64,000 nucleotides of DNA from Planctomycetota bacterium. Lineage in GTDB: Bacteria; Planctomycetota; Phycisphaerae; Phycisphaerales; Phycisphaeraceae. Where the stretch lies: positions 124,001 to 188,000 of the forward strand of contig CP066225.1 of NCBI GenBank assembly GCA_016350165.1. The letters are read 5' to 3'. The position numbers and the translations under genes are program-made. Shown here piece by piece: positions 1 to 64,000 of this stretch (positions within the stretch are counted from its first letter, which is position 1; each line of letters begins with the position of its first letter). Below the pieces are notes generated by a model. That model saw only the letters and a program-made list of their open reading frames with translations, ran no database searches and had not been told where the DNA came from.

Positions 1-2098
1 ACTCACGCTTAGCCGACCGCAGCAAAATACGATTCACAAGCGTTGATTTACCCGAACCCGAGACCCCTGTCACGACAACCATACCGCCCAAGGGGAACTT
101 CACATCAATTCCATTCAGATTATTCTGCTTCGCACCCTTAACAACCAACGCCTTCGAATTCCCATTCAATTTCCTGCGTCTGTCAGGCGTATGAATTTCT
201 TCCTTACCATTCAAAAACTTCGCGGTCAGCGACTTCTTATTCTTCAACACTTCCGCAAGCGTTCCCTGCGCAATCACCTCACCACCATGCACCCCAGGCC
301 CCGGACCAATATCAATCAAATGATCCGACGCACGAATCGTATCTTCGTCATGCTCCACCACCAGCACAGTATTCCCAATATCCGTCAAGTGTCGCAGTGT
401 CGTAATCAGCTTCTGATTATCTCTCTGGTGCAACCCAATCGTCGGCTCATCCAGCACATAACAGCAACCCACTAATCCCGACCCAACCTGCGTCGCCAAA
501 CGAATACGCTGCGCCTCACCACCCGACAACGTCCCCGTCCCACGATTCAGATTCAAGTACCCCAAACCAACCGACAACATAAACCCAAGCCTTGCTCTCA
601 CCTCTTTCAAAATAGGCTCAGCAATCACAGATTCTTCATCAGACAACTTCAAATTCGCAAAAAACTCAGCCGCATGCTCAATCGTCATCGTCACAACATC
701 ATCAACGTTGTATGACTTTATCGCATTCTTCCGCTTCACCTTCACAGTTGCATCAATAAACACATTCAACGACTCTTCACGCAACCGTGCACCATCACAA
801 GTCTCACACGCCGCCTCTGACAAATACGACGCAATAAAGTGCTTAAAGTTCTCCGACTCCGTATTCTCAAGCCTTCTCTGCAAGTTCGGAATCACACCCT
901 CAAAAAACGCCCCATACTTACTCTCATCACGCGAGTTCGTACCATGCAGCAAAATCCTCTGAATCGGCTTACCCAGCTTCTTCCAAGGCGTTTCCGCATC
1001 AACTTCAAAATCCTTACAGAACTTCCGTATCGCGCGAGCATAAAAAATCTTCATGCGTTTGCCACCAAAACGCCAAGGCTCAATCGCCCCTGTACTCAAC
1101 GACTTGTCCTTATCCGCAACCACCAACTCCGTATCAAACTCAAACCGAATCCCCAACCCCGAACACGCTGGGCAGGCACCATAAGGCGAGTTAAATGAGA
1201 ACAGCCGAGGCTCTAAATCCTCAAGCGAACACTCCGGATGAACAGGGCACGCATACTTCTCAGAAAACAACGTATCGTCCCACTTCTCACGATCATCCGG
1301 ATCATTGATCGTCACCACAACCAATCCATCCGCAAGCTTTAACGACAATTCAGTCGAATCTGCAACACGCGCACGCAACCCTGTATCAGGATCTTCCTTC
1401 CCTTCATCACGAATCACCAACCGATCAACCACTGCCTCAATCGTATGCTGCTGATACCTTTGCGTTTTCGTCGTAAACGGAGTCCCCGCCTTCGACTCAC
1501 TGATCTCACGCAAATCCATGATCTCCCCATCAACACGCGCCCTCACAAAACCTTGCCGCGTCATCGCCTCGAAAATCTCTTTATGATGCCCCTTCTTACC
1601 CCTAATAATCGGCGACAAAATCATCAACCTTGTACCATCCGCATTATCCAAAATATGATCAACGATCTGCGTTGCCGATTGCGATGTAATCGGATGACCA
1701 CACTTCTTCCCAGTCTTCTCATCACGATGCCAACAGCGTGGATGCCCTGCCCGCGCAAACAGCAATCGCAGGTAGTCATAAATCTCAGTCGTCGTCGCAA
1801 CTGTCGATCTCGGGTTATGCGACGCCGACCGCTGCTCAATCGCAATCGTCGGAGGCAAACCTTCAATCGACTCAATATCAGGCTTCTGCAACTGATCCAA
1901 AAACTGACGCGCATACGCCGACAGCGATTCCATATACTTACGCTGCCCCTCAGCATAAATCGTATCGAACGCCAAAGACGACTTACCCGACCCTGACAAA
2001 CCGGTGATCACCACCAATTCATCGCGCGGGATATCGATGTCCACAGACTTAAGGTTGTGCTCACTGGCACCACGTACTGAGATTTGTGTTAACGCCAT
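1..2098 (-). CDS. uvrA: UvrABC system protein A (3' end cut off by window edge)
   Basis: DNA-damage recognition ATPase of nucleotide excision repair, acting in the cytoplasm with UvrB. About 699 codons are present of a family length near 950; the C-terminus lies beyond base 1. Read from the ATG at 2098, the first Walker A is GLSGSGKSS near residue 30. A zinc module follows, with cysteines in CPVHPEC and CPACSG. The ABC signature LSGGEAQRIRLATQ lies near residue 520, followed by LDEPTIGLH and VVEHDEDTI. The second Walker A, GVSGSGKSTL, is near residue 672. This order is diagnostic of UvrA. No neighbour in the window appears co-transcribed. Identity is certain; only the C-terminal zinc finger cannot be checked. 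Confidence 0.97.
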   Translation of the reverse strand, partial: MALTQISVRGASEHNLKSVDIDIPRDELVVITGLSGSGKSSLAFDTIYAEGQRKYMESLSAYARQFLDQLQKPDIESIEGLPPTIAIEQRSASHNPRSTVATTTEIYDYLRLLFARAGHPRCWHRDEKTGKKCGHPITSQSATQIVDHILDNADGTRLMILSPIIRGKKGHHKEIFEAMTRQGFVRARVDGEIMDLREISESKAGTPFTTKTQRYQQHTIEAVVDRLVIRDEGKEDPDTGLRARVADSTELSLKLADGLVVVTINDPDDREKWDDTLFSEKYACPVHPECSLEDLEPRLFSFNSPYGACPACSGLGIRFEFDTELVVADKDKSLSTGAIEPWRFGGKRMKIFYARAIRKFCKDFEVDAETPWKKLGKPIQRILLHGTNSRDESKYGAFFEGVIPNLQRRLENTESENFKHFIASYLSEAACETCDGARLREESLNVFIDATVKVKRKNAIKSYNVDDVVTMTIEHAAEFFANLKLSDEESVIAEPILKEVRARLGFMLSVGLGYLNLNRGTGTLSGGEAQRIRLATQVGSGLVGCCYVLDEPTIGLHQRDNQKLITTLRHLTDIGNTVLVVEHDEDTIRASDHLIDIGPGPGVHGGEVIAQGTLAEVLKNKKSLTAKFLNGKEEIHTPDRRRKLNGNSKALVVKGAKQNNLNGIDVKFPLGGMVVVTGVSGSGKSTLVNRILLRSAKRE

Positions 2099-2485
2099 GG
2101 TTGCGGATTGTATCCAGATATTTCGTTCGGGTAAAGTTTGGGTTCACATTTCGCCGTTTTTCATCAATTCTCACCGACAAAGCAGCACTCACATAACCCC
2201 AAACCCCGCTGCATTATTCACCACACTCAACAACTTCGCCCCCATCACCATCAGAATGTAAAACCATGTAAAGCACCTCCTCTCTTACAAGGCAAAAATA
2301 TCTGTTTTTCTCGACCAAAACCGATTGTCAGCACCCATCCAATCCACTAACCTCTCCAAAGTTTGAGCGTTCGCTCACTTGAGTGGTGTGTTGATGTTGC
2401 ATTGCTCATGCTGAAGGATTTGGCCCACACCGTTCGCGGGTCAGGTTATTGATTTTAGATTGGAAGCTGTGAAAGGAATCCTCGC
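2099..2485. other. Intergenic region between uvrA and a Gfo/Idh gene
   Basis: Divergent 387-base intergenic region that must hold the uvrA promoter (minus) and the promoter for the oxidoreductase at 2486 (plus). Apart from the palindrome at 2364-2377 and a Shine-Dalgarno-like AAGGAA just before 2486, I see no gene. Short open frames inside it have no recognisable content. Confidence 0.5.
2364..2377. promoter_or_regulatory. 14-bp palindrome, possible operator
   Basis: TGAGCG-TT-CGCTCA is a perfect inverted repeat with a 2-base centre, immediately followed by a second small inverted repeat CACT-TG-AGTG. It lies about 110 bases upstream of the oxidoreductase start at 2486. The symmetry is seen directly; a regulatory role is inference. 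Confidence 0.3.
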
Positions 2486-3511
2486 ATGGCAAAAGTAGTT
2501 AAATACGGTTTCGTTGGGGCTGGTTCAATCGCCCGCTACCGACACCTAAATGAATGTGCACAAATCAAAAACGCAAAGATCGTCGCGATCTGTGATATCG
2601 ACGAAAAACGCGCCAAAGAACGCGCCTCTGAATTCGGCGGCGACATCTACACCGACTGGAAAATAATGCTCAAAGAAGCTGACATTGATGCCGTCATCGT
2701 CAGCACACCCAACAATCTTCACGCCCCCATCTCTATCGCAGCTTCAAAAGCAGGTAAGCACGTCCTCGTTGAAAAACCCATGGCCACAACACGCACCGAA
2801 GCTAAGCGCATGATAGACGCTGCCAAGAAAGCTAAAAAATATCTCATGGTTGGCCAAAACCAGCGTCTCATGCCACCTCACGTTCGCGCCAAAGAAATCC
2901 TCAAATCAGGTCGCGTCGGCAAAGTCATTTCCTTCCGTTCTGAATTCCAACACCCTGGCCCCGAAGGCTGGTCAGCCGATGGCTCTAAATCTTGGTTCTT
3001 CAAAAAAGAAGACGCAGTCATGGGCGCACTCGGCGACCTCGGCGTACACAAAGCCGACCTCATGCGTTGGCTCCTTGATGATGACTTCGTCGAAGCAAGT
3101 GCAGTCGTCTCAACGCTCGTCAAAAAAATCGAAGTCGACGATCACGGCGTCATCAACCTCAAATCCAAGAAGGGTATCGTCGGCACCATCACCGCAAGCT
3201 GGATCAACTGCGGCGCTGAAAACAATCAGACCGTACTCAACTGCACCAACGGCACCATCGAAATCGGAACCAACCCTGACTATCCAGTCGTCGTCACATA
3301 CGCAAAAGGCCAAGGTCGCGAAATGCACGAAGTCGGCGCCATGGCAAGCAACACCAACCAAACAGGCTCCGGCATCATGGACATGTTCCACGACTGCATC
3401 CTCAAAAAGAAAGCACCTTCAATCGACGGCCATGAAGGTTACGCATCCGTAGCCACAATCCTCACAGCAATGGAAGCCGCAAAACAAAACAAAACCCTCA
3501 AAATCAAATAA
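2486..3511 (+). CDS. Gfo/Idh/MocA family oxidoreductase
   Basis: Probable NAD(P)-dependent sugar or polyol dehydrogenase, cytoplasmic, 341 aa. The Rossmann motif FVGAGSIARYRH is at residues 9-20. The family EKP motif appears in VLVEKPMATT near residue 97, with the lysine expected in the catalytic site, and GDLGVHKADLMRWLL supplies the typical catalytic-domain histidine. The ATG at 2486 is preceded by AAGGAA at a normal distance. The gene ends in a strong terminator at 3539, so it is probably transcribed alone. The propeller protein at 3662 is in the same direction but beyond the terminator. Substrate cannot be read from the sequence. Confidence 0.9.
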   Translation: MAKVVKYGFVGAGSIARYRHLNECAQIKNAKIVAICDIDEKRAKERASEFGGDIYTDWKIMLKEADIDAVIVSTPNNLHAPISIAASKAGKHVLVEKPMATTRTEAKRMIDAAKKAKKYLMVGQNQRLMPPHVRAKEILKSGRVGKVISFRSEFQHPGPEGWSADGSKSWFFKKEDAVMGALGDLGVHKADLMRWLLDDDFVEASAVVSTLVKKIEVDDHGVINLKSKKGIVGTITASWINCGAENNQTVLNCTNGTIEIGTNPDYPVVVTYAKGQGREMHEVGAMASNTNQTGSGIMDMFHDCILKKKAPSIDGHEGYASVATILTAMEAAKQNKTLKIK

Positions 3512-3538
3512 CACAAACAACAACTCAATCAACAAACT

Positions 3539-3571
3539 AAGGTATCAGGCCTCACACCTGATACCTTTTTT
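3539..3571 (+). terminator. Rho-independent terminator
   Basis: Stem GGTATCAGG (3541-3549) pairs with CCTGATACC (3557-3565), extended by AA/TT, and is followed by a T-run. It ends the Gfo/Idh transcript. Confidence 0.9.
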
Positions 3572-3661
3572 CATCCCTCTACACATGCCTACATGCTTAA
3601 AATTACGCTAGCCAACGACAACCCCAACTGCTAGATTCACCTTAGAAATAAGGACAAATCT

Positions 3662-4948
3662 ATGCCTGTACAATTCGCTCTCGATCTCGACCAACACTTC
3701 CCACGTTACACCGATTACTCACCCGAACTTCCCGTTTGGTGCCTCACCCCAAACGTCGGCCGCTGCACCATTCGCTTCTTCGATACAAGCCCGCTCAGCC
3801 CTTCAGGTCGCTACGTTGCAGTCACCCGTTTACCCCACGAGTACAACGCACCTCAAATCGGCGACACTGCTGAAATCGTTTTAATCGACTTACAAACAGG
3901 CGAAGAAAATGTCATCACCACAACCCAAGGCTTCGAAGGACAACTCGGCGCAAACATCAACTGGGGTGCCGATGACAACTCTCTTTTCTTCAATGACGTC
4001 GATACAAACACATGGCAACCACACGCCATTCGCATAAACCCATTCACTGGTGATAAAACAAATCTACAAGGCACCATCTGTCACGCATCACCCAACGGTA
4101 AACACATCGCAAGTTGCCGTCTCTCCGCCATGCGTTTCACTCAATACGGTTACGGCGTCCTCATTCCCGACCAACACATCAAACGCAACTTCGGCCTCTC
4201 CAACAACGACGGACTATACATCACCAACACACAAACAGGGCAAATCGAAAACCTCATCACACTCAAACAAATCGTAGATGCAGCAGGACCAAACGAACTG
4301 CAAACTGACCCTGACCAATTCGAAATCTACGGCTTCCACACAAAATACAACCCACAAGGCGATCGAATTCTCTTCACACTCCGCTGGTATCCCAAACAAC
4401 CCAAATCGCCAACACCCGAAAACCAAATCGCAAAAGATGGCATACGCTTCGCTGTTTACACTTTAAAACCCGATGGCTCCGACATCCATCTCGCAGTAGG
4501 CCCTGACCAATGGGCACTCGGCGGGCACCACATCAACTGGTATCCCGACGGCTGTCACCTATCTATGAACCTCAACATCAACGCAGGCCCACTCCGTTTC
4601 GTCTCATGTAAATACGATGGTTCAAACCTTCGATCAGTTACTAACCATGTATTAGGCTCTGGGCACCCATCCGTCCACCCATCGGGCATGATCATGTCCG
4701 ACACCTACACATGGGAACCCGGCACTTCCTACGGCGACGGCACCATCCCTATTCGTTGGATAGACCCAATCGCCGGCACAGAAAAATCTCTACTCCGCAT
4801 CAACACCAACATCTCCATCCAACGCGGTGAAATGCGCATCGACCCTCACCCCGCATGGGACCGCACATGGCGTTACGTCTTCTTCAACGCATTCACCAAC
4901 AACTCCCGCCGCGTTTTCATCATGGATACCCAACCACTCTTCATATAA
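3662..4948 (+). CDS. Beta-propeller protein (TolB/oligogalacturonate-lyase-like fold)
   Basis: A 428-aa protein without signal peptide or membrane segment, hence probably cytoplasmic. It is built from repeated strand units typical of WD40-like/PD40 propellers, for example SPLSPSGRYVAVTRL, NWGADDNSLFFNDV, ASPNGKHIASCRL, YNPQGDRILFTLRW and HPSGMIMSDTY. Cytoplasmic planctomycete proteins of this type are often annotated as oligogalacturonate-lyase-like, but I see no conserved lyase residues I can vouch for. It follows the Gfo/Idh gene after a terminator and converges on the Nudix gene at 5033. Family assignment is reasonable; catalytic function is unproven. Confidence 0.65.
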   Translation: MPVQFALDLDQHFPRYTDYSPELPVWCLTPNVGRCTIRFFDTSPLSPSGRYVAVTRLPHEYNAPQIGDTAEIVLIDLQTGEENVITTTQGFEGQLGANINWGADDNSLFFNDVDTNTWQPHAIRINPFTGDKTNLQGTICHASPNGKHIASCRLSAMRFTQYGYGVLIPDQHIKRNFGLSNNDGLYITNTQTGQIENLITLKQIVDAAGPNELQTDPDQFEIYGFHTKYNPQGDRILFTLRWYPKQPKSPTPENQIAKDGIRFAVYTLKPDGSDIHLAVGPDQWALGGHHINWYPDGCHLSMNLNINAGPLRFVSCKYDGSNLRSVTNHVLGSGHPSVHPSGMIMSDTYTWEPGTSYGDGTIPIRWIDPIAGTEKSLLRINTNISIQRGEMRIDPHPAWDRTWRYVFFNAFTNNSRRVFIMDTQPLFI

Positions 4949-5032
4949 GCAAACATACCACAGCCTCAACCTCCTTAAAACAAAAAAGCCACCTCACCAC
5001 ATCCTGAACTTCGGATTACAACTAAAGTCAAA

Positions 5033-5503
5033 TTAAATAAGAGGTACCTCAATGTGCTTAATGGTATGCAATTTCCCTTCCACAATCGCACTCTTAACTG
5101 GCAGCGGACGCACATCAAGTTGCTCTAGATAATCAATCGCAATCCAGTGCGCAGCAATATGTTTTTCTCGCTGAATAAAATCTCGAGAACTAATCTTCAC
5201 AAAGTAATAATGTTCCAAGCCGTGAAACACTTCACCATGAACCATAAAACGATTTTCCACCACAAAACCGTACTCGGCTTCGATCACCTTTAGACCAAAC
5301 TCCTCACAAAACTCAATCGCAAGCCGGTCGCGCATCACCTCACCATACTCGAGTTGCCCACCAATGAATGCATAACAAGCATTCGGGTCGTCAACAGGCT
5401 TCTGAAGAAGTATTTCTCCGTGATCAATACAGATCCCTCGCACACTCACTCTGACTTGTTTAGCTTGAATTGCATTTGAAAGAAATTTAGCTTCATGCGT
5501 CAT
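5033..5503 (-). CDS. Nudix hydrolase with an altered Nudix box
   Basis: Small (156 aa) nucleoside-diphosphate-linked hydrolase. The Nudix box G-x5-E-x7-R-E-U-x-E-E-x-G-U is read as GQLEYGE, seven residues, then IEFCEEFGL. The metal-binding glutamates (E-F-C-E-E) are retained, but the arginine that normally precedes the first glutamate is isoleucine. The domain begins with VRVSVRGICIDHGEILLQK, as in Nudix proteins acting on small nucleotides. It is transcribed alone, away from rpsR. The fold is clear, activity is likely but the arginine change is notable, and the substrate is unknown. Confidence 0.85.
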   Translation of the reverse strand: MTHEAKFLSNAIQAKQVRVSVRGICIDHGEILLQKPVDDPNACYAFIGGQLEYGEVMRDRLAIEFCEEFGLKVIEAEYGFVVENRFMVHGEVFHGLEHYYFVKISSRDFIQREKHIAAHWIAIDYLEQLDVRPLPVKSAIVEGKLHTIKHIEVPLI

Positions 5504-5642
5504 GAACAGCCTCCAAATCTAAATCATCATCCCTGCAAAATTATCACCTACTCCATCAATAATACCACTTGTTGCTAAACCGCCCATTGAGCAACTCACA
5601 CGAGGCTAATTCACAAACATTTTACATTAATCATCAGCGCAT

Positions 5643-5674
5643 AAAAAAACAAGACTGACATAAAGCCAGTCTTG
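5643..5674 (-). terminator. Terminator of rpsR
   Basis: Inverted repeat CAAGACTG (5650-5657) / CAGTCTTG (5667-5674), followed on the minus strand by a run of seven T (5643-5649). It lies just downstream of the rpsR stop. Confidence 0.85.
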
Positions 5675-5702
5675 CATTTATATTTCGTCTGTAATCAGTG
5701 AC

Positions 5703-5945
5703 CTAGAGAGTCGCTGATGTGTATGGCAGCAATGCCATGTAGCGAGCACGCTTGATAGCTTGTGCCATCATACGTTGTTCGCGAGCAGTCAGACCAGTTT
5801 TCTTACGACCCTGAATCTTACCGTTAGGTGTCATGAAACGACGAAGGTCGTCAGCACGCTTATAGTCGATGAAGGTCTTGCCGCTGCTGCTCTTCTCTGC
5901 GACTTTGAACTGAGCCTTGTTGCCGAACTTCTTAAAATCTGCCAT
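5703..5945 (-). CDS. rpsR: 30S ribosomal protein bS18
   Basis: Small-subunit ribosomal protein of the platform, partner of bS6. At 80 aa it is of normal length. The family core is present: [44 protein letters not shown]. It has no cysteine at all, so it cannot be the zinc-binding form. The ATG at 5945 is preceded by GGAGATATACCC. Instead of the usual rpsF-rpsR-rplI cluster, the gene stands alone with its own leader hairpin and terminator. Identity is certain. Confidence 0.96.
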
Positions 5946-5971
5946 GGGTATATCTCCGTCTTGGCTTTGTA

Positions 5972-5998
5972 GCTCCCGTCGTTGGACTGGAGCGACGG
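5972..5998 (-). promoter_or_regulatory. Structured leader hairpin upstream of rpsR
   Basis: On the minus strand the leader contains CCGTCG (5998-5993) pairing with CGACGG (5981-5976) around an 11-base loop. An overlapping alternative pairs GCTCC (5993-5989) with GGAGC (5976-5972). The two pairings exclude each other. The hairpin sits about 30 bases before the start codon. Autoregulatory leaders bound by S6:S18 are known in other bacteria for rpsF operons; whether this is one is inference. Confidence 0.35.
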
Positions 5999-6147
5999 TT
6001 TATTGGTTAATTCTTGAGCGAAATATGATAACCGAGAGGTTGGCGGAGGACAAATCGGTCGCACATTTCGTCTAAATCTTGGGGATTACAGGGTTTGAGG
6101 CCGGTTTTTGGCACGCTGCACCACAATTTTATCCCCTCGGAACGCGA

Positions 6148-7284
6148 CTAAACATACTCACCCGGCGAGCAGTCAGCCTTGGAAATCAGCCATTCCACCT
6201 CACCAGCCCCAGCTTTTCGGATCTGTGCACGATAGTCACGTAGGAACGGGCGTTCAGTTCGAGTATGCCCAGCCAACAATACCGCCACCCCATCCGAAAT
6301 CGCCGCCAGCATATCATGATGCCGCATCTCGCCCGTGAAAAATGCATCCATTGGCCCCACCTCACTCATCAAACTCTGACCTGCACCGGCGCAGAGGCCG
6401 ATTCGCTGAATATTTTTTGCCGCCAGCGTTGATCCCTCAGCCGGGGCGACTTCAAGATATTTGAGTTTCAGCAATTTCTTAATCCGAGCAGTCAGCGTTT
6501 TCAAAGAAATCGGCTTCGCGAGTTCAACAATGCGCCCCTGCCCGGTCATATCGTCCGAATTCGGGGTTGGATCACTGATCAATGGATATATATCGAATGC
6601 AGGTTCTTCATATGAATGCGTATCGCGGAGTGCTGCGATGACGCTGCCGAGTTTGGATTTGGGGACGATCATTTCCAAACGCAGTTCGTTGACGGTTTCA
6701 AATTGTCCTGCGGTTCCGATGGATGGGTTCGTGCTGTCATTGCCTCGGAATGTACCCTGTCCTGAGACAGCGTATGAACACTCGGAGTATTCGCCGATGA
6801 CACCTGCGCCAGTTGCAGACAGGACTGAGCGCAATTTGAGTACTTCTTTCTCAGGTACAAACACAACCAACTTGTATTGTTCAGGATTGCTGACGTGCGG
6901 GCGAATGGGTTTGATGACCGCTTTGTCGTCAGCCGCAATGCCTTCAGCGAGGAACTGATTCACACCCGTCGGCGATGCGTCGAGTGCGGTATGCGGCGAG
7001 TAAATCGCAATATTTTTACGAGCAGCGGTGAGTATGATGTTTTGCTTGTAATCATTTGAAGTGAGTGCGGTGAGCGGCGCGAAAATTGGTGGATGATACG
7101 CAACGATCATGTTCACCTTCTGCGAGATCGCTTCCGCCATGACCGACTGGGTGAGGTCGATACAGAGGAGCGCTTTTTTGATGTTTGCGGTATTTTCGAC
7201 ATGCAAACCGACCTTGTCCCATGATTCTGCAAGGTGTTCAGGGGCAATGGATTGCAATACGCTGAGGACTTGTTGAAGCTTCAT
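6148..7284 (-). CDS. Nif3-like dinuclear metal centre protein
   Basis: Member of the Nif3/YqfO (DUF34) family of hexameric, probably di-metal proteins, 378 aa. The metal-binding parts are visible: AYHPPIFAPL near residue 64, TGEMRHHDMLAA near 317, and GHTRTERPF near 340. The middle segment (about 125-240), with VVFVPEKEVLKLRSVLSATGAGVIGEYSECSY split over it and HSYEEPAFDIYPL, is the inserted NGG1p/CutA1-like domain of the long YqfO form. Cellular function of the family is not settled. It lies upstream of rpsR in the same direction with a 200-base gap that holds the rpsR leader, so co-transcription is uncertain. Confidence 0.9.
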   Translation of the reverse strand: MKLQQVLSVLQSIAPEHLAESWDKVGLHVENTANIKKALLCIDLTQSVMAEAISQKVNMIVAYHPPIFAPLTALTSNDYKQNIILTAARKNIAIYSPHTALDASPTGVNQFLAEGIAADDKAVIKPIRPHVSNPEQYKLVVFVPEKEVLKLRSVLSATGAGVIGEYSECSYAVSGQGTFRGNDSTNPSIGTAGQFETVNELRLEMIVPKSKLGSVIAALRDTHSYEEPAFDIYPLISDPTPNSDDMTGQGRIVELAKPISLKTLTARIKKLLKLKYLEVAPAEGSTLAAKNIQRIGLCAGAGQSLMSEVGPMDAFFTGEMRHHDMLAAISDGVAVLLAGHTRTERPFLRDYRAQIRKAGAGEVEWLISKADCSPGEYV

Positions 7285-7380
7285 GATTCGTAGAATAGCA
7301 CGGCGCGGGTGATTTTGCAGCCAAGTAGGGGTGATTGCCGATGAAAGACTTACAGATATCGGACCGTTCCAGTAGTTGCG

Positions 7381-8223
7381 ATGAGTTTAGTTATGAATCA
7401 GCAAACAGAAACCATGAAGATCAAGACGGTTGAAGTGAAGAAACCTGTGGTGACGCAGGTGAATGATGCTAACTCGGGTGGCGTTGGCAACGCTTTTGGT
7501 GCGCGTGGGCCGATGAACAAGAACGAGCAGGCGGAAGCGCTGAAAAAAGCTCAACAGGCTGAGAAACGTATCCAACTGGGCATGGAATTGCTGAAAGCGT
7601 CTGAGAGCCGATTGAGTGCACAGACGCAGATGCTGAATCAGGTGCGTAGTGAACAAAAAGCGCTGCGTGAGCAGATTCAGGAAGATGTCGCATCGAGTTT
7701 GCAGAGTTACGATCAGTGGCTGGGACAAATAGATGAGAGTTTCAGTAAAGCGATCCAGCTTTTGGAGGAAAAAGTCGATGCTGTGGTGGGGATGTGGGAG
7801 AAGAAAGAATCGAAACTGGACGGTATGATTCAGCGATTCGAGCGGTTGTTTGAACAGAATCAAAGAACGTTGCTGGATGTAAAAATGCACATGGCGGCGG
7901 CAATGGATGATGGTAATGCGGCACGCGTGAGAGAGACTGAGAATGCGGATGGTGAAAAATCAGATGATCCTGATATCACGGCTGAAGAAGAGGCGGAAAT
8001 TTACGCGATTTTGAATGGTGATGTGGTTCACGAGATTGATGAAGCGGCTGAGGAGAAGGAAGAACAGGTTGAAGAAGCGGTGAGTGAGGTCGTGGAAGAG
8101 AAAGAAGATGCGACTGACCCGGCGACAGCGCTTGAACAGCTTGCGGAGCAGCGTGAAAGTGAAAAGATTTACTCAGCGGTGATGAGCAAGATGCATGGAA
8201 AAAAGAAAAAATCGGACGATTGA
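7381..8223 (+). CDS. Coiled-coil protein with acidic C-terminus, function unknown
   Basis: A 280-aa protein I do not recognise. Residues about 45-180 are rich in A, E, K, L, Q and look like a long coiled coil (NEQAEALKKAQQAEKRIQL, SLQSYDQWLGQIDESFSKA). Residues about 195-260 are very acidic (TAEEEAEIYAILNGD, AAEEKEEQVEEAVSEVVEEK), and the end is basic (MHGKKKKSDD). No signal peptide or membrane segment. The start at 7381 or the ATG at 7393 are both possible. It is divergent from the Nif3 gene. A structural or scaffolding role is only a guess. Confidence 0.7.
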   Translation: MSLVMNQQTETMKIKTVEVKKPVVTQVNDANSGGVGNAFGARGPMNKNEQAEALKKAQQAEKRIQLGMELLKASESRLSAQTQMLNQVRSEQKALREQIQEDVASSLQSYDQWLGQIDESFSKAIQLLEEKVDAVVGMWEKKESKLDGMIQRFERLFEQNQRTLLDVKMHMAAAMDDGNAARVRETENADGEKSDDPDITAEEEAEIYAILNGDVVHEIDEAAEEKEEQVEEAVSEVVEEKEDATDPATALEQLAEQRESEKIYSAVMSKMHGKKKKSDD

Positions 8224-8227
8224 TTTT

Positions 8228-8540
8228 CGGTTTTGTGCGCACGTTTTGATTAGAAGTTGGTTTTCAAGATGGTCTTAAAGAGCGGTTTTAATTTGCGGCT
8301 ATGCGCGTATTAGTTAATTCTTTGGTTGATATTGTCAAATTGATTACGTGAACAAAGGACTTATGAATATTGGTATGCGGTTTTGTGCGCGCATTTGTGA
8401 AGGTTTATCGATTTTCGGTGATTTTCCCGTATGAGGAAATGGGTGGTTTTGGATTGAAGTGTGTTAGAAATGGTGTGTTTTGTGGTGGTTTTGTCAGAAA
8501 ACAAAAGGTTCCCAATGGGGGGGGAATCGGTTTTGTGCGC
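8228..8540. repeat. Three 13-bp repeats spaced exactly 150 bp
   Basis: CGGTTTTGTGCGC occurs at 8228-8240, 8378-8390 and 8528-8540, each exactly 150 bases apart; the last two extend to TTTTGTGCGCGC. GTTGGTTTT also recurs at 8256-8264 and 8556-8564, again 300 bases (two periods) apart. The rest of the period is not clearly conserved, so this could be a decayed tandem duplication or spaced protein-binding sites. Confidence 0.6.
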
Positions 8541-8852
8541 GCGGTTTGAGATGGGGTTGGTTTTGGTATGGGGTTTGCTGTATCGCGAAATAAATCGAAA
8601 TTGCGGTATCCTCAATGAGGCTGGCCTTCGAAAAGATCTTTGAGGTTTTGAGCGAAAGATTGAAGTGAAGATGGAGTGACGGCCCACGGCTACTTTTTGA
8701 GTTGTGTTACTAAAACGTATCGTATTATTTACAATTCGTATATTAAATATTTTGTATTACTGCAGTGAATCGACGAATTCATATTGAATGGGCAATGGAG
8801 ATAATGAACATTTGATCAACATATTAAGAACGCAATGATATAGTGATTTAAG

Positions 8853-8878
8853 AAAAAACCCGGCATAAGAATGCCGGG
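8853..8878 (-). terminator. Terminator of the PEP-CTERM FG-GAP gene
   Basis: Perfect stem CCCGGCAT (8859-8866), loop AAGA, ATGCCGGG (8871-8878), with a T6 run on the minus strand (8853-8858). Confidence 0.9.
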
Positions 8879-8905
8879 CATATTTATTTTATGTAATAAT
8901 TTGCA

Positions 8906-10198
8906 TTATTGTTTTTTACGATTACGCGAGATCAATGGAACTAAGCCCAAAACGCAGAGCGTTAGTGTTGACGCTTCAGGAACTGCTGAAAACAGATAAC
9001 CTTGCCCATATCGATAGTCACTGCTCCCTTGCGAATCAGATACCTTTGCACCAGGAGCTATAGCAAACGCCGCCAAACCACTAACTGAGACCTCAGTACC
9101 AAAGTTTGCATATTCTTCGGGTTCACTCATTGTGAGCTTCGCTAACTGCTCACCACTGCTCGTATCAAAAACATACGCTGCACCAGCATTTTCTACACCA
9201 TCAATATCTGAACCACGACTACCAACAATTGCATAACGGCCATGAATATCGACACTAATTCCGAATTGATCCTCAGCTTGCAGATCATCGGGGGTTAATT
9301 TCGTAATTAAACTATCGTTTGCGATATCATAAAGATATGCAGCTCCCGAGATTGTACCATTACTGTTGACATTAGCATCACCGATAATTGCGACATTGCC
9401 GGAGATAGCGAACGTAGAATCGTACCAGTCTCCTTCAGGTTTATCCTCTGGAACAAAAGTTGTAATCTGCTCCCCTGTGGTTACATCAAAGAAGTAGTAT
9501 TTATAGTTATTCGAAACGGATCCATCCCCTGTCAAATACTTACCTCTTGCCATTGCGATGTTACCAGACAAAGCGACATCTAATCCAAAGCCGTCTTTAG
9601 GAATAAAATTATCCTTCTTCAATTCAAGTATCACATCATCTGAATTTACATTATAGACAAAAAGTTTACCTATACTATCATCATGCTGAGCACTCCCGAC
9701 AACAACGTGCTCTCCATCGACGGCAATGCCGTAACCGAAATATTTGCCAGTTGTTGGTTGGGGGGTCAAATCCATTTTCGGATTATAACCTGACGTATGA
9801 AATATTTTTGCTTGTTTATAGCCGTAATCTTCATTACTTACCCCACCTATGACAACTCTATTGGTATTCGTATCTATAGCTACATCTTTGTAAGAGGCTG
9901 CAACGTACTTGTCCGATGCAGATGACCCGTTATAGACTTGAAATGTTTTCGCATGGTTATAGCTGTATTTGTAGTAGTCTGAATTCATACCAACGACTAC
10001 ATGGCGATTATTCATATCCGTAGAGTACTGAAATTCATACTGTGGATACATTCCTAGATTAATGGTTGCGTATTCTTCCCATTGTTCCACATTGTTCAAA
10101 TGTCCCGCATTAACAGTTGAAGCTGTTACAAATACGGATACCGCCAACGCACTGATTGAAAATACAGGATAATTGCTGTTATAGAAATAACGTAACAT
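8906..10198 (-). CDS. Secreted FG-GAP repeat protein with PEP-CTERM-like anchor
   Basis: A 430-aa exported protein. It has an N-terminal signal peptide (hydrophobic SISALAVSVFVTASTVNA, residues about 15-32). At least five beta-propeller repeats follow in the FG-GAP style: FGYGIAVDGEHVVVGSA, FGLDVALSGNIAMARG, FAISGNVAIIGDA, FGISVDIHGRYAIVGSRG and FGTEVSVSGLAAFAIAPG. The C-terminus VPEAST, hydrophobic LTLCVLGLVPLI, then basic RNRKKQ is a PEP-CTERM sorting signal, recognised and processed by exosortase. The start at 10198 is supported by GGGAGG six bases upstream. Likely a surface or matrix protein; its ligand is unknown. Confidence 0.88.
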   Translation of the reverse strand: MLRYFYNSNYPVFSISALAVSVFVTASTVNAGHLNNVEQWEEYATINLGMYPQYEFQYSTDMNNRHVVVGMNSDYYKYSYNHAKTFQVYNGSSASDKYVAASYKDVAIDTNTNRVVIGGVSNEDYGYKQAKIFHTSGYNPKMDLTPQPTTGKYFGYGIAVDGEHVVVGSAQHDDSIGKLFVYNVNSDDVILELKKDNFIPKDGFGLDVALSGNIAMARGKYLTGDGSVSNNYKYYFFDVTTGEQITTFVPEDKPEGDWYDSTFAISGNVAIIGDANVNSNGTISGAAYLYDIANDSLITKLTPDDLQAEDQFGISVDIHGRYAIVGSRGSDIDGVENAGAAYVFDTSSGEQLAKLTMSEPEEYANFGTEVSVSGLAAFAIAPGAKVSDSQGSSDYRYGQGYLFSAVPEASTLTLCVLGLVPLISRNRKKQ

Positions 10199-10315
10199 GA
10201 TTGCCTCCCTAAGATTTGAAGATCAAAGTTCGAAGTCAGAAAGAAAATTTATTTTAAAACATAACGGCAATCAAAAGCAATAAATTATCATGCTTTTTTA
10301 GAATCTATATTATTG

Positions 10316-10471
10316 TTAAATTGGGTTATTATATAAATTGTAGAACAATAAACCGAATGGTGTATCCACATTGATATGATTGCTATCCTTAGCGATCAAT
10401 GTTCTAAGCTGATCCTGATCACCTGTCTTCGTAGCATGATATAGATTTTTCACAACTGGCAAAATACTCAT
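10316..10471 (-). pseudogene. Possible ankyrin-repeat fragment or microprotein (51 codons)
   Basis: Reading from the ATG at 10471 gives 51 residues containing LYHATKTGDQDQLRTLIAKD followed by INVDTPFG. This resembles one ankyrin helix-turn-helix unit (the pattern LxxAxxxGDxxxLrxLIxxxxxxxNvxxxxG). No strong Shine-Dalgarno sequence is visible and the frame is too short for a normal ankyrin protein. It may be a remnant of a larger gene or a small expressed protein. Weak evidence, reported because the pattern match is specific. Confidence 0.3.
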
Positions 10472-10713
10472 ACTTAATCATCTCATAGCAACTGAGCAGC
10501 TTTGCTTCTTAGGTTTGCCTCGGATCGAGTTTAGTTGGTTAGATTATCCTGTGAGGGTTGCGGTTGAGTGGCAATATTGGAGGATTACACTACGAACACA
10601 ATTAAATTGGTGATGAGGTAAGGTGGCATGAGGGCACGCCGATCTTGGCTCCGAGAATCGACGGCTATTGGTGTGTTTTTACACTAAAATGTCTCGTTGG
10701 CTGAATACGCTTA

Positions 10714-10740
10714 AAAAGTCTGCGACTCGTTGAGTTGCAG
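10714..10740 (-). terminator. Terminator of the SDR gene
   Basis: Stem CTGCGACTC (10720-10728) / GAGTTGCAG (10732-10740) with one G-T pair and a 3-base loop. On the minus strand it is followed by AC and a T5 run. Confidence 0.7.
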
Positions 10741-10781
10741 GAATTACATTGGATCAGGTGGTTGCTTTGATTTCTTGGGAT

Positions 10782-11531
10782 TTAGTAGTAGCCACCATTA
10801 GCAAGGATGGTTTGGCCTGTGATCCATGCAGCCTGATCGCTTACGAGAAAGAGGACAACTTTGGCTATATCTTCCGGTTCGCCGAGACGTCCGAGAGCGA
10901 TGCGTGATGTGAGGGATTCGATCATTTGATCAGTTTTACCGTACAAGAAAAGTTCGGTTCTGGTCGGACCGGGCGATACTGTGTTGACGGTGATATGACG
11001 GTGTCCAATTTCTTTGGCGAGAACGCAAGTGAGTTGCTCAACAGCACCTTTGGTTGCAGCGTACGGGCCATAGGTTGGCATCATTTTGTTGACGACTGAG
11101 CTGGAGAAATTGATGATACGGCCGCCATCGGCAAGCCGTGTTGTGGCTTCGCGTAAAGTGTTGAATGTCCCTTTAACATTGACCGAGAGAATATGATCAA
11201 AATCTTCGTCGGTGGTGTTTTGGATTGTCGTGTACAAGATAGCGCCGGCGTTATTGACGAGAATATCGATCGAGCCGAATTCGTTTATTGCAACATCGAA
11301 AAGCTTTTTGGCCTGGGCTGATTGGGCTACATCTGCTTTAACAGCGTGGGCTTTCCTGCCAAGCGTTTGTATATCCAGAACGACTTGTTCTGCAGCGGTT
11401 TGATTACCAACATAGTTAACGATGATATTTGCACCGGCAGCAGCTAGCATTTTTGCAACTTCGGCGCCGATTCCACGCGAAGAACCAGTGACTATTGCGG
11501 TCTTGTTCTCTAAGGGTTGATAATCAGACAT
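10782..11531 (-). CDS. SDR family NAD(P)-dependent oxidoreductase (FabG-like)
   Basis: Classical short-chain dehydrogenase of 249 aa. The cofactor motif TGSSRGIG is at residues 15-22, NNAG near 91, a catalytic serine in NFSSSVV, and Y-x3-K in YGPYAATKGA. SPGPTRTELF and the C-terminal TGQTILANGGYY are typical of the FabG/glucose-1-dehydrogenase branch. The segment NYVGNQTAAEQVV after strand 2 suggests NADP(H) use, as in similar SDRs, but this is not certain. It has its own terminator and appears monocistronic. The enzyme class is secure, the substrate open. Confidence 0.92.
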   Translation of the reverse strand: MSDYQPLENKTAIVTGSSRGIGAEVAKMLAAAGANIIVNYVGNQTAAEQVVLDIQTLGRKAHAVKADVAQSAQAKKLFDVAINEFGSIDILVNNAGAILYTTIQNTTDEDFDHILSVNVKGTFNTLREATTRLADGGRIINFSSSVVNKMMPTYGPYAATKGAVEQLTCVLAKEIGHRHITVNTVSPGPTRTELFLYGKTDQMIESLTSRIALGRLGEPEDIAKVVLFLVSDQAAWITGQTILANGGYY

Positions 11532-11740
11532 GCTACCTCATTAGATTAGATGTTGGCGCGCCGATTAGGATTGAATTGAACATGTATGCTGATGCTGTTG
11601 TATTTATTATCGTATTCGGTTGGTTTGTGGAATTAATAATCACGTTCCCATATGAATGGGTTAGATGGGTTTTTGCGGGTATAAGATCGATGGACTATTA
11701 ATTCCAAGAGATTACAGCGACTGATGTTTGGCGGTTATAT

Positions 11741-11772
11741 AAAAAAACACTGCTCAATAAAAAGCAGTGTTT
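11741..11772 (-). terminator. Terminator of the aminotransferase gene
   Basis: Perfect 10-bp stem AAACACTGCT (11745-11754) / AGCAGTGTTT (11763-11772). On the minus strand it runs into T7. Confidence 0.9.
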
Positions 11773-11795
11773 TGTGTGTGTTATTTTTGTCTGGA

Positions 11796-12986
11796 TTATT
11801 GGTTATTGAGGACTCGGGTGAGTTGGCGGAGGGCTTGGCGGATGCGTTGGTCGTTTTCGACCAGTGCCATGCGGACGTATCCTTCGCCGAGGTCGCCGAA
11901 GGCGGCGCCGGGGGTTAGGGCTACTTCGGCTTGGTCAACCATTGCCAGGCAGAAGTCGTTGGTTGAGCCATTGTATGGGATGAGGTGTTTGGGGTTAACC
12001 TTGGCCCATACGAACATGGAGGCTTTTGGTGTTTCAACTTCCCAGCCGAGCTTGCGAAGACCTTTGCAGAGTAGTTCGCGGCGTTCGGCGTAGATGCGGT
12101 TTTGCTCTTCGATGTGTTTATCGCCTTCACGCATGGCAACGATGGCAGCGATTTGAACGGCTTGGAATATGCCGTAGTCGTAATAGCCTTTGACGGTTGA
12201 GAGTGCTTTGATCATTTGAGGGTGGCCGCAACAGAAACCGATTCGCCATCCGGCCATGTTGTATGGTTTTGAGAGTGTGGTGAATTCGACGCCGTATTCT
12301 TTGGCGCCGGGGGCTTGGAGGAATGAGGGGGCTTTGTAGTTGTCGAAGCATGTTTCGCCATAGGCGAAGTCGTGGAGGATCATGACTTGATGCTTGGCTG
12401 CGAGATCGACGACCTTGGCGAAGAAGGTTTCATCGACGGTCATGGTCGTTGGGTTGTTGGGGTAACAAAGGATGATAACCTTTGGTTTTGGCTGAAGATG
12501 TTTGAGTACGTCATCAATGCGTGCAAGGAATGCTTCGTCGTTGCCTACGGGGACGAGGAAGACGGAGCCACCGGCGAGGATGACGGCGGTTGTGTGGATT
12601 TGGAAGGCGGGGTCGGTGACGACGGCGCAGTCGCCGGGGCCCATGATGGCGAGACACATGTGTGAGAAGCCTTCTTTTGAGCCGATGGTTGCGATGACTT
12701 CTTTGTCTGGGTCGAGTTCAACACCCCACTTGCGTTCGTACTTTCGGGCCATGTCACGGCGGAGGTTGTAAACACCTGCAGAGGCGGAGTAGCGTGAATT
12801 ACGTGGATCAAGCACAGCTTCACGTACCTTGTCTACAACTGGATCTGGCGGGGCATCGGAAGGATTGCCCATGTTCATATCGATGACGTCGGCGCCAGCT
12901 TTACGTCGTTCGTAGATGAGGTTCTTAAGTTGACCAAGAATATAGGTAGGGAGTCTCTCGATGCGAGAGGAGACTTGAATTTCCAT
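11796..12986 (-). CDS. Class I/II PLP aminotransferase, AlaC/DapL-like
   Basis: Fold-type I PLP enzyme of about 396 aa that exchanges amino groups between an amino acid and a 2-oxo acid. MNMGNPSDAPPD, SRYSASAGVYNLRRDMA, YPNNPTT and LHDFAYGE are family landmarks; TLSKPYNMAGWRIGF contains the PLP lysine. This last motif is closest to alanine-synthesising AlaC and related LL-diaminopimelate aminotransferases. An in-frame TTG at 12998 would add four residues; I prefer the ATG at 12986. Alone on its transcript. Donor and acceptor cannot be decided between alanine/pyruvate and LL-DAP. Confidence 0.88.
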   Translation of the reverse strand: MEIQVSSRIERLPTYILGQLKNLIYERRKAGADVIDMNMGNPSDAPPDPVVDKVREAVLDPRNSRYSASAGVYNLRRDMARKYERKWGVELDPDKEVIATIGSKEGFSHMCLAIMGPGDCAVVTDPAFQIHTTAVILAGGSVFLVPVGNDEAFLARIDDVLKHLQPKPKVIILCYPNNPTTMTVDETFFAKVVDLAAKHQVMILHDFAYGETCFDNYKAPSFLQAPGAKEYGVEFTTLSKPYNMAGWRIGFCCGHPQMIKALSTVKGYYDYGIFQAVQIAAIVAMREGDKHIEEQNRIYAERRELLCKGLRKLGWEVETPKASMFVWAKVNPKHLIPYNGSTNDFCLAMVDQAEVALTPGAAFGDLGEGYVRMALVENDQRIRQALRQLTRVLNNQ

Positions 12987-13235
12987 GTTATAACCCAATC
13001 ATTTCAAGTGCGTCTACAGAAATTACAAGCGCGTTGACCAGTGGGTCGTTGGCGTAATTTTTGTTCAATGCATGAATCGGCTGCAATCATCATCAGGTAA
13101 TCTAATGAATCAAGACGCAACTTGTCCATCTGATCCTCTGCCCTGGTCCCATTCAGCACTGATCAAGTCATGAAGACGCGAGCAGTTATCTGTGCTGCAC
13201 CATTCAGCACCATCCAGTAAGTCATGGATTATAGA

Positions 13236-14237
13236 TTATTGAGGTTGTGTGTATTCGAGTTTCTTGCGTTTCCAGCTTTCGAGAAGGTTGGGCTGCAAGA
13301 TTGTAACTTTTGCTTTGGCGACGTACTCGGCTGCCTTTTGACGCATGAGTGTTGCTTCAATGCGAAGGCGGAGTGACTGCCTGATCTGTTCCTTGACTTG
13401 GTCATATTCTAGCTCAGATGCAGGGAAAATGCGCTCAAGTTTGAGAAGTGCATAACCATTATCGATGGCGATGGCTTGTGAGAGGCTGCCAACTTTAAGC
13501 TTGGCGAGTTCTGTGCGAATGGTGGATGGGTAGTTGGTGTCGGCGAGAGAGATTGGTGAGAGGAGGCCGCCTTGGCGTGAACTGATATCTGTTGAGTTTG
13601 CACCTGCGAGGTCTGAGAAACTTTCGCCGCTAATGATGCGGTTGCGAAGTAATTTGAGGGATTTGAGGTCAGGTGTAACGATGAGACGGGCCTGATATTT
13701 TTCGCCGAAACGGAGGGCGTATTCCTGCTGAAGAAGACGCTCTGAGAGTTTAACGTCGTCCTGAACGATAGCACGGAGACCAGCGTTGCGTGTGAGCATG
13801 GCTTGGAAGTTGTGGTCGCCGAGGCCACGCTGCTTGCGGAGTTGACTGAGGAGTCGAACGGCTTCGTTTTCGTCATTGGGTGAGAGGTTATCGAGGATGA
13901 GCTGCTTTTCCTGCTGCACCATTGTGTCGGTGATAGGGATGCGCATGAGTGCGAGTTCTTCTTTGATGCCTTGGTCGATGACGGTGTTGGCGAGGGCCTC
14001 ACCGCCTGCGATCTCGTACATGGTGGGCATGAGTGAGGAGGAAGGGACTGGGAGGCCGTTAATGTAGGCGATATTGGCGGAGAGCTTGCGTCCAGTGCCT
14101 GAACGTGTCTCGATAGTCTGTTTAGAGGCGGTGCGATCAACAGCAGTGGGGGAATCCACCTTGTATGAAGCGGACTGACATGCTGGAATAAAGAAAGCGG
14201 CCAATAGCAACAGGCATGGGGTGGTTTTTCTGATCAT
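13236..14237 (-). CDS. PpiC/SurA-type peptidyl-prolyl isomerase lipoprotein
   Basis: A 333-aa export-associated folding factor. The N-terminus (CLLLLAAFFIPAC) is a lipoprotein signal with the modified cysteine at about residue 20. Residues 55-175 form a SurA-like helical chaperone domain (GIKEELALMRIPITDTMV). Residues about 180-275 form the parvulin rotamase domain, recognised by YQARLIVTPDLKSLKLLRNR, GESFSDLAGANSTD, RQGGLLSPISL, KVGSLSQAI and GYALLKLERI. It probably acts in the periplasm on outer-membrane or secreted proteins. No co-transcribed partner seen. Isomerase activity is not certain since parvulin domains are sometimes inactive. Confidence 0.85.
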   Translation of the reverse strand: MIRKTTPCLLLLAAFFIPACQSASYKVDSPTAVDRTASKQTIETRSGTGRKLSANIAYINGLPVPSSSLMPTMYEIAGGEALANTVIDQGIKEELALMRIPITDTMVQQEKQLILDNLSPNDENEAVRLLSQLRKQRGLGDHNFQAMLTRNAGLRAIVQDDVKLSERLLQQEYALRFGEKYQARLIVTPDLKSLKLLRNRIISGESFSDLAGANSTDISSRQGGLLSPISLADTNYPSTIRTELAKLKVGSLSQAIAIDNGYALLKLERIFPASELEYDQVKEQIRQSLRLRIEATLMRQKAAEYVAKAKVTILQPNLLESWKRKKLEYTQPQ

Positions 14238-14385
14238 GCAGTCACGCTAAAGGTTAAGGGGGGCAGTGTCAACATACAGATGCGACACTATGATGAAAGG
14301 TGGTGCAGATTTGCGAAAATGGCGGTTATGGTTAGTCTAAATATATAGTTATGACGAGACAAAAGGGTCAAAGAGGAGCTTTGAC

Positions 14386-15597
14386 GTGAACAGACGCATC
14401 TATATGGATAACGCAGCGACATCATTCCCGAAACCAGAAGGGGTGATGGCAGCAATGAACGACTACTCGACGAGACTGGGCGCGAGCCCGGGTCGAGGTG
14501 CATATGCAGAGGCTCAGGAGAGTGGGAAGCTTATGTACCGTTGTCGTGAACGGATTAATGAATTGATTGGTGGGAGCAATCCCGACCACGTTATCTTTAC
14601 GCTTAATACATCTGATGCTTTGAATATGGCAATCCGTGGGATCATTCATCCGGGTGCTAAGAAACGTCATGTGATTACGACATGGTTGGATCATAATTCG
14701 ATACTAAGGCCGTTTAATATGATGGCGAGTATGGGCGATGTTGAACAGACACGCGTGAAGTGTGATCCTGTAACAGGGCTGGTTGACCCTGAAGAAATAA
14801 AGAAAGCGATTCGGCCTGACACAGGATTGATTGCGCTGCTACATGGATCGAATGTGAGTGGAACGGTGCAGCCTATTCGTGAGATAGGTGCGATTGCGAA
14901 GGAACATGGGATCCCGTATCTGGTTGATGCTGCTCAATCGCTTGGTCACATACCAGTGGATGTTGAGGCGGATCATATTGACTTGCTCGCATTTCCTGGA
15001 CACAAGGGATTGCTTGGCCCGTTGGGTACAGGGGCGTTGTATATCAAGCCGGGCGTTGAGAAGATGATGCGTACGGTGCGTGAAGGTGGAACAGGCTCAT
15101 TTAGTGAGTTGGATGTTCAGCCTGAGTTTATGCCGGATAGGTTTGAGGCTGGTAGTCATAATGCGATTGGGATTATTGGTTTGAGTGAAGGGGTGAAGTG
15201 GATTTTAGATAAAGGGGTGGATCAGCTTTGGGCGCATGAGTTGGAATTGATGAAGGTGATGATCGAGGCATTGAATGATCGCGATCGCATGCCTAATCTG
15301 AAGCTGTTTGGACCACAAGGAGTTGAGGATCGATGCGGCGTATTCTCGATTCGCATTGATGGATATGACCAGCCGGTGACGTTGTCGGATGTACTTGAGA
15401 AGAAGTATGGCGTGTTGACACGGTCTGGGATTCATTGTGCTCCGCTTGCTCACAAGACGATTGGCACGCATGATCTTGGTGGCACAACGCGACTGAGCTT
15501 TGGCCCGTTCTTGTCGATAGCTGATGTGAAACATGCAGCGAATGCGATCAGTGAGGTTTGTATTGCGTCAGCAGAGAAATCGGCTGTCGGACAATAA
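14386..15597 (+). CDS. Class V aminotransferase / cysteine desulfurase family protein
   Basis: PLP enzyme of 403 aa close to the cysteine-desulfurase-like family (IscS/SufS relatives). MDNAATSFPKPEGV opens the fold. FTLNTSDALNMAIRG, LVDAAQSLGHIPVD (PLP-contacting D and Q) and AFPGHKGLLGPLGTG (the Schiff-base lysine) follow. RSGIHCAPLAH carries the candidate sulfur-accepting cysteine, and GTTRLSFGPF closes the fold. The start is GTG at 14386, chosen because GAGGAG (14373-14378) lies seven bases upstream. A terminator follows, so it is a single-gene unit. Whether it serves Fe-S assembly, thio-modification or selenocysteine cannot be told without partner genes. Confidence 0.88.
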   Translation: MNRRIYMDNAATSFPKPEGVMAAMNDYSTRLGASPGRGAYAEAQESGKLMYRCRERINELIGGSNPDHVIFTLNTSDALNMAIRGIIHPGAKKRHVITTWLDHNSILRPFNMMASMGDVEQTRVKCDPVTGLVDPEEIKKAIRPDTGLIALLHGSNVSGTVQPIREIGAIAKEHGIPYLVDAAQSLGHIPVDVEADHIDLLAFPGHKGLLGPLGTGALYIKPGVEKMMRTVREGGTGSFSELDVQPEFMPDRFEAGSHNAIGIIGLSEGVKWILDKGVDQLWAHELELMKVMIEALNDRDRMPNLKLFGPQGVEDRCGVFSIRIDGYDQPVTLSDVLEKKYGVLTRSGIHCAPLAHKTIGTHDLGGTTRLSFGPFLSIADVKHAANAISEVCIASAEKSAVGQ

Positions 15598-15622
15598 GCT
15601 GAGATTTAAGAAGAATTGATGG

Positions 15623-15656
15623 TAACTCACAGGCTGATGTCTGTGAGTTATTTTTT
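15623..15656 (+). terminator. Terminator of the class V aminotransferase gene
   Basis: Stem TAACTCACAG (15623-15632) / CTGTGAGTTA (15641-15650), followed by a T-rich tail. Confidence 0.9.
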
Positions 15657-15836
15657 GTTAAGTGTTAAAAGTGGAAGTGGCTTTACGGTTTTTAGTGATT
15701 TAAATATTTGAGTATCTGCCGATAAAAATGGGATTTAATGGATAAATGCAGATCTAGCTAAATAGTGATACCTATTGTGCCGAAAATTCGGGCTGTAGGG
15801 GCTGTACTTTTTGAACCCAAACAGACGAATCACGGC

Positions 15837-17357
15837 ATGAAGCAAATTTTTGGTGTCACAACTTCTTTCCTGATTGCAGGTCTTGTTGTACTTATGTTGC
15901 TGTTTTGGCATGGTGCACCGGGCAAGCAGTTGATCTTTATGATCGGGATCACGTGCACCCTTGGGATTGCTGCTTTTAAGATTCCGTTTTGGGGTTTCTT
16001 TCTTTACTACGCTTTTGCGGTACTACGGCCACAACACTTGTGGGATTGGGCACTACCCGGAAATATTCGTTGGTCATTGATCGTGGCGATTATTGCGTTG
16101 TGTGGTGTTGCGATTCATCATGGAAAAATACTTCGTAACAGTAGTTTTACGAAGATGTCATGTTTAATGATTGGCTTTAGTTTCTTGCTGATCATTAGTA
16201 CGCTGATGGCTTTTAATCCTGCGATTGCGCAATCGTGGGGGATTGAATATGCGAAGATTATTATCGTCGCATTATTTGCGATGCTTGTGATTAATGAAGT
16301 ATGGCAAGTGAATGCGCTTGCGATCATGATTGGTGGTTGTATTGGATATATTGCTTGGGAAGTGAATTATATGTACTTCTTCCAAGGTGGCCGTTTGGAT
16401 ATCTTTCACTATGGTTATGGTGGTTATGATAATAATGGTGCTGCACTTTTGTTGGCAATGGGGATTCCATTTGCTTATTACATTGGTGTGAGTCAACACA
16501 ACAAATGGTCAAAATTCATATTCTGCGGCGCTGGTTTACTCGGCATTTTTATGATGCACGCTGTGATGATGAGTTATTCTCGCGGCGCTATGTTGGCAGC
16601 AATGATGGGGGTAATGTGGATTATTGTTCGTCACAGATCGAGGAAACAAGCGATTGGGATTTGCGTTGTATTGACAATCGTTGTGTCGGTTCTTGCAGGT
16701 AATCAGATTCGTGATCGCTTTATATCAACGACTAATTTCCGTCAGGATGCATCTGCACAATCACGATTTGAATCATGGTCAGCGGCTTGGACATTGGCAT
16801 GGGAACGCCCGCTGTATGGACATGGTATTCGTAACTCAAACATCTATTCTCAGAATTATGGTGCGGACCGTCGCGGTCGTACAATTCACAATCAGTACCT
16901 ACAGGTTGCAGCAGACTCCGGTATACCGGCCATGCTTACATTCATTGGTATGATTGTACTATCCATGTTAAATATGGAGCATGTCAGAAGAAGATGTTTA
17001 AAGCATTTGAAGTATGACTTGTGCACAGATGAAATAAAGAAACGATTAGATCAAGTTGAAAAGTTATGCCTTGCTACGCAAGGCGGAATGATCATTTTCG
17101 CACTGGACAGTATGTTCCTCTCTCTTGAACTGTTTGAATTACCTTGGTTACTATTCATTATGTCGGGAGTCATGCCGACGGTCATCTTGCCTCTGATAAA
17201 AACAAGTCATTCTGAGGATAAAGCTGCGAGAAAACTGTTGGATAAAACACCAAAGCGAATTCCGCCACGACGTAAGTATCGCTCTGAACATTCAAAATCC
17301 GGGAAGACTAAGAAATCTGACGATTTTGTTCTATCTAAACTTCTTCACACATCCTAG
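15837..17357 (+). CDS. O-antigen-ligase-like polytopic membrane protein
   Basis: Integral inner-membrane protein of about 506 aa with roughly ten hydrophobic segments and a basic tail. Resemblance to the Wzy/WaaL family, in particular the exosortase-associated ligases, shows in VLRPQHLWDW, GGYDNNGAALLLAMGIP, MMSYSRGAMLAAMMG and HNQYLQVAADSGIPA, where the large loop carries conserved residues. It would join or polymerise undecaprenyl-linked glycans outside the membrane. In-frame GTG codons upstream (15765, 15777) could extend the start; no ribosome site decides. It heads a three-gene block with the radical SAM and glycosyltransferase genes. Confidence 0.8.
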   Translation: MKQIFGVTTSFLIAGLVVLMLLFWHGAPGKQLIFMIGITCTLGIAAFKIPFWGFFLYYAFAVLRPQHLWDWALPGNIRWSLIVAIIALCGVAIHHGKILRNSSFTKMSCLMIGFSFLLIISTLMAFNPAIAQSWGIEYAKIIIVALFAMLVINEVWQVNALAIMIGGCIGYIAWEVNYMYFFQGGRLDIFHYGYGGYDNNGAALLLAMGIPFAYYIGVSQHNKWSKFIFCGAGLLGIFMMHAVMMSYSRGAMLAAMMGVMWIIVRHRSRKQAIGICVVLTIVVSVLAGNQIRDRFISTTNFRQDASAQSRFESWSAAWTLAWERPLYGHGIRNSNIYSQNYGADRRGRTIHNQYLQVAADSGIPAMLTFIGMIVLSMLNMEHVRRRCLKHLKYDLCTDEIKKRLDQVEKLCLATQGGMIIFALDSMFLSLELFELPWLLFIMSGVMPTVILPLIKTSHSEDKAARKLLDKTPKRIPPRRKYRSEHSKSGKTKKSDDFVLSKLLHTS

Positions 17358-17376
17358 CGCCCTGATTTGAGATGAT

Positions 17377-18621
17377 ATGGCTACATTAACCACAAACATT
17401 GACCGTCATTTGGCACTGATTACTCGTAAAACGCAGAAACTCCACGAGTCTTCGAAAACATCACGATTGAAAAGTCGGATGACAGGTGTTATCGATTTTG
17501 TTTGCCGTGGTGTTTATTATGTCTGGCGAAATCATCATTATATTACATTTGCCAAGATGGCGAATATGGGGATTGCGAATCTTGAATTTAAGTTGAAGCG
17601 TGAAAAGTTGTTGAGTCGGCCTTATAAACTGAAGATTGAATCGACAAATATCTGTAATACTAAATGTCAACTTTGCCCTACTGGTATCGGCTTGCAAGGG
17701 CGTGATAAAGGCAAAATGTCTTTTGAGAATTACAAACGACTCATAAAAGAAATCAAGTGGCATACTGTCGATCTTGATTTGTCGATGTGGGGTGATCCAC
17801 TTATTGTGCCTAACATCTATGATATGATTAGACATGCAAAAGATAATGGCATTTGGACGTATATCAGCTCCAATTTACATGCTTTTAAGATTGAACCGAA
17901 ACGCGGCGAAACTGAAGATCAAGCGATGAAGTTGGTCAAATCTGGCCTTGAGTTAATGACATGCTCTTTACATGGCGCAACACAAGAGACGTATGAAAAG
18001 TATCAGCCAGGTAAAAAGCTGAATACTGCCATTGATAAGATCAAGCATATCATTAGAACGCGTAATGCAATGGGCAGTAGTACACCTGCTGTACAATTAA
18101 ATTTTGTTGTCACACGCGTCAATGAACATGAAGTAGAAGATTTCAAGAAATTAGCTGAGGATCTTGGTTGCAAGGCAGTGATTAGTAGCGCTTCGTATAA
18201 CGTACGTTTTATGGATCAAGATAATCAGCTTCAGCAACTTGGATTAGCGGATGATATTCTTGAGAAGAAGACGAAGGAACATCTGAATAATTGGATGCCA
18301 CGCGATACTGAGTATGTGATTAAGCCTTACTTGGAGATGAGTAATACAGGGAGAATGCCTTCCAGTGAGTTTAATGGTAAGAAACCTTTTGATTGTTCAT
18401 GGCCTTGGCAGTCAAGTGTAATTAATTGGGACGGTCAAGTCGTTACATGCTGCGGATCATTTGATCCAAAAGATGATATGGGTAATGTATTCGAGCATAG
18501 ATTCAAAAATATTTGGAATAATAAGTCCTATCGCTTAGCACGTAGAAGCTTTAGAAAAGAATTGGATAGTGAAGAAGCTGGTTCAAACCCTTGTACTAAT
18601 TGCCCAGGTTATATGCTGTAA
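17377..18621 (+). CDS. Radical SAM/SPASM domain protein
   Basis: Iron-sulfur SAM enzyme of 414 aa. The radical SAM cluster motif is CNTKCQLC (cysteines 93, 97, 100). The C-terminal part has further cysteines in FDCSWPWQ, VVTCCGSFDP and PCTNCPGYML, placed as in SPASM auxiliary-cluster domains. It starts 20 bases after the ligase gene and its end is about 3 bases before the glycosyltransferase ATG, so the three are very probably one operon. Similar enzymes in polysaccharide clusters modify sugars or lipid carriers, but the substrate is unknown. Confidence 0.88.
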   Translation: MATLTTNIDRHLALITRKTQKLHESSKTSRLKSRMTGVIDFVCRGVYYVWRNHHYITFAKMANMGIANLEFKLKREKLLSRPYKLKIESTNICNTKCQLCPTGIGLQGRDKGKMSFENYKRLIKEIKWHTVDLDLSMWGDPLIVPNIYDMIRHAKDNGIWTYISSNLHAFKIEPKRGETEDQAMKLVKSGLELMTCSLHGATQETYEKYQPGKKLNTAIDKIKHIIRTRNAMGSSTPAVQLNFVVTRVNEHEVEDFKKLAEDLGCKAVISSASYNVRFMDQDNQLQQLGLADDILEKKTKEHLNNWMPRDTEYVIKPYLEMSNTGRMPSSEFNGKKPFDCSWPWQSSVINWDGQVVTCCGSFDPKDDMGNVFEHRFKNIWNNKSYRLARRSFRKELDSEEAGSNPCTNCPGYML

Positions 18622-18623
18622 AA

Positions 18624-19742
18624 ATGTCAGTCACTAACATTCTACATGTTCGAATTATTGCTAATGCAGGTGGTGGTCCTGAGAAAACGATTCTGCGCTG
18701 TAAACGATATCTGAGTACAGACAAATACAATGTTTCAGCAGCTTATATCCATCCCGCTGGATTAGATGATATTGATGATATCAAGCAAAAAGCAGAAGCC
18801 AACAATCTGCCTTTGTTTACAATACCCGAACATGGTGCCTTGGATATCAAGACAATCATTCGATTAGTTCGATTATGCAAGCAACAGAAGATTGATATTT
18901 GGCATAGCCATGATTATAAATCTGACATTCTGGGGTTGATCGTCAGATGCTTTCATAAAATGAAGTTGATTACAACGGTTCATGGATTTACGTGTGAGAA
19001 TTATAAAACACGATTTTATGCATTTTTAAATCGATTAGCTTTTCGTGGTTTCGATCGCTTGATTAGTGTGAGTACAAAGCTGCGTGATGAGTGTATTGAA
19101 CAAGGTATTGACGCGACACGTATTCGCTATATACCAAATGGAATTGATGCGATTGACTATAGCCATTCATCTGCAGATGGTATGGATAGTGATAAAAAAC
19201 AATTCACAATCGGTTTGATTGGTCGGTTCAGTCCTGAAAAAGGTGTCCATAGAGCGATCGAAGTTCTTAAACAGCTGATTGATAATGGGCTTGATGTTCA
19301 CATGCATCTAGTTGGAAGTGGGCCTGAAGAACATCACTTGAAAATGCTGACTAATCAACTTGAGTTATCAGATAATATTACATGGTGGGGCTGGCAGGAT
19401 AATCCAAAAGATTTTTACAAAACTTTCGATTTGCTTCTTTTGCCTAGCTATACAGAAGGTTTTCCGAATGTTTTGCTTGAAGCAATGATTAATAAGGTTG
19501 CGATTGCTGCAACAAATGTTGGTGGTATTCCAGACATGCTCGATCAAGGTGATTGTGGCATACTACTTGATAACGATGTCGATATCAGTGAATGGGTAAT
19601 ACAAATCAAGAAGCTGATCGAAGATAATCAATCACGTTCATACTATATTTCTCAGGCATATGATCGCGTGATGCAAAATTATACTCTTTGCCAACGTACA
19701 AAACGTTTGCAACATATATATGAAGAACTTGTGGCAGCGTAA
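18624..19742 (+). CDS. Glycosyltransferase family 4 protein
   Basis: GT-B retaining glycosyltransferase of about 372 aa that transfers a sugar from an activated nucleotide sugar. N-terminal landmarks are NAGGGPEKTIL and WHSHDYKSDI. The C-terminal nucleotide-binding half has IGLIGRFSPEKGVHRA and the E-x7-E signature in PSYTEGFPNVLLEAM. The ATG at 18624 is chosen over an in-frame TTG at 18600 that would overlap the radical SAM gene. Third gene of the glycan block. Its stop abuts the stop of gspE on the other strand with no base between. Confidence 0.9.
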   Translation: MSVTNILHVRIIANAGGGPEKTILRCKRYLSTDKYNVSAAYIHPAGLDDIDDIKQKAEANNLPLFTIPEHGALDIKTIIRLVRLCKQQKIDIWHSHDYKSDILGLIVRCFHKMKLITTVHGFTCENYKTRFYAFLNRLAFRGFDRLISVSTKLRDECIEQGIDATRIRYIPNGIDAIDYSHSSADGMDSDKKQFTIGLIGRFSPEKGVHRAIEVLKQLIDNGLDVHMHLVGSGPEEHHLKMLTNQLELSDNITWWGWQDNPKDFYKTFDLLLLPSYTEGFPNVLLEAMINKVAIAATNVGGIPDMLDQGDCGILLDNDVDISEWVIQIKKLIEDNQSRSYYISQAYDRVMQNYTLCQRTKRLQHIYEELVAA

Positions 19743-21563
19743 CTAAATCGTACTCTCCGTCACACGTAAAACTTCTTGAACAGTTGTTTTGCCATTCGAA
19801 ACTTTATTGAATCCATCTTCACGTAATGTACTCATACCACTTTCGACACACATTCTTCTAAATTCGGTCACATTCGGATTGCCCGCAATTCTGTCACGTA
19901 AATTATCGTTTAGAATAAGTAGCTCGTATAAACCGACACGACCCGAGTATCCAGTGCCACGGCATTTATCGCAGCCATGCCCTTCCCAAACTTGATCAAC
20001 AGCTATACCATGCATTGCTAGATGTTCTGCGATATGATCATCAGGTTTGATTTGATCTTTACAGTTTTCACATATCTTACGTACGAGACGTTGTGCAAGC
20101 GTTGCATTGACAGCTGCACCAATCAGGTATGGTTCAACGCCGATGTTAATAAGACGAGTTACGGAGCTTGGTGCATCATTGGTGTGAAGCGTCGAAAGAA
20201 CCAAGTGACCGGTGAGCGAAGCTTGAATCGCTGTTCTTGCGGTTTCTGCATCACGTATTTCACCGACCATAATAACGTCGGGGTCTTGACGCAATAGTGC
20301 ACGTAATGCAGCGGGAAAACTCATGCCAATTTTGTCATGAACTTGTGTTTGATTAATGCCATTGAGATGGTACTCGACAGGATCTTCAACAGTTGAGATA
20401 TTCAGCTTGCCACGATCCATTTGGCCGAGTGAGGAATAAAGTGTGGTTGTTTTACCTGAACCAGTTGGGCCTGTCACGAGAATGATGCCGTGCGGCTGTG
20501 CAATCTGGTTCTTCCACATTGTTAGTGATTCATCGCCCATACCAAGCTCATTCAAAGTAACTTGAATTGAACGGGTATCTAAAATACGAAGCACGGCTTT
20601 CTCGCCCGCTGCCATCGGCAATGTCGACAAACGTAAATCTAATTTACGTCCATGAACCATTGCACGAATTCTACCATCTTGTGGCAGACGTCTTTCGGAA
20701 ATATCCAAATTAGCCATAATCTTCAGGCGTGAAAGGATTGCAGCATGCATATGACGAGGTGGTGACATTGATTCGAACATAACACCATCAATACGCAATC
20801 GAATTTGAAGTTTTTTTTCCTGCGGCTCAATATGTATGTCTGATGCGCCTTCCTTAACGGCATTGAAGATCAGGTAATTTACGAAACGAATAACTGGCGA
20901 TTCACCAGCCATTTTTTCTAAATCTAGATCTTCTTCTTTGGCTTCAACTAATTCGACTTCATCATCATCGATGTCGCCAATGATTTCTTCGACACCAATT
21001 GATTCATCGACTTGCGATTCTTTAAGATTTTCAATGGCGGCGGCAATATCTTTACGACATACGATTACAGGCTTCACCGACTGGCCAAGCTTATGTCGAA
21101 TTTCATCCAAAATTTGCATATGATCTGCATGCACAACACCAACGACCAAACGTGAACCTAAATGCTCGATTGGAAGAACACCATGATTCACACAATAATC
21201 ATGACCAAGCAGTTCAATTTGTTTAATTGCATCGAGATTTTCTGTGTCAAATTCAACAAATTCTAAATCAGCAAGCTCCGCAACTTTTGCTTGTAGCCCA
21301 GATTCAACTACACCCATATCAAAATAAATATCAGCAAGATTCTTGCCTGGCGACTGCTCAGCAACCTTTTTTCCTGATGCCAACTGAGCAACTGTAATTA
21401 CACCTGCTTCAAGAAGAAGCTGCGAGAGATCACGGCCAGTATTTGACACTTCCTCTGGAGCATCAGGCGACCACAGATCACTTAACGACTCACTTGATCT
21501 AAAAAGTGATTTGCTTTTACTGATGATATTTTGATTGAATATATTGTTTTCTGAGTTACTCAT
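19743..21563 (-). CDS. gspE: GspE/PilB-type secretion ATPase
   Basis: Cytoplasmic hexameric ATPase that powers pseudopilus or type IV pilus assembly, 606 aa. The N-terminal MshEN/T2SSE-N region spans about 40-200. Walker A GPTGSGKTTT is near residue 364, followed by the Asp box and DPDVIMVGEIRDAETA. A C-terminal zinc module has CENCKDQI (about 498) and CDKCRGTGYSGR (about 529). PilB and GspE cannot be separated by sequence alone. It is the last gene of the pilMNO operon, 15 bases after the GspC/PilP-like gene. Confidence 0.92.
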   Translation of the reverse strand: MSNSENNIFNQNIISKSKSLFRSSESLSDLWSPDAPEEVSNTGRDLSQLLLEAGVITVAQLASGKKVAEQSPGKNLADIYFDMGVVESGLQAKVAELADLEFVEFDTENLDAIKQIELLGHDYCVNHGVLPIEHLGSRLVVGVVHADHMQILDEIRHKLGQSVKPVIVCRKDIAAAIENLKESQVDESIGVEEIIGDIDDDEVELVEAKEEDLDLEKMAGESPVIRFVNYLIFNAVKEGASDIHIEPQEKKLQIRLRIDGVMFESMSPPRHMHAAILSRLKIMANLDISERRLPQDGRIRAMVHGRKLDLRLSTLPMAAGEKAVLRILDTRSIQVTLNELGMGDESLTMWKNQIAQPHGIILVTGPTGSGKTTTLYSSLGQMDRGKLNISTVEDPVEYHLNGINQTQVHDKIGMSFPAALRALLRQDPDVIMVGEIRDAETARTAIQASLTGHLVLSTLHTNDAPSSVTRLINIGVEPYLIGAAVNATLAQRLVRKICENCKDQIKPDDHIAEHLAMHGIAVDQVWEGHGCDKCRGTGYSGRVGLYELLILNDNLRDRIAGNPNVTEFRRMCVESGMSTLREDGFNKVSNGKTTVQEVLRVTESTI

Positions 21564-21578
21564 CGAATTCCCTGCCGC

Positions 21579-22292
21579 TTAATCCATCATCAAAACAAAG
21601 GTCTGCCCCTCAGCCAGTAGTTCAACTGTTTGCTTTTTATTGTTGATTTTAACAATAGTAAAATTACCGATTTGATCACCCTTACGGTAAAACTCACCAT
21701 CAACAATTGCTACTGGAACTCGACCACCCATTACTGATTGCAAATTCAATCGTTTCATTTCACCTGAAAGCTGATCAATACGCTTTAATCGTTTTTGTTG
21801 CTCAAAACGTAAATTGATATTTTGTACTGGTCGCTTTGAGACAGCCATTGCAAATGGATCTTTTTTAACATATTCAATTGGAATTTGCTGACCCGACACA
21901 TTAGCCTGCAAAACACCTACTATTTCTGGCGTATCATTAAATAATAGATCCATATTTTCACGACGCAATGGATCGTTTTTATCCATTAGCTTGGGATTAT
22001 TTAGTTTCGTTAAATACGTTTCAATTTTAGCTTCAATCGCCTGTGTACTATCTGCCATACTCAGATTATTATTCATCAGATGCATACCATACAAAGCTCC
22101 AGCTGCTATGATTATGACAATAATAAATATGATCGCACCTGAACTGGCCAGTTTATTCTCTTTAGGATCATCCAGCATAAGTGAATCGTCCGCTATTGCT
22201 GGTTCTGATTCACCGGAGCCCATAATGGACATTGATGTTTCCATAGATTGCTGATCATCATCCATGGGCATATTTGATGGAATCCTTGTCAT
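21579..22292 (-). CDS. Pilus/secretion assembly protein with PilP/GspC-like C-terminus
   Basis: A 237-aa bitopic membrane protein I cannot name with certainty. The first 50 residues are cytoplasmic and acidic, residues about 53-72 (AIIFIIVIIIAAGALYGMHL) form one membrane segment, and the remainder would be periplasmic. The end VPVAIVDGEFYRKGDQIGN followed by VELLAEGQTFVL has the small beta-domain pattern of PilP and GspC homology regions. Its place between pilO and gspE, with 17- and 15-base gaps, fits a PilP/GspC role: linking the inner-membrane platform to the secretin. Confidence 0.65.
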   Translation of the reverse strand: MTRIPSNMPMDDDQQSMETSMSIMGSGESEPAIADDSLMLDDPKENKLASSGAIIFIIVIIIAAGALYGMHLMNNNLSMADSTQAIEAKIETYLTKLNNPKLMDKNDPLRRENMDLLFNDTPEIVGVLQANVSGQQIPIEYVKKDPFAMAVSKRPVQNINLRFEQQKRLKRIDQLSGEMKRLNLQSVMGGRVPVAIVDGEFYRKGDQIGNFTIVKINNKKQTVELLAEGQTFVLMMD

Positions 22293-22309
22293 ACAAGACT
22301 TTCCTTATA

Positions 22310-22855
22310 TCAAGAAGCGGACTTCTTGTTGCTTTCAAAATAGATATTTAGAACCAAATCAGCTTTCATTTGCCCATCTTCATTTTCAACTTTCTCAAGC
22401 TTTACTTCAGGCAATTGTGTGATACGTGGTAGTTTTTCAAGCTCAATTAGAAAATTGTAGAAGCCATCAAAATCACCAAGAATCACCATTTTGATTGGTA
22501 CTTCTGCATAATGGGCTTTACCAACTATTTTCTCAGTTCGAAAACTTTTTTGTACGAGGTTATGTTTGTCAGCCAGGTTCCAAACTTCACTCAAAATAAC
22601 TTCAACTTCCTGCTGAGCAGGTAATTTTTGCTCAAACAGATCAATCGCATTTGTCAGCTTCTCAATCTCATCGTTAATACTGTCAGTATTACGAGTTGCT
22701 TCTTCTAGTAGATTTAACTTTGCTTGCTTTTTGAGTATTTCAGCTCTTGCTTCTTCAACACGCTCTGATCGTGGCTTAAACACAAACATATATGATGCGA
22801 CAGGCATTGCGATCAGAAGAACAATGAAGATTAATTCTCGTGTTCCAAATCTCAT
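22310..22855 (-). CDS. pilO: PilO-like type IV pilus assembly protein
   Basis: Inner-membrane assembly platform protein of 181 aa, partner of PilN. One membrane segment (ELIFIVLLIAMPVASYMFVF), a coiled coil (residues about 30-80), then a ferredoxin-like domain with VILGDFDGFYNFLIELEKL and RITQLPEVKLEKVE, characteristic of PilO. It overlaps the stop of the pilN-like gene by four bases (ATGA type), implying translational coupling. Confidence 0.82.
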   Translation of the reverse strand: MRFGTRELIFIVLLIAMPVASYMFVFKPRSERVEEARAEILKKQAKLNLLEEATRNTDSINDEIEKLTNAIDLFEQKLPAQQEVEVILSEVWNLADKHNLVQKSFRTEKIVGKAHYAEVPIKMVILGDFDGFYNFLIELEKLPRITQLPEVKLEKVENEDGQMKADLVLNIYFESNKKSAS

Positions 22856-23661
22856 TGCTGACCTCCATTCCTGTTGAATGCTTTGTATGAGGTTGGCATA
22901 ACTTGATGCGAAGTGACCTTAGGACCTTCTTCAGTAATTACCATATCAGAGTCCATCGGATTATTTTTCAATTCACGTCGTACTAACTTTGGTGCGACAT
23001 CCTGCATCTTTACCTTCTGATTCAACTTCATTGTTATACGAAAGCGTCGCATCTTTCGATCAACAACTTCGGTTTCTTCGCTGAACTGAAGTAAAGGTGA
23101 AATGAACAATGGGTGGGCACTGAGTGCAGTTAAAAATTGAGCTACTTCAACATCTGTCGGAGCCAAACCAACGACTTGTATAGTTGTAATTTTTTCTGGA
23201 ACTACGATTAATTGCTTTTCTGCATCTTTCTTGTTGTTCTGCGTTTGCTTTGCTCGTTCAAGTGAAGTACGTGCTCGGCGGCTATTCTGCTCTTCTTTCG
23301 TTTCAAGTTTGAACTCTAAGAGATTCATTGAAAGAGGCATATGATTAGTCATTTCAGCTAGTAAGCGGCTACGTGGCACACGTTCAACCAGTACACAAGT
23401 CACTTCAGCTTTATGTATCATTTCTAATTTTTGATTTTGTAGTTGCTCAAGTTTTTCTAAGTTTGCTGCAGCTTCCTCGTAACGATGATTAACTGATAGT
23501 TGCTGTTTTTGAAGATCATCGACCTGCTTATCAGTAATAAAGAAAGTCGCAACAATAGCTGCGGTAACAATGACAAACAATGAAATACATATCACGTTTG
23601 TTCTTCTCGCAACACGCTTTTCCAGATAGTCTTCTGGGAGGAAACTCATGTCTTTTGGCAT
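22852..23661 (-). CDS. pilN: PilN-like assembly protein
   Basis: Bitopic inner-membrane protein of 269 aa. The short N-terminal cytoplasmic segment FLPEDYLEKRVARRTN is in the position of the PilM-binding peptide of PilN. The membrane segment is VICISLFVIVTAAIVATFFI. A coiled coil follows, then a fold with TTIQVVGLAPTDVEVAQFL and SAHPLFISPLLQFSEE, typical of PilN/GspL periplasmic domains. At 269 aa it is longer than usual, with a charged insert (about 125-155). Placed between pilM and pilO. Confidence 0.82.
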   Translation of the reverse strand: MPKDMSFLPEDYLEKRVARRTNVICISLFVIVTAAIVATFFITDKQVDDLQKQQLSVNHRYEEAAANLEKLEQLQNQKLEMIHKAEVTCVLVERVPRSRLLAEMTNHMPLSMNLLEFKLETKEEQNSRRARTSLERAKQTQNNKKDAEKQLIVVPEKITTIQVVGLAPTDVEVAQFLTALSAHPLFISPLLQFSEETEVVDRKMRRFRITMKLNQKVKMQDVAPKLVRRELKNNPMDSDMVITEEGPKVTSHQVMPTSYKAFNRNGGQQ

Positions 23662-23718
23662 GACATTCTCCGCTAGTGGTGAACAAAATCCTTGAACGCT
23701 CCCTGAATCTCATTCATG

Positions 23719-24906
23719 CTAAATATTTGCCTCACTCATGCATAGCCCCATTGGCACGGCCCAACCAGGTTGCGGCTGATCTAAATCCACTCCAATTGGT
23801 GGATTTTTCAAGCCAATCCTCGCTAGTCGTGCGAAAGGGTCACCCAATTGTGCCGCTATTCGAACGCCTTGTGCAATCTGTTGACACACATTTGTATGGT
23901 TTGATTCTCCACCAAGGAAAATCAATTTTTGCACTTGTTTATCAGGAAAAAGCGAATGATAGTGACGTAAGCACATTTGCACTTCATCAATGAGACACTC
24001 AATTGTTTCCTGTTCGATTGAATCCTTATCCCCTTCCCTTCTACCTAATGTTTTTTCATTTTTAGCCATGGGAATAACCGCTTGCGCACTTATATCATTC
24101 ACATGACTGCTCCCACCTTGAGATTGAGCTAATACGTTATTCAATGAAGCTTCTAAATCTATCCCATGAGCATGCGCGATTCGTGCTTGTCTTGCCTCGC
24201 AATATGCAACTTTTTTCTTCACTGATAACTGTCGATTGAATTGTTCACCCGCAGCATGTATTGCTTTTGTAAAGACCATCTCCGAACCGTGAGCTATCAC
24301 AACCTTAGTCGTTGCAGAGCCGATATCGATGTAGCATTGAGCAGTACTGGTATCTTGAGGGCATTGCAATTGCTCAAATGCTTTCAGCATGCATACAGGC
24401 TCACTATGCATACCAACGACATCAAGCTTGCATTTCGCAGCAAGCTCCAAATACTGCATAATGATATCTTTCATCGCAGCAATGCAAATGATCTCTTGTT
24501 GAGTCGATCCATTTTTCACAACGTTTATGCACGGGAAGTGTCGAATGATCATGCGATTTGGATTGATATTCAGTCGTTGTTGCAAGTTCAGACCAATTTC
24601 GAACTCGATGTTATCTTGTGCATTACCGGGTATAGCCATGTGCTGTACAATGGTCTGAAAAGCGGGTATCGATAAGATCGCTCGCTTGCCTTTGAATGGT
24701 TGCGTATCGAGCAAGTTCTTCAAAGCCTCAGATACGAAGGCCATACGACTAATAGTGTCAGTTCGTGCATGATCTGGAATCGGCACACTGGCCGCAGCAA
24801 TGAGCTGTGGTGGATTGGTAGGCACAATCTGCAGTACTTTGATACTGTCCGAGCCAAAATCCACTGCGATCGGCGAACTTTTTATCTTTGTAAAACCGAA
24901 GGCCAT
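23719..24906 (-). CDS. pilM: PilM-like actin-fold assembly protein
   Basis: Cytoplasmic actin/FtsA-like ATP-binding protein of 395 aa that docks on PilN and organises the assembly platform. IAVDFGSDSIKVLQI (12-26) is the phosphate-1 motif; CYIDIGSATTKVVIAHGSE is phosphate-2; KLIFLGGESNHTNVCQQIA is the adenosine motif. A poorly conserved insert at 260-300 (QSQGGSSHVNDISAQ) is unusual. The ATG at 24906 has AGGGAAG close upstream. It is the first gene of the minus-strand operon running to gspE. Confidence 0.87.
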   Translation of the reverse strand: MAFGFTKIKSSPIAVDFGSDSIKVLQIVPTNPPQLIAAASVPIPDHARTDTISRMAFVSEALKNLLDTQPFKGKRAILSIPAFQTIVQHMAIPGNAQDNIEFEIGLNLQQRLNINPNRMIIRHFPCINVVKNGSTQQEIICIAAMKDIIMQYLELAAKCKLDVVGMHSEPVCMLKAFEQLQCPQDTSTAQCYIDIGSATTKVVIAHGSEMVFTKAIHAAGEQFNRQLSVKKKVAYCEARQARIAHAHGIDLEASLNNVLAQSQGGSSHVNDISAQAVIPMAKNEKTLGRREGDKDSIEQETIECLIDEVQMCLRHYHSLFPDKQVQKLIFLGGESNHTNVCQQIAQGVRIAAQLGDPFARLARIGLKNPPIGVDLDQPQPGWAVPMGLCMSEANI

Positions 24907-25212
24907 TCTTCCCTACCTTGTTGGTTTTTATGTATACACACGCTTCGGAACACGTTTACTTTGCGCATTCCTTGGCATTATCCAATCATCGGCCAATAAC
25001 CGCCCTCAATTAACCACCCCACCGCCCTTCACATATCGCTATAATCAGTACAAACCGAACGACTGTTCCGTCCGATATGATTGCCGGAATAACCGCTCCC
25101 AAGACAGCTGTATTGCAGAAATAATCGCTACAATACGACCTGTAAACTGTCACTGAAATACACGAATAAATGAAAATATTTTTTCATTCACAATAAAACC
25201 GAAAAGATCACT
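24907..25212. other. Divergent promoter region between pilM and hslU
   Basis: 306 bases without a gene. An AT-rich perfect inverted repeat AATGAAAA (25169-25176) / TTTTCATT (25181-25188) lies 25 bases before hslU. No clear sigma-70 promoter could be placed. Confidence 0.4.
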
Positions 25213-26595
25213 ATGCAGAACCTCACACCAAAGCAAATTGTCGAAGAGTTGGACCGTTACATCATCGGCCAATCCGACGCAAAAAAAGCCGTAGCTGTTG
25301 CTATTCGCAACCGTTGGCGGCGTCAGCAACTCTCCCCTGAAATGGCACATGAAGTTTCACCCAAAAACATCATCATGTCAGGTCCAACCGGTGTTGGTAA
25401 AACTGAAATTGCACGACGCCTTGCGTCACTCACCGGTGCTCCTTTTATCAAAGTCGAAGCATCCAAGTTCACCGAGGTCGGTTACCACGGCCGTGATGTC
25501 GAATCCATGGTGAGAGATCTTCTTGATAAAGCCATTTCAATGGCACGCTCCGAACAAGCTAAATCCGTCAAAGAAAAAGCTGAAAAAATTGCAAATGATC
25601 GTCTAGTCGATCTGCTTCTACCTAGCACTGAATCTAACAATCAGCCTCAATCAGGCCCGGGCGAATATGTGCCAGCTGATGAATCTGAAGAACGCAAGCA
25701 ACGTTTGCGTGAAAAGATTCGCGAACAGGTTGAATCTGGCGCATTGGATGAAAAAGAAATTGAGCTAAGCGTACGCAATAAGCCACAAACATCAGTTATG
25801 TTTGCAAACATGGGGCTTGATCAAATGGACCCTGACATGGCTAACATGTTTGAAAAGCTGATTCCTGAACAGAATAAACGTCGTAAAACAACTGTAAAAG
25901 ATGCACGTCAAATTTTAATTGAGCAGGAAACCGACAAACTACTTGATCAAGAGAAGATTACAAACAGCGCGATTGAACTGACTGAAGCAAGTGGTATCGT
26001 CTTTCTTGATGAGATTGATAAGATCGCATCTCCAACGGGTCAAATAAAAGGCGGCGGTTCTCCAGACGTTTCACGTCAAGGTGTGCAACGTGACTTACTT
26101 CCGATTGTTGAGGGTTCAGCAGTCAACACAAAATACGGCGTCGTTCATACTGATCACATCCTGTTCATTGCTGCAGGTGCTTTCCATGTCGCCTCTGTCA
26201 ATGACTTGATGCCCGAATTACAAGGCCGCTTCCCAATTCGTGTTGAGCTTGCATCACTCACCAAAGACGATTTTATTCGAATACTCTCTGAACCTGAAAA
26301 TGCACTCACCACTCAACAGGAACAGCTTTTGGGTGTTGAAGGCCTTAATATTAATTTTGAGATCAAAGCTATTGAAGCTATAGCTGACCTTGCTGCTCAA
26401 GCAAATGCTACACTCGAAAATATTGGCGCACGTCGCCTGATGACCATCGTCGAAAAGGTATTCGAGCAAATAAACTTCGATGCGCCAGAAATGAAAGATG
26501 CTGGCAATACTGATGTTCAAATCACGGAACAATTTGTTCGCGATCAGGTCGCAAGTATTGTTAAAGATCGCGATCTCAGTAAATTCGTACTTTGA
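25213..26595 (+). CDS. hslU: ATP-dependent protease ATPase subunit HslU
   Basis: AAA+ unfoldase of the HslUV (ClpQY) cytoplasmic protease, 460 aa. LTPKQIVEELDRYIIGQ opens the protein. Walker A GPTGVGKTE is near residue 57, the pore motif is in EVGYHGRDVESMVRDLL, the I domain spans about 110-240, and Walker B IVFLDEIDKI is near 262. The C-terminal DLSKFVL is the tail that inserts into HslV. The protease gene hslV normally precedes hslU; here the upstream gene is divergent pilM, so hslV must be elsewhere. Confidence 0.96.
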   Translation: MQNLTPKQIVEELDRYIIGQSDAKKAVAVAIRNRWRRQQLSPEMAHEVSPKNIIMSGPTGVGKTEIARRLASLTGAPFIKVEASKFTEVGYHGRDVESMVRDLLDKAISMARSEQAKSVKEKAEKIANDRLVDLLLPSTESNNQPQSGPGEYVPADESEERKQRLREKIREQVESGALDEKEIELSVRNKPQTSVMFANMGLDQMDPDMANMFEKLIPEQNKRRKTTVKDARQILIEQETDKLLDQEKITNSAIELTEASGIVFLDEIDKIASPTGQIKGGGSPDVSRQGVQRDLLPIVEGSAVNTKYGVVHTDHILFIAAGAFHVASVNDLMPELQGRFPIRVELASLTKDDFIRILSEPENALTTQQEQLLGVEGLNINFEIKAIEAIADLAAQANATLENIGARRLMTIVEKVFEQINFDAPEMKDAGNTDVQITEQFVRDQVASIVKDRDLSKFVL

Positions 26596-26620
26596 TCCTC
26601 CATACAATTTGATCCTCGCC

Positions 26621-26652
26621 CACTGCAGGCTTTAGCTCTGCAGTTTTCTTTT
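26621..26652 (+). terminator. Terminator of hslU
   Basis: Stem ACTGCAG (26623-26629) / CTGCAGT (26639-26645), followed by TTTCTTTT. Confidence 0.75.
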
Positions 26653-26710
26653 GCCGCAATTTATCAAAATACACTTTACACCAGCAATACTGCAGCCTTA
26701 GACTGTACGC

Positions 26711-28231
26711 ATGTTATCCCAAGTTCATAGCTTTATATTGCAAGGCATTGAACCTGTTCTTTGCGAAATTGAAGTTGATCTAGCAAACACGGGGCTTCCT
26801 AAAACAACGATCGTCGGCTTGCCCGACGCTGCTGTACGTGAATCGTTAGAACGTGTACGTACAGCCATGACGAATTGTGGATATGCTGTCCCGATGACTC
26901 GGCTTCTTGTTAACCTTGCTCCCGCCGACGTGCGCAAAGAAGGGCCTATCTACGATTTACCGATTGCAATTGGCCTTCTTCTTGCAAGCAAAAATATTCA
27001 AACCGAGAAACATAAAAATCTTCTTTTTGCAGGCGAACTAGCTCTTGATGGCAGAATCAGATCCGTCAACGGTGTCATTAATCTTGCCATTCTTTGTAAA
27101 CAGCTGGAACTAGATGGCATCATCGTGCCAACGGCTAATGCATATGAAGCGACTGCTGTTGAAGGCATTAATGTCTACCCAGCAGATAATCTAACTTCTG
27201 TAGTTGGCTTTTTGAATAACCTAGCACCTATTCAGTCATTAGACTCAAAGAACTACGTTGATCATCTATGGGAAACACAACCTCAAGTTAATTTTTCAGA
27301 CATCAAAGGCCAAGAAGCAGCGAAGAGAGCAATGACAATTGCCGCAGCGGGCAACCATAACATACTCATGATCGGCCCCGCCGGTACAGGCAAAACTCTA
27401 TTGGCCAAAGCTTTACCCGGTATCCTTCCGCCACTTTCACCTGAAGAAGCTCTCGAAGTCACACGCATCTATTCCACGGTAGGTGAAGTGCCTGACGGTC
27501 AAGCGCTAATCACGCAACGACCTGTTCGCTCACCACATCACACTGCCAGTGCACCTGCCTTGATTGGTGGCGGATCAATCCCTCGACCCGGTGCTGTTTC
27601 ACTTGCACACAATGGCGTTCTTTTCCTAGATGAACTACCTGAATTCAGTCGCTCTGTTATTGAAACCCTCCGCCAACCACTGGAAGATGGTAAAGTGACC
27701 ATTGCACGCTCGCAAGCCACCTATCAATTCCCCTCTAAATTCATGTTAGTCGCTGCAATGAATCCTTCTCCGCGAGGCGATGTACCCACCACAGAAATTG
27801 GACACCGTGAGATGGAGCGTTATATGTCTCGTATCTCAGGCCCACTCATTGATCGTATCGATATTCACGTCGATGTTCCTCGTCTACCCTATCTAAAACT
27901 AGCATCACAACATTACCCTGAACCAAGTGAATCTATACGACAGAAAATTCTGCATGCTCGTCTCGTCCAGGCCGAACGCAACGGTTCTACTCTCAAACCG
28001 AATGCTTCTCTATCTAATCGTGAATTAGACGAATTAGCAACTCTCAACAATGAATGCCAGCTTCTCATGAAAGATGCAATGACCGAGTTAGGCCTTTCAG
28101 CCAGAGCATATGATAAAGTCAGACGTGTTGCCCGAACAATCGCAGATCTCGACAATGCTAACGATATCGCAATCCATCATCTTTCAGAAGCTATCGCCTA
28201 CCGTTTAATGGACAGAGAAACTGTTTATTAA
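26711..28231 (+). CDS. YifB/ComM family Mg-chelatase-like AAA ATPase
   Basis: A 506-aa hexameric AAA+ protein; the family includes ComM, a branch-migration helicase that helps integrate DNA during natural transformation. The N-terminal Lon-like fold shows in NTGLPKTTIVGLPDAAVRES and LLVNLAPADVRKEG. SDIKGQEAAKRAMTIAAAG is followed by Walker A GPAGTGKTLLAKALPG near residue 221, then NGVLFLDELPEF and AAMNPSPRG. C-terminal LSARAYDKVRRVARTIADL matches. Length is normal. No transformation gene is adjacent, although a pilus-assembly operon is nearby. Confidence 0.93.
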   Translation: MLSQVHSFILQGIEPVLCEIEVDLANTGLPKTTIVGLPDAAVRESLERVRTAMTNCGYAVPMTRLLVNLAPADVRKEGPIYDLPIAIGLLLASKNIQTEKHKNLLFAGELALDGRIRSVNGVINLAILCKQLELDGIIVPTANAYEATAVEGINVYPADNLTSVVGFLNNLAPIQSLDSKNYVDHLWETQPQVNFSDIKGQEAAKRAMTIAAAGNHNILMIGPAGTGKTLLAKALPGILPPLSPEEALEVTRIYSTVGEVPDGQALITQRPVRSPHHTASAPALIGGGSIPRPGAVSLAHNGVLFLDELPEFSRSVIETLRQPLEDGKVTIARSQATYQFPSKFMLVAAMNPSPRGDVPTTEIGHREMERYMSRISGPLIDRIDIHVDVPRLPYLKLASQHYPEPSESIRQKILHARLVQAERNGSTLKPNASLSNRELDELATLNNECQLLMKDAMTELGLSARAYDKVRRVARTIADLDNANDIAIHHLSEAIAYRLMDRETVY

Positions 28232-28260
28232 AAAAGCAAGGCCGAAAGCAGCCTTGCTTC
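28231..28260. terminator. Bidirectional terminator
   Basis: Stem AGCAAGGC (28235-28242) / GCCTTGCT (28251-28258). It is flanked by an A-run on the left, giving a T-run for the minus-strand gene ending at 28283, and it closes the yifB transcript on the plus strand. Confidence 0.75.
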
Positions 28261-28282
28261 TACTATCTGAACATTTTTCGAA

Positions 28283-29800
28283 CTAATCGATTTTTTCAAT
28301 AATAACTTCATCAAACCATGATTGGCCTTTACCTAAATGCTCTAAGACCATATGACGCATCGGCTGTTTAAAATCAACTATCACTTCAAGCTCTGTCCAA
28401 TCATTCGTACCGGTCAACTCTTTTGAGTAAACCCACGTCCCTTTTTCACGCTTAAAGCTCTTGGAATGCACCCAGTAATCAGCATTCGTTGTTTGTGCCA
28501 CCGCAAGCCTAACCTTACCTTCGCAGTCTTCAGTCTTCACTTTAGCCTTAAAGCGATACAGCCCACTTATACGCTCTTTTTCATATGGCATACCCCAGCA
28601 TCGTGCATACCACGCATCATCACGATCTGTATCATGCTTGATACTCACAGAATATTTATCATCATATCCAACTTGATCATCACGGAAGCAATCAAAACTA
28701 CTCGCCCACCACATGTACTTATTAGCATTCTCACCATCAGTGATCAACTGATCAAAAGTATTATTGCGTGTAAAGATTGGCTGTTGATATTCCTTCAAAT
28801 GACGCCAAGGCACATCTTTCGCTTGCTCGTAGAATACTGCTGTTTCTTCGACACTCACCGGATCGAATCGCATAACATATTTCAAATCCAGATCTTTTTG
28901 GCTATATCTTGCAGGAATTGCTTCCATAAAAAACACATGCACATCGAAGAACATCCAGCAGGGACCAAACAAAACCTTTGAAGGCCCTTCTACAATAGTA
29001 CTCATCCAACCACCCTCTTTTCGATCTATAAAACCAAAACTACAGCCAACATCTAACTGTTCAGTTTTACCAATTGGGTATGATGCACGACGAGTCGGGA
29101 AAGGTAGATATACCTTTGGCAACAGTTTCCATTCACCTCCCGGATTACGATATACAAACCTCTCGTATAACTCACGATGATCCGGTTCTTCAGAATCCAC
29201 AATGTCCGGCTGAGATATATGCTCAACGTGATAATCCACACCTTCGATTCTGGCTCGTAATTCTGCATCGTGATTAAACGTTCGTGCAGCCTTGATTGAA
29301 TTTTCATACCACTCATCAAGTTCACACTTTAACTCAGATGATAAAACATAATGAAACTTCTTTGTTTTACCGTTCCAATACCCATCGATTTTCACATCTA
29401 CAGTACCATCTACCGATGGCTTAGCAGCAGCAACTTCAATATAAAACCGACCTTCTTCCGGCAAACTCTTATAGCTTATTTTCTTAGGTTCAAAGTCATT
29501 CACACCCTTATCCGCATACTCCCAACATAAATCCATCGGACGCTTCTTGGTTCCAACCCAATGATCGTGCTCAACCGTACCTCTAAACCTTAGATACCGA
29601 TTTTTTCGAACTTCTAAAATAACTTCAGATTCCCAATAAACTTTTGTTGATTGCTTTTCCTCACGAATATCAATATTCGGATACCCACTATGATCAAAAT
29701 CTGTAAATGCTTCATTGGCATTTACAAGAACACAAATTACATTCATCATTATCGCAATGACAAATAACATTCCGACCTTTAATCTTTGGCTAATGAACAT
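28283..29800 (-). CDS. Secreted protein of unknown function
   Basis: A 505-aa exported protein I do not recognise. A signal peptide is evident (VGMLFVIAIMMNVICVLVNA, residues about 9-28). It is rich in aromatic residues and predicted beta strands: FRGTVEHDHWVGTK, WKLLPKVYLPFPTRRASYP, CWMFFDVHVFFMEAIPARY. The last 150 residues (YRFKAKVKTEDCEGKVRLAV, WTELEVIVDFKQPM, GQSWFDEVIIEKID) look like a jelly-roll carbohydrate-binding domain of the CBM4-like type. It is followed upstream by the prepilin-like gene (50 bases), in the same direction. A polysaccharide-binding or -degrading role is inference. Confidence 0.6.
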   Translation of the reverse strand: MFISQRLKVGMLFVIAIMMNVICVLVNANEAFTDFDHSGYPNIDIREEKQSTKVYWESEVILEVRKNRYLRFRGTVEHDHWVGTKKRPMDLCWEYADKGVNDFEPKKISYKSLPEEGRFYIEVAAAKPSVDGTVDVKIDGYWNGKTKKFHYVLSSELKCELDEWYENSIKAARTFNHDAELRARIEGVDYHVEHISQPDIVDSEEPDHRELYERFVYRNPGGEWKLLPKVYLPFPTRRASYPIGKTEQLDVGCSFGFIDRKEGGWMSTIVEGPSKVLFGPCWMFFDVHVFFMEAIPARYSQKDLDLKYVMRFDPVSVEETAVFYEQAKDVPWRHLKEYQQPIFTRNNTFDQLITDGENANKYMWWASSFDCFRDDQVGYDDKYSVSIKHDTDRDDAWYARCWGMPYEKERISGLYRFKAKVKTEDCEGKVRLAVAQTTNADYWVHSKSFKREKGTWVYSKELTGTNDWTELEVIVDFKQPMRHMVLEHLGKGQSWFDEVIIEKID

Positions 29801-29849
29801 ATCTACCTTTTCTCACAGTAATTATTGATCAAACTAAAACACAGACGCT

Positions 29850-30506
29850 TTAATTTAGCGAACTAATTTTGGCCAGACGCCAATACCGATTGCCCACATC
29901 CAATGACTGTTCATGGAATGTTTCTGGACTTTCCGTCGTACAATGTCCATCTAACCATAGAATGCTTGCTTTTTCTTCTTGATGATGTCGACCGTATAAA
30001 TACATCGTAGGCTTCGTAAATCTTATTTCATAGGAAGCCCAGCCATCTTCATCTTGATGCCCACTATCCCCAAACACAATCGTTGAACTTGGATTTGTCC
30101 CCTCGTCCATTTTGTGTAGTTCAACTTTTCGAGGTGGTCCCCATGTCACAACCCGTGCCAAATAATAATTGTTGTATCCATACGAAGTCTTCAACGCATA
30201 ACTATCTGCATCAAATAATTCATCTGCTGGACAATGAAACACCTCTGACGATTCCAATCGTGACATCATCCACTGAGGTACATGATTTCGTCTTCTCTCC
30301 AGATCCCCAGCTGGTAGATATTGATCAAAATCATCCGCATACATATATACGGTATAACCTATTTGCCTGACGTTAGATTGGCAACTTATTGCAAGAGCAG
30401 TATCCCTCGCAGCTGACAGTGCTGGCAACAAAATTCCAATTAACAAAGCAATGATTGATATGACTACAAGCAACTCAATTAATGTAAATGCGTTTTGTCT
30501 ATGCAT
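29850..30506 (-). CDS. Prepilin-like protein (type II secretion signal, DGH C-terminus)
   Basis: A 218-aa pseudopilin-like protein. The start is the ATG at 30506, supported by GGAGG eight bases upstream. It gives MHRQNAFTLIELLVVISIIA, the class III prepilin signal cleaved and methylated by a PilD-type peptidase at the AF junction. The hydrophobic helix ends in LLPALSAARDTA, typical of planctomycete prepilin-like (DUF1559-type) proteins. The C-terminal motif LWLDGHC matches the conserved DG-H ending of that group. Probably membrane anchored, perhaps assembled by a secretion machine like that at 19.7-24.9 kb. Function of the group is unknown. Confidence 0.85.
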   Translation of the reverse strand: MHRQNAFTLIELLVVISIIALLIGILLPALSAARDTALAISCQSNVRQIGYTVYMYADDFDQYLPAGDLERRRNHVPQWMMSRLESSEVFHCPADELFDADSYALKTSYGYNNYYLARVVTWGPPRKVELHKMDEGTNPSSTIVFGDSGHQDEDGWASYEIRFTKPTMYLYGRHHQEEKASILWLDGHCTTESPETFHEQSLDVGNRYWRLAKISSLN

Positions 30507-30712
30507 GCCGAACCTCCAGCTTTGCTTCAGACAGTCGACTATCGATTCATATCTCGTACACAGCAACAGATTCAATTACTAACATCACTAACACTTCCTG
30601 CATTCAAACAAACAAAATAAAACTACAAGTCAAAGGCCTCCCCCAACTAACGATCAACTTCTATCACCTAATAGACTGATGCCTACAAACAACATTCAAT
30701 GAACGCATTCTC

Positions 30713-30734
30713 AAATTACATATTTATGTAATTT
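30713..30734. promoter_or_regulatory. Inverted repeat, possible operator
   Basis: AAATTACAT (30713-30721) and ATGTAATTT (30726-30734) are perfect 9-base arms around ATTT. It shares the TGTAA/TTACA core with the palindrome at 30932. Confidence 0.35.
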
Positions 30735-30931
30735 TCTGTAAGTTTTGTTTAAAATTTACTATTATGTCTTATATCTGTCAAGATAATTTACACATACTCT
30801 TAATACCCGTTTTTAAAGCATTAAGATATAAGAAGTTTTTTATTAGTTTTTACGAATATTATTATCATATAAGTAGCTTTTTCACTTACAATCTCAACGG
30901 ATCGGCTTGAAAATGGCCGCTTTAATGTATC

Positions 30932-30942
30932 TGTAATTTACA
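30932..30942. promoter_or_regulatory. TGTAA-T-TTACA palindrome before the LacI gene
   Basis: Perfect inverted repeat with a single-base centre, ending 18 bases before the ATG of the LacI-family gene. A candidate autoregulatory operator; binding is inference. Confidence 0.35.
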
Positions 30943-30960
30943 TTTCAACATGTACGTATC

Positions 30961-31989
30961 ATGAAAAAAAGCACACCCAATATCTCAATATCCAAGGTCG
31001 CCAAGGAAGCCCGAGTTTCCATCGCCACCGTCTCACGTGTTTTACACAAGCACCCCTCTGTAAAAGCGACAACCGCACGCAAGGTTCAAGCGGTCATCCA
31101 AGATCTCGGCTACAAACCAGGCAAACACAGCTCTCCCCGCAACCCAAGACAAAACAGATCCCCATTACTCAAACATCACACTGTTCTCCTCCTTTGGACC
31201 GGCGGCCGTGCTCATACAGGGCAACAACTTCAAGAAGGCGTCGCAACAGCAATGCGCCGCCATAACATCAACCTCATTGTCGATTACATCACAGACAACT
31301 GGACACCTCCACCCGTCCTCCGTCAAGGTCAAATTGATGGCATCCTTCTCCATGGCCCACCACTCACCCCCAAGTATCGCAAGTTCCTATCAAAATTTCC
31401 TGCCGTTTGGCTCTACTATCAAGGTGGTTCTGAATGGGGAGATCGCGTTCAGCCTGACCACCGACTCGTAGGCCAACTCGCGCTCCAATATCTCATCAAG
31501 CAAGATTGCTCAAACCTTTGCGTAGCAAGTTACGCGCCAACCTCAGACACACACACATATCACACTGAACGTTCCGATGCATTCCAGCAGGCCGCACACC
31601 TTCACGGTTACGAATGCCAAACCATCGGCCACTCACTACCTCAGCCAAAATCACAACGCGGGCTATATGAATTTACTTCGAAAATAATCGAAAACTTTCT
31701 ATCACTACCTAATCAACCGGATGGACTCTTTGTCGCGAACGACCTATGCGCTAATGTCCACGACCAACTGATACGCAACAACATTACCCCTATGAAAGAT
31801 GTCATTCTCGTTGGCAGTGACTGTGACAACATCGCCGACCAACGCCACCTCGAACCCCCACCTGTCATGTTCGACATCAACGCCTACACTGTGGGCCAGC
31901 TCGCCGTTCAATTATTACTCACAAGAATCTCACTCCCAAACCTACCACGCATGACACAACTCATTGAGCCTGAAATACTCATCCCATAA
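30961..31989 (+). CDS. LacI family transcriptional regulator
   Basis: DNA-binding repressor or activator of 342 aa that senses a sugar-like effector. The N-terminal LacI HTH is ISKVAKEARVSIATVSRVL (residues 9-27), with hinge region VQAVIQDLGYKPG, followed by a periplasmic-binding-protein-like sensor (IDGILLHGPPL, DGLFVANDLCANV, DVILVGSDCDN). The gene converges on the seven-gene catabolic operon and shares its terminator; it is divergent from the prepilin-like gene. Which unit it controls is not settled by position. Confidence 0.92.
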   Translation: MKKSTPNISISKVAKEARVSIATVSRVLHKHPSVKATTARKVQAVIQDLGYKPGKHSSPRNPRQNRSPLLKHHTVLLLWTGGRAHTGQQLQEGVATAMRRHNINLIVDYITDNWTPPPVLRQGQIDGILLHGPPLTPKYRKFLSKFPAVWLYYQGGSEWGDRVQPDHRLVGQLALQYLIKQDCSNLCVASYAPTSDTHTYHTERSDAFQQAAHLHGYECQTIGHSLPQPKSQRGLYEFTSKIIENFLSLPNQPDGLFVANDLCANVHDQLIRNNITPMKDVILVGSDCDNIADQRHLEPPPVMFDINAYTVGQLAVQLLLTRISLPNLPRMTQLIEPEILIP

Positions 31990-32012
31990 CTACAAACAGT
32001 ATTTATACACAC

Positions 32013-32042
32013 AAAAAGACCAGTCATGAGACTGGTCTTTTT
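32013..32042. terminator. Bidirectional terminator between lacI-type gene and catabolic operon
   Basis: Perfect 11-bp stem AAAGACCAGTC (32015-32025), loop ATGA, GACTGGTCTTT (32030-32040), flanked by A-run and T-run so it can work on both strands. Confidence 0.9.
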
Positions 32043-32064
32043 ACTTTACTTCAACTATCAATAA

Positions 32065-33186
32065 TCAATCACCATATTTCAACCAACTTGGCTCAATACA
32101 AGTCGCATCACCCACATCAACTGCAACACCTTTCTCAGCACTAGCCATCGCAGCAAATGCCATAGCCAAGCTCTTCAGATTATCTCTTGCAGAATGCCTT
32201 GCTACACGCCCATGATCAACTGCTGACATCAGTTCGCTAATCGTTCCATCAAAACCATCAGGAAACCAACTTCCTTCTAACTCAACAGCAGCCGTCCCCT
32301 GCTCCATCGTTATACTCAATTCCTGCTCACCCAAACTTACTCCATCACTACGTAGCGAACCCTTTGTACCAACAATTAACGTCGTATCACGTGCACCAAA
32401 TCTTGTGTTCGCATCAAAATGCATCGTCACCAGCGCATCTTCATATTCAATATTCACTGTCGCCCCCAACGGCGGCTTCGCATCTTGCCCACTACAGTGA
32501 CACACATTCGCAAACACCCGCTTTGCCTCACGATCACCCATATAACAATTCACCATATCAAACCAGTGAATCGCAAAGTCATACAACACCAAATGTGGCA
32601 TCTCATCAAAAGCAGTACCCTTTACCCAATTATGATCCCACGCCACTGTCATTGAAATACTTGTTACATCACCAACCAAACCTACATTTATAGCTTCACG
32701 CATATACGAAACATGCGGCGCCCATCGACCATTCTGATTCACAGCCAAACACACACCTGCATCATCAGCAAGCTCAGTCAATTCTTCACCCGTCTTCAAA
32801 TCCAGCACAAACGGCTTTTGGCTCAGCACATGTTTCTTTGCTTCAATCGCATCTTTAATTAGCGCTGCTCTAACATCTGGATGCGTCGCAATATCAACAA
32901 TTTCAACATCTCGATCATTCAGCAACTCCTTATGCGTATCATAAACCTTCGCTTTAGGATAAAACTCATCACGCCTTTCACATGCTCGCTCATTATCCAA
33001 ATCAGCAAAAGCAACAACCTCATACCCACCCTTTTTATATCCACTCAAATGCTGCTTCGTAATACCACCGCAACCAATCATTCCAATCTTCAATTTCCTG
33101 TCAAAATCTCTAGCAGGTTTATACTCAATCTCAGGCGCTTTCATCATCGCACCGGCATCAGCTTCTATCGTATAATTTTCAGTCAT
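32065..33186 (-). CDS. Gfo/Idh/MocA family oxidoreductase
   Basis: NAD(P)-dependent dehydrogenase of 373 aa, last gene of the minus-strand operon. Rossmann motif IGMIGCGGITKQH near residue 34; family lysine motif is VLSQKPFVLD (QKP in place of EKP); YDFAIHWFDMV carries the active-site histidine. A 30-residue N-terminal extension precedes the domain. Starts 20 bases after the preceding Gfo/Idh gene. With a second, different family member in the same operon, sequential or paired oxidation and reduction of a sugar is plausible. Confidence 0.88.
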   Translation of the reverse strand: MTENYTIEADAGAMMKAPEIEYKPARDFDRKLKIGMIGCGGITKQHLSGYKKGGYEVVAFADLDNERACERRDEFYPKAKVYDTHKELLNDRDVEIVDIATHPDVRAALIKDAIEAKKHVLSQKPFVLDLKTGEELTELADDAGVCLAVNQNGRWAPHVSYMREAINVGLVGDVTSISMTVAWDHNWVKGTAFDEMPHLVLYDFAIHWFDMVNCYMGDREAKRVFANVCHCSGQDAKPPLGATVNIEYEDALVTMHFDANTRFGARDTTLIVGTKGSLRSDGVSLGEQELSITMEQGTAAVELEGSWFPDGFDGTISELMSAVDHGRVARHSARDNLKSLAMAFAAMASAEKGVAVDVGDATCIEPSWLKYGD

Positions 33187-33206
33187 AACAACTTACTCCC
33201 TTCTTT

Positions 33207-34307
33207 CTATTGCTCAACACTCACAGCACGGTCAATCAAAGACAACGTCTTCTTCAATCGTGCACTCTCAACTGCTGTATCTACAATTTGCTGCCCAATT
33301 CGACATACCTCAACTGACAACGGCCCCTCAATTGCTTCATCTTCCAAAATACAATGCACAAAATAATCAATCGGCCCACGGTTTGGACTCACCAGTTCAT
33401 CCACCGACAACTCCTTACCAATCCGATCATCCTTCGTTTGCACACGTATAACCGATTCATAATCATAACTTGCAATCGTACCCTTTGTACCCACCACAAC
33501 AAAACCACACTTAGGCTGAGGCTGATTCACCCAGGGATCATCAAACGCGCCCCATCTTGTCTCAAACTTCGACAACCCGTTTGCATATTTCACAACAGTT
33601 ACCGAATGCTCATCTACTTCTAACCCCTCAGGCGTAAACGTCGTAGTTGTCACCTCCAAAGGCTTCTCTCCACCATTAAACCATGTTCCCAACGTCACAC
33701 CATACCCAAGATAATCCAATAGTGACCCACCACCCTCTTCTACTTTATAAAACCACGACGTATTTTTTTGTTTTAACTGTTCTTCAGGCGAAACCTTGAT
33801 CTTATCCATATCATGAGCCAAAGGACCACGATTTCCATCATAATAATGTACCTCAATGACATCACCAATCACACCTTCATCTATCAAGCGCTTAGTCGTA
33901 CGATGCGGAGGATACCATGCCAACGGCCAATTGATCACAAACTTCCTTTTTGGCATCACAGCCATCGCCGCAATCATACGATCCGCCTGCTCCAACGTCG
34001 CCGCAAATGGCTTCTCTACCATCACATGCACATCATACTTCGCTACTTTTTCTGTATATTCTGCATGAGTCGCAGTCGAAGCACACACAATCGCAATGTC
34101 AGGCTCAGCTCCCTTCATACACGCATCAAAATCATCGTAAATTATCTCATGTGACAACCCCAAGCGATCCGCCACCATCACAGGCCGCTCCTTCGTATGA
34201 TGCCACATCCCAACAATCTCTACACGCTCATCCTCACTTGCCTGTCGCAGCAAATCACCCATATGCATATGATCGAAATTGATCCCAACAACTCTTAGCT
34301 TTTTCAT
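33207..34307 (-). CDS. Gfo/Idh/MocA family oxidoreductase with atypical nucleotide motif
   Basis: Member of the same family, about 366 aa. The ATG at 34307 is preferred over a GTG at 34331. VVGINFDHMHMGDLLRQ replaces the usual GxGxxG, so cofactor binding may differ. HVMVEKPFAATL keeps the catalytic lysine motif, and YVEYTYW-like family features are represented by SLLDYLGYGVTLGTWF. It lies 33 bases downstream of the phosphotriesterase-like gene. Might act on an unusual substrate or carry a tightly bound cofactor. Confidence 0.85.
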   Translation of the reverse strand: MKKLRVVGINFDHMHMGDLLRQASEDERVEIVGMWHHTKERPVMVADRLGLSHEIIYDDFDACMKGAEPDIAIVCASTATHAEYTEKVAKYDVHVMVEKPFAATLEQADRMIAAMAVMPKRKFVINWPLAWYPPHRTTKRLIDEGVIGDVIEVHYYDGNRGPLAHDMDKIKVSPEEQLKQKNTSWFYKVEEGGGSLLDYLGYGVTLGTWFNGGEKPLEVTTTTFTPEGLEVDEHSVTVVKYANGLSKFETRWGAFDDPWVNQPQPKCGFVVVGTKGTIASYDYESVIRVQTKDDRIGKELSVDELVSPNRGPIDYFVHCILEDEAIEGPLSVEVCRIGQQIVDTAVESARLKKTLSLIDRAVSVEQ

Positions 34308-34340
34308 ATCAGTTCTTTCATTTTTAAACACGACAACACT

Positions 34341-35297
34341 TCATCGGCATGCAACTGGCTGGTAAAAACTAAATACATCCAATGCATTACGATTCAATAT
34401 ACGGTCAATATAAATTTCTTCTACACCTTTCTGCCTCAATATCCGTGGCAGCTCCGCAACCAACCAACCAACGCCCGGCCCTCCATCGTATCCTCGCCAA
34501 TATGACCTCCTCGCCAAATCCATACCAACAACTAATTGTTCTGGATAATCAACACACAACTCAGCAATCAGATCTATCGAATAACTTTGCTCACCATTCA
34601 GTAACTCACGAAAATGGTTGTCATACTCCAACCTCACACCCATATCCAACAACGCCCGATGATACCCCTCATCCTTCACTCGATCACAATGCGATAACAC
34701 CACATGCCCTAAATCAACTCCCTGCCCTTTTAATATCTCAACTTGCTCAACCCCAGCCGTCCCTTGTTCAGTATGTGTAATGATCGGACACCCAGTCCTT
34801 GCCGACACATACCCCGCTGCACAAAACACTTCCCTTTCTAAATCCGTTAACTTTTCATAACTCCCCGCAACCTTAATTACCCCTGCTCGATACTCTGTCA
34901 TTTTACCATGAACAGCGACCATCCCATTCTCGATTTCCCCTGCAAAAAGCCTTACAAATTCATCACGCCCCATTTTCATCATCGCATGATCATCTAAGTA
35001 GTACTGACCCAAGTGCATTCCCGTCGGGCACACCACCGGTACGTTCGATCGTCTCGAAACTTCAGCAACCTTCTCGACATTTCGTCCTGGCCCCGTCGGC
35101 ATCGTATCAACCACCCAGCCTCCCCCCAACTCTTTAAACTCAACCAATCCCTCAACTATCACATCTACATCACACAACAAGAATTCTGGATACTTCTCTT
35201 CAATAAATTCTCCATCGATAATCAAGTGCTCGTGTGCATCACAAACACCCAACTCATCAACTTCAACATCTCCCAAAATGCATCTTACAAAACCCAT
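34341..35297 (-). CDS. Phosphotriesterase-family metal hydrolase (probable lactonase)
   Basis: Amidohydrolase-superfamily TIM barrel of 318 aa. Binuclear metal ligands are visible: DAHEHL (HxH), VIKVAGSY (the carboxylated lysine), ITHTEQG, LSHCDR and GMDLARRSYW (the aspartate). Family members hydrolyse lactones or phosphotriesters. In an operon with three oxidoreductases and a sugar kinase, hydrolysis of a sugar lactone produced by one dehydrogenase is the simplest inference. The ATG at 35297 has GAGGG upstream; 19 bases from the FAD gene. Confidence 0.87.
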   Translation of the reverse strand: MGFVRCILGDVEVDELGVCDAHEHLIIDGEFIEEKYPEFLLCDVDVIVEGLVEFKELGGGWVVDTMPTGPGRNVEKVAEVSRRSNVPVVCPTGMHLGQYYLDDHAMMKMGRDEFVRLFAGEIENGMVAVHGKMTEYRAGVIKVAGSYEKLTDLEREVFCAAGYVSARTGCPIITHTEQGTAGVEQVEILKGQGVDLGHVVLSHCDRVKDEGYHRALLDMGVRLEYDNHFRELLNGEQSYSIDLIAELCVDYPEQLVVGMDLARRSYWRGYDGGPGVGWLVAELPRILRQKGVEEIYIDRILNRNALDVFSFYQPVACR

Positions 35298-35316
35298 CTA
35301 TCTAACCCTCGATTAG

Positions 35317-36705
35317 TTACACGACAAACTCACTACGGTTCATCTGCCATTCATCTCGCCCAACCAACGCTTGCTCGATAGGCCGTTCCAATATCGCCCC
35401 TCTGCAATACAACATCCTTCGCAACTCCTGCACATCCACATTAATCGCATCAACATCATGCACTAAACTCAAGACCGCCGCGTAACCAGCACCCTGCCCC
35501 AGACTCATCGTCTGCCCCATACTTCGGCAACTCGCATGAGCATCATGTGTCGCGCTGAAGCATCGCCCTGCCACCCAAACAGTCTGACTACCCCGAGGCA
35601 CAATCGTCCCATAAGGCACACCATAAACACCATCACCCTCAACATACGCCCATGCAGTCTCATCTTCACCCGCTGCATTTTGTCGATGGTCTTCAATCGG
35701 AGCCCCACACAAACAAATCGCATCCTCAAACATTCGACCACCCAAACAATCATCGCGTGTCAGTCGATACTCACCATAAACACGTCTCGATTCTCTTACG
35801 CCAATATGATGCGCAAGCCCAACAATCTTCGCACCCTCATACCCCGGTACGCATTCTCGCAAAAAATCTTCATACAGAAACGACTGTTTTCTCCCTTCTT
35901 TTTCAGCTTCACTTAACGCTCTAAAATCAGTCGCATCAACATCACTCACACGCACTGCCACCGTCGCAATACACCCCTTCTGCACCATCTCATGCACGCT
36001 CCCCTTCTTGCGTGGCAACATATACTTCCCACTCTCCACAGCCTCCGCCATCTTATCCATCAACATCTTCTTACCACCGGCATCCGCATACCGACCCAAA
36101 TCCACATGACTCATCCGGAACGTCGTCGTCATCGTCTGAGCAGGATCAACATCGCCAGCCTTCTCATATTCAATCCCAGCATGATGACACAAATCCGCAT
36201 CACCACTCGCATCTATCATGCGCTTAGCCTTGATCTTATAAAATCCTGACTTCGTCCAGATCACAACACCCCTAAGTTCATCCGATTCCTCAACCACATC
36301 CACAAGCATCGCATGAAACCAAGTCTTCACACCAGCCTTCCCCAGCAAACGATCCCAAACATACTTCAATCGCTCCGGGTTATATGTCACTCCAGTACCT
36401 GCGCCATATGTATTAGGTCTCAAAAACACATCACCCGTCGCATCCAATTCATCAACCACCATATCCGGCACACCGCCAACAACCTTCATTGGCTGTTCCC
36501 CCGGCGTAAAAAAACCATAAAACGTATCTAACACCTGAGTACTCGCGCCACCCGCATAACCATATCGCTCAACGAGTCCAACATTCACGCCCATTTCACC
36601 CGCAGCAATCGCAGCACAACACCCCGCGCTACCACCACCCACAACAAGCACATCCACCTCATCAAGAACAGGAATATGCTGTTTTGCTAGTACATTACAC
36701 GACAT
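35317..36705 (-). CDS. FAD-dependent oxidoreductase
   Basis: Flavoprotein of 462 aa. The dinucleotide motif VLVVGGGSAGCCAAIAAGEM is at residues 19-38, with the adenosine-ribose acid in VGLVERYGYAGGAST. KAKRMIDASGDADLCHHAG and WVAGRCFSATHDAHASCRSMG are typical of the FAD_oxidored group found in carbohydrate clusters of planctomycetes and Lentisphaera-like bacteria. Its start overlaps the end of the SIS gene by 11 bases. Electron acceptor and substrate are unknown. Confidence 0.87.
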   Translation of the reverse strand: MSCNVLAKQHIPVLDEVDVLVVGGGSAGCCAAIAAGEMGVNVGLVERYGYAGGASTQVLDTFYGFFTPGEQPMKVVGGVPDMVVDELDATGDVFLRPNTYGAGTGVTYNPERLKYVWDRLLGKAGVKTWFHAMLVDVVEESDELRGVVIWTKSGFYKIKAKRMIDASGDADLCHHAGIEYEKAGDVDPAQTMTTTFRMSHVDLGRYADAGGKKMLMDKMAEAVESGKYMLPRKKGSVHEMVQKGCIATVAVRVSDVDATDFRALSEAEKEGRKQSFLYEDFLRECVPGYEGAKIVGLAHHIGVRESRRVYGEYRLTRDDCLGGRMFEDAICLCGAPIEDHRQNAAGEDETAWAYVEGDGVYGVPYGTIVPRGSQTVWVAGRCFSATHDAHASCRSMGQTMSLGQGAGYAAVLSLVHDVDAINVDVQELRRMLYCRGAILERPIEQALVGRDEWQMNRSEFVV

Positions 36706-37492
36706 CGCATGACTCCCGATTCAAATTAGCAAACAGCTTTGCCATCCTTCTTCCATGCTCGTCGTATGCCGCTTCAAATATCTCAGCCGCTCTTTCACCA
36801 CCCACAACTGCACCGGCCGCAAGAGCCCGCGGTGGCTGTCCAGCTTCCGTCAATATTTCTGCAAGTTCTGCCTTAATGACATTTACCACCATACATCCAC
36901 CCACCGTACTACCCGGACTCACCGGCTGCTCCATGCCTTCTATCCTCACCATCGCATCACCCACCGGCGCCCCAGTATCCAAAACAAGGTCTGCAAAATC
37001 CGTCAACTTCATGCCATCTTCACGCTTACTCTCACTCACCTCACTGTGTAACTCACTCACAAGCGCAACAACAAACACACCTCTTTTCTTAAATCCCTCC
37101 GCCATCTCAATCGGAACAATATTGCAACCACTACTACTCACCACCAACGCACTATCCACCTCATCAAACTCATAATTCCGCAATATACGATCAGCAAGCC
37201 CTTCAACGTTCTCCAGATACATCGCCTGTCTTTGTCCATTCGAACCGACAACCGGATGATGAAAACTTAGCGACAACTCAACCATTGGATTAAACCCCGG
37301 ATAACTTCCATACCGTGGCCACATCTCCTCAACCATAATCCTGCTGTGCCCACTACCAAACACATGCACCATCCGACCAGCCAATATTGTCTCAGCAAAC
37401 CGCTCAGCCACCTCACGTATCACCGGCAACTGCTTTTCAACAGCATCAATCAATCCGTAGCATTTCTTCAAATAACTTTCACTCGGTTTCAA
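36695..37492 (-). CDS. SIS-domain phosphosugar isomerase-like protein
   Basis: Sugar-phosphate-binding SIS domain protein of 265 aa. VHVFGSGHSRIMVEEM (about 38-54) is the phosphate loop of the UPF0309-like group; ALVVSSSGCNIVPIEMA (about 117-133) carries the second serine-rich loop; GSTVGGCMVVNVIKAEL follows. Family members isomerise or deaminate phosphorylated aldoses or amino sugars. Adjacent to a ROK kinase, it would act on the phosphorylated product. It overlaps the FAD gene. Confidence 0.86.
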   Translation of the reverse strand: MKPSESYLKKCYGLIDAVEKQLPVIREVAERFAETILAGRMVHVFGSGHSRIMVEEMWPRYGSYPGFNPMVELSLSFHHPVVGSNGQRQAMYLENVEGLADRILRNYEFDEVDSALVVSSSGCNIVPIEMAEGFKKRGVFVVALVSELHSEVSESKREDGMKLTDFADLVLDTGAPVGDAMVRIEGMEQPVSPGSTVGGCMVVNVIKAELAEILTEAGQPPRALAAGAVVGGERAAEIFEAAYDEHGRRMAKLFANLNRESCDVV

Positions 37493-37507
37493 TACCCTAT
37501 CTCCTGA

Positions 37508-38401
37508 TTAGTATCTCATCACACTTGACTTTTCATTCATCATCGCAAATCGTGCTGCACCAACCGCTCCTGCTAAATCGCCTAACTTCGCAGCAACAAT
37601 CGGCACACCCGACTCATTCACATACCATTCCATCTCTTGCACACGCTCCCGCAAAGGCTCAAACAACATCCCCTCACCCGCCTTCGCAATCCCACCACCA
37701 ATCACGACAACCTCCGGATCAAACAGATTGATAAACGACACCACTCCACACGCTAGTACTTCTAAACTCCAACCCCAATATTTTTTAGCTTCAATTTCAC
37801 CACCTTCAGCCGCCTTCACCAACGCTTCTGTCGACTCATACCCTGTCCTCATTTTCACCGTATGATTCCCAACCAGATCCTCCAGACTTCCACGCGTTCC
37901 GACAATATCCTTTTCCCCGTCAACATCCATGCAGATATGCCCCAAATGTCCTGCTCTTCCATTCACGCCCTGCATCAATTTTCCATCACTAACTACACCA
38001 CCACCAACGCCTGTCCCCAATGTCAACATCACAACATGCTCATACCTTGCCGCAGCACCAACCCAACTCTCAGCCAACGTCGCAGCATGCGCATCATTCA
38101 AAACCTTAACCTCACCCCTTAAAACATTACCCCAATCCAAACCCTCAATTCCAGCCAGCCGGCCACGCATCCATCTAATACATGTATTACGCCGATCCGC
38201 CAATCCCGGCGATGCAATTCCTACACGTTCACATCCATTTCCCAACTTTTCTATCAATCGACCAACTCGATGTACTAAAACCTCTATATTTTCTATACTT
38301 TCCGCACGTACCTGCTCAATCACTTCTCCTTCTGCATTAACACTCACCCCTTTTATCACCGTCCCGCCAATATCAATACCGATCGCCTCAACTTCTGACA
38401 T
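37508..38401 (-). CDS. ROK family sugar kinase without the zinc cysteines
   Basis: ROK/glucokinase-type protein of 297 aa. IGIDIGGTVIKGV (8-20) is the ATP phosphate motif; LNDAHAATLAESWVG holds the catalytic aspartate; TLGTGVGGGVV is the second phosphate loop; GRAGHLGHIC has the zinc histidine. The consensus CxCGxxGCxE reads DIVGTRGSLE, so all zinc cysteines are missing. No N-terminal HTH, so a kinase rather than repressor. Its start overlaps the upstream SDR by 14 bases. Confidence 0.87.
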   Translation of the reverse strand: MSEVEAIGIDIGGTVIKGVSVNAEGEVIEQVRAESIENIEVLVHRVGRLIEKLGNGCERVGIASPGLADRRNTCIRWMRGRLAGIEGLDWGNVLRGEVKVLNDAHAATLAESWVGAAARYEHVVMLTLGTGVGGGVVSDGKLMQGVNGRAGHLGHICMDVDGEKDIVGTRGSLEDLVGNHTVKMRTGYESTEALVKAAEGGEIEAKKYWGWSLEVLACGVVSFINLFDPEVVVIGGGIAKAGEGMLFEPLRERVQEMEWYVNESGVPIVAAKLGDLAGAVGAARFAMMNEKSSVMRY

Positions 38402-39212
38402 GACTCACCTCCTCACATATCTGACCTTCACTTACCGACCAGCCGCCATCAACCGCTAACACCTGACCTGTAACATACTTCGAACCGTCACTCATCAGAT
38501 ATACAACTGCATCATCCAAATCTTCTGCTTTACCAATCCGCCCGCCGTCTAATGGTTGCTTAGTCTTGATGAATCTTAGTATCTCATCATCACTTGCTGC
38601 ACGACCTGCCATCGGCGTCTCAACCAATGCTGGCGCAATGACATTGCACCGTATATCTTCGTGCGCGTAATAAGCTGCTAAACTCTTGGCAAAACCGATA
38701 ATAGCGCTTTTTGTTGCTGCATAAACATGCGTAGAAAAATATCGCGGCGAAGGGCTGTATCCCAACACACTGCCCATATTCAAAATCACCCCACCGTGAC
38801 CTTGCTTTCTAAACTGATTTATCGCAGCTCGGTTACTAAGCATCATTGATTTCAGATTTAGATCTAATGTAACTTCAATACCCTCATCAGTTACATCATG
38901 CAGTGGACCGTCACCAAATTTTCTGCCACTACCACCTGCGACGTGATATAGCCCATCCAATTGCCCGGCCAGCCTTAAAGCTACGTCTATCGCTCGATTA
39001 GAGGTTGCAGGATCAATCGCATCACCGACAACAGTGATACAACGATCACCTAGCTGCTGCTTCGCTGATTCTGCAGATGATTCGCGCCGACCAACAACGA
39101 CAACATACGCACCTTTACGAATAAGAGCCGCAGCTCCCGAAAGTCCTAAACCTGTTGTGCCACCGATGATGACAAAACATTTATTTTCAAGAATTAATCT
39201 ACCATTTGCCAT
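38388..39212 (-). CDS. SDR family oxidoreductase
   Basis: Short-chain dehydrogenase of 274 aa, first gene of the operon. Cofactor motif GGTTGLGLSG at about 17-26, GRRESS after strand 2 suggests NADP(H), YHVAGGSG replaces NNAG, and YAATKSAIIG is the Y-x3-K motif. TGQVLAVDGGWSV closes the fold. The 56-base gap to the divergent GntR-type regulator holds both promoters. Confidence 0.88.
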   Translation of the reverse strand: MANGRLILENKCFVIIGGTTGLGLSGAAALIRKGAYVVVVGRRESSAESAKQQLGDRCITVVGDAIDPATSNRAIDVALRLAGQLDGLYHVAGGSGRKFGDGPLHDVTDEGIEVTLDLNLKSMMLSNRAAINQFRKQGHGGVILNMGSVLGYSPSPRYFSTHVYAATKSAIIGFAKSLAAYYAHEDIRCNVIAPALVETPMAGRAASDDEILRFIKTKQPLDGGRIGKAEDLDDAVVYLMSDGSKYVTGQVLAVDGGWSVSEGQICEEVSHVRS

Positions 39213-39268
39213 GTAATAAGATTAATGAGCTAAAAATCAGAAGCAATGCATTTAACAAATAAACTGAT

Positions 39269-40354
39269 ATGATGAGATATATGGGAAAAATCACACGATC
39301 GCAACGCGTTGATGAAGTTTACCATTCGCTAAAACATAAAATTGACAGTGGCTTTTTCACGCCAGGCTCGCGTTACATGAGCGCTCGCGATTTAAGCCAA
39401 CGTTATGAGTTGAGCTACCAGACAGCCGACCGATTACTAAACGACCTTGAACATGAAGGCAGGCTTGTAAGACGTCCTCAATCCGGCACTTACGTTGCTG
39501 GCAATCTTCCGAAATTCAACCATGTTCAACTGTTTTTACCATCACGCGCAGTCATAAAGGATTCATTTTCTTATACGCTGCATGAACATCTTGAGCCTGC
39601 ACTTAATCGTATCAATAGTTTTGATTACTCAATCAATATTGCAGAGAGCAATAAACATGTGAGCATAAAGGCAACTGGTAGATCAGTTGATATGGTCATG
39701 CGCAGCAATGTGATGCAAGATCATCAATTGAAAGAGGATGCGCTGCCGATGATTTGGATGCGACCGCGAATTCTTGTGCGTTGCATGGCAGTCGGTAGAC
39801 GTGCAATTTTAATCAATGAGCCGCCAAATGTATTACATGCTGATTTGTTTGATTCAGTAGGTGTCGACAATACTGCGGGTGGTGTGATTGCAGGTGATGC
39901 ATTACAAAGATTGCTCGGAAGGCGCGCGCGACTTGGCGTTATTTCAGGGCCGATTAATGACTTACGTAGTATTGAGCGTGTTAAAGGTTTCAAAATTCGT
40001 GCGCAAGACGCGGTGGTGTTGCATGCAGGTGGGTGGGAAGCATCACATGGAATGCGGGTTGCGGCTCAGGTCGCGAGAGCGAAGGTTGATGGGCTTTTCT
40101 GTGTGAATGATCGATTGGCAGATGGTGTACTTAACTGGCTGCGCAAGCATAAGAAACCTGTACCTGCTGTTGTTGGTTTTGATAATGCACCTGTGGCTAG
40201 TGAGTTAGATCTCTCGACGGTTGCGATTCCATGGGCGGAGTTTGCAGAGGAGCTGCGATTGATGGCGGAGAGAAGACTAAATGAGCCGGAAGCACCAAGC
40301 AGACGTGTGGAGCTGGTTCCTAAATTTATTGTGCGCAAATTCGCACAGAAATAG
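39269..40354 (+). CDS. GntR-HTH / LacI-sensor transcriptional regulator
   Basis: A 361-aa regulator with a GntR-type winged helix at residues about 8-75 (LKHKIDSGFFTPGSRYMSAR, RRPQSGTYVAG) fused to a LacI-type periplasmic-binding-protein sensor (IAGDALQRLLGRRARLGVIS, VDGLFCVNDRLADGV, AVVGFDNAPVASELDLSTVA). This is the AraR-like architecture. The start could also be the ATG at 39281. Divergent from the seven-gene operon by 56 bases, it is the best candidate for its local regulator. Confidence 0.88.
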   Translation: MMRYMGKITRSQRVDEVYHSLKHKIDSGFFTPGSRYMSARDLSQRYELSYQTADRLLNDLEHEGRLVRRPQSGTYVAGNLPKFNHVQLFLPSRAVIKDSFSYTLHEHLEPALNRINSFDYSINIAESNKHVSIKATGRSVDMVMRSNVMQDHQLKEDALPMIWMRPRILVRCMAVGRRAILINEPPNVLHADLFDSVGVDNTAGGVIAGDALQRLLGRRARLGVISGPINDLRSIERVKGFKIRAQDAVVLHAGGWEASHGMRVAAQVARAKVDGLFCVNDRLADGVLNWLRKHKKPVPAVVGFDNAPVASELDLSTVAIPWAEFAEELRLMAERRLNEPEAPSRRVELVPKFIVRKFAQK

Positions 40355-40725
40355 TTGGGAGCGATCTAAATTTTTGTTTTTATCAAACTGTTTTGAAGCA
40401 TGTAAAAAATTGCGTGTTTGTGCGATATTTGAATAATTTATCTTTTTAACTTTATCGCATATCGTTGTTTACTGATGCTGGTCGTTGTGTAAGAAAATCA
40501 CTAAACGCGCGCACAGTTTTTTTTGATTGCGCGCATTGAAAAGCCTTTAAAACAAGCGATTTTGTATTTAAGTGCAGCTAAATAAGGTAGTTAATTGCAA
40601 AACATGAAAATGGTCCAAAATAGCAATAAAACGCGCAAAAACGATCTGTTTTGGACAAAAATTGACATGGTTTTGCCAGAAAAGTGGCCTAAAACAAAGA
40701 TTTTTCGTTTTCGTGCGCGCTTGCT
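40355..40725. other. AT-rich intergenic region with GCGCGC blocks
   Basis: 371 bases between convergent regulators. Islands of alternating G and C (CGCGCGC at 40506-40512, GCGCGC at 40529-40534, GTGCGCGC near 40712) stand in AT-rich sequence. TTTTCGTGCGCGC near 40707 resembles the spaced repeat of the 8.2 kb region. No gene seen. Confidence 0.45.
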
Positions 40726-41550
40726 CTAGTTGTTATTACGATAGTTTTGTGGTGAGTAGCCTGTTGTCTCTTTAATATGCCTTGCAAGTGTGTGGACGGA
40801 TGTGTATCCCAGATTCTGAGCGATTTGCGGAATTGGCAAGTTTGAGTTTATTAACAGTTGAATAGCCCGCTTCACACGGATTGATCTTAGGTAGCTCGCC
40901 GGGGGCTGACCGATGCGTTGCGTGAAATGTCGTGTTAAGTGTTCACGTGAACAGCCGACGGATGCGGCGAGAGACTTGAGTGACCATGGATAGGTTGGTT
41001 GATTGATGATTTGATCGACGGCTCGGTCGACGGGTAATTGCTCACTTGATCTTTGTGATTCAGTTAAGACGAATAGATCATTGATGTAATTGTGAAGTAG
41101 TCGCGAGACGGTTGTAATTGAGAATGGCTTAGTAGTACTAACCATGCGATAGATGTTGATAAGTTGATCAATGTATGAGGTGTCTGAGGAAAGGTCGATA
41201 ACTGGTGAGAATCGTGATCGTAGTAAGCTGATGTGTTGCAAGAGTCCGGAGCCGGAGAGATTAAGCCACATGTTGTCATAGGGTTGGTTATCGTGTTTGG
41301 AAGATTTGCGGCCGTAGGAAGATGACTCACCATAGACGAACATGAGTAAGTGTTTGGGTGGTACCTCGATGGTTTGATGTTTGACTTGATAGAGGATTGA
41401 ACCTTCGAATGAGATTTGAAAGACGATGCTGTTGGATGGTGTGCGTCCACGATTGTCGAACCAATATGGTTGGCCGGGGGAGATGGTTAGACGGCCGGTG
41501 AATTGAACATGCCAAAGGGTTGGGAGAAGATTTTGCTCGCTAACTTCCAT
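40726..41550 (-). CDS. AraC family transcriptional regulator
   Basis: A 274-aa regulator. The N-terminal cupin-like sensor (about 15-140) is seen in FEGSILYQVKHQTIEVPPKH. The C-terminal double HTH (about 170-272) has WSLKSLAASVGCSREHLTRH and IPQIAQNLGYTSVHTLARHI, ending in the family motif GYSPQNYR. Divergent from the GH4 gene by 113 bases, so probably its sugar-responsive activator. Confidence 0.9.
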   Translation of the reverse strand: MEVSEQNLLPTLWHVQFTGRLTISPGQPYWFDNRGRTPSNSIVFQISFEGSILYQVKHQTIEVPPKHLLMFVYGESSSYGRKSSKHDNQPYDNMWLNLSGSGLLQHISLLRSRFSPVIDLSSDTSYIDQLINIYRMVSTTKPFSITTVSRLLHNYINDLFVLTESQRSSEQLPVDRAVDQIINQPTYPWSLKSLAASVGCSREHLTRHFTQRIGQPPASYLRSIRVKRAIQLLINSNLPIPQIAQNLGYTSVHTLARHIKETTGYSPQNYRNNN

Positions 41551-41663
41551 ATCACAAAATGTACACTAGCAATCACACAAAGACAATATACAAGTGATGT
41601 TTTCGAGCGTATTATCACGTTATGTCAATTACAGGCAGATAATATTCTAAAAAGGATTTAAAT

Positions 41664-43100
41664 ATGGGCAGCGATCTTGAACAGGAACAGTTAGAAGCAA
41701 ATGAGAAGGGGCATAGTGCTCATTTGAAGGATGCGGACTCGAAGCTTGGTTTAGCTGGAGCGTTTAAGCGGCCTATTAAAGTGACGGTGATTGGCGCTGG
41801 CTCATTCTTTACGCATCACTTGATGTGTGACCTACTCGATATCAAGGGGCTTTGTGGTGGTGAGATTGCACTTGTTGATATTGATGAGACACGCTTGGGG
41901 ATGATGTATCAATTGGTTGGTGGTGTTGTGAAAACGAAGGGTATGGAGAACGAATGGAAGGTTGTCAGTTCGACGGATCGTCGAGAGGTGATGGGCGGCA
42001 GCGACTATATTATTTTCTGTGTTGAAGTGGCTGGGGTTGAGTGTGTTGAATGGGATAATGATATTCCGCTGAAGTATGGTGTGGATCAATGTATTGGCGA
42101 TACGATTGGGCCGGGCGGATTGTTCAAGGCGTTGCGAACTGTTCCTGTGTATTTAGATATGCTTCGTGATGCTGAGGAATTGTGTCCGAATGTGACGGTG
42201 CTTAACTATACGAACCCGATGAATATTTTGTGTTTGGCTGGTGGTCGTACAAGTCAGATACCGGCAGTGGGTTTGTGTCACTCTGTTCAAGGGACGAGTC
42301 ACAAGTTGGCAACGGATGCTGGTGTGCCTTATGAAGAACTGGTTTGGGAGTGTGCTGGAATTAATCACTTGGCATGGTTTACGAAGCTTGAGCATAAGGG
42401 TGTTGATTTGTACCCGCTTTTGCTTGAGAAGACTGAGGGTGAGAATGGGGATGTGTATGAGGGCGACCCGGTACGTTATGACATGATGAAGCATTTTGGT
42501 GCTTTTAGTACAGAAAGTAGTGGGCATCTGAGTGAGTACTTGCCTTATTATCGTAAGCGTAAGGATTTGATCGATCGTTATTGCCGAGATGGGTATTTGG
42601 GTGAGAGCCGATTTTATGCATCGAATTGGCCGACGTGGCGTAAGGATGGTGACAAGGAACGCTTGCGTGTTTTGAATGGTGAGTCAGAGCTTGTTAAGGA
42701 GCGTACGTGGGAGTATGCGTCCTGGATTATTGAAGCGATTGAGAAGGATGTGCCTTACCGGATATATGGTAATGTGATGAATCATGATGGGACGGGGAGT
42801 GGTAAGTTGATCAGTAACTTGCCGACGGATGGTTGCGTGGAAGTGGCTTGTATGATTGATAAGAATGGTATTAATCCAACACGCTATGGTAAGTTGCCTG
42901 CACAGATGGCGGCAGTGTGTGCATCGAATATGAGTATGTTTGATCTTGCGGCTACGGCTTGCATAGAGAAAAGTAAGGAAGCTGCGATACATGCGTTATT
43001 ACTTGATCCGCTATGCTCGGCTGTTTGCAGCCCTGCAGAGATCAAGGCGATGACGCTGGAGATGTTTGATGTTGAGAAAGACTATCTGCCTGGCTATTAA
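41664..43100 (+). CDS. Glycoside hydrolase family 4 (alpha-glucosidase/galactosidase-like)
   Basis: NAD- and Mn-dependent glycosidase of 478 aa that cleaves by oxidation-elimination rather than hydrolysis at the anomeric carbon. VTVIGAGSFFTHHL near residue 41 binds NAD. NYTNPMNIL (181-189), GLCHSVQG with metal ligands C205/H206, and AGINHLAWF with H235 are the GH4 motifs. The first 38 residues are a hydrophilic extension not usual for the family. RBS AAAAGGA precedes the ATG. GH4 enzymes often act on phosphorylated or alpha-linked sugars or glucuronides; the true substrate is open. Confidence 0.93.
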   Translation: MGSDLEQEQLEANEKGHSAHLKDADSKLGLAGAFKRPIKVTVIGAGSFFTHHLMCDLLDIKGLCGGEIALVDIDETRLGMMYQLVGGVVKTKGMENEWKVVSSTDRREVMGGSDYIIFCVEVAGVECVEWDNDIPLKYGVDQCIGDTIGPGGLFKALRTVPVYLDMLRDAEELCPNVTVLNYTNPMNILCLAGGRTSQIPAVGLCHSVQGTSHKLATDAGVPYEELVWECAGINHLAWFTKLEHKGVDLYPLLLEKTEGENGDVYEGDPVRYDMMKHFGAFSTESSGHLSEYLPYYRKRKDLIDRYCRDGYLGESRFYASNWPTWRKDGDKERLRVLNGESELVKERTWEYASWIIEAIEKDVPYRIYGNVMNHDGTGSGKLISNLPTDGCVEVACMIDKNGINPTRYGKLPAQMAAVCASNMSMFDLAATACIEKSKEAAIHALLLDPLCSAVCSPAEIKAMTLEMFDVEKDYLPGY

Positions 43101-43126
43101 TAGGTTAGACGGATTACCAGTGAAAG

Positions 43127-43154
43127 AAGGTCCTCATTATGGGGATCTTTTTTT
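43127..43154 (+). terminator. Terminator of GH4 gene
   Basis: Stem AAGGTCCTC (43127-43135) / GGGGATCTT (43141-43149) with two G-T pairs and a 5-base loop, then a T-run. Confidence 0.8.
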
Positions 43155-45510
43155 ATGCAAGTGTAAGCTGATCAATGAAATGATTCTGAAAAGATGCTTC
43201 GGCGTTGAGTTCGATGACGTTCATATTGTTAGCAATATTGGCCAAATCTTGGAGAAGATCACGATCGAGCGTTGTCATGTATGCGCTAGCAAGCGAGGTG
43301 TTGCCAACAAGTTCAATTTGCTGAGTTGTGAAGTCGGGGAGAAGACCGCTGTCGATCGCGTTTTGCAAATCAATATGCATACCAAAACCACCTGCAAGAT
43401 AGAGTTTTGAGATATCTTTTGGTTGCAGATTAGCTTTTTCAAGAAGCGTGATGATGCCGGCTGCGATGGCGGCTTTGGCTTGTAAAAGCTTGGCGATTTC
43501 AGCTTCGGAAACGAGCAAGTCATGGCCTAAGTGGAGTGTGGCTGAGCATCCGTCTTCTTTGTTGAGTCTATTTGCAAGTTTAGCGTATTGTTCTGTTGTG
43601 TAGTGGCCGTTTTTATCTATGATTTTCGTGTTTTTACCACTTGCGAGCAAGTCGATGTATGCAGAACCACAGAGGCCTATTGGCTGACAGTTGCCGATGA
43701 CATTGAAGTTAATCTTGAATGGATCGAGTTGGAAATTAAGATGGCTTACAGCACCGTCACCTGCGCGCATTCCTGATTTGAGCCCTGCTCCTTCGAAGGC
43801 TGGACCGGCGGCAGTAGCACATGCTAAAAGTTGATTTTTATGTTGAAGAACGATCTCGCCGTTGGTACCGACATCGACGAGGAGAACGGCGTCGGATTCG
43901 TAATGCATACCAGTGGCTAGAGCACCACCAACAATATCTGCTCCGATGTAAGCAGATGCACTTGGTAACAGATGAATCGATGGAGAGGTTTGCGAATCAG
44001 GCCAATCGAGACCAATGTCTGCCCAATTTAGCTTTTTATGACTAAGGAACTGCGGCGTGAAAGGTATCATGCCCATCGTTGAGGGGTCAATACCTGCACA
44101 GAGATGGAGCATTGTTGTGTTACCTGCAATGACCATGCCTGCAATATTCGTGAGTTTAAGATTTGTATTACTGAGTAATTCATCAATAAGCGGCTTGAAT
44201 GTTTTACTAACAAGTGCATTCTGTAGCTGCTTGAGCATGGTTAAATCGGTCATGCAAAGATTGATTCTTGTGAGGACATCATCGCCAAGATGCATCTGAT
44301 TGTTGAATGAAGAAGCTTTGCTGACGACTTTGCCATCGTTTAAATCGATAAGCATCATTGCGACGGTTGTGGTGCCAATATCGACGGCGAGTGCGTAATG
44401 ATTGGTTGCAGTAAAATCAAATATGGGTTGGTGCGCAAATGGGATATTGATGCGGTAATTATTGAGAACTGAAGGCTCAAATGTACTTGTTGAATGTGAT
44501 GGAATGCGGATTGATACATTATCGCAGGTTGAAAAATCGATTTGGTATTCACATGCTTTGAGTGTGATGGGTTCATTCTTAGCAGTAATGCTTTGATCGG
44601 TTGATTTTTTATGAAGTTGGCCTTGCGTGAGTTCGATGAGGCAACCGTCACAAATGGAGCGTTCGCCGCAACGTGTGTTGAGAGGGAAGCCATGCTTGCG
44701 AAGAATGGTGGAGATTTGCTGTGAAACTTCGTCTTGTGATGTGAGTGTTATGTGATGTTCGTCTGTCGGTGTTTGGATGCGTAGCACAGGCAAGCTTTGC
44801 GATTTTTGGAGAATGCTTTCGTCGCTGGTCATGACGGCAGTCTGTCCCGGTTGAAGTACTAAAAAACGTTCGGAATCCCAATGGCCTGAGAGTAGAGATT
44901 CGAGTAAGCCTGAATCACCTGCTTGCTCGTCGTAATTCCAACCAAGCCAATTCGAGCAATTTTGAGTAAATGATTTATCTTGATCTGATACACCGACAGT
45001 AAGATGCACGTAGGTTGCGCGATCGTATGTGCTGAACCAATGTTGTTCCGACTGCATCAGATAATCTGCATTATCTTCGCCATATTTTCTGACGTATTGA
45101 TCGTAGAGTTTTTTGTGTCTTTCAGGACCGGGTGGGAGATGGTGTCGATTCCAGCCAGGGGAGTACCAGTAGGTGCCGGGATGGTCGGCGACATACTGTG
45201 CGTATTTTTCTTTTGAACCAAGCAATAAGGTAATGCAATCGTGTGCACGCGGAATGACGAGTTTGGCTTTTGAAGTGGTGATGCCTTCGATTCCCCGACT
45301 ACAGAGGCCATATCCGAGAACGATAGCATCGATATCAATCGATTGTTCTATGCGAGTAATTGCTTGCTGTAGCGCTACTCTGAGGCGTGGCGGTTCGTTA
45401 TGCAACCCTTGTTCAAGTTTCTCGATATGCATGACCTGCGCATACTTACTTGCGTAATGCTCAATTTCGGTTTCAAGTACCGCACAGGTTATGACAGCGA
45501 TTTTGATCAT
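43153..45510 (-). CDS. Corrinoid reductive activator: DUF1638 + [2Fe-2S] + ASKHA (RACo-type) fusion
   Basis: A 785-aa protein combining parts usually seen separately. Residues 1 to about 230 (VITCAVLETEIEHYA, VLGYGLCSRGI, PRAHDCITLLLGS) match DUF1638, a domain met beside corrinoid methyltransferase genes. Residues about 240-335 form a [2Fe-2S] domain with C281, C287, C290 (C-x5-C-x2-C) and C320. From about 372, YALAVDIGTTTVAMML, GNTTMLHLCAGID, LLVDVGTNGEIVL and YLAGGFGMHIDL give the ASKHA/DUF4445 domain of RACo/RamA. These activators use ATP to reduce inactive Co(II) corrinoid to Co(I). It is divergent from the PocR-type regulator and faces the GH4 gene. Confidence 0.9.
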   Translation of the reverse strand: MIKIAVITCAVLETEIEHYASKYAQVMHIEKLEQGLHNEPPRLRVALQQAITRIEQSIDIDAIVLGYGLCSRGIEGITTSKAKLVIPRAHDCITLLLGSKEKYAQYVADHPGTYWYSPGWNRHHLPPGPERHKKLYDQYVRKYGEDNADYLMQSEQHWFSTYDRATYVHLTVGVSDQDKSFTQNCSNWLGWNYDEQAGDSGLLESLLSGHWDSERFLVLQPGQTAVMTSDESILQKSQSLPVLRIQTPTDEHHITLTSQDEVSQQISTILRKHGFPLNTRCGERSICDGCLIELTQGQLHKKSTDQSITAKNEPITLKACEYQIDFSTCDNVSIRIPSHSTSTFEPSVLNNYRINIPFAHQPIFDFTATNHYALAVDIGTTTVAMMLIDLNDGKVVSKASSFNNQMHLGDDVLTRINLCMTDLTMLKQLQNALVSKTFKPLIDELLSNTNLKLTNIAGMVIAGNTTMLHLCAGIDPSTMGMIPFTPQFLSHKKLNWADIGLDWPDSQTSPSIHLLPSASAYIGADIVGGALATGMHYESDAVLLVDVGTNGEIVLQHKNQLLACATAAGPAFEGAGLKSGMRAGDGAVSHLNFQLDPFKINFNVIGNCQPIGLCGSAYIDLLASGKNTKIIDKNGHYTTEQYAKLANRLNKEDGCSATLHLGHDLLVSEAEIAKLLQAKAAIAAGIITLLEKANLQPKDISKLYLAGGFGMHIDLQNAIDSGLLPDFTTQQIELVGNTSLASAYMTTLDRDLLQDLANIANNMNVIELNAEASFQNHFIDQLTLA

Positions 45511-45632
45511 TTTGAATCCCGAGCAGATTCACACAATTTGTTAATGCGTGTATGTGAACTGACATTTATCAATAAACTCGTCATAATATACAATGAAGTA
45601 AGATGTAACTACATTTTCATTGCGGGGTTTGA

Positions 45633-46820
45633 ATGAATTCTCTCGAACAACTATCACAGCCAAACATATCTGAGCTTGATCGCAGCATATTCCGACGTAT
45701 TGCTCAGAACTATTTATTAAATTGGCCTGTTGGAATTTGTGTTGTTCAACCAGATGGTCAACGGTTGATGGCAAAGAATTGGTGGGCGGGTCGTGATTCT
45801 GTAACACATAGGGATTTATTGGCATTTAATGTCCAAGAAGGCTTGCGATTTGGAGAGCCTACGGTTACGTACTGTCCAGACAAACGTCTCTATTGGGCAG
45901 TGCCGATTATGCAAAATTCCAAGGTTTTAGGGGGAATTGTTGCTGGCACAGAGGAAGAAGCATTATTCCCATCCGGTATGGATCAGCCACCTTTGGATTT
46001 GAGAAAAGCCTGCTGCGAGCTTCGATTGATGATCGAGCGTGAGAATCTGACTAATTCGGCAGTGCTTGAAAAGCATCGAATTGATACTGAACGAGAACGT
46101 GAGAGAGCGGAAGTTTTACATCTACTAAAACTTGAAGATTTGAGTGGCGTGAGACAATTGTATCTGCGTGAGGAGCCGCGATTGCTTTCGACGATTCGTC
46201 AAGGCGACCGAAGCGAATCGAGACTTATAATCAATCGCATTTTAACAATGATACTGCATCACGCTGGTGACCGTTTTGAACTCGTAAAGAGTTTTATGAT
46301 GGAGTTGGTTGCGACTATTTGCCGCACGGCAGTTGAAGCTGGGGCCGATCCCGAAGAGATGCTGGGTAACAATTTCCAGAGTATGACCGCGCTGGCATCG
46401 ATACGATCTATGGAACAATTAGCACCATGGCTTCATGCTGTACTTGAACGCACGATGGATGCGATTGCAGCTCATCCTGATAACACATCGTCGATGATTA
46501 TTACGAGTGCAATTACGTTTATGCAGCAGCATCTACATGAGCCGATTGGGCGAGATGATGTGGCGATGGCGGTGGATCTTTCACCTTCACATTTTTCCCG
46601 TTTGTTCAAACACCATGTCGGGCAAGGGTTCAATCAGACGTTGGTGAGAATGCGCGTCGATCATGCGGCTGAGCTGCTGATTAAAACGAGAATGTCGATC
46701 GGCCAAATTGCTCACGCTTCGGGATTCAAAGAGCAAGGTTATTTTGCAAAATCGTTCCATCGGCTGATGGGCCAATCTCCACGCTCATACAGGCAGCACC
46801 AAGCCAACTGCATGGCATAA
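45633..46820 (+). CDS. AraC family regulator with PocR-type sensor
   Basis: A 395-aa regulator. The N-terminal PocR-like ligand domain (about 18-145) shows in LLNWPVGICVVQPDGQ and PTVTYCPDKRLYWAVPI; such domains are proposed to sense small hydrocarbon or corrinoid-pathway ligands. A charged helix (about 150-180) links to a middle helical region, then the AraC HTH pair (about 290-395): GRDDVAMAVDLSPSHFSRLF and SIGQIAHASGFKEQGYFAKS. It lies between the activator gene and the corrinoid operon and is the likely controller of both. Confidence 0.88.
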   Translation: MNSLEQLSQPNISELDRSIFRRIAQNYLLNWPVGICVVQPDGQRLMAKNWWAGRDSVTHRDLLAFNVQEGLRFGEPTVTYCPDKRLYWAVPIMQNSKVLGGIVAGTEEEALFPSGMDQPPLDLRKACCELRLMIERENLTNSAVLEKHRIDTERERERAEVLHLLKLEDLSGVRQLYLREEPRLLSTIRQGDRSESRLIINRILTMILHHAGDRFELVKSFMMELVATICRTAVEAGADPEEMLGNNFQSMTALASIRSMEQLAPWLHAVLERTMDAIAAHPDNTSSMIITSAITFMQQHLHEPIGRDDVAMAVDLSPSHFSRLFKHHVGQGFNQTLVRMRVDHAAELLIKTRMSIGQIAHASGFKEQGYFAKSFHRLMGQSPRSYRQHQANCMA

Positions 46821-46899
46821 ATTTACCAATTTGATATTTGATTTCGTGTTATATTTGCATATTAACTCATTTATGCTGTTTTGTTTCGATTGATCCGCA

Positions 46900-46959
46900 C
46901 AAAATTACCAATAGTACACCCAACATTACCAAGACAGATTTATCTTTTGTGTTTATGCT
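46900..46959 (+). promoter_or_regulatory. Promoter with AraC-type direct repeats before the corrinoid operon
   Basis: CAAAATTACCAA (46900-46911) and CAACATTACCAA (46921-46932) are direct repeats 21 bases apart, two helical turns. The second overlaps a possible -35 AAGACA (46931-46936), with -10 TATGCT (46954-46959) at a 17-base spacing. A weaker copy TTTACCAA is at 46822-46829. The layout suits an AraC-family activator contacting sigma; binding is inference. Confidence 0.55.
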
Positions 46960-47037
46960 ATTTGCACATAATCAAGGAGAGATAGGCTGTGGTTGTACAT
47001 CGTGCGTCTGTGGCTGATATTTCTCAGGAGTAATGAA

Positions 47038-47670
47038 ATGATGGATCTGAAAGATCTCACCGAAGCAATCAAAACGGGCAATCGCACACAAGCAACGAGT
47101 CTTACGCAAGAAGCGTTGGATGCAGATCTGACACCTCAATCGATCCTAGATGCGATGGTTGTCGGGATGGATGAGATTGGTGACAAATTCAAGCGGAATG
47201 AAGTATTTGTTCCTGAGATGCTTATCGCAGCCCGTGCAATGAACGAGTCCATGGCGATCTTAGAGCCTTCACTTGTAAAGAGTGGGTACAAGCCTCTAGC
47301 GACGGCTGTGATTGGTACAGTGCAAGGTGATTTGCATGATATTGGCAAGAATCTTGTGAGCATGATGTGGAAGGGTTCGGCACTGAACGTGATCGATCTT
47401 GGCACGAATGTTACGCCAGATAAATTTGTTGCTGCGATCAAAGAGCATGATGCGAAGTTGGTTGGGTTATCAGCTTTGCTAACAACAACGATGCCATCAA
47501 TGAAGGCAACTGTCGAAGCGATTAAATCTGAAGAATTAAGTGATGTGAAAATTTTGATTGGTGGCGCGCCAGTCACACAATCATTTGCAGATCAGATTGG
47601 TGCAGATGGGTATTCACCTGACGCAGCGAGCGCGGTTGATTCTGCTCATCAATTGCTTGGTATTCGATAA
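47038..47670 (+). CDS. Corrinoid (B12-binding) methyl-carrier protein
   Basis: Methyl carrier of the MtaC/MtbC/MttC type, 210 aa. The N-terminal helical cap (about 1-85) includes VVGMDEIGDKFKRNEVFVPE. The Rossmann B12 domain has GTVQGDLHDIGKNLV with the cobalt-ligating H100 in D-x-H-x-x-G, then VGLSALLTTTMPSMK and ILIGGAPV. The ATG at 47038 has CAGGAG eight bases upstream; an upstream in-frame TTG (46993) is ignored. First gene of a four-gene operon with methyltransferases and a CobW protein. Confidence 0.95.
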   Translation: MMDLKDLTEAIKTGNRTQATSLTQEALDADLTPQSILDAMVVGMDEIGDKFKRNEVFVPEMLIAARAMNESMAILEPSLVKSGYKPLATAVIGTVQGDLHDIGKNLVSMMWKGSALNVIDLGTNVTPDKFVAAIKEHDAKLVGLSALLTTTMPSMKATVEAIKSEELSDVKILIGGAPVTQSFADQIGADGYSPDAASAVDSAHQLLGIR

Positions 47671-47713
47671 ATAATTAGTTAACCATAATCATTATATATA
47701 AGCGGGTTCTATC

Positions 47714-49111
47714 ATGACTGGCAAAGAAATATTAATGTGCGCGTTAAGAGGTGAGGCTACACCACGCCCGGCATGGTTGCCGTATGTTGGTGTGCATGGT
47801 GGCAAGCTAGTTGACGCACCTGCTGATAAATATTTGCAATCGTCAGATTTAATAGTGAAGGGCTTATTAAGAGCGAATGAACTGTATCGTCCTGACGGTT
47901 TGCCGATTATGTTTGATTTGCAGATGGAAGCTGAAGTTCTTGGTTGCCAATTAAAATGGGCAGAAAAGACGCCACCTGCTGTTGTGACACATCCGATGAG
48001 CCTTATGGAAGGTGACGGCAAAACGTTGGCTGATTTGCCGGAGTTTTGTGTTACTAAAGGTCGGTTCCCAATCGCATTTGAAGCTTTAGATAGAGTCAAG
48101 CAAGAGATTGGTGAAGATGTTGCTTTATATAGTCTATTGACTGGGCCGTTTACGCTTGCGTTGCATTTACTTGGCAACGATATCTTCATGAATATGTACG
48201 ATAATCCACAAAGTGTTTTAGATGTTATGGATTTTTGTGCTGATATTGGATGCCAAGTTGCAAAATCATATATTGAGCACGGTGCTGATGTGGTTGCAGT
48301 GGTCGATCCTATGACAAGCCAAATATCTTCAGAACATTTCGATGAGTTTGTCACACCATATGTCAATCGTATTTTCGATTGCATCGCATCAACCAAAGCA
48401 ATGAGTTCAATGTTTGTATGCGGTGACGCAACACGTAATCTCGAAGTCATGGCTGCTCTTCATTGCAATAACATAGCGATCGATGAACAGATTCCATTGG
48501 ATAAGATTCGTGATCTTGTCTTACCTGCAAACAAGAGCTTTGGCGGTAACTTAAAACTGACCACCGTTTTGCTAATGGGTGATGAAGAGGATGCGAAACT
48601 AAATGCAATCGAATGTATAGACTCAGCAGGCGATCAGAGTTTTGTGCTGGCACCTGGATGCGACCTGCCCTATGACGTAAAGCCTGAAAACTTGAGTGCA
48701 GTTGCTACGATGGTGCATGATGAGTATCAGCGTGATGTCGCTAGAAACACAATCAATTCGAAACAATCTGATAGTTTTGATGATATCGTTTTACCTGATT
48801 ATCAAAATGAAGATGCCGTTATCATAGATGTTGTCACACTGGATTCTGAAGGTTGTGCGCCTTGTCAGTATATGTTCAAAGCCGCTTTGGATGCTCGCAC
48901 TCGACTGGGAGACAAAGTGAAAATCGTTTTAAATGAGCATAAGATTACAACGCGTGAAGGCGTAGGTATGATGGTGAAATTGCAAGTGCCAAATCTACCT
49001 TCGATATGCATTGATGGTCAGTGTAAATTCGCATCGATAACACCCGATACTGCATTAATTGTCGAAGAAATCGTGAACGCAGCACGTAAGAAGCAAGAGG
49101 TTGAGTCATGA
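47714..49111 (+). CDS. URO-D superfamily methyltransferase fused to a thioredoxin-like domain
   Basis: A 465-aa two-domain protein. Residues 1 to about 345 are a uroporphyrinogen-decarboxylase-superfamily barrel like MtaA/MtbA/CmuA (RPAWLPYVGVHGGK, LLTGPFTLALHLLGND, APGCDLPYDVKPENL). In zinc methyltransferases of this group the ligands are H-x-C and a distal C. Here the motif is F234-V-C236 with C316, so the histidine is lost. Residues about 365-465 form a small thioredoxin-like domain with C381-A-P-C384 and the cis-proline-like region VPNLPSICIDG. A redox or metal-delivery role for that domain is inference. It overlaps cobW-like gene by four bases. Confidence 0.87.
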   Translation: MTGKEILMCALRGEATPRPAWLPYVGVHGGKLVDAPADKYLQSSDLIVKGLLRANELYRPDGLPIMFDLQMEAEVLGCQLKWAEKTPPAVVTHPMSLMEGDGKTLADLPEFCVTKGRFPIAFEALDRVKQEIGEDVALYSLLTGPFTLALHLLGNDIFMNMYDNPQSVLDVMDFCADIGCQVAKSYIEHGADVVAVVDPMTSQISSEHFDEFVTPYVNRIFDCIASTKAMSSMFVCGDATRNLEVMAALHCNNIAIDEQIPLDKIRDLVLPANKSFGGNLKLTTVLLMGDEEDAKLNAIECIDSAGDQSFVLAPGCDLPYDVKPENLSAVATMVHDEYQRDVARNTINSKQSDSFDDIVLPDYQNEDAVIIDVVTLDSEGCAPCQYMFKAALDARTRLGDKVKIVLNEHKITTREGVGMMVKLQVPNLPSICIDGQCKFASITPDTALIVEEIVNAARKKQEVES

Positions 49112-50001
49112 TCCCATTAACGCTTGTAACTGGATTCCTTGGCAGCGGCAAAACTACTTTGCTGAAACGTTTTGCTGCGAATGCGAATGGAAAAAAGTTT
49201 GCGTTTTTGGTTAATGAATATGCTCAGTTGGATATTGACGGCCAACTGATGGATGACGCTGCGGATGTGATTGCTATACCGGGAGGATCTATTTTCTGCC
49301 GATGCTTAACGACTACATTTATAGAACAACTTACAACAGTAGCTGAACGAAACAAAGCAGAGCAATTTGACGGTGTAATTATAGAAGCGAGTGGTGTAGC
49401 AAACCCAACTGTTATACGTAAAATGCTTATTGAAACTGAGCTTGATCAACAGTTTGATATTGAGCATATCATTGCAGTCGCTGAACCAAACAGTTTATTG
49501 AAGCTATTGACAACGTTGCCTAATATTCGTGAACAAATTCAAGCTGCGGATATTGTGGTTTTAAATAAAATAGATCTTGCGGGTGATGATGAGATTGAAG
49601 AATCAATGCGCAAGATATTGGAAATACAGCCTAACGCTACAATCTCCAAGTCGGTTAACTGTGATGTTGATATTGAGTTGTTTAACGGTCAATGGAATCT
49701 TGACTTGGACGGTGAATATGCAAAATGTAAAGATCCGCATTATAGCCAATCTGTCATTTCTATTGATAGCAAGCCAACGCGTAGTGATTTGCATGGTTTA
49801 CTTGCACGTTTGACCGGTGATGTTTATCGGGTAAAGGGGTGGGTGAATTGCTTTGAAGGCCCCACATACATAGATATTTCCTCAGGTAAATTATCAATAA
49901 CTCCTGTGAAAACAATGGAACATAAGCCATCGGCATTAGCGGTGATTTATAACAGCGAATCAACAATTGATTTCGAGATGATTAATACAACTGTTGCTTG
50001 A
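49108..50001 (+). CDS. CobW/G3E family GTPase (metallochaperone)
   Basis: P-loop GTPase of 297 aa from the family that delivers zinc, cobalt or nickel. Walker A GFLGSGKTT is at residues 9-17. GGSIFCRCL stands where the family has its metal-binding CxCC, here reduced to CxC. DGVIIEASGVANP and VVLNKIDLAG (NKxD) follow. The C-terminal CobW_C domain is short. Its ATG overlaps the stop of the URO-D/thioredoxin gene, so it is translationally coupled, suggesting delivery of metal to the corrinoid system. Confidence 0.9.
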   Translation: MIPLTLVTGFLGSGKTTLLKRFAANANGKKFAFLVNEYAQLDIDGQLMDDAADVIAIPGGSIFCRCLTTTFIEQLTTVAERNKAEQFDGVIIEASGVANPTVIRKMLIETELDQQFDIEHIIAVAEPNSLLKLLTTLPNIREQIQAADIVVLNKIDLAGDDEIEESMRKILEIQPNATISKSVNCDVDIELFNGQWNLDLDGEYAKCKDPHYSQSVISIDSKPTRSDLHGLLARLTGDVYRVKGWVNCFEGPTYIDISSGKLSITPVKTMEHKPSALAVIYNSESTIDFEMINTTVA

Positions 50002-50041
50002 AGTGAACAACAGGAATTATGTAAGTAAGGAATTGGTAGTA

Positions 50042-51052
50042 ATGAATAATTATGAACGGTATATGGGCATGGTTAAAGGCGAACAGGTCGATTACGTGCC
50101 ACGCATTCCAATTCTAATGCATTACGCTGCGAAGCATATTGGTGCTTCTTATGCAGATTTTGCTGGCGATTACAATACTCTGGTAAAAGCTAACATTGCT
50201 TTGGCTGAAGATTTTGGTGTTAGCCAACTTGATATCATGTCAGACCCTTGGCGTGAGACTGCAGACTATGGTGCTGAAATTGAATATCTTGAAACCACAT
50301 GCCCGCAATGTTTGAAACATCCTCTGGAAGACAGTAAGGATTTGAGTTTGCTCACGCGACCTGAGGTTGGGAAAACAACGCGTTTGACTGCTGCGATCAA
50401 AGCTATTGAAGCTTATAAAGCATATGGTTACAAAGAGTATTCAATTACAGGTTGGGTAGAAGGTCCAGCAGCAGAGGCATCGGATATACGCGGCGTTAGC
50501 AACTTCATGATCGATCTGATTGATGATGAAGAATTCGCATGTGAATTGATGGATTTATGTGTCGATGTTGCTATCGAATTTGCAAAGGCTCAAATTGCAG
50601 CCGGAGCAGATACGATTGGCGTCGGCGATGCAATTGCAAGCCAAATGTCAGCTGATATGTATGAAAGACTTGTATTCCCCCGTGAAAAACGCCTTGTTGA
50701 TGGCATCCATGAAGCAGGCGGATTAGTACGCTTGCATATATGTGGGAATACGAACCATATTCTACCTGTCGCTGCGTCACTAGGTGTTGACATCATCGAC
50801 TGTGATTGGATGGTAGATGTTGTTAAAGTTCGTGAACTGTTCCCTAAGAACACGGTAATTGCTGGCAATCTTGACCCTGTAGAAGGGATTATGGAATCTA
50901 CACCTGAGAAAATCCATCAAAATTTCATCGATCTGTATCACAAAGTTGGAAATCCATATTTTGTAAATGCCGGCTGCGAAGTTCCTATGGATACACCAAA
51001 GGAAAATTTACAAGCTCTCTGTAAGCCTATTCAATACAACAGTTCGATATAG
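50042..51052 (+). CDS. URO-D superfamily corrinoid methyltransferase
   Basis: A 336-aa barrel protein of the MtaA/MtbA/CmuA group. The full zinc set is present: H232-I-C234 in RLHICGNTN and C312 in NAGCEVPMDTPKEN; TVIAGNLDPVEGIM is another landmark. It would move a methyl group between the corrinoid protein and a thiol or other acceptor, or attack the methyl donor. The start at 50042 is chosen for AAGGAA (50027-50032), over an upstream TTG at 49994. Last gene of the operon, followed by a terminator. Confidence 0.92.
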   Translation: MNNYERYMGMVKGEQVDYVPRIPILMHYAAKHIGASYADFAGDYNTLVKANIALAEDFGVSQLDIMSDPWRETADYGAEIEYLETTCPQCLKHPLEDSKDLSLLTRPEVGKTTRLTAAIKAIEAYKAYGYKEYSITGWVEGPAAEASDIRGVSNFMIDLIDDEEFACELMDLCVDVAIEFAKAQIAAGADTIGVGDAIASQMSADMYERLVFPREKRLVDGIHEAGGLVRLHICGNTNHILPVAASLGVDIIDCDWMVDVVKVRELFPKNTVIAGNLDPVEGIMESTPEKIHQNFIDLYHKVGNPYFVNAGCEVPMDTPKENLQALCKPIQYNSSI

Positions 51053-51083
51053 TCTAAATTCATACAAACCAGACATACTTGAT

Positions 51084-51120
51084 ACTCACAAGTCACTAAT
51101 GATGGCTTGTGAGTTATTTT
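51084..51120 (+). terminator. Terminator of the corrinoid operon
   Basis: Stem ACTCACAAG (51084-51092) / CTTGTGAGT (51106-51114), then TATTTTG. Confidence 0.8.
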
Positions 51121-51281
51121 GTGGAATAATCTAAAATGCCAACATATCGCAAATTCAAGAACAGTTAAGCGGCATAATACAAAACCTAAATACTATCTGA
51201 TATGATTAATGTGCGATAATGAAACTAAAAATACGTGCTAAATTAATCCCTTTTCATACTCAGTGGGATATGGAGCGTGTA

Positions 51282-53474
51282 ATGATACGGAAATATGCCT
51301 CTTTTTTGGTAGCTGTAATATGCTCATGCTTGCTGTGCTTGCATGCCTCAGCGATTGAGCTGCCTGCGGTCTTTACAGATCATGCGGTTTTTCAACACGG
51401 CACACCTTTCATTGTTTGGGGCTGGGCAAAGCCAAATGAAAAAATTACTGTTACATTTCAAGATCAGAATATTTCCACAACCACTGCTGCTACTGGTAAG
51501 TGGGAAATAAGCTTAAAGCCACTACAACCATCCTTTACCCCATCGCAGATGACAGTTAAAGGTGATACAGAAATAATTGTTGTAGATGACATTCTTATTG
51601 GTGAAGTATGGCTATGCTCTGGTCAATCAAATATGTATTGGACAGTTGAGAATACTGATCATGCTGAAGAAGTGATTGCTAATGCATCAAACAATACTCA
51701 TATTCGAATGATCACTTCTCCTCTTCGACTTTCTGCAGAACCTTTGGATCGCATAAGCACTTCATGGCAAGTTCCTACATCTGATACGATCGTCAAATGG
51801 TCAGCGGTTGCCTATCACTTTGGTGTCAAGTTACAAGAAGAACTTAATATGCCGATTGGGTTGCTTTCTGTATCGTGGGGAGGCAGCAAAATTGAACCAT
51901 GGATTTCTATGGAGGGATTCGGATCAGTTCCTCAAACTAAAACAATTTATGATTCACTTGTTCTGAAGGACCCAACTTCTGAATCGTATCAAGAACACAC
52001 TGATGCGTATTTATTAAAAGTAGATCAATGGCTGGCGGAATCCAAGGAAGCTGTTGCTAACTCTAAAAGTATTGAAGCACCACCTGTATTTCCAAGTAAT
52101 ATTCAGCCTTATAAAAATATGCAAGATCCATCCATGATGTATCGTGGAATGATCCATGCTTTCGTCCCATATTCGATTCGTGGTTGTATTTGGTACCAAG
52201 GTGAATCAAACCGATTTGATGGTGCAAATCGTACTGACGAGTTGAGGCAGCTATATTTATTTAAAACTCAGGCTCTTTTAAATGGATGGCGAAAAGCATG
52301 GAATAATCCTGATTTGCCTTACTACTACGTGCAGATTGCCCCATACGAGTATGGCAAGGACGCAAAAGACATTTTGCCACAGTTCTGGGAAGTACAATCT
52401 GACATTGAAAAGAAAATTCCCAATACAGGCATGATCGTGATTAATGACATTGGTAATGCCAAGGACATCCACCCCAAAAATAAACTTGATGTCGGTCAAC
52501 GTCTCGCGAATTTAGCACTACATGAAACGTATCAACGCAAAGAAATTCTTGCACGCGGCCCTCAAGTTAACAGTATGAGTATTAGTGGTAACTATCTTTT
52601 CCTTAAGTTTAGCCATGTTGGTGATGGTCTAGCAACACGTGACGGAAAAGCTCCTGATTGCTTTGAAATCATTGGTGATTCATCATGGCAAAATGCTGAA
52701 GCTGAAATTGTTTCGCATGATACTATTAAACTTTGGTCAGATGAAGTTGAGAAACCTGTAGCCATCCGATATGCATGGAACAAATTATCTTCGCCCAACC
52801 TGATAAACTCAGCTAACTTACCAACCGGTGCGTTCAAATTAGGCAGTCCACCCGACTTAAGTACCATGGCATTAAACGTGCCTGAGGCAGAAAAATACAC
52901 GACTGTTTACGAAATTGATTTAAATAAGCTCGGCAATGAAATTCAGTACGAAACTGATATTTCTGATCTTGTAAAATCATATGATCGCATTGCTTATTTC
53001 CTTGAATTGGAAAGTGAAAAAGGCAATGAGTGGATTTTTGTATCTTTAGATGCATTCACACAGGATGCAACCTTGATCGGAATACCTTCCGTTGAAAGCG
53101 GCGCCATTTTCCAACAATCCGTAAGCAATATCAATGTATACACCAATAAATCCGGCATCAAAGTTGGTAAAGGCTTCATTGGCAATATTGAATTTTGGCC
53201 TAATAATTACGGGCAATCTAATGAAAAAAATATCACCGGTGCCTCTTCAACTAAATATGATTTCGGCGATCAAATGAGCCCCAGCGGTACGTATGGAAGC
53301 ATGCAAATCCATCTAACAAATGAGGCAACAACGCTATTTGCCATCAATGCATGGAAACGAGGCAAGACTGTTGACATAGGTATTGGCAACAGTCCCGGTG
53401 AGCATTCAGACTGGACATTTTCAAATAATGGCGAGCAATACAAAGCGAAACGCCTAACTGTTTTAGTAAAATAA
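51282..53474 (+). CDS. Sialate O-acetylesterase-like SGNH enzyme
   Basis: Secreted carbohydrate esterase of about 730 aa. The ATG at 51282 follows GGAG and gives a signal peptide (YASFLVAVICSCLLCLHASA). An N-terminal beta-domain (AVFQHGTPFIVWGWAKPNE) leads to the SGNH core: WLCSGQSNMYW with the nucleophile serine, LLSVSWGGSKIEPW, and CIWYQGESNRFDG. DIHPKNKLDVGQRLA supplies the D-x-x-H. The last 180 residues are an extra beta-rich region of unknown role. An upstream in-frame ATG (51219) would add 21 residues. Removes acetyl groups from sugars, extracellular or periplasmic. Confidence 0.9.
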   Translation: MIRKYASFLVAVICSCLLCLHASAIELPAVFTDHAVFQHGTPFIVWGWAKPNEKITVTFQDQNISTTTAATGKWEISLKPLQPSFTPSQMTVKGDTEIIVVDDILIGEVWLCSGQSNMYWTVENTDHAEEVIANASNNTHIRMITSPLRLSAEPLDRISTSWQVPTSDTIVKWSAVAYHFGVKLQEELNMPIGLLSVSWGGSKIEPWISMEGFGSVPQTKTIYDSLVLKDPTSESYQEHTDAYLLKVDQWLAESKEAVANSKSIEAPPVFPSNIQPYKNMQDPSMMYRGMIHAFVPYSIRGCIWYQGESNRFDGANRTDELRQLYLFKTQALLNGWRKAWNNPDLPYYYVQIAPYEYGKDAKDILPQFWEVQSDIEKKIPNTGMIVINDIGNAKDIHPKNKLDVGQRLANLALHETYQRKEILARGPQVNSMSISGNYLFLKFSHVGDGLATRDGKAPDCFEIIGDSSWQNAEAEIVSHDTIKLWSDEVEKPVAIRYAWNKLSSPNLINSANLPTGAFKLGSPPDLSTMALNVPEAEKYTTVYEIDLNKLGNEIQYETDISDLVKSYDRIAYFLELESEKGNEWIFVSLDAFTQDATLIGIPSVESGAIFQQSVSNINVYTNKSGIKVGKGFIGNIEFWPNNYGQSNEKNITGASSTKYDFGDQMSPSGTYGSMQIHLTNEATTLFAINAWKRGKTVDIGIGNSPGEHSDWTFSNNGEQYKAKRLTVLVK

Positions 53475-53806
53475 AATTAACTTTTTGATACAATTCTGAC
53501 ACCACGAAGGTGCAAGCTATTAAGCTTGCACCTTTTCTCATAATTATGCGTTACTTTGATACTTTAATATCCTATAACCGGATTTTTACGTGCCAAACAT
53601 GGCCGCAACTTCCAATAGTAATGGACAAGATGTTCATCCAACTGTCCAAAGAGGAGCGAATTTTAAAGAATCCCACAAGGCGTTTTTCGAGTAATCGCAG
53701 TACTTAAAAAAATACAGAATTCAAAACATCTCGTCCGGCTGCGCAACATCGCTACCAGTCACGCGTATGAGTTCCGATGTTGATGCGTATATAAACATGA
53801 AGGCAA
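53475..53806. other. Intergenic region
   Basis: 332 bases between convergent genes. Apart from the terminator at 53507 I see only a loose inverted repeat (GCAACATCG near 53744, CGATGTTG near 53776) and no gene. Confidence 0.5.
53507..53538 (+). terminator. Terminator of the esterase gene
   Basis: Perfect 12-bp stem AAGGTGCAAGCT (53507-53518), loop ATTA, AGCTTGCACCTT (53523-53534), then T-rich. Confidence 0.9.
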
Positions 53807-55822
53807 CTAATCCCAGCTCAGATCTTTTCGGTCATAGAAATATACAAAACCATCTTCAAAGCCAAGTAACATATTTGGTTTACGTGAAATACCAATGTTA
53901 GTTGGCACACCGCTGCATGCGTGCTGCCCTACACGTAAAGGCTTATCTTTGTATTTAATGTAAACGGGAAATGCATAAGATGGCTCTAAGTCAGTACCAA
54001 CGTTTTTCATGAACAACACACTTGCGCCTTTCAGCCCAGTACTACTTTTACCTGTTTCTTTCGGCAAGCCATTTTCTTTATTCGGTACTGATGCATGGCG
54101 TGGACCACTGACCATTAGATCTTTTTTGCCATCCAGATCCCAGTCAACCAGAACCATTTTGAGGCGACCTGTTCCTCCTGCATCGATGAAGTTGGCGGAG
54201 ATATTTGAGCCATCCTCTAAATGAAGCTTGCCAAGATCTTTTACGTTCTGATTATCAATGCGCTGATACCAATGAAACTCATCATCGTCATCCAAGGTTA
54301 TGTACACCATACGGCTCCCCATTTTGCCTACAGCAGGCTGTACGCGCCATGTACCATGGAGTTCCAAGCCCCGACAATATAGCCGTTGCTTACGCGCGAG
54401 TCGCGGTTCTGTACGACTGCCGACATTGATGCATATGTATTGTTCATCTGCTGAGCTTCTTAGGACGAGATCCAAATCACCATCTTCGTCCCAATCAACA
54501 ACTGTAGGTGATGTGTATCCCCATCTTGATTCTTGCGGGCCCTGTATTCCTCTGTAGCCAGGCGACTCCATTATGACTTCACCGCCTGCCGCAACAGGTA
54601 CACCATTTTTATATCTTGGACTTCTATTGCTTCCGACGTTCTCACAAAAAAGTACAAAACCTTGCGAGTTACCAACGATCAAATCTTCATCGTTGTCGCC
54701 ATCCCAATCCACGCTATTCAGCACTGGAAGTGAACCGAGATATAGAGGGGCCTTTTTACTTAGCACATATTTAGGCGACTTGTAAATTGGATTACCTTCT
54801 GTATCAAATTCACCGCTGAATTCGTACCAGTACAAACCCGATTCTCCACCTGCAATGATATCGCTATTGAGTCCTGTTTTATAGTTTGGAAACTGAATCG
54901 TGTGCGGGTTGATCGCTGGATGCCTATGAATGAGACCGCTTTCTTCATTCTTTACAAACAGCCCACTTTTGTACTTCGATAACTTGCTGTCATTTCCCGA
55001 ATTTTCGTAGAAATGAAATTGGCCATACCACGAACCAACGATCAAGTGTTCTTTGCCTTTAGGCTCAAATTGAACTCTCGCAATCTGCCCTGCGCGATGC
55101 AAGATGTCTTTATTATCACCCGAGATGTCTGCAATTTGCTCGAAATCATCAGCATAAATATTTTTTAAGATCGCTTGTTCTAAGTGAACATATACCCAAT
55201 TGCCTCGCCATACACCTCGGCCGTTAAAAGAATAGTATCTGGGATGACGCCAAGATCCTTTTGGCATATAAGCAACTTTATCATGCACAAGTAAAGCAAG
55301 ATGGATCGATCCATCAGGCTGCGGTGAGGCACTGAGCATATTCACACTACCATTAAAATTGCTAATTTCCAGCGGCTCTGCAGATTGTACAAGTGCTACC
55401 TTTTTTTTATCGAGAACATATCTTGTAATCTGATTATTTTGAATTAGCCAAACATGTACGCGACCATCATTACCCTTAAAGGCGTGGCCACGTGGTGTGT
55501 TCTTTCTAATTTCAAATGGTGTTCGAACACGTTGCTTTTCTATGAATCTTGGCTGCCCCTCTTTTCCCTTGCCAGCATATTTATATAGATAAATGCCTTT
55601 CTGGCTGTTATATCCATTTGCTCCAACTAACAAAACGTCTGGCCGTTTGCCGCCATGTGTATTAATCGCACCTAAGACATTGCAAGATATGCCTTTGGAT
55701 AAAATACCCCAATCATTATTATTTGTTGACACACGTGTACCGCTTGTAACCTGAGCAATAACGTTATTGCAGAAGAATAAAAGTAAAAAAACGAACCACA
55801 AAGGAATCATCTTATTTTTCAT
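53807..55822 (-). CDS. Secreted FG-GAP/VCBS repeat protein
   Basis: Exported beta-propeller protein of about 671 aa. The ATG at 55822 gives a signal peptide (MIPLWFVFLLLFFCNNVIA). An in-frame upstream start at 55903 would put 27 extra residues before it and is unlikely. Calcium-loop repeats of the FG-GAP/VCBS type recur: SVDWDGDNDEDLIVGNSQG, VVDWDEDGDLDLVLRSSAD and LVDWDLDGKKDLMVSGPRH; several weaker ones precede. No catalytic domain or C-terminal anchor is visible. Likely surface or extracellular binding protein, convergent with the esterase. Confidence 0.83.
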   Translation of the reverse strand: MKNKMIPLWFVFLLLFFCNNVIAQVTSGTRVSTNNNDWGILSKGISCNVLGAINTHGGKRPDVLLVGANGYNSQKGIYLYKYAGKGKEGQPRFIEKQRVRTPFEIRKNTPRGHAFKGNDGRVHVWLIQNNQITRYVLDKKKVALVQSAEPLEISNFNGSVNMLSASPQPDGSIHLALLVHDKVAYMPKGSWRHPRYYSFNGRGVWRGNWVYVHLEQAILKNIYADDFEQIADISGDNKDILHRAGQIARVQFEPKGKEHLIVGSWYGQFHFYENSGNDSKLSKYKSGLFVKNEESGLIHRHPAINPHTIQFPNYKTGLNSDIIAGGESGLYWYEFSGEFDTEGNPIYKSPKYVLSKKAPLYLGSLPVLNSVDWDGDNDEDLIVGNSQGFVLFCENVGSNRSPRYKNGVPVAAGGEVIMESPGYRGIQGPQESRWGYTSPTVVDWDEDGDLDLVLRSSADEQYICINVGSRTEPRLARKQRLYCRGLELHGTWRVQPAVGKMGSRMVYITLDDDDEFHWYQRIDNQNVKDLGKLHLEDGSNISANFIDAGGTGRLKMVLVDWDLDGKKDLMVSGPRHASVPNKENGLPKETGKSSTGLKGASVLFMKNVGTDLEPSYAFPVYIKYKDKPLRVGQHACSGVPTNIGISRKPNMLLGFEDGFVYFYDRKDLSWD

Positions 55823-56464
55823 TATTATCACCACGGAATTAACAGATAGATATGCAAATTTACCCGGAAAGCTAGTCCGACAACGACGCATTAATGTTCT
55901 CATTACACCCTATATTAAAAGAAACCTATTTCTTATTGTTGCTATGCGTGCTGGTATAGTAATGCATGCAATCTGTTTTGCATAGAGATTCCCATGGAGA
56001 CTCCCTCACTCTTCAATTGCATAAATACTCTAGTTGTTTACGGTGATTAGATACGTTTATGCTGCTGACACAAAATTTAGATTTGAAACGTTTGCATTAT
56101 GGTCTGCATAAGCGCATAAAAAAAGGTCTCGTCCGGGGAGGCAGCCGGCACGAGACCCGATCCAGGGCAATATTATCTTTCTCCAAAGCACTACTGTGCC
56201 CCATCACAGTTTGCCACACGTTGTTTCGTGCGTGTCACTGTTGACGTTATTAGTTATCCAATTCACGCCCTCTCAATGCCAACAAATCACATTGTTTTTC
56301 TTAGACATCAGTCCATCTGTACCGATCAGGTAAATCTGCCCTATTAGCCACACACAGCAACACCCTGCTATACTCTTACTTACTGAATTTCAGTGATGAA
56401 TCAGGCCCAAAAAGCCAAATTTCAGCAATGAATCATCAAAAAACCGCTCAACAGAGATTGAAGC
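55823..56464. other. Long intergenic region before coaD
   Basis: 642 bases. It holds the leader of the FG-GAP gene (minus) and, at 56118-56157, a strong minus-strand terminator that belongs to no protein gene (see ncRNA entry). No convincing open frame. Confidence 0.5.
56118..56385 (-). ncRNA. Candidate small RNA ending in a C-rich-loop terminator
   Basis: On the minus strand GGTCTCGT-x-CCGG / CCGG-ACGAGACC (56157-56125) forms a stem of 8 plus 4 pairs with one bulge. The loop is CUGCCUCC, then T7 (56124-56118). No protein gene on that strand lies upstream, so a non-coding transcript is implied. Upstream minus-strand sequence has further small hairpins (CTGTG/CACAG, CACG/CGTG). The loop is complementary to Shine-Dalgarno sequences. 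The 5' end given is a guess based on a weak -10-like TATAGC near 56370. Confidence 0.35.
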
Positions 56465-57025
56465 ATGAGCAAAATAGAAAAAATTGGCCTTTTCCCCGGT
56501 ACCTACGACCCTATCACCAATGGGCACCTCGACGTTATCAAGCGAGGTCAGCACCATTTCGATCGACTCGTCGTCGCCATCGGCCACAACCCTGCCAAAA
56601 CCCCTCTCTTCTCACTAGAAGAGCGCATTGATATCATCCAGCAACTCATTCACGAACAATGCGATCCATCAATCGTTGAGGTTCAGTCTTATACAGGTCT
56701 CACCGTCGACTTTGCACGCTCCATCAATGCAACTGCAATCCTTCGTGGCCTTCGAAACGTCACCGACCTCAACTTTGAGTTTCAACTCGCTTTAACTAAC
56801 CGTGCCATAGCTGACATCGAAACCATCTTCATCATGTCAGGCGAAGTGCACGGCTACACCTCCTCAACCCTCATCAAACAAATCGCATCAGCTGGCGACA
56901 TTCAACGTCTCAATACTCTCCTTCCAAAACTTGTCATTGATAAGATGCAGGAGAAAAAAGACAACGCAGGAGGCAAGCTTCCTTGGCGGACCGTTGACCA
57001 TTTCACCGAATCCGGCGACGAATAA
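56465..57025 (+). CDS. coaD: Phosphopantetheine adenylyltransferase
   Basis: Penultimate enzyme of coenzyme A synthesis: joins ATP and 4'-phosphopantetheine to dephospho-CoA. Nucleotidyltransferase motif GTYDPITNGHLD near residues 12-23 includes the T/HxGH signature; AILRGLRNVTDLNFEFQLA binds pantetheine; VHGYTSSTLIKQIA is the second ATP motif. At 186 aa it is about 20-25 longer than typical, through a hydrophilic C-terminal tail. Same direction as the MBL-fold gene 50 bases downstream. Confidence 0.96.
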   Translation: MSKIEKIGLFPGTYDPITNGHLDVIKRGQHHFDRLVVAIGHNPAKTPLFSLEERIDIIQQLIHEQCDPSIVEVQSYTGLTVDFARSINATAILRGLRNVTDLNFEFQLALTNRAIADIETIFIMSGEVHGYTSSTLIKQIASAGDIQRLNTLLPKLVIDKMQEKKDNAGGKLPWRTVDHFTESGDE

Positions 57026-57075
57026 TTCACTCCCCCAACAACACAACTAACCATCAAATAGACACGGACATTATC

Positions 57076-57747
57076 ATGGACTACCGCATCATCAGTATTG
57101 GCACACTCAGTTCTCACGAACTCTGGGATAACCAAACAGCACCACGAACAGCCCACGCTACGACCACATTAATACGCACAGACGACCGCATGATCCTCGT
57201 CGACCCTGCCCTTCCTCCACAAGCAATCGCCGCAAAACTCGCTGAACGTGCTGGTATCACACCAGACGATATCACCGACGTTTTCCTCACAAACTTCCGT
57301 CCTGCTCATCGTATGGGGTTATCCGCTTTCTCTGATGCACGTTGGTACATTAGCGAAAGAGAACGCGAAACCATCGGCCCTGCCCTTATCGAACAATTCC
57401 AGGAAACCGAAGATCCCGACATACAACAACTACTGCAGTACGAAGTTTCACTCCTCAAAAAATGTGAAGCTGCACCAGACAAATTCGCATCTCAAGTCGA
57501 CCTCTTCCCATGTCCCGGCTACACCCCCGGCACATGCGGCCTCTTACTCCTTGAAACAAGCCAAACCACTCTCATTGCAGGTGATGCTGTCCCCACAGTC
57601 GAACACTTCGAGCAAGGCCGTGTTCTCAAAGGTGCGATTGATATTGAACTCGCTCAGGAATCATTCGTCGAAGCGCTCGAAATCGCAGACATCATCATCC
57701 CCGGCCACGACAACATCATCATCAACAAATCAAAAAAGCACTTTTGA
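57076..57747 (+). CDS. Metallo-beta-lactamase-fold protein with degenerate metal site
   Basis: A 223-aa protein with the MBL fold: MILVDPALPPQAIAAKLAER, then the position of HxHxDH, CPGYTPGTCGLLLLE, LIAGDAVPT and IIPGHDN. The metal motif reads N73-F-R75-P-A77-H78, keeping only the last histidine, and the histidine usual in PGHTPG is tyrosine. The later aspartate and final histidine remain. It is probably co-transcribed with coaD. A hydrolase of normal mechanism is unlikely; it could be a binding protein or single-metal enzyme. Confidence 0.8.
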   Translation: MDYRIISIGTLSSHELWDNQTAPRTAHATTTLIRTDDRMILVDPALPPQAIAAKLAERAGITPDDITDVFLTNFRPAHRMGLSAFSDARWYISERERETIGPALIEQFQETEDPDIQQLLQYEVSLLKKCEAAPDKFASQVDLFPCPGYTPGTCGLLLLETSQTTLIAGDAVPTVEHFEQGRVLKGAIDIELAQESFVEALEIADIIIPGHDNIIINKSKKHF

Positions 57748-57768
57748 TTTACACAAGCATATAATCAC

Positions 57769-57797
57769 AAAAGCACGACCTCATGGCCGTGCTTTTT
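57769..57797 (+). terminator. Terminator of coaD/MBL-fold unit
   Basis: Stem AAAAGCACGACC (57769-57780) / GGCCGTGCTTTT (57785-57796) with one mismatch, loop TCAT, then T-run. Confidence 0.85.
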
Positions 57798-57822
57798 TAG
57801 TATCTATTCATCAATTAGACGA

Positions 57823-58638
57823 TTACCACTTCTGTATCATTTCAACATGATCTGTATATTTACCCAACATCGGCCCGCGTCTTAATGTATACAGCGGCAT
57901 GTGCGGTGGACAAAACAACCGCCATCTCAAAAAGATCGGCGAATCCGCGTAACCAATCCCTCTCGAAATCCCAATCATCATATCCCGATGTCGTATCATC
58001 CCCGATGAATACTCCAACGGCAGATCGGATGAGTTAAACATTGCTTTACCCCAAGGCATTCGCATCTGGCCACCATGAGTGTGTCCGCCCAGCATCAAAT
58101 CAACTCCCAAATCTGATGGCAACATAAACTGATGCGGATAATGTATCAATCCAATCCGCAGTCGCTCTTCATCTCGCCTACCACACTCCAACTCTGTATC
58201 CAACGCCACCTTCACACCATCAGGTCGCACACTTTCCTCAACATTAAATCCCAGCACATCAATATGCTGATCCATCACCTTCACGCCCTCGTCCTTCAGC
58301 CACCGAATCGGCACCTCACCCGATCGCCTGCGGAATTCACTAAAATCATGATTCCCAAATACGCCATACATTCCATACGCAGGCTTCAAACGATCGCACA
58401 CCTTCCCCAGAACCTTTAGCGATGCATCCTCGTCCCCTGGCCGACTCATATAGTCTCCAGTAAAGACCGTCAGGTCATGCCTGATCGACGTCAACTGATT
58501 CAATAATTTGGCAAAAAGACGCCCATGACGCCTCACATGTAGGTCAGAAATGTGCAATACCCGCATACCATCCAACTCGTGCGGCAGATTCGGCAACTTC
58601 ACATCTACAGGCTGTATCAATCCGTAAGCTAGCGGCAT
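57823..58638 (-). CDS. Metallophosphoesterase (YkuE-like)
   Basis: Calcineurin-type binuclear phosphoesterase of about 271 aa. The ordered motifs are VLHISDLHVRR, VFTGDYMSR, YGVFGNHDFSEF and LGGHTHGGQMRMPW. The last part (MIGISRGIGYADSPIFLRW) is typical of the YkuE/YaeI group that cleaves lipid-linked or small phosphoesters. The ATG at 58638 with AGGGA just before is preferred to a TTG at 58656. No signal peptide. Alone on its transcript. Confidence 0.9.
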   Translation of the reverse strand: MPLAYGLIQPVDVKLPNLPHELDGMRVLHISDLHVRRHGRLFAKLLNQLTSIRHDLTVFTGDYMSRPGDEDASLKVLGKVCDRLKPAYGMYGVFGNHDFSEFRRRSGEVPIRWLKDEGVKVMDQHIDVLGFNVEESVRPDGVKVALDTELECGRRDEERLRIGLIHYPHQFMLPSDLGVDLMLGGHTHGGQMRMPWGKAMFNSSDLPLEYSSGMIRHRDMMIGISRGIGYADSPIFLRWRLFCPPHMPLYTLRRGPMLGKYTDHVEMIQKW

Positions 58639-59033
58639 GTCCCTGATTCCATTCAATTTGAGCTATTTTCCCCCACCCAAACCCAGCCAGCGCATCCTTT
58701 ATAACACCATTTCCCCCGCCTGACATCTACTCTCATCCCTCCACATCCAATCCTCTCTCACTCCTCAAGCCCTCCGCAACCACTTAATCACCCCTCATTT
58801 CCCCCTTCACCCCCCAATCATGACACCCATGAACACAATTCACCCCCTTCATCCATATAAATCGTAATTTAAACGCAAATCACTCTTGCGAGTTTTCTTT
58901 GGAAAACTTATCTTAAATGTGCTTCAGAGCATAAATTAGTGCAGCATCATGCAGCAAAATCGTTTATGATACTGAGGTCTTTTGACTCAATTAATCAATA
59001 TCGAACCTTTTCTCCGGTTGCAGGAGTAGTTTC
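58639..59033. other. Intergenic region before the HTH/TM protein
   Basis: 395 bases. The left half is C-rich with no coding signal; the right half holds the candidate promoter at 58886-58914. Confidence 0.5.
58886..58914 (+). promoter_or_regulatory. Possible sigma-70 promoter
   Basis: -35-like TTGCGA (58886-58891) and -10-like TATCTT (58909-58914) are 17 bases apart, about 120 bases before the ATG at 59034. Match is moderate. Confidence 0.35.
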
Positions 59034-59951
59034 ATGGCAAAGATGTTCTACACACTCGAAGAGACGGCAGCTAAACTTGGCGTCAGCGAGCAAGAAATTA
59101 AAGATATGGCTGCGAGTGGAAAACTCCAGCAGTTCCGCGATGGCGACAAGCTCATGTTTAAGTGTGCTGAAGTTGACGCGATGACTGGTGGCGGCTCTTC
59201 TAAACTCGAAGATTCAGCTGGACCAATCCCTCTAGTTGACTCACAGACTACTGACGCTGTCAGCCTTAGCGATACTGCCATCCCTCTCATGGGTGACACT
59301 AACGCTCCTGGTAACAACGACTCCACTGGCATCTCAGTCTTTGACGCCGGCGAAGTTGAACCAGCTGATCCAATGGCTCAGACTGCTGTTACGAACCAAG
59401 GTAGCCAAATTTCTCTCGAGTCCGTTGGTTCTGGCTCCGGTCTTCTCGACCTGACCCACGAATCAAATGATGCATCACTTGGTGCTGACCTTCTCGAAGA
59501 TATCTACCCAGGCTCAGGCGACACCGCTGCTGGCACTAACCTTGACTCAGCAATCGGTTCCTCTGGCATCTTCGATCCAGGCCTCTCAGCTTCTGGCGCA
59601 ACATCAGGCCTCGAAAACCTCGAAGGCTCAATGTCAGGCACAATGACACCTCCTGCAGCAATGGGTGCACCTGTCGCAGCAGACTCAGGGATCGTTGACC
59701 TTTCAGACAGCTACGAAAGCCCAAGCGGCGGCTCAACCGGCCTCCTCCTCGGCACAATCATCACACTCGCAGTTGCCCTCATCGTCCTCGTCGGTGCTCA
59801 CGCTGACGTCCAGACCATGATCACTGGCATCCTTCGCGAAGGCGACAAGTACGCAATGGGTAACTCATTCTACATGCTCGTCGGCGGCCTCTTCATTGTC
59901 ACACTCATCACTGGTGGCATCGGCCTCGTCCTCGGCAAAGCTTCTTCATAA
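59034..59951 (+). CDS. HTH-domain protein with low-complexity linker and two membrane segments
   Basis: A 305-aa protein. Residues 1-50 (FYTLEETAAKLGVSEQEIKD, FRDGDKLMFKCAEVDAM) are an excisionase/MerR-type winged helix. Residues about 55-230 are rich in S, G, D, T, A, including GSGSGLLDLTHESND. Two hydrophobic segments follow, about 235-257 (GLLLGTIITLAVALIVLVGA) and 280-302. The predicted layout is a DNA- or protein-binding head tethered to the membrane. I believe it is a planctomycete-type family, but its function is not known to me. Flanked by a strong terminator. Confidence 0.75.
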   Translation: MAKMFYTLEETAAKLGVSEQEIKDMAASGKLQQFRDGDKLMFKCAEVDAMTGGGSSKLEDSAGPIPLVDSQTTDAVSLSDTAIPLMGDTNAPGNNDSTGISVFDAGEVEPADPMAQTAVTNQGSQISLESVGSGSGLLDLTHESNDASLGADLLEDIYPGSGDTAAGTNLDSAIGSSGIFDPGLSASGATSGLENLEGSMSGTMTPPAAMGAPVAADSGIVDLSDSYESPSGGSTGLLLGTIITLAVALIVLVGAHADVQTMITGILREGDKYAMGNSFYMLVGGLFIVTLITGGIGLVLGKASS

Positions 59952-59976
59952 GCAACGCCAACAATTAAAATATTCA

Positions 59977-60010
59977 AAACTGGTGAGGTTCACGCCTCAC
60001 CAGTTTCTTT
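59977..60010 (+). terminator. Terminator of HTH/TM gene
   Basis: Perfect 12-bp stem AAACTGGTGAGG (59977-59988) / CCTCACCAGTTT (59995-60006), then T-rich. Confidence 0.92.
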
Positions 60011-60128
60011 TTATACTTTCTCACCCAACTCAGTTTCCCTCTTATAACCCACCGTTGTAAAATATCTCCTCGGCAAGACATGATGTCACGCCTCCTTCCC
60101 CTTATTGTTCACCTGAATGGAGACACCA

Positions 60129-60983
60129 GTGAAACTTAGCGGATACGGCAAAAATGAGTGGCTCACCGCCATCGCTATCTCAATTCTTCTCATCGCGACA
60201 TGCATTCTCTTCGACTTCTGGTACCTCTCCTTCGTCGTCCTCCTCGCCCTCACTTTCGTCATCCAATTCTTCCGTGACCCAGATCGCCGCATCCCCTCAC
60301 AACGTGGCGTCGCCGTCGCCCCATGTGATGGCAAAGTAACATCCATTCACGAAATCGAAGAATACGAACCCTTCGGCAATCAACCAGCCGTTTGCATCCG
60401 TATCTTCATGTCTGTCTTCAACGTTCACGTAAACCGCTCACCATGTCATGGTCGCGTTCAGACCATCACCCATACCCCCGGTAAACACACCAACACACTC
60501 AATCCAAACTGCTGCGAAATAAATGAGCGCAACCTCATCCTCATGACACACCCAACCAAAGGCCACCCAGTCGCAGCCGTTCGACAAATCGCAGGCCTAC
60601 TCGCTCGCACCATCTGCTGTGCCGTCGATGAAGGACAAGTCATCCAGCGTGGCCAACGTATCGGCATGATCAAGCTCGGCTCAACTACCGAGCTCTATAT
60701 CCCCAAAACACTCCTCGACAAAGTCGTCGTCGAAGAAGGCCAAACAGCCTACGGCGGCCTCACCGTACTCGCTCAAGTTAAATCACAAGACCACACCCAA
60801 CCAGCTTCAACCGTCATTACCGATTCAAAAGATGACACACCAGATGAATCAGCCAATCTGGAAACTTCAGAAACTGAAGAAGTAAAAGAAACTACTGAAA
60901 TTACAGATAAATCTGAGCAACAACAAGATGCTGAAAAATCTGAAGAAACAAAAGAAGAAGCTGAAACAACCGAAAAAGAATAA
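60129..60983 (+). CDS. psd: Phosphatidylserine decarboxylase (short form) with acidic tail
   Basis: Membrane enzyme making phosphatidylethanolamine, about 284 aa. Two N-terminal hydrophobic segments (ISILLIATCILFDFWYLSFVV), FFRDPDRRIP, VAPCDGKVTSI, FMSVFNVHVNRSP and the autocleavage site in GMIKLGSTTELYIP (LGST, giving the pyruvoyl serine) are present. The small-form (PSD-B-type) domain ends near residue 218; the remaining 65 or so residues are a glutamate/threonine/lysine-rich tail not usual in the family. GTG at 60129 has GGAG six bases upstream; an ATG at 60117 lacks one. Confidence 0.9.
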   Translation: MKLSGYGKNEWLTAIAISILLIATCILFDFWYLSFVVLLALTFVIQFFRDPDRRIPSQRGVAVAPCDGKVTSIHEIEEYEPFGNQPAVCIRIFMSVFNVHVNRSPCHGRVQTITHTPGKHTNTLNPNCCEINERNLILMTHPTKGHPVAAVRQIAGLLARTICCAVDEGQVIQRGQRIGMIKLGSTTELYIPKTLLDKVVVEEGQTAYGGLTVLAQVKSQDHTQPASTVITDSKDDTPDESANLETSETEEVKETTEITDKSEQQQDAEKSEETKEEAETTEKE

Positions 60984-61002
60984 GCTTCAATAAAACCAAC
61001 CA

Positions 61003-61038
61003 CAAAAAAAAGGCGACCCACTCAGGTCGCCTTTTTCT
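61003..61038. terminator. Bidirectional terminator
   Basis: Stem AAAGGCGACC (61009-61018) / GGTCGCCTTT (61025-61034) with A-run on the left and T-run on the right, serving psd and the convergent phosphatase gene. Confidence 0.92.
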
Positions 61039-61050
61039 TTTCCATTTCAC

Positions 61051-61764
61051 TTACTCATAATTCGCCACGATCCCGCCCGGCACCCTCGCATTATCTAACC
61101 CCTTCATCACCAAATGCGATGAATCCGCCAACCCAATACATCGCGGCGTCGCCACACCATCAATCCGTTCATCCAACAGCACCGTCGTCACCGACGTCGG
61201 CCGCAAAAAGAACCCCGCCCAAAACTGCGGCAACGGAATATTTAACAAGTGCGCCAACCACGTTAAACCAAACCCACCATGACAAAACACTGCTACCGCA
61301 GCATCATTCGATTCTTCAAATCGGTACAATCCCTTCTCATCCCTCACATACCCATAATCCTCAAACAACCGATCCGACCCTTGTTTTATAGTCTCAAATT
61401 CACTCTTGATCTTTTCATCACTAAGCAAATCATACGCATGCCAATCATCCCAACTCGGCTGTGGCTCAATCTCCCTCACCTCATGACCATGAATGTTATA
61501 CGCCGCCATCCGCCGCCCGTTATATTCCTGATCAACACGCCAATCCACCTCAGCTGTCCAATCCAAAACCTCAATATCCATCCCCTTTCGCTTCGCCGTA
61601 TACTCCGCCGTATGCATCGCCCGTCCCATCGGCGAACTATAAATCTTATCAATCTGAACATCATCCAACCGCTCACTCAACGCCTCAGCTTCCTGATGTC
61701 CAAGTTTCGTAATCGTATTATTCTCATAATCCGGATCAGCATGACGAATCACATACAAACGCAT
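61051..61764 (-). CDS. Histidine phosphatase family protein
   Basis: Phosphoglycerate-mutase-like phosphatase of 237 aa. LYVIRHADPDY carries the catalytic RH with A in place of the usual G. IYSSPMGRAMHTAEYTA, and FCHGGFGLTWLAHLL with the second histidine, complete the site. The ATG at 61764 has GGAG eight bases upstream and puts RH near residue 8, as usual; longer reading frames are rejected. Substrate unknown. Convergent with psd. Confidence 0.9.
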   Translation of the reverse strand: MRLYVIRHADPDYENNTITKLGHQEAEALSERLDDVQIDKIYSSPMGRAMHTAEYTAKRKGMDIEVLDWTAEVDWRVDQEYNGRRMAAYNIHGHEVREIEPQPSWDDWHAYDLLSDEKIKSEFETIKQGSDRLFEDYGYVRDEKGLYRFEESNDAAVAVFCHGGFGLTWLAHLLNIPLPQFWAGFFLRPTSVTTVLLDERIDGVATPRCIGLADSSHLVMKGLDNARVPGGIVANYE

Positions 61765-61945
61765 ATAACAACTCCGTAATTTTTGAAGATTAAACTTCCC
61801 ACTCCCAAAAAACTCTCCCCTCAGCGCACCTTGCAATTATTTTCCCCACCCTCCCTAAAAATAAAAAAACAAAATCAATCAATACTAACAATACTCTGAA
61901 ATATATTGGCCACTGAACTTACGTCTATCTAATCATTAGTTTGTC

Positions 61946-63103
61946 TTATAGTAGCCCTTTCACAACATCTTCTATCCCTTCTTCAACTAACTCCGCCGTA
62001 TGAGCCATTGCCCACTCAATTTCATGCCCTTCACTCACCACCACATACCCGCTCAACTTCCCATCGCCAACTATATTTTCAACCCCTGCCCCCACACACC
62101 CAACGCCAGCCCAAACTTTAACCCCCTCTTGCCCATATCGACGACTCATTTGCGTCACCCCCCAAACAACCTTCCCTTCAAGAGACTGGCCATCCATCTT
62201 CCCCTCGCCCGTCAAAACCAAATCCACATCCTTAACGCGTTCAGCAAACCCAACCGCATCAAGAACCAGATCAATTCCAGATTGTAGTTCTCCACCTAAC
62301 ATCGCCATCGCCCCACCGCCCAATCCACCCGCCGCACCAGCCCCTGCGATCATCCTCACATCCACACCCAAATCTCGTTTCATCACCTCCCCTAAATTCC
62401 CCAGCCCCGTATCAAGCTCCTTCACCGTCGCCACATCCGCCCCCTTCTGTGGCCCATACACCATCGCTGCACCATTCAATCCGCACAAAACATTCTTAAC
62501 ATCACAAGCAACATCCAATCTCACACCTCCAAGTACACCTCCCTCAGGCATCACCACTCGCCTCACCTCTCCCAATTTCTCACCACACATCACCCCCTCA
62601 ATCTCTTCCCCACCTTCACCCAAAAACGCCACTCCAAGTGCCTGTGCCATACCACATCCCCCATCATTCGTCGCACTCCCCCCAATTCCCATCACAATAC
62701 GTTTCACCCCTTGTTTCATAGCACATTCAATCAACTCACCCACACCATACGTCGTCGTCGTCATCGGATTACGCAACTCGCTCGGCACCAACCCAAGCCC
62801 CGCCGCTTCAGCCATCTCAATCACTCCCACATCACCACACAACCCCCACTTCGCCTCAACCCTCTCCCCCAATGGCCCCGACACCTCATCAATCCTCACT
62901 TCCCCACCCATCGCTGTCACCAACGCATCCACTGTCCCCTCACCACCATCAGCCACTGGACACAAATCCACCACTGCCTCAACTTTCTTCCACTCACAAG
63001 CTGCCTTCACCCCCCTTTCCATAGCCGCAGCAACATCCACCGCAGCAAGCGATTCCTTAAAACTGTCAGGCGACACCAAAACTCTCAATTTCCTATTTAC
63101 CAT
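61946..63103 (-). CDS. Glycerate kinase (GlxK/GarK type)
   Basis: ATP-dependent kinase of 385 aa making 2- or 3-phosphoglycerate from glycerate. VLVSPDSFKESLAAVDVAAA is the family N-terminus; CPVADGGEGTVDAL, VMGIGGSATNDGGCGMAQAL and LVLTGEGKMDGQSLEGKV are signature stretches. C-terminal part slightly diverged (VWAGVGCVGAGVE). ATG at 63103 is chosen over GTG at 63109. Divergent from tadA. Links glyoxylate or sugar-acid breakdown to glycolysis. Confidence 0.94.
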   Translation of the reverse strand: MVNRKLRVLVSPDSFKESLAAVDVAAAMERGVKAACEWKKVEAVVDLCPVADGGEGTVDALVTAMGGEVRIDEVSGPLGERVEAKWGLCGDVGVIEMAEAAGLGLVPSELRNPMTTTTYGVGELIECAMKQGVKRIVMGIGGSATNDGGCGMAQALGVAFLGEGGEEIEGVMCGEKLGEVRRVVMPEGGVLGGVRLDVACDVKNVLCGLNGAAMVYGPQKGADVATVKELDTGLGNLGEVMKRDLGVDVRMIAGAGAAGGLGGGAMAMLGGELQSGIDLVLDAVGFAERVKDVDLVLTGEGKMDGQSLEGKVVWGVTQMSRRYGQEGVKVWAGVGCVGAGVENIVGDGKLSGYVVVSEGHEIEWAMAHTAELVEEGIEDVVKGLL

Positions 63104-63187
63104 ACACACATCATAATCTCACCCACCTCACCCCGAAATCCCTATCTCCAATTCCACACCCACCCTCAACCTCTTACAATACACCTT

Positions 63188-63754
63188 ATGAGTAACGCAG
63201 ACCCAACAACCACATCCCCCGAGCAGGCCGCCCACGACGTCGCCATGATGCGTCTCGCCCTCGATCAAGCTCAACTCGCAGCCGACCTCAGCGAAGTCCC
63301 AATCGGTGCCATTATCTACAAGCAAGACCCCACCGACCCATTCAATCCCAACAAAACCAAAATCCTCGCGCAAGCTCACAACCTGCGTGAATCCACTGCC
63401 GACCCCACTGCCCACGCCGAAATCCTTGCACTTAAGCAAGCTGCTCAAACCCTTCACACCTGGCGTCTTGATGACTGTGGCCTCGCCGTCACCTTAGAAC
63501 CTTGCCCCATGTGTGCAGGCGCCCTCATCAATGCGCGATTAGGCCACTGCATCTACTCACTCTCCGACCCCAAAATGGGCTGCGTCGACACCCTCTACTC
63601 ACTCCTCTCAGATACCCGCTTCAACCATCGCCTCCCCTCACGCAACGGCATCCTCGAAACCGACTGCCTCGCACTCCTCCAATCCTTCTTCAAAGCCCGT
63701 CGCAATAAAAACAACCGCCCACCCAAGCCCAAATACAATCCCACCAACGACTAA
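63188..63754 (+). CDS. tadA: tRNA-specific adenosine deaminase TadA
   Basis: Makes inosine at the wobble position of tRNA-Arg(ACG). 188 aa. Zinc and catalytic motifs are H76-A-E78 (AHAEILAL) and PCPMC with C106 and C109. SEVPIGAIIY and ARLGHCIYSLSDPKMG are typical. An insert at about 46-58 (QDPTDPFNPNKTK) and a basic proline-rich tail (NKNNRPPKPK) lengthen it. The ATG at 63188 is used although the frame is open further upstream, since that region codes glycerate kinase on the other strand. Confidence 0.94.
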   Translation: MSNADPTTTSPEQAAHDVAMMRLALDQAQLAADLSEVPIGAIIYKQDPTDPFNPNKTKILAQAHNLRESTADPTAHAEILALKQAAQTLHTWRLDDCGLAVTLEPCPMCAGALINARLGHCIYSLSDPKMGCVDTLYSLLSDTRFNHRLPSRNGILETDCLALLQSFFKARRNKNNRPPKPKYNPTND

Positions 63755-64000
63755 CACATCACCCCCTCTCAAATCATCCTTCCCTATACAACTTTTCAGA
63801 ACTTTTATAACTTATACTTGTTTTATATAGCTGATTTGCTATATTTAAATGATCAAGTGTATCTCACACGCGCTTCGCAAACAGGACGAGAGAAAGACAC
63901 ACCACCACACATCCCTCTCCCCCTCCACCACTCTCCTGCTATGCAAAGCCATTGTTTTTGTGTATTCACAATGCGCCTACCTGCCGCATAGCCCTATTCA
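63755..64000. other. Terminal intergenic region
   Basis: 246 bases to the window end. AT-rich part (63790-63850) has a promoter-like TTGTTT / TATATT pair at 63818 and 63840, probably for a gene outside. No gene seen. Confidence 0.35.

Follow-up and report, generated by a model that had tools for sequence, protein, structure and literature searches.

The window analysed here is a 64,000-nucleotide stretch of a planctomycete genome (G000; contig CP066225.1). The original prediction placed a compact corrinoid-dependent methyl-transfer set of six genes at 43153-51052, and ORF calls together with Pfam and NCBIfam searches bore out each gene. The proposed character of the set was supported by its carrier and RACo-type activase domains and by the recurrence of the grouping in relatives, which indicates that the grouping does not reflect chance.

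The first gene, on the reverse strand (43153-45510), encodes a corrinoid reductive activase of 785 aa. Its RACo_C_ter (3.7e-74) and Raco_middle (2.7e-49) matches, with PF14574 and PF17651 far over cut-off, identify the predicted reductive activator as a RamA/RACo-type protein; scores against the NCBIfam AcsV/RamA models were below cut-off. The prediction had not named the DUF1638 domain (Pfam PF07796, 9.3e-38) at its N-terminus, which is followed by a ferredoxin-like cysteine cluster (assigned by eye), the RACo middle domain and the ASKHA domain. The divergent intergenic region (45511-45632) separates this gene from the regulator and holds a promoter-like match (10/12) pointing to the latter. 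Since the stretch contains 10 such matches, fewer than the shuffle mean of 20.5, this match is no evidence of function.

The other five genes lie on the forward strand. An AraC-family regulator (45633-46820) was recognised with Pfam, and the PocR sensor predicted for it was only hinted at (PF10114, 11.8 bits vs a gathering score of 23.9). Its N-terminal half could be aligned at 24% identity to a regulator adjacent to URO-D-Trx in a different genome (L041), which has a clear PocR domain. The corrinoid carrier (46993-47670; likelier start near 47038) is of the MtbC/MtgC type, with a B12-binding_2 cap domain (PF02607, 2.5e-19), a Rossmann B12-binding domain (PF02310, 2.5e-26) and the motif GDLHDIG; it scored 176.8 bits against the NCBIfam pyl_corrinoid model, under the cut-off of 215.3. 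The following gene (47714-49111) encodes a 465-aa protein, here called URO-D-Trx, with a URO-D domain (3.2e-55) and a C-terminal CxxC thioredoxin-like domain that the prediction had likewise left unmentioned. Its end overlaps by 4 bases with a CobW/COG0523-type GTPase gene (49108-50001; PF02492, 4.7e-37), and an MtaA-like protein, URO-D2 (49994-51052; URO-D 9.1e-57; likelier start 50042), completes the set. A terminator-like hairpin of 12 pairs on the forward strand (51084-51114), 3' of URO-D2, may mark the operon end, for which it is weak evidence because the stretch holds 9 such sites against a shuffled mean of 6.9. No cobalamin riboswitch matched Rfam at gathering score between 36000 and 60000. 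Neither of the flanking genes, GH4 and SASA, was matched in any of the 25 other loci that were scanned, and both seem to lie outside the cluster.

The two URO-D proteins and the CobW partner

The expectation of two URO-D-type methyltransferases held as far as the family is concerned, but the two proteins are not equivalent. URO-D2 retains all three residues, His-Cys-Cys, of the MtaA zinc site. In URO-D-Trx, an MtaA-like URO-D domain (residues 4-336) is fused to a thioredoxin-like domain (approximately 369-464), and the zinc positions are F234, C236 and C316, so that Phe-Cys-Cys stands in place of His-Cys-Cys. This was the case in all 22 aligned URO-D-Trx rows. The CxxC cysteines are C381 and C384. 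The Foldseek and VIA matches listed for URO-D-Trx all fell on the URO-D domain, so the thioredoxin-like fold was assigned only from its CxxC motif, its predicted secondary structure and a weak match to an NCBIfam model (21.6 vs 105 bits). A selenocysteine in the CxxC domain was ruled out; the internal TGA flagged in one orthologue is its stop codon, which lies two codons before the match ends. Full-text search of open-licence literature found no description of the URO-D-Trx/CobW pair, and the fusion enzyme has apparently not been described previously.

Both proteins are distinct from HemE. Against the hemE equivalog model they scored 72.6 and 80.3 bits (cut-off 302.95), and neither grouped with E. 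coli HemE in a tree in which HemE is a single row on a long branch. Neither of the two findings named beforehand as fatal to the prediction, a HemE placement of both proteins or a gene set missing from all relatives, was obtained. For each of them MtaA was the best PDB match by sequence and by predicted structure. MtaA is still the nearest solved relative at TIGR01463 (MtaA/CmuA) scores of 157.8 and 167.3 bits, below the cut-off of 235.4. The URO-D tree comprised 59 of 80 rows, with duplicates and many URO-D2 relatives dropped and several references on long branches. The URO-D2 group was not one clade, partly because an array member (L052:368-1420) had been wrongly assigned to it, and the zinc-site letters of distant array URO-Ds vary with the alignment.

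The CobW gene adjoins URO-D-Trx in all 22 testable loci, the window included. The GTPase domain (PF02492) is present, and PMC2770081 gives CXCC as the COG0523 family motif, where the window protein has GSIFCRC. The motif GS[IVL][FY]CxC was found in 22/22 aligned CobW rows, which makes these proteins COG0523 relatives with an altered motif. CobW-type genes are known beside Zn-dependent mtaA/mtaB (PMC2770081). The gene 3' of CobW varies, being URO-D2 in the window and a URO-D of another kind in G193; at L036, a 369-aa "gene" after CobW was discarded as a wrong-frame ORF, the true frame encoding a URO-D.

Module swaps in relatives and the genomic inventory

The carrier, DUF1638 and activase form a chassis that is shared with clusters lacking URO-D-Trx. 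Among nine comparison loci, a homocysteine S-methyltransferase took the place of URO-D-Trx and CobW in three and a pterin-binding protein did so in two; four held no recognised acceptor. The homocysteine S-methyltransferase is accompanied by MtaB and a URO-D in G055, by URO-Ds in G097, and in G039 by two URO-Ds sharing 53% and 56% identity with members of an array in G143. The PF00809-type protein is found in G016 and G041, which belong to one genus. G143 itself has a single URO-D-Trx amid its array of differing URO-Ds. Chassis-linked URO-Ds of relatives include some with carboxylate sites. The window carrier was placed among homocysteine- and pterin-type carriers (tree of 8 rows, 89/91), and carriers linked to URO-D-Trx do not form a single clade. 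Another URO-D lay within the stretch in 7/23 loci; at L041 and L056 a carrier and CobW accompany URO-D-Trx, with no other recognised URO-D nearby. DUF1638 was present in 17 of 18 URO-D-Trx genomes compared with 78/230, in a count that ignores shared ancestry.

The original prediction saw no MtaB, MttB or MtrH donor, and for two of these the absence extends to the whole genome: neither MttB (PF06253) nor MtrH was matched anywhere in G000. MtaB is absent from the window. MtrH was found in none of 20 genomes, G000 included, and a PF06253 protein was present in 5 of 18 genomes carrying URO-D-Trx. Besides MetH, G000 has one corrinoid carrier of this kind plus one weak match. PF02574 was matched there in MetH only; for PF00809 the sole matches were MetH and a frame of 332 residues, presumed FolP, so that no dedicated folate acceptor is visible. 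Several other URO-D-Trx genomes hold PF02574 and PF00809 proteins outside full-length MetH. MetE was unmatched in G000; a need for a replacement methionine synthase was rejected, as full-length MetH is present. SelD scored 44.9 bits in G000, against a cut-off of 125 that was exceeded in 6/26 genomes overall and in 5/18 with URO-D-Trx; selenium salvage was rejected for G000 on this ground.

Proposed donor and acceptor roles

In the usual scheme of bacterial corrinoid demethylases, a donor enzyme, a carrier and a folate acceptor act together. The planctomycete cluster probably strips a methyl group from a compound, carries it on B12 and passes it to a thiol. We tentatively favour, at a little less than an even chance, a modular, AraC-regulated corrinoid methyltransferase system in which URO-D2 is the donor enzyme and URO-D-Trx, with CobW, the thiol acceptor enzyme. 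The Co(I) carrier would take a methyl group from a methylated compound via the His-Cys-Cys site of URO-D2, and the methyl-Co(III) carrier would then pass it to a thiol, with homocysteine as a first guess, via URO-D-Trx. The fused CxxC domain may present this thiol or keep it reduced, CobW may load the URO-D enzymes with metal, probably zinc, and the DUF1638-RACo protein would re-reduce the Co(II) carrier at the expense of ATP.

This assignment of the two URO-D proteins rests on the module swaps in relatives, in which URO-D-Trx would occupy the acceptor slot held in sister clusters by a homocysteine S-methyltransferase or pterin-binding protein. The original suggestion that one URO-D may serve as donor is kept for the plain URO-Ds, and URO-D-Trx is provisionally assigned to the acceptor side. 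If so, one chassis would serve three acceptor modules, namely homocysteine methyltransferase, pterin-binding protein and URO-D-thioredoxin/CobW. A folate-independent thiol acceptor would bring a methanogen-like step to planctomycetes and to some Clostridia records, in which URO-D-Trx also occurs, and testable roles would follow for DUF1638 and the altered-motif CobW subfamily. Counting against URO-D-Trx as acceptor, some of its loci, such as L041 and L056, show no donor nearby, full-length MetH makes a second methionine route unneeded in G000, and the invariant Phe at the zinc His position has no explanation in a thiol-activating site. The four comparison loci with no recognised acceptor and the split placement of the carriers linked to URO-D-Trx also speak against it. 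A variant in which a CxxC cysteine completes the two-cysteine metal site for the lost His, is itself methylated and passes the methyl on would make URO-D-Trx a methylcobamide:thiol methyltransferase with its own acceptor. We regard this as very improbable; if true, a tethered protein thiol would replace the free coenzyme M of methanogens, with metal from a dedicated CobW.

Alternatively, the donor demethylase could be URO-D-Trx, with a Phe-Cys-Cys site and a CxxC domain suited to an unusual substrate, and an unrecognised enzyme or URO-D2 would be the acceptor. The loci with no other recognised URO-D nearby fit this, as does the full His-Cys-Cys site that URO-D2 shares with MtaA, a thiol methylator, and the extra PF02574 and PF00809 proteins of several URO-D-Trx genomes could accept the methyl group. 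We nevertheless consider it unlikely. No further homocysteine or folate acceptor can be seen in G000, known acceptor types replace URO-D-Trx in sister clusters, and the array in G143 and the changing gene after CobW make the constant partner look like a hub.

A further alternative, to which we give a low probability, is a divergent cluster of the mlp type; type 1 mlp clusters were proposed by Kountz and Balskus for methyl-sulfur or methyl-selenium salvage (PMC10418091). The core is alike: at least two MtaA-like proteins accompany a single carrier and a single activase, the cluster encodes no folate methyltransferase, and the distribution is patchy. URO-D2 has the His-Cys-Cys site tied to S- and Se-methyl transfer (PMC10418091). 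However, this site is invariable in mlp clusters except in several Mlps1, and URO-D-Trx lacks the zinc His and is fused to a CxxC domain. Chassis-linked URO-Ds in relatives include the carboxylate sites tied to O-methyl transfer (PMC10418091). Three Mlp-like Acetoanaerobium proteins, from one cluster and named from gene content only, joined MtaA (93/81, on long branches) apart from URO-D-Trx and URO-D2. SelD is below cut-off in G000, and selenium-use machinery occurs in 87% of mlp carriers, though it is not strictly defining (PMC10418091). CobW and DUF1638 belong to the set here, and neither word appears in the main text of PMC10418091.

Demethylation of O-methylated sugars released from glycans was suggested by the gene neighbourhood. 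GH4 and SASA adjoin the cluster, and URO-D2 relatives lie near rhamnosidase, GH95, 3-keto-disaccharide hydrolase, Gfo/Idh and other glycosidase-like or sulfatase genes in four of nine surveyed loci (including L130, a 43% relative, and omitting the window, the array genomes L122 and L123, L131, and L125, a near-copy of L124). In Peptoclostridium, a carrier paired with a URO-D comes after an importer of the sugar ABC type, and on the L194 contig URO-D-Trx is found together with a glycoside-hydrolase-like gene, an ABC importer and a URO-D. We give this explanation, too, a low probability, as the cluster recurs without GH4 and SASA and the URO-D2 site is His-Cys-Cys, not of the carboxylate kind. 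The neighbours of URO-D2 relatives are likewise unconserved: the commonest family, Gfo/Idh, accounts for 3 of 70 ORFs; in the 88 control ORFs scanned, of 94 found, it is absent from the 25 families listed out of 132.

Comparison with known systems

Of the systems described so far, MtgBCDE of Ruegeria and the Kountz and Balskus mlp clusters come closest. MtgBCDE and the split methionine synthase of Ruegeria and Phaeobacter (PMC12478193, PMC5764234) share with the cluster one carrier, DUF1638, a RamA-like activase and exchangeable donors and acceptors, and homocysteine methyltransferase is among the exchangeable acceptors in the relatives of the window. In these accounts the MtgBCDE donor is MttB-type (PF06253) and its folate partner PF00809-type, whereas G000 has neither as a separate protein, the presumed FolP excepted.

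To our knowledge, coenzyme M is not expected in the bacterium of the window. The Methanosarcina MtaABC/RamM system with COG0523 subfamily 13 resembles the cluster (PMC2770081) in its MtaA-like URO-D, carrier, activase and adjacent CobW-type gene. It differs in that the window lacks MtaB, has GS[IVL][FY]CxC for CXCC and has a thioredoxin-like domain fused to a URO-D. In CmuA/CmuB and CdmBCA (chloromethane) and in the O-demethylases MtvB, OdmB, VdmB and MtoB, a donor methyltransferase of the URO-D superfamily likewise feeds a corrinoid (PMC13222342). Unlike CmuA, which joins URO-D and corrinoid domains in one chain beside an MtrH-like partner, the cluster encodes its carrier as a separate gene, and MtrH is unmatched in G000, which also lacks a separate PF00809 methyltransferase. 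The CmuA sequence used for comparison was that of pCMU01.

Gene content of the locus

The window comes from a single-contig genome of 5.23 Mb, 95.2% complete (bases 124001-188000). Judged by this locus, the closest named relatives are records of Phycisphaeraceae-like planctomycetes. The original prediction had placed a compact corrinoid-dependent methyl-transfer set at 43153-51052. ORF calls and domain searches bore out every gene it named, with three corrections. The activase (43153-45510, minus strand) is present and starts with a DUF1638 domain fused to RACo. The first URO-D gene (47714-49111) is also present and runs on into a CxxC thioredoxin-like domain, and is termed URO-D-Trx here; its identity to those relatives is 74-75%. 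The regulator gene was confirmed, but its proposed PocR-sensor domain was not at the Pfam cut-off (11.8 vs 23.9 bits); the protein aligns (24%) with a clear PocR-domain regulator adjoining URO-D-Trx in another genome. The activase is followed by the regulator, carrier (46993-47670), URO-D-Trx, CobW (49108-50001) and a second URO-D gene, URO-D2 (49994-51052), all on the plus strand, with a 4-base overlap between URO-D-Trx and CobW. A terminator-like hairpin of 12 pairs lies 3' of URO-D2, such sites being no commoner than in shuffled sequence. The cluster is flanked by genes for a GH4 alpha-galactosidase-like protein (41664-43100) and a SASA-type esterase (51219-53474), neither of which had a match at 25 loci scanned in relatives.

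Two distinct URO-D proteins

The URO-D proteins had been predicted to be methyltransferases, and neither is HemE-like (72.6 and 80.3 bits, where the cut-off is 302.95). The MtaA/CmuA model also matches both, short of its cut-off (157.8 and 167.3 vs 235.4), and MtaA was the top PDB sequence match of URO-D-Trx (4.7e-25) and URO-D2 (1.9e-18), as well as the top structural match of both AlphaFold models (mean pLDDT 91.8 and 92.0). At the three MtaA zinc positions, alignment showed H-C-C in URO-D2 and 11 close orthologues, and in 30 rows from remoter relatives, where some genes are represented twice. URO-D-Trx has F-C-C at these positions in 22/22 rows. In a URO-D tree with many long branches and one mislabelled row, URO-D-Trx formed a single clade (100/100), separate from the URO-D2 relatives and from MtaA, which grouped with three Mlp-like Acetoanaerobium proteins. 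The CxxC cysteines of URO-D-Trx (C381, C384) do not vary across 21 rows, and the elements predicted for this domain follow the order of a small thioredoxin fold. Among the remoter orthologues, most have about 541-548 residues and an extra C-terminal stretch; in L040-L044 and L047-L050 (541-548 residues) this second stretch is about 80 residues long.

A PF01208 search of the window's genome gave matches at three places only, the third, about 31.5 kb past URO-D2, being 56% identical to a member of a URO-D array in genome G143. None of the three has a HemE-like zinc site, so this single contig, 95% complete, shows no true HemE.

Distribution of URO-D-Trx and CobW

Of 248 genomes sampled within the class, 18 have full-length URO-D-Trx matches (E 2.7e-125 or better); across the phylum, 15 of 392 sampled genomes have matches at 1e-60. 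The window's genome is included in both counts. The distribution is patchy, since the class search found no URO-D-Trx in the window's genus-mate G243. The gene is also present in candidate bacterium SZUA-567, in a Clostridiales MAG and on a circular contig labelled Subdoligranulum. CobW adjoins it in 22 of the 23 loci with neighbours read, including the window; in the exception, L039, the contig ends before a CobW neighbour could show, and L058, where the contig ends inside URO-D-Trx, lies outside the 23. A carrier is nearby in 8/23, DUF1638 with RACo in 6/23, and an additional URO-D gene anywhere in the stretch in 7/23. DUF1638 occurs in 17/18 genomes with URO-D-Trx vs 78/230 others, a count that allows neither for common descent nor for DUF1638 being used with split methionine synthases. 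URO-D2 orthologues are commoner with URO-D-Trx (5/18 vs 7/230 genomes) and are found without it too.

The contig labelled Subdoligranulum variabile (L194, OY725850) is small and circular; besides URO-D-Trx and CobW it carries one more URO-D gene, genes of an ABC importer and a glycoside-hydrolase-like gene. Between URO-D-Trx and CobW sits a single ORF that weakly matches radical SAM. A carrier fragment may span the record start; none was found at the record's other end.

Proposed exchange of modules around a carrier hub

Carrier, DUF1638 and activase, here called the chassis, would make up a hub whose donors and acceptors can be exchanged. Genetic work has tied DUF1638 and RamA-like proteins to a split methionine synthase (PMC5764234), and a single Ruegeria carrier is reported to serve both glycine betaine demethylation and methionine synthesis (PMC12478193). 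In G039, which is of the window's family and has no URO-D-Trx, RACo and DUF1638 accompany a carrier that shares 61% identity with the window's; after it come two URO-Ds, which match two G143 array members at 53% and 56% identity, and then a homocysteine S-methyltransferase. In G055 (L228:7818-14687) the chassis is joined by MtaB, a URO-D and a homocysteine S-methyltransferase, a set that suggests a route from methanol methyl groups into methionine; G097 has the chassis, URO-Ds and a homocysteine S-methyltransferase. In G016 and G041, of one genus, the chassis accompanies a PF00809-type protein (by MetH similarity in both, by Pfam in G041), and the G041 locus also holds an MTHFR gene. Nine comparison loci (L226, L228-L235; 12.9-20 kb), picked mostly for a window-like DUF1638 or carrier, held a homocysteine enzyme in three, a pterin enzyme in two and no recognised acceptor in four; a tenth, L152, is just 3.3 kb. 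The window carrier groups with homocysteine-type and pterin-type carriers (8 rows, 89/91), and the carriers linked to URO-D-Trx are not a single clade. In G193, the slot after CobW, occupied by URO-D2 in the window, holds a URO-D of another kind.

In G143 and G205, a URO-D array, mostly with AraC and PhyH genes, surrounds one carrier/URO-D-Trx/CobW/activase set. Six G143 array members have H-D-H, D-D-H, H-C-N, H-C-H, D-D-H and H-D-H at the zinc positions, and the seventh, a URO-D2 orthologue, has H-C-C. Kountz and Balskus (PMC10418091) associate carboxylate substitutions at this site with O-methyl transfer, and H-C-C with S or Se. The G143 array (L052, L122; Planctomycetes bacterium syqfu) places six different URO-Ds and the URO-D2 orthologue around one B12 carrier hub within about 36 kb, most URO-Ds adjoining an AraC regulator and a PhyH-type dioxygenase.

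Because URO-D-Trx and CobW stand in the position of the relatives' thiol or pterin acceptor, we read them from sequence as a putative acceptor module, with URO-D2 as a candidate donor. The acceptor would most likely be a thiol, and the module swap prompts homocysteine as a guess. COG0523 proteins are reported to adjoin Zn-dependent mtaA and mtaB (PMC2770081). The family motif is CXCC, whereas CobW of the window type has instead GS[IVL][FY]CxC in 22/22 rows aligned. PF02607 matched the window carrier, MetH and one weak match in the window's genome; PF02574 matched MetH only, PF00809 matched MetH and a 332-residue frame, presumably FolP, and searches of this genome gave no match for MetE or MttB and nothing above cut-off for SelD. 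MtrH was found in 0/20 genomes searched, and MttB in 5/18 with URO-D-Trx. With these PF02574 and PF00809 matches, and no MetE, MtrH or MttB, a dedicated folate acceptor or second homocysteine methyltransferase is therefore not visible in this genome.

Several observations weigh against URO-D-Trx as an acceptor enzyme. The loss of its zinc-site His has no explanation in these terms, the window's genome already makes methionine via MetH, and 4/9 comparison loci have no recognised acceptor. Its co-occurrence with DUF1638 may also reflect shared descent or split methionine synthases. The division into donor and acceptor is also countered by L041, L056 and like loci, where no other URO-D was found near URO-D-Trx.

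Clusters of URO-D, corrinoid carrier and activase are of a known kind. In a full-text search of openly licensed papers, neither the URO-D-thioredoxin/CobW pair nor the acceptor swap turned up. On a Peptoclostridium acidaminophilum plasmid (L196:1101-9403), a sugar ABC importer and a DUF4091 gene are directly followed by a carrier and a URO-D gene. In Acetoanaerobium noterae (L198:1364-7026), three URO-D genes, a carrier and an activase form a type 1 mlp cluster by gene content.
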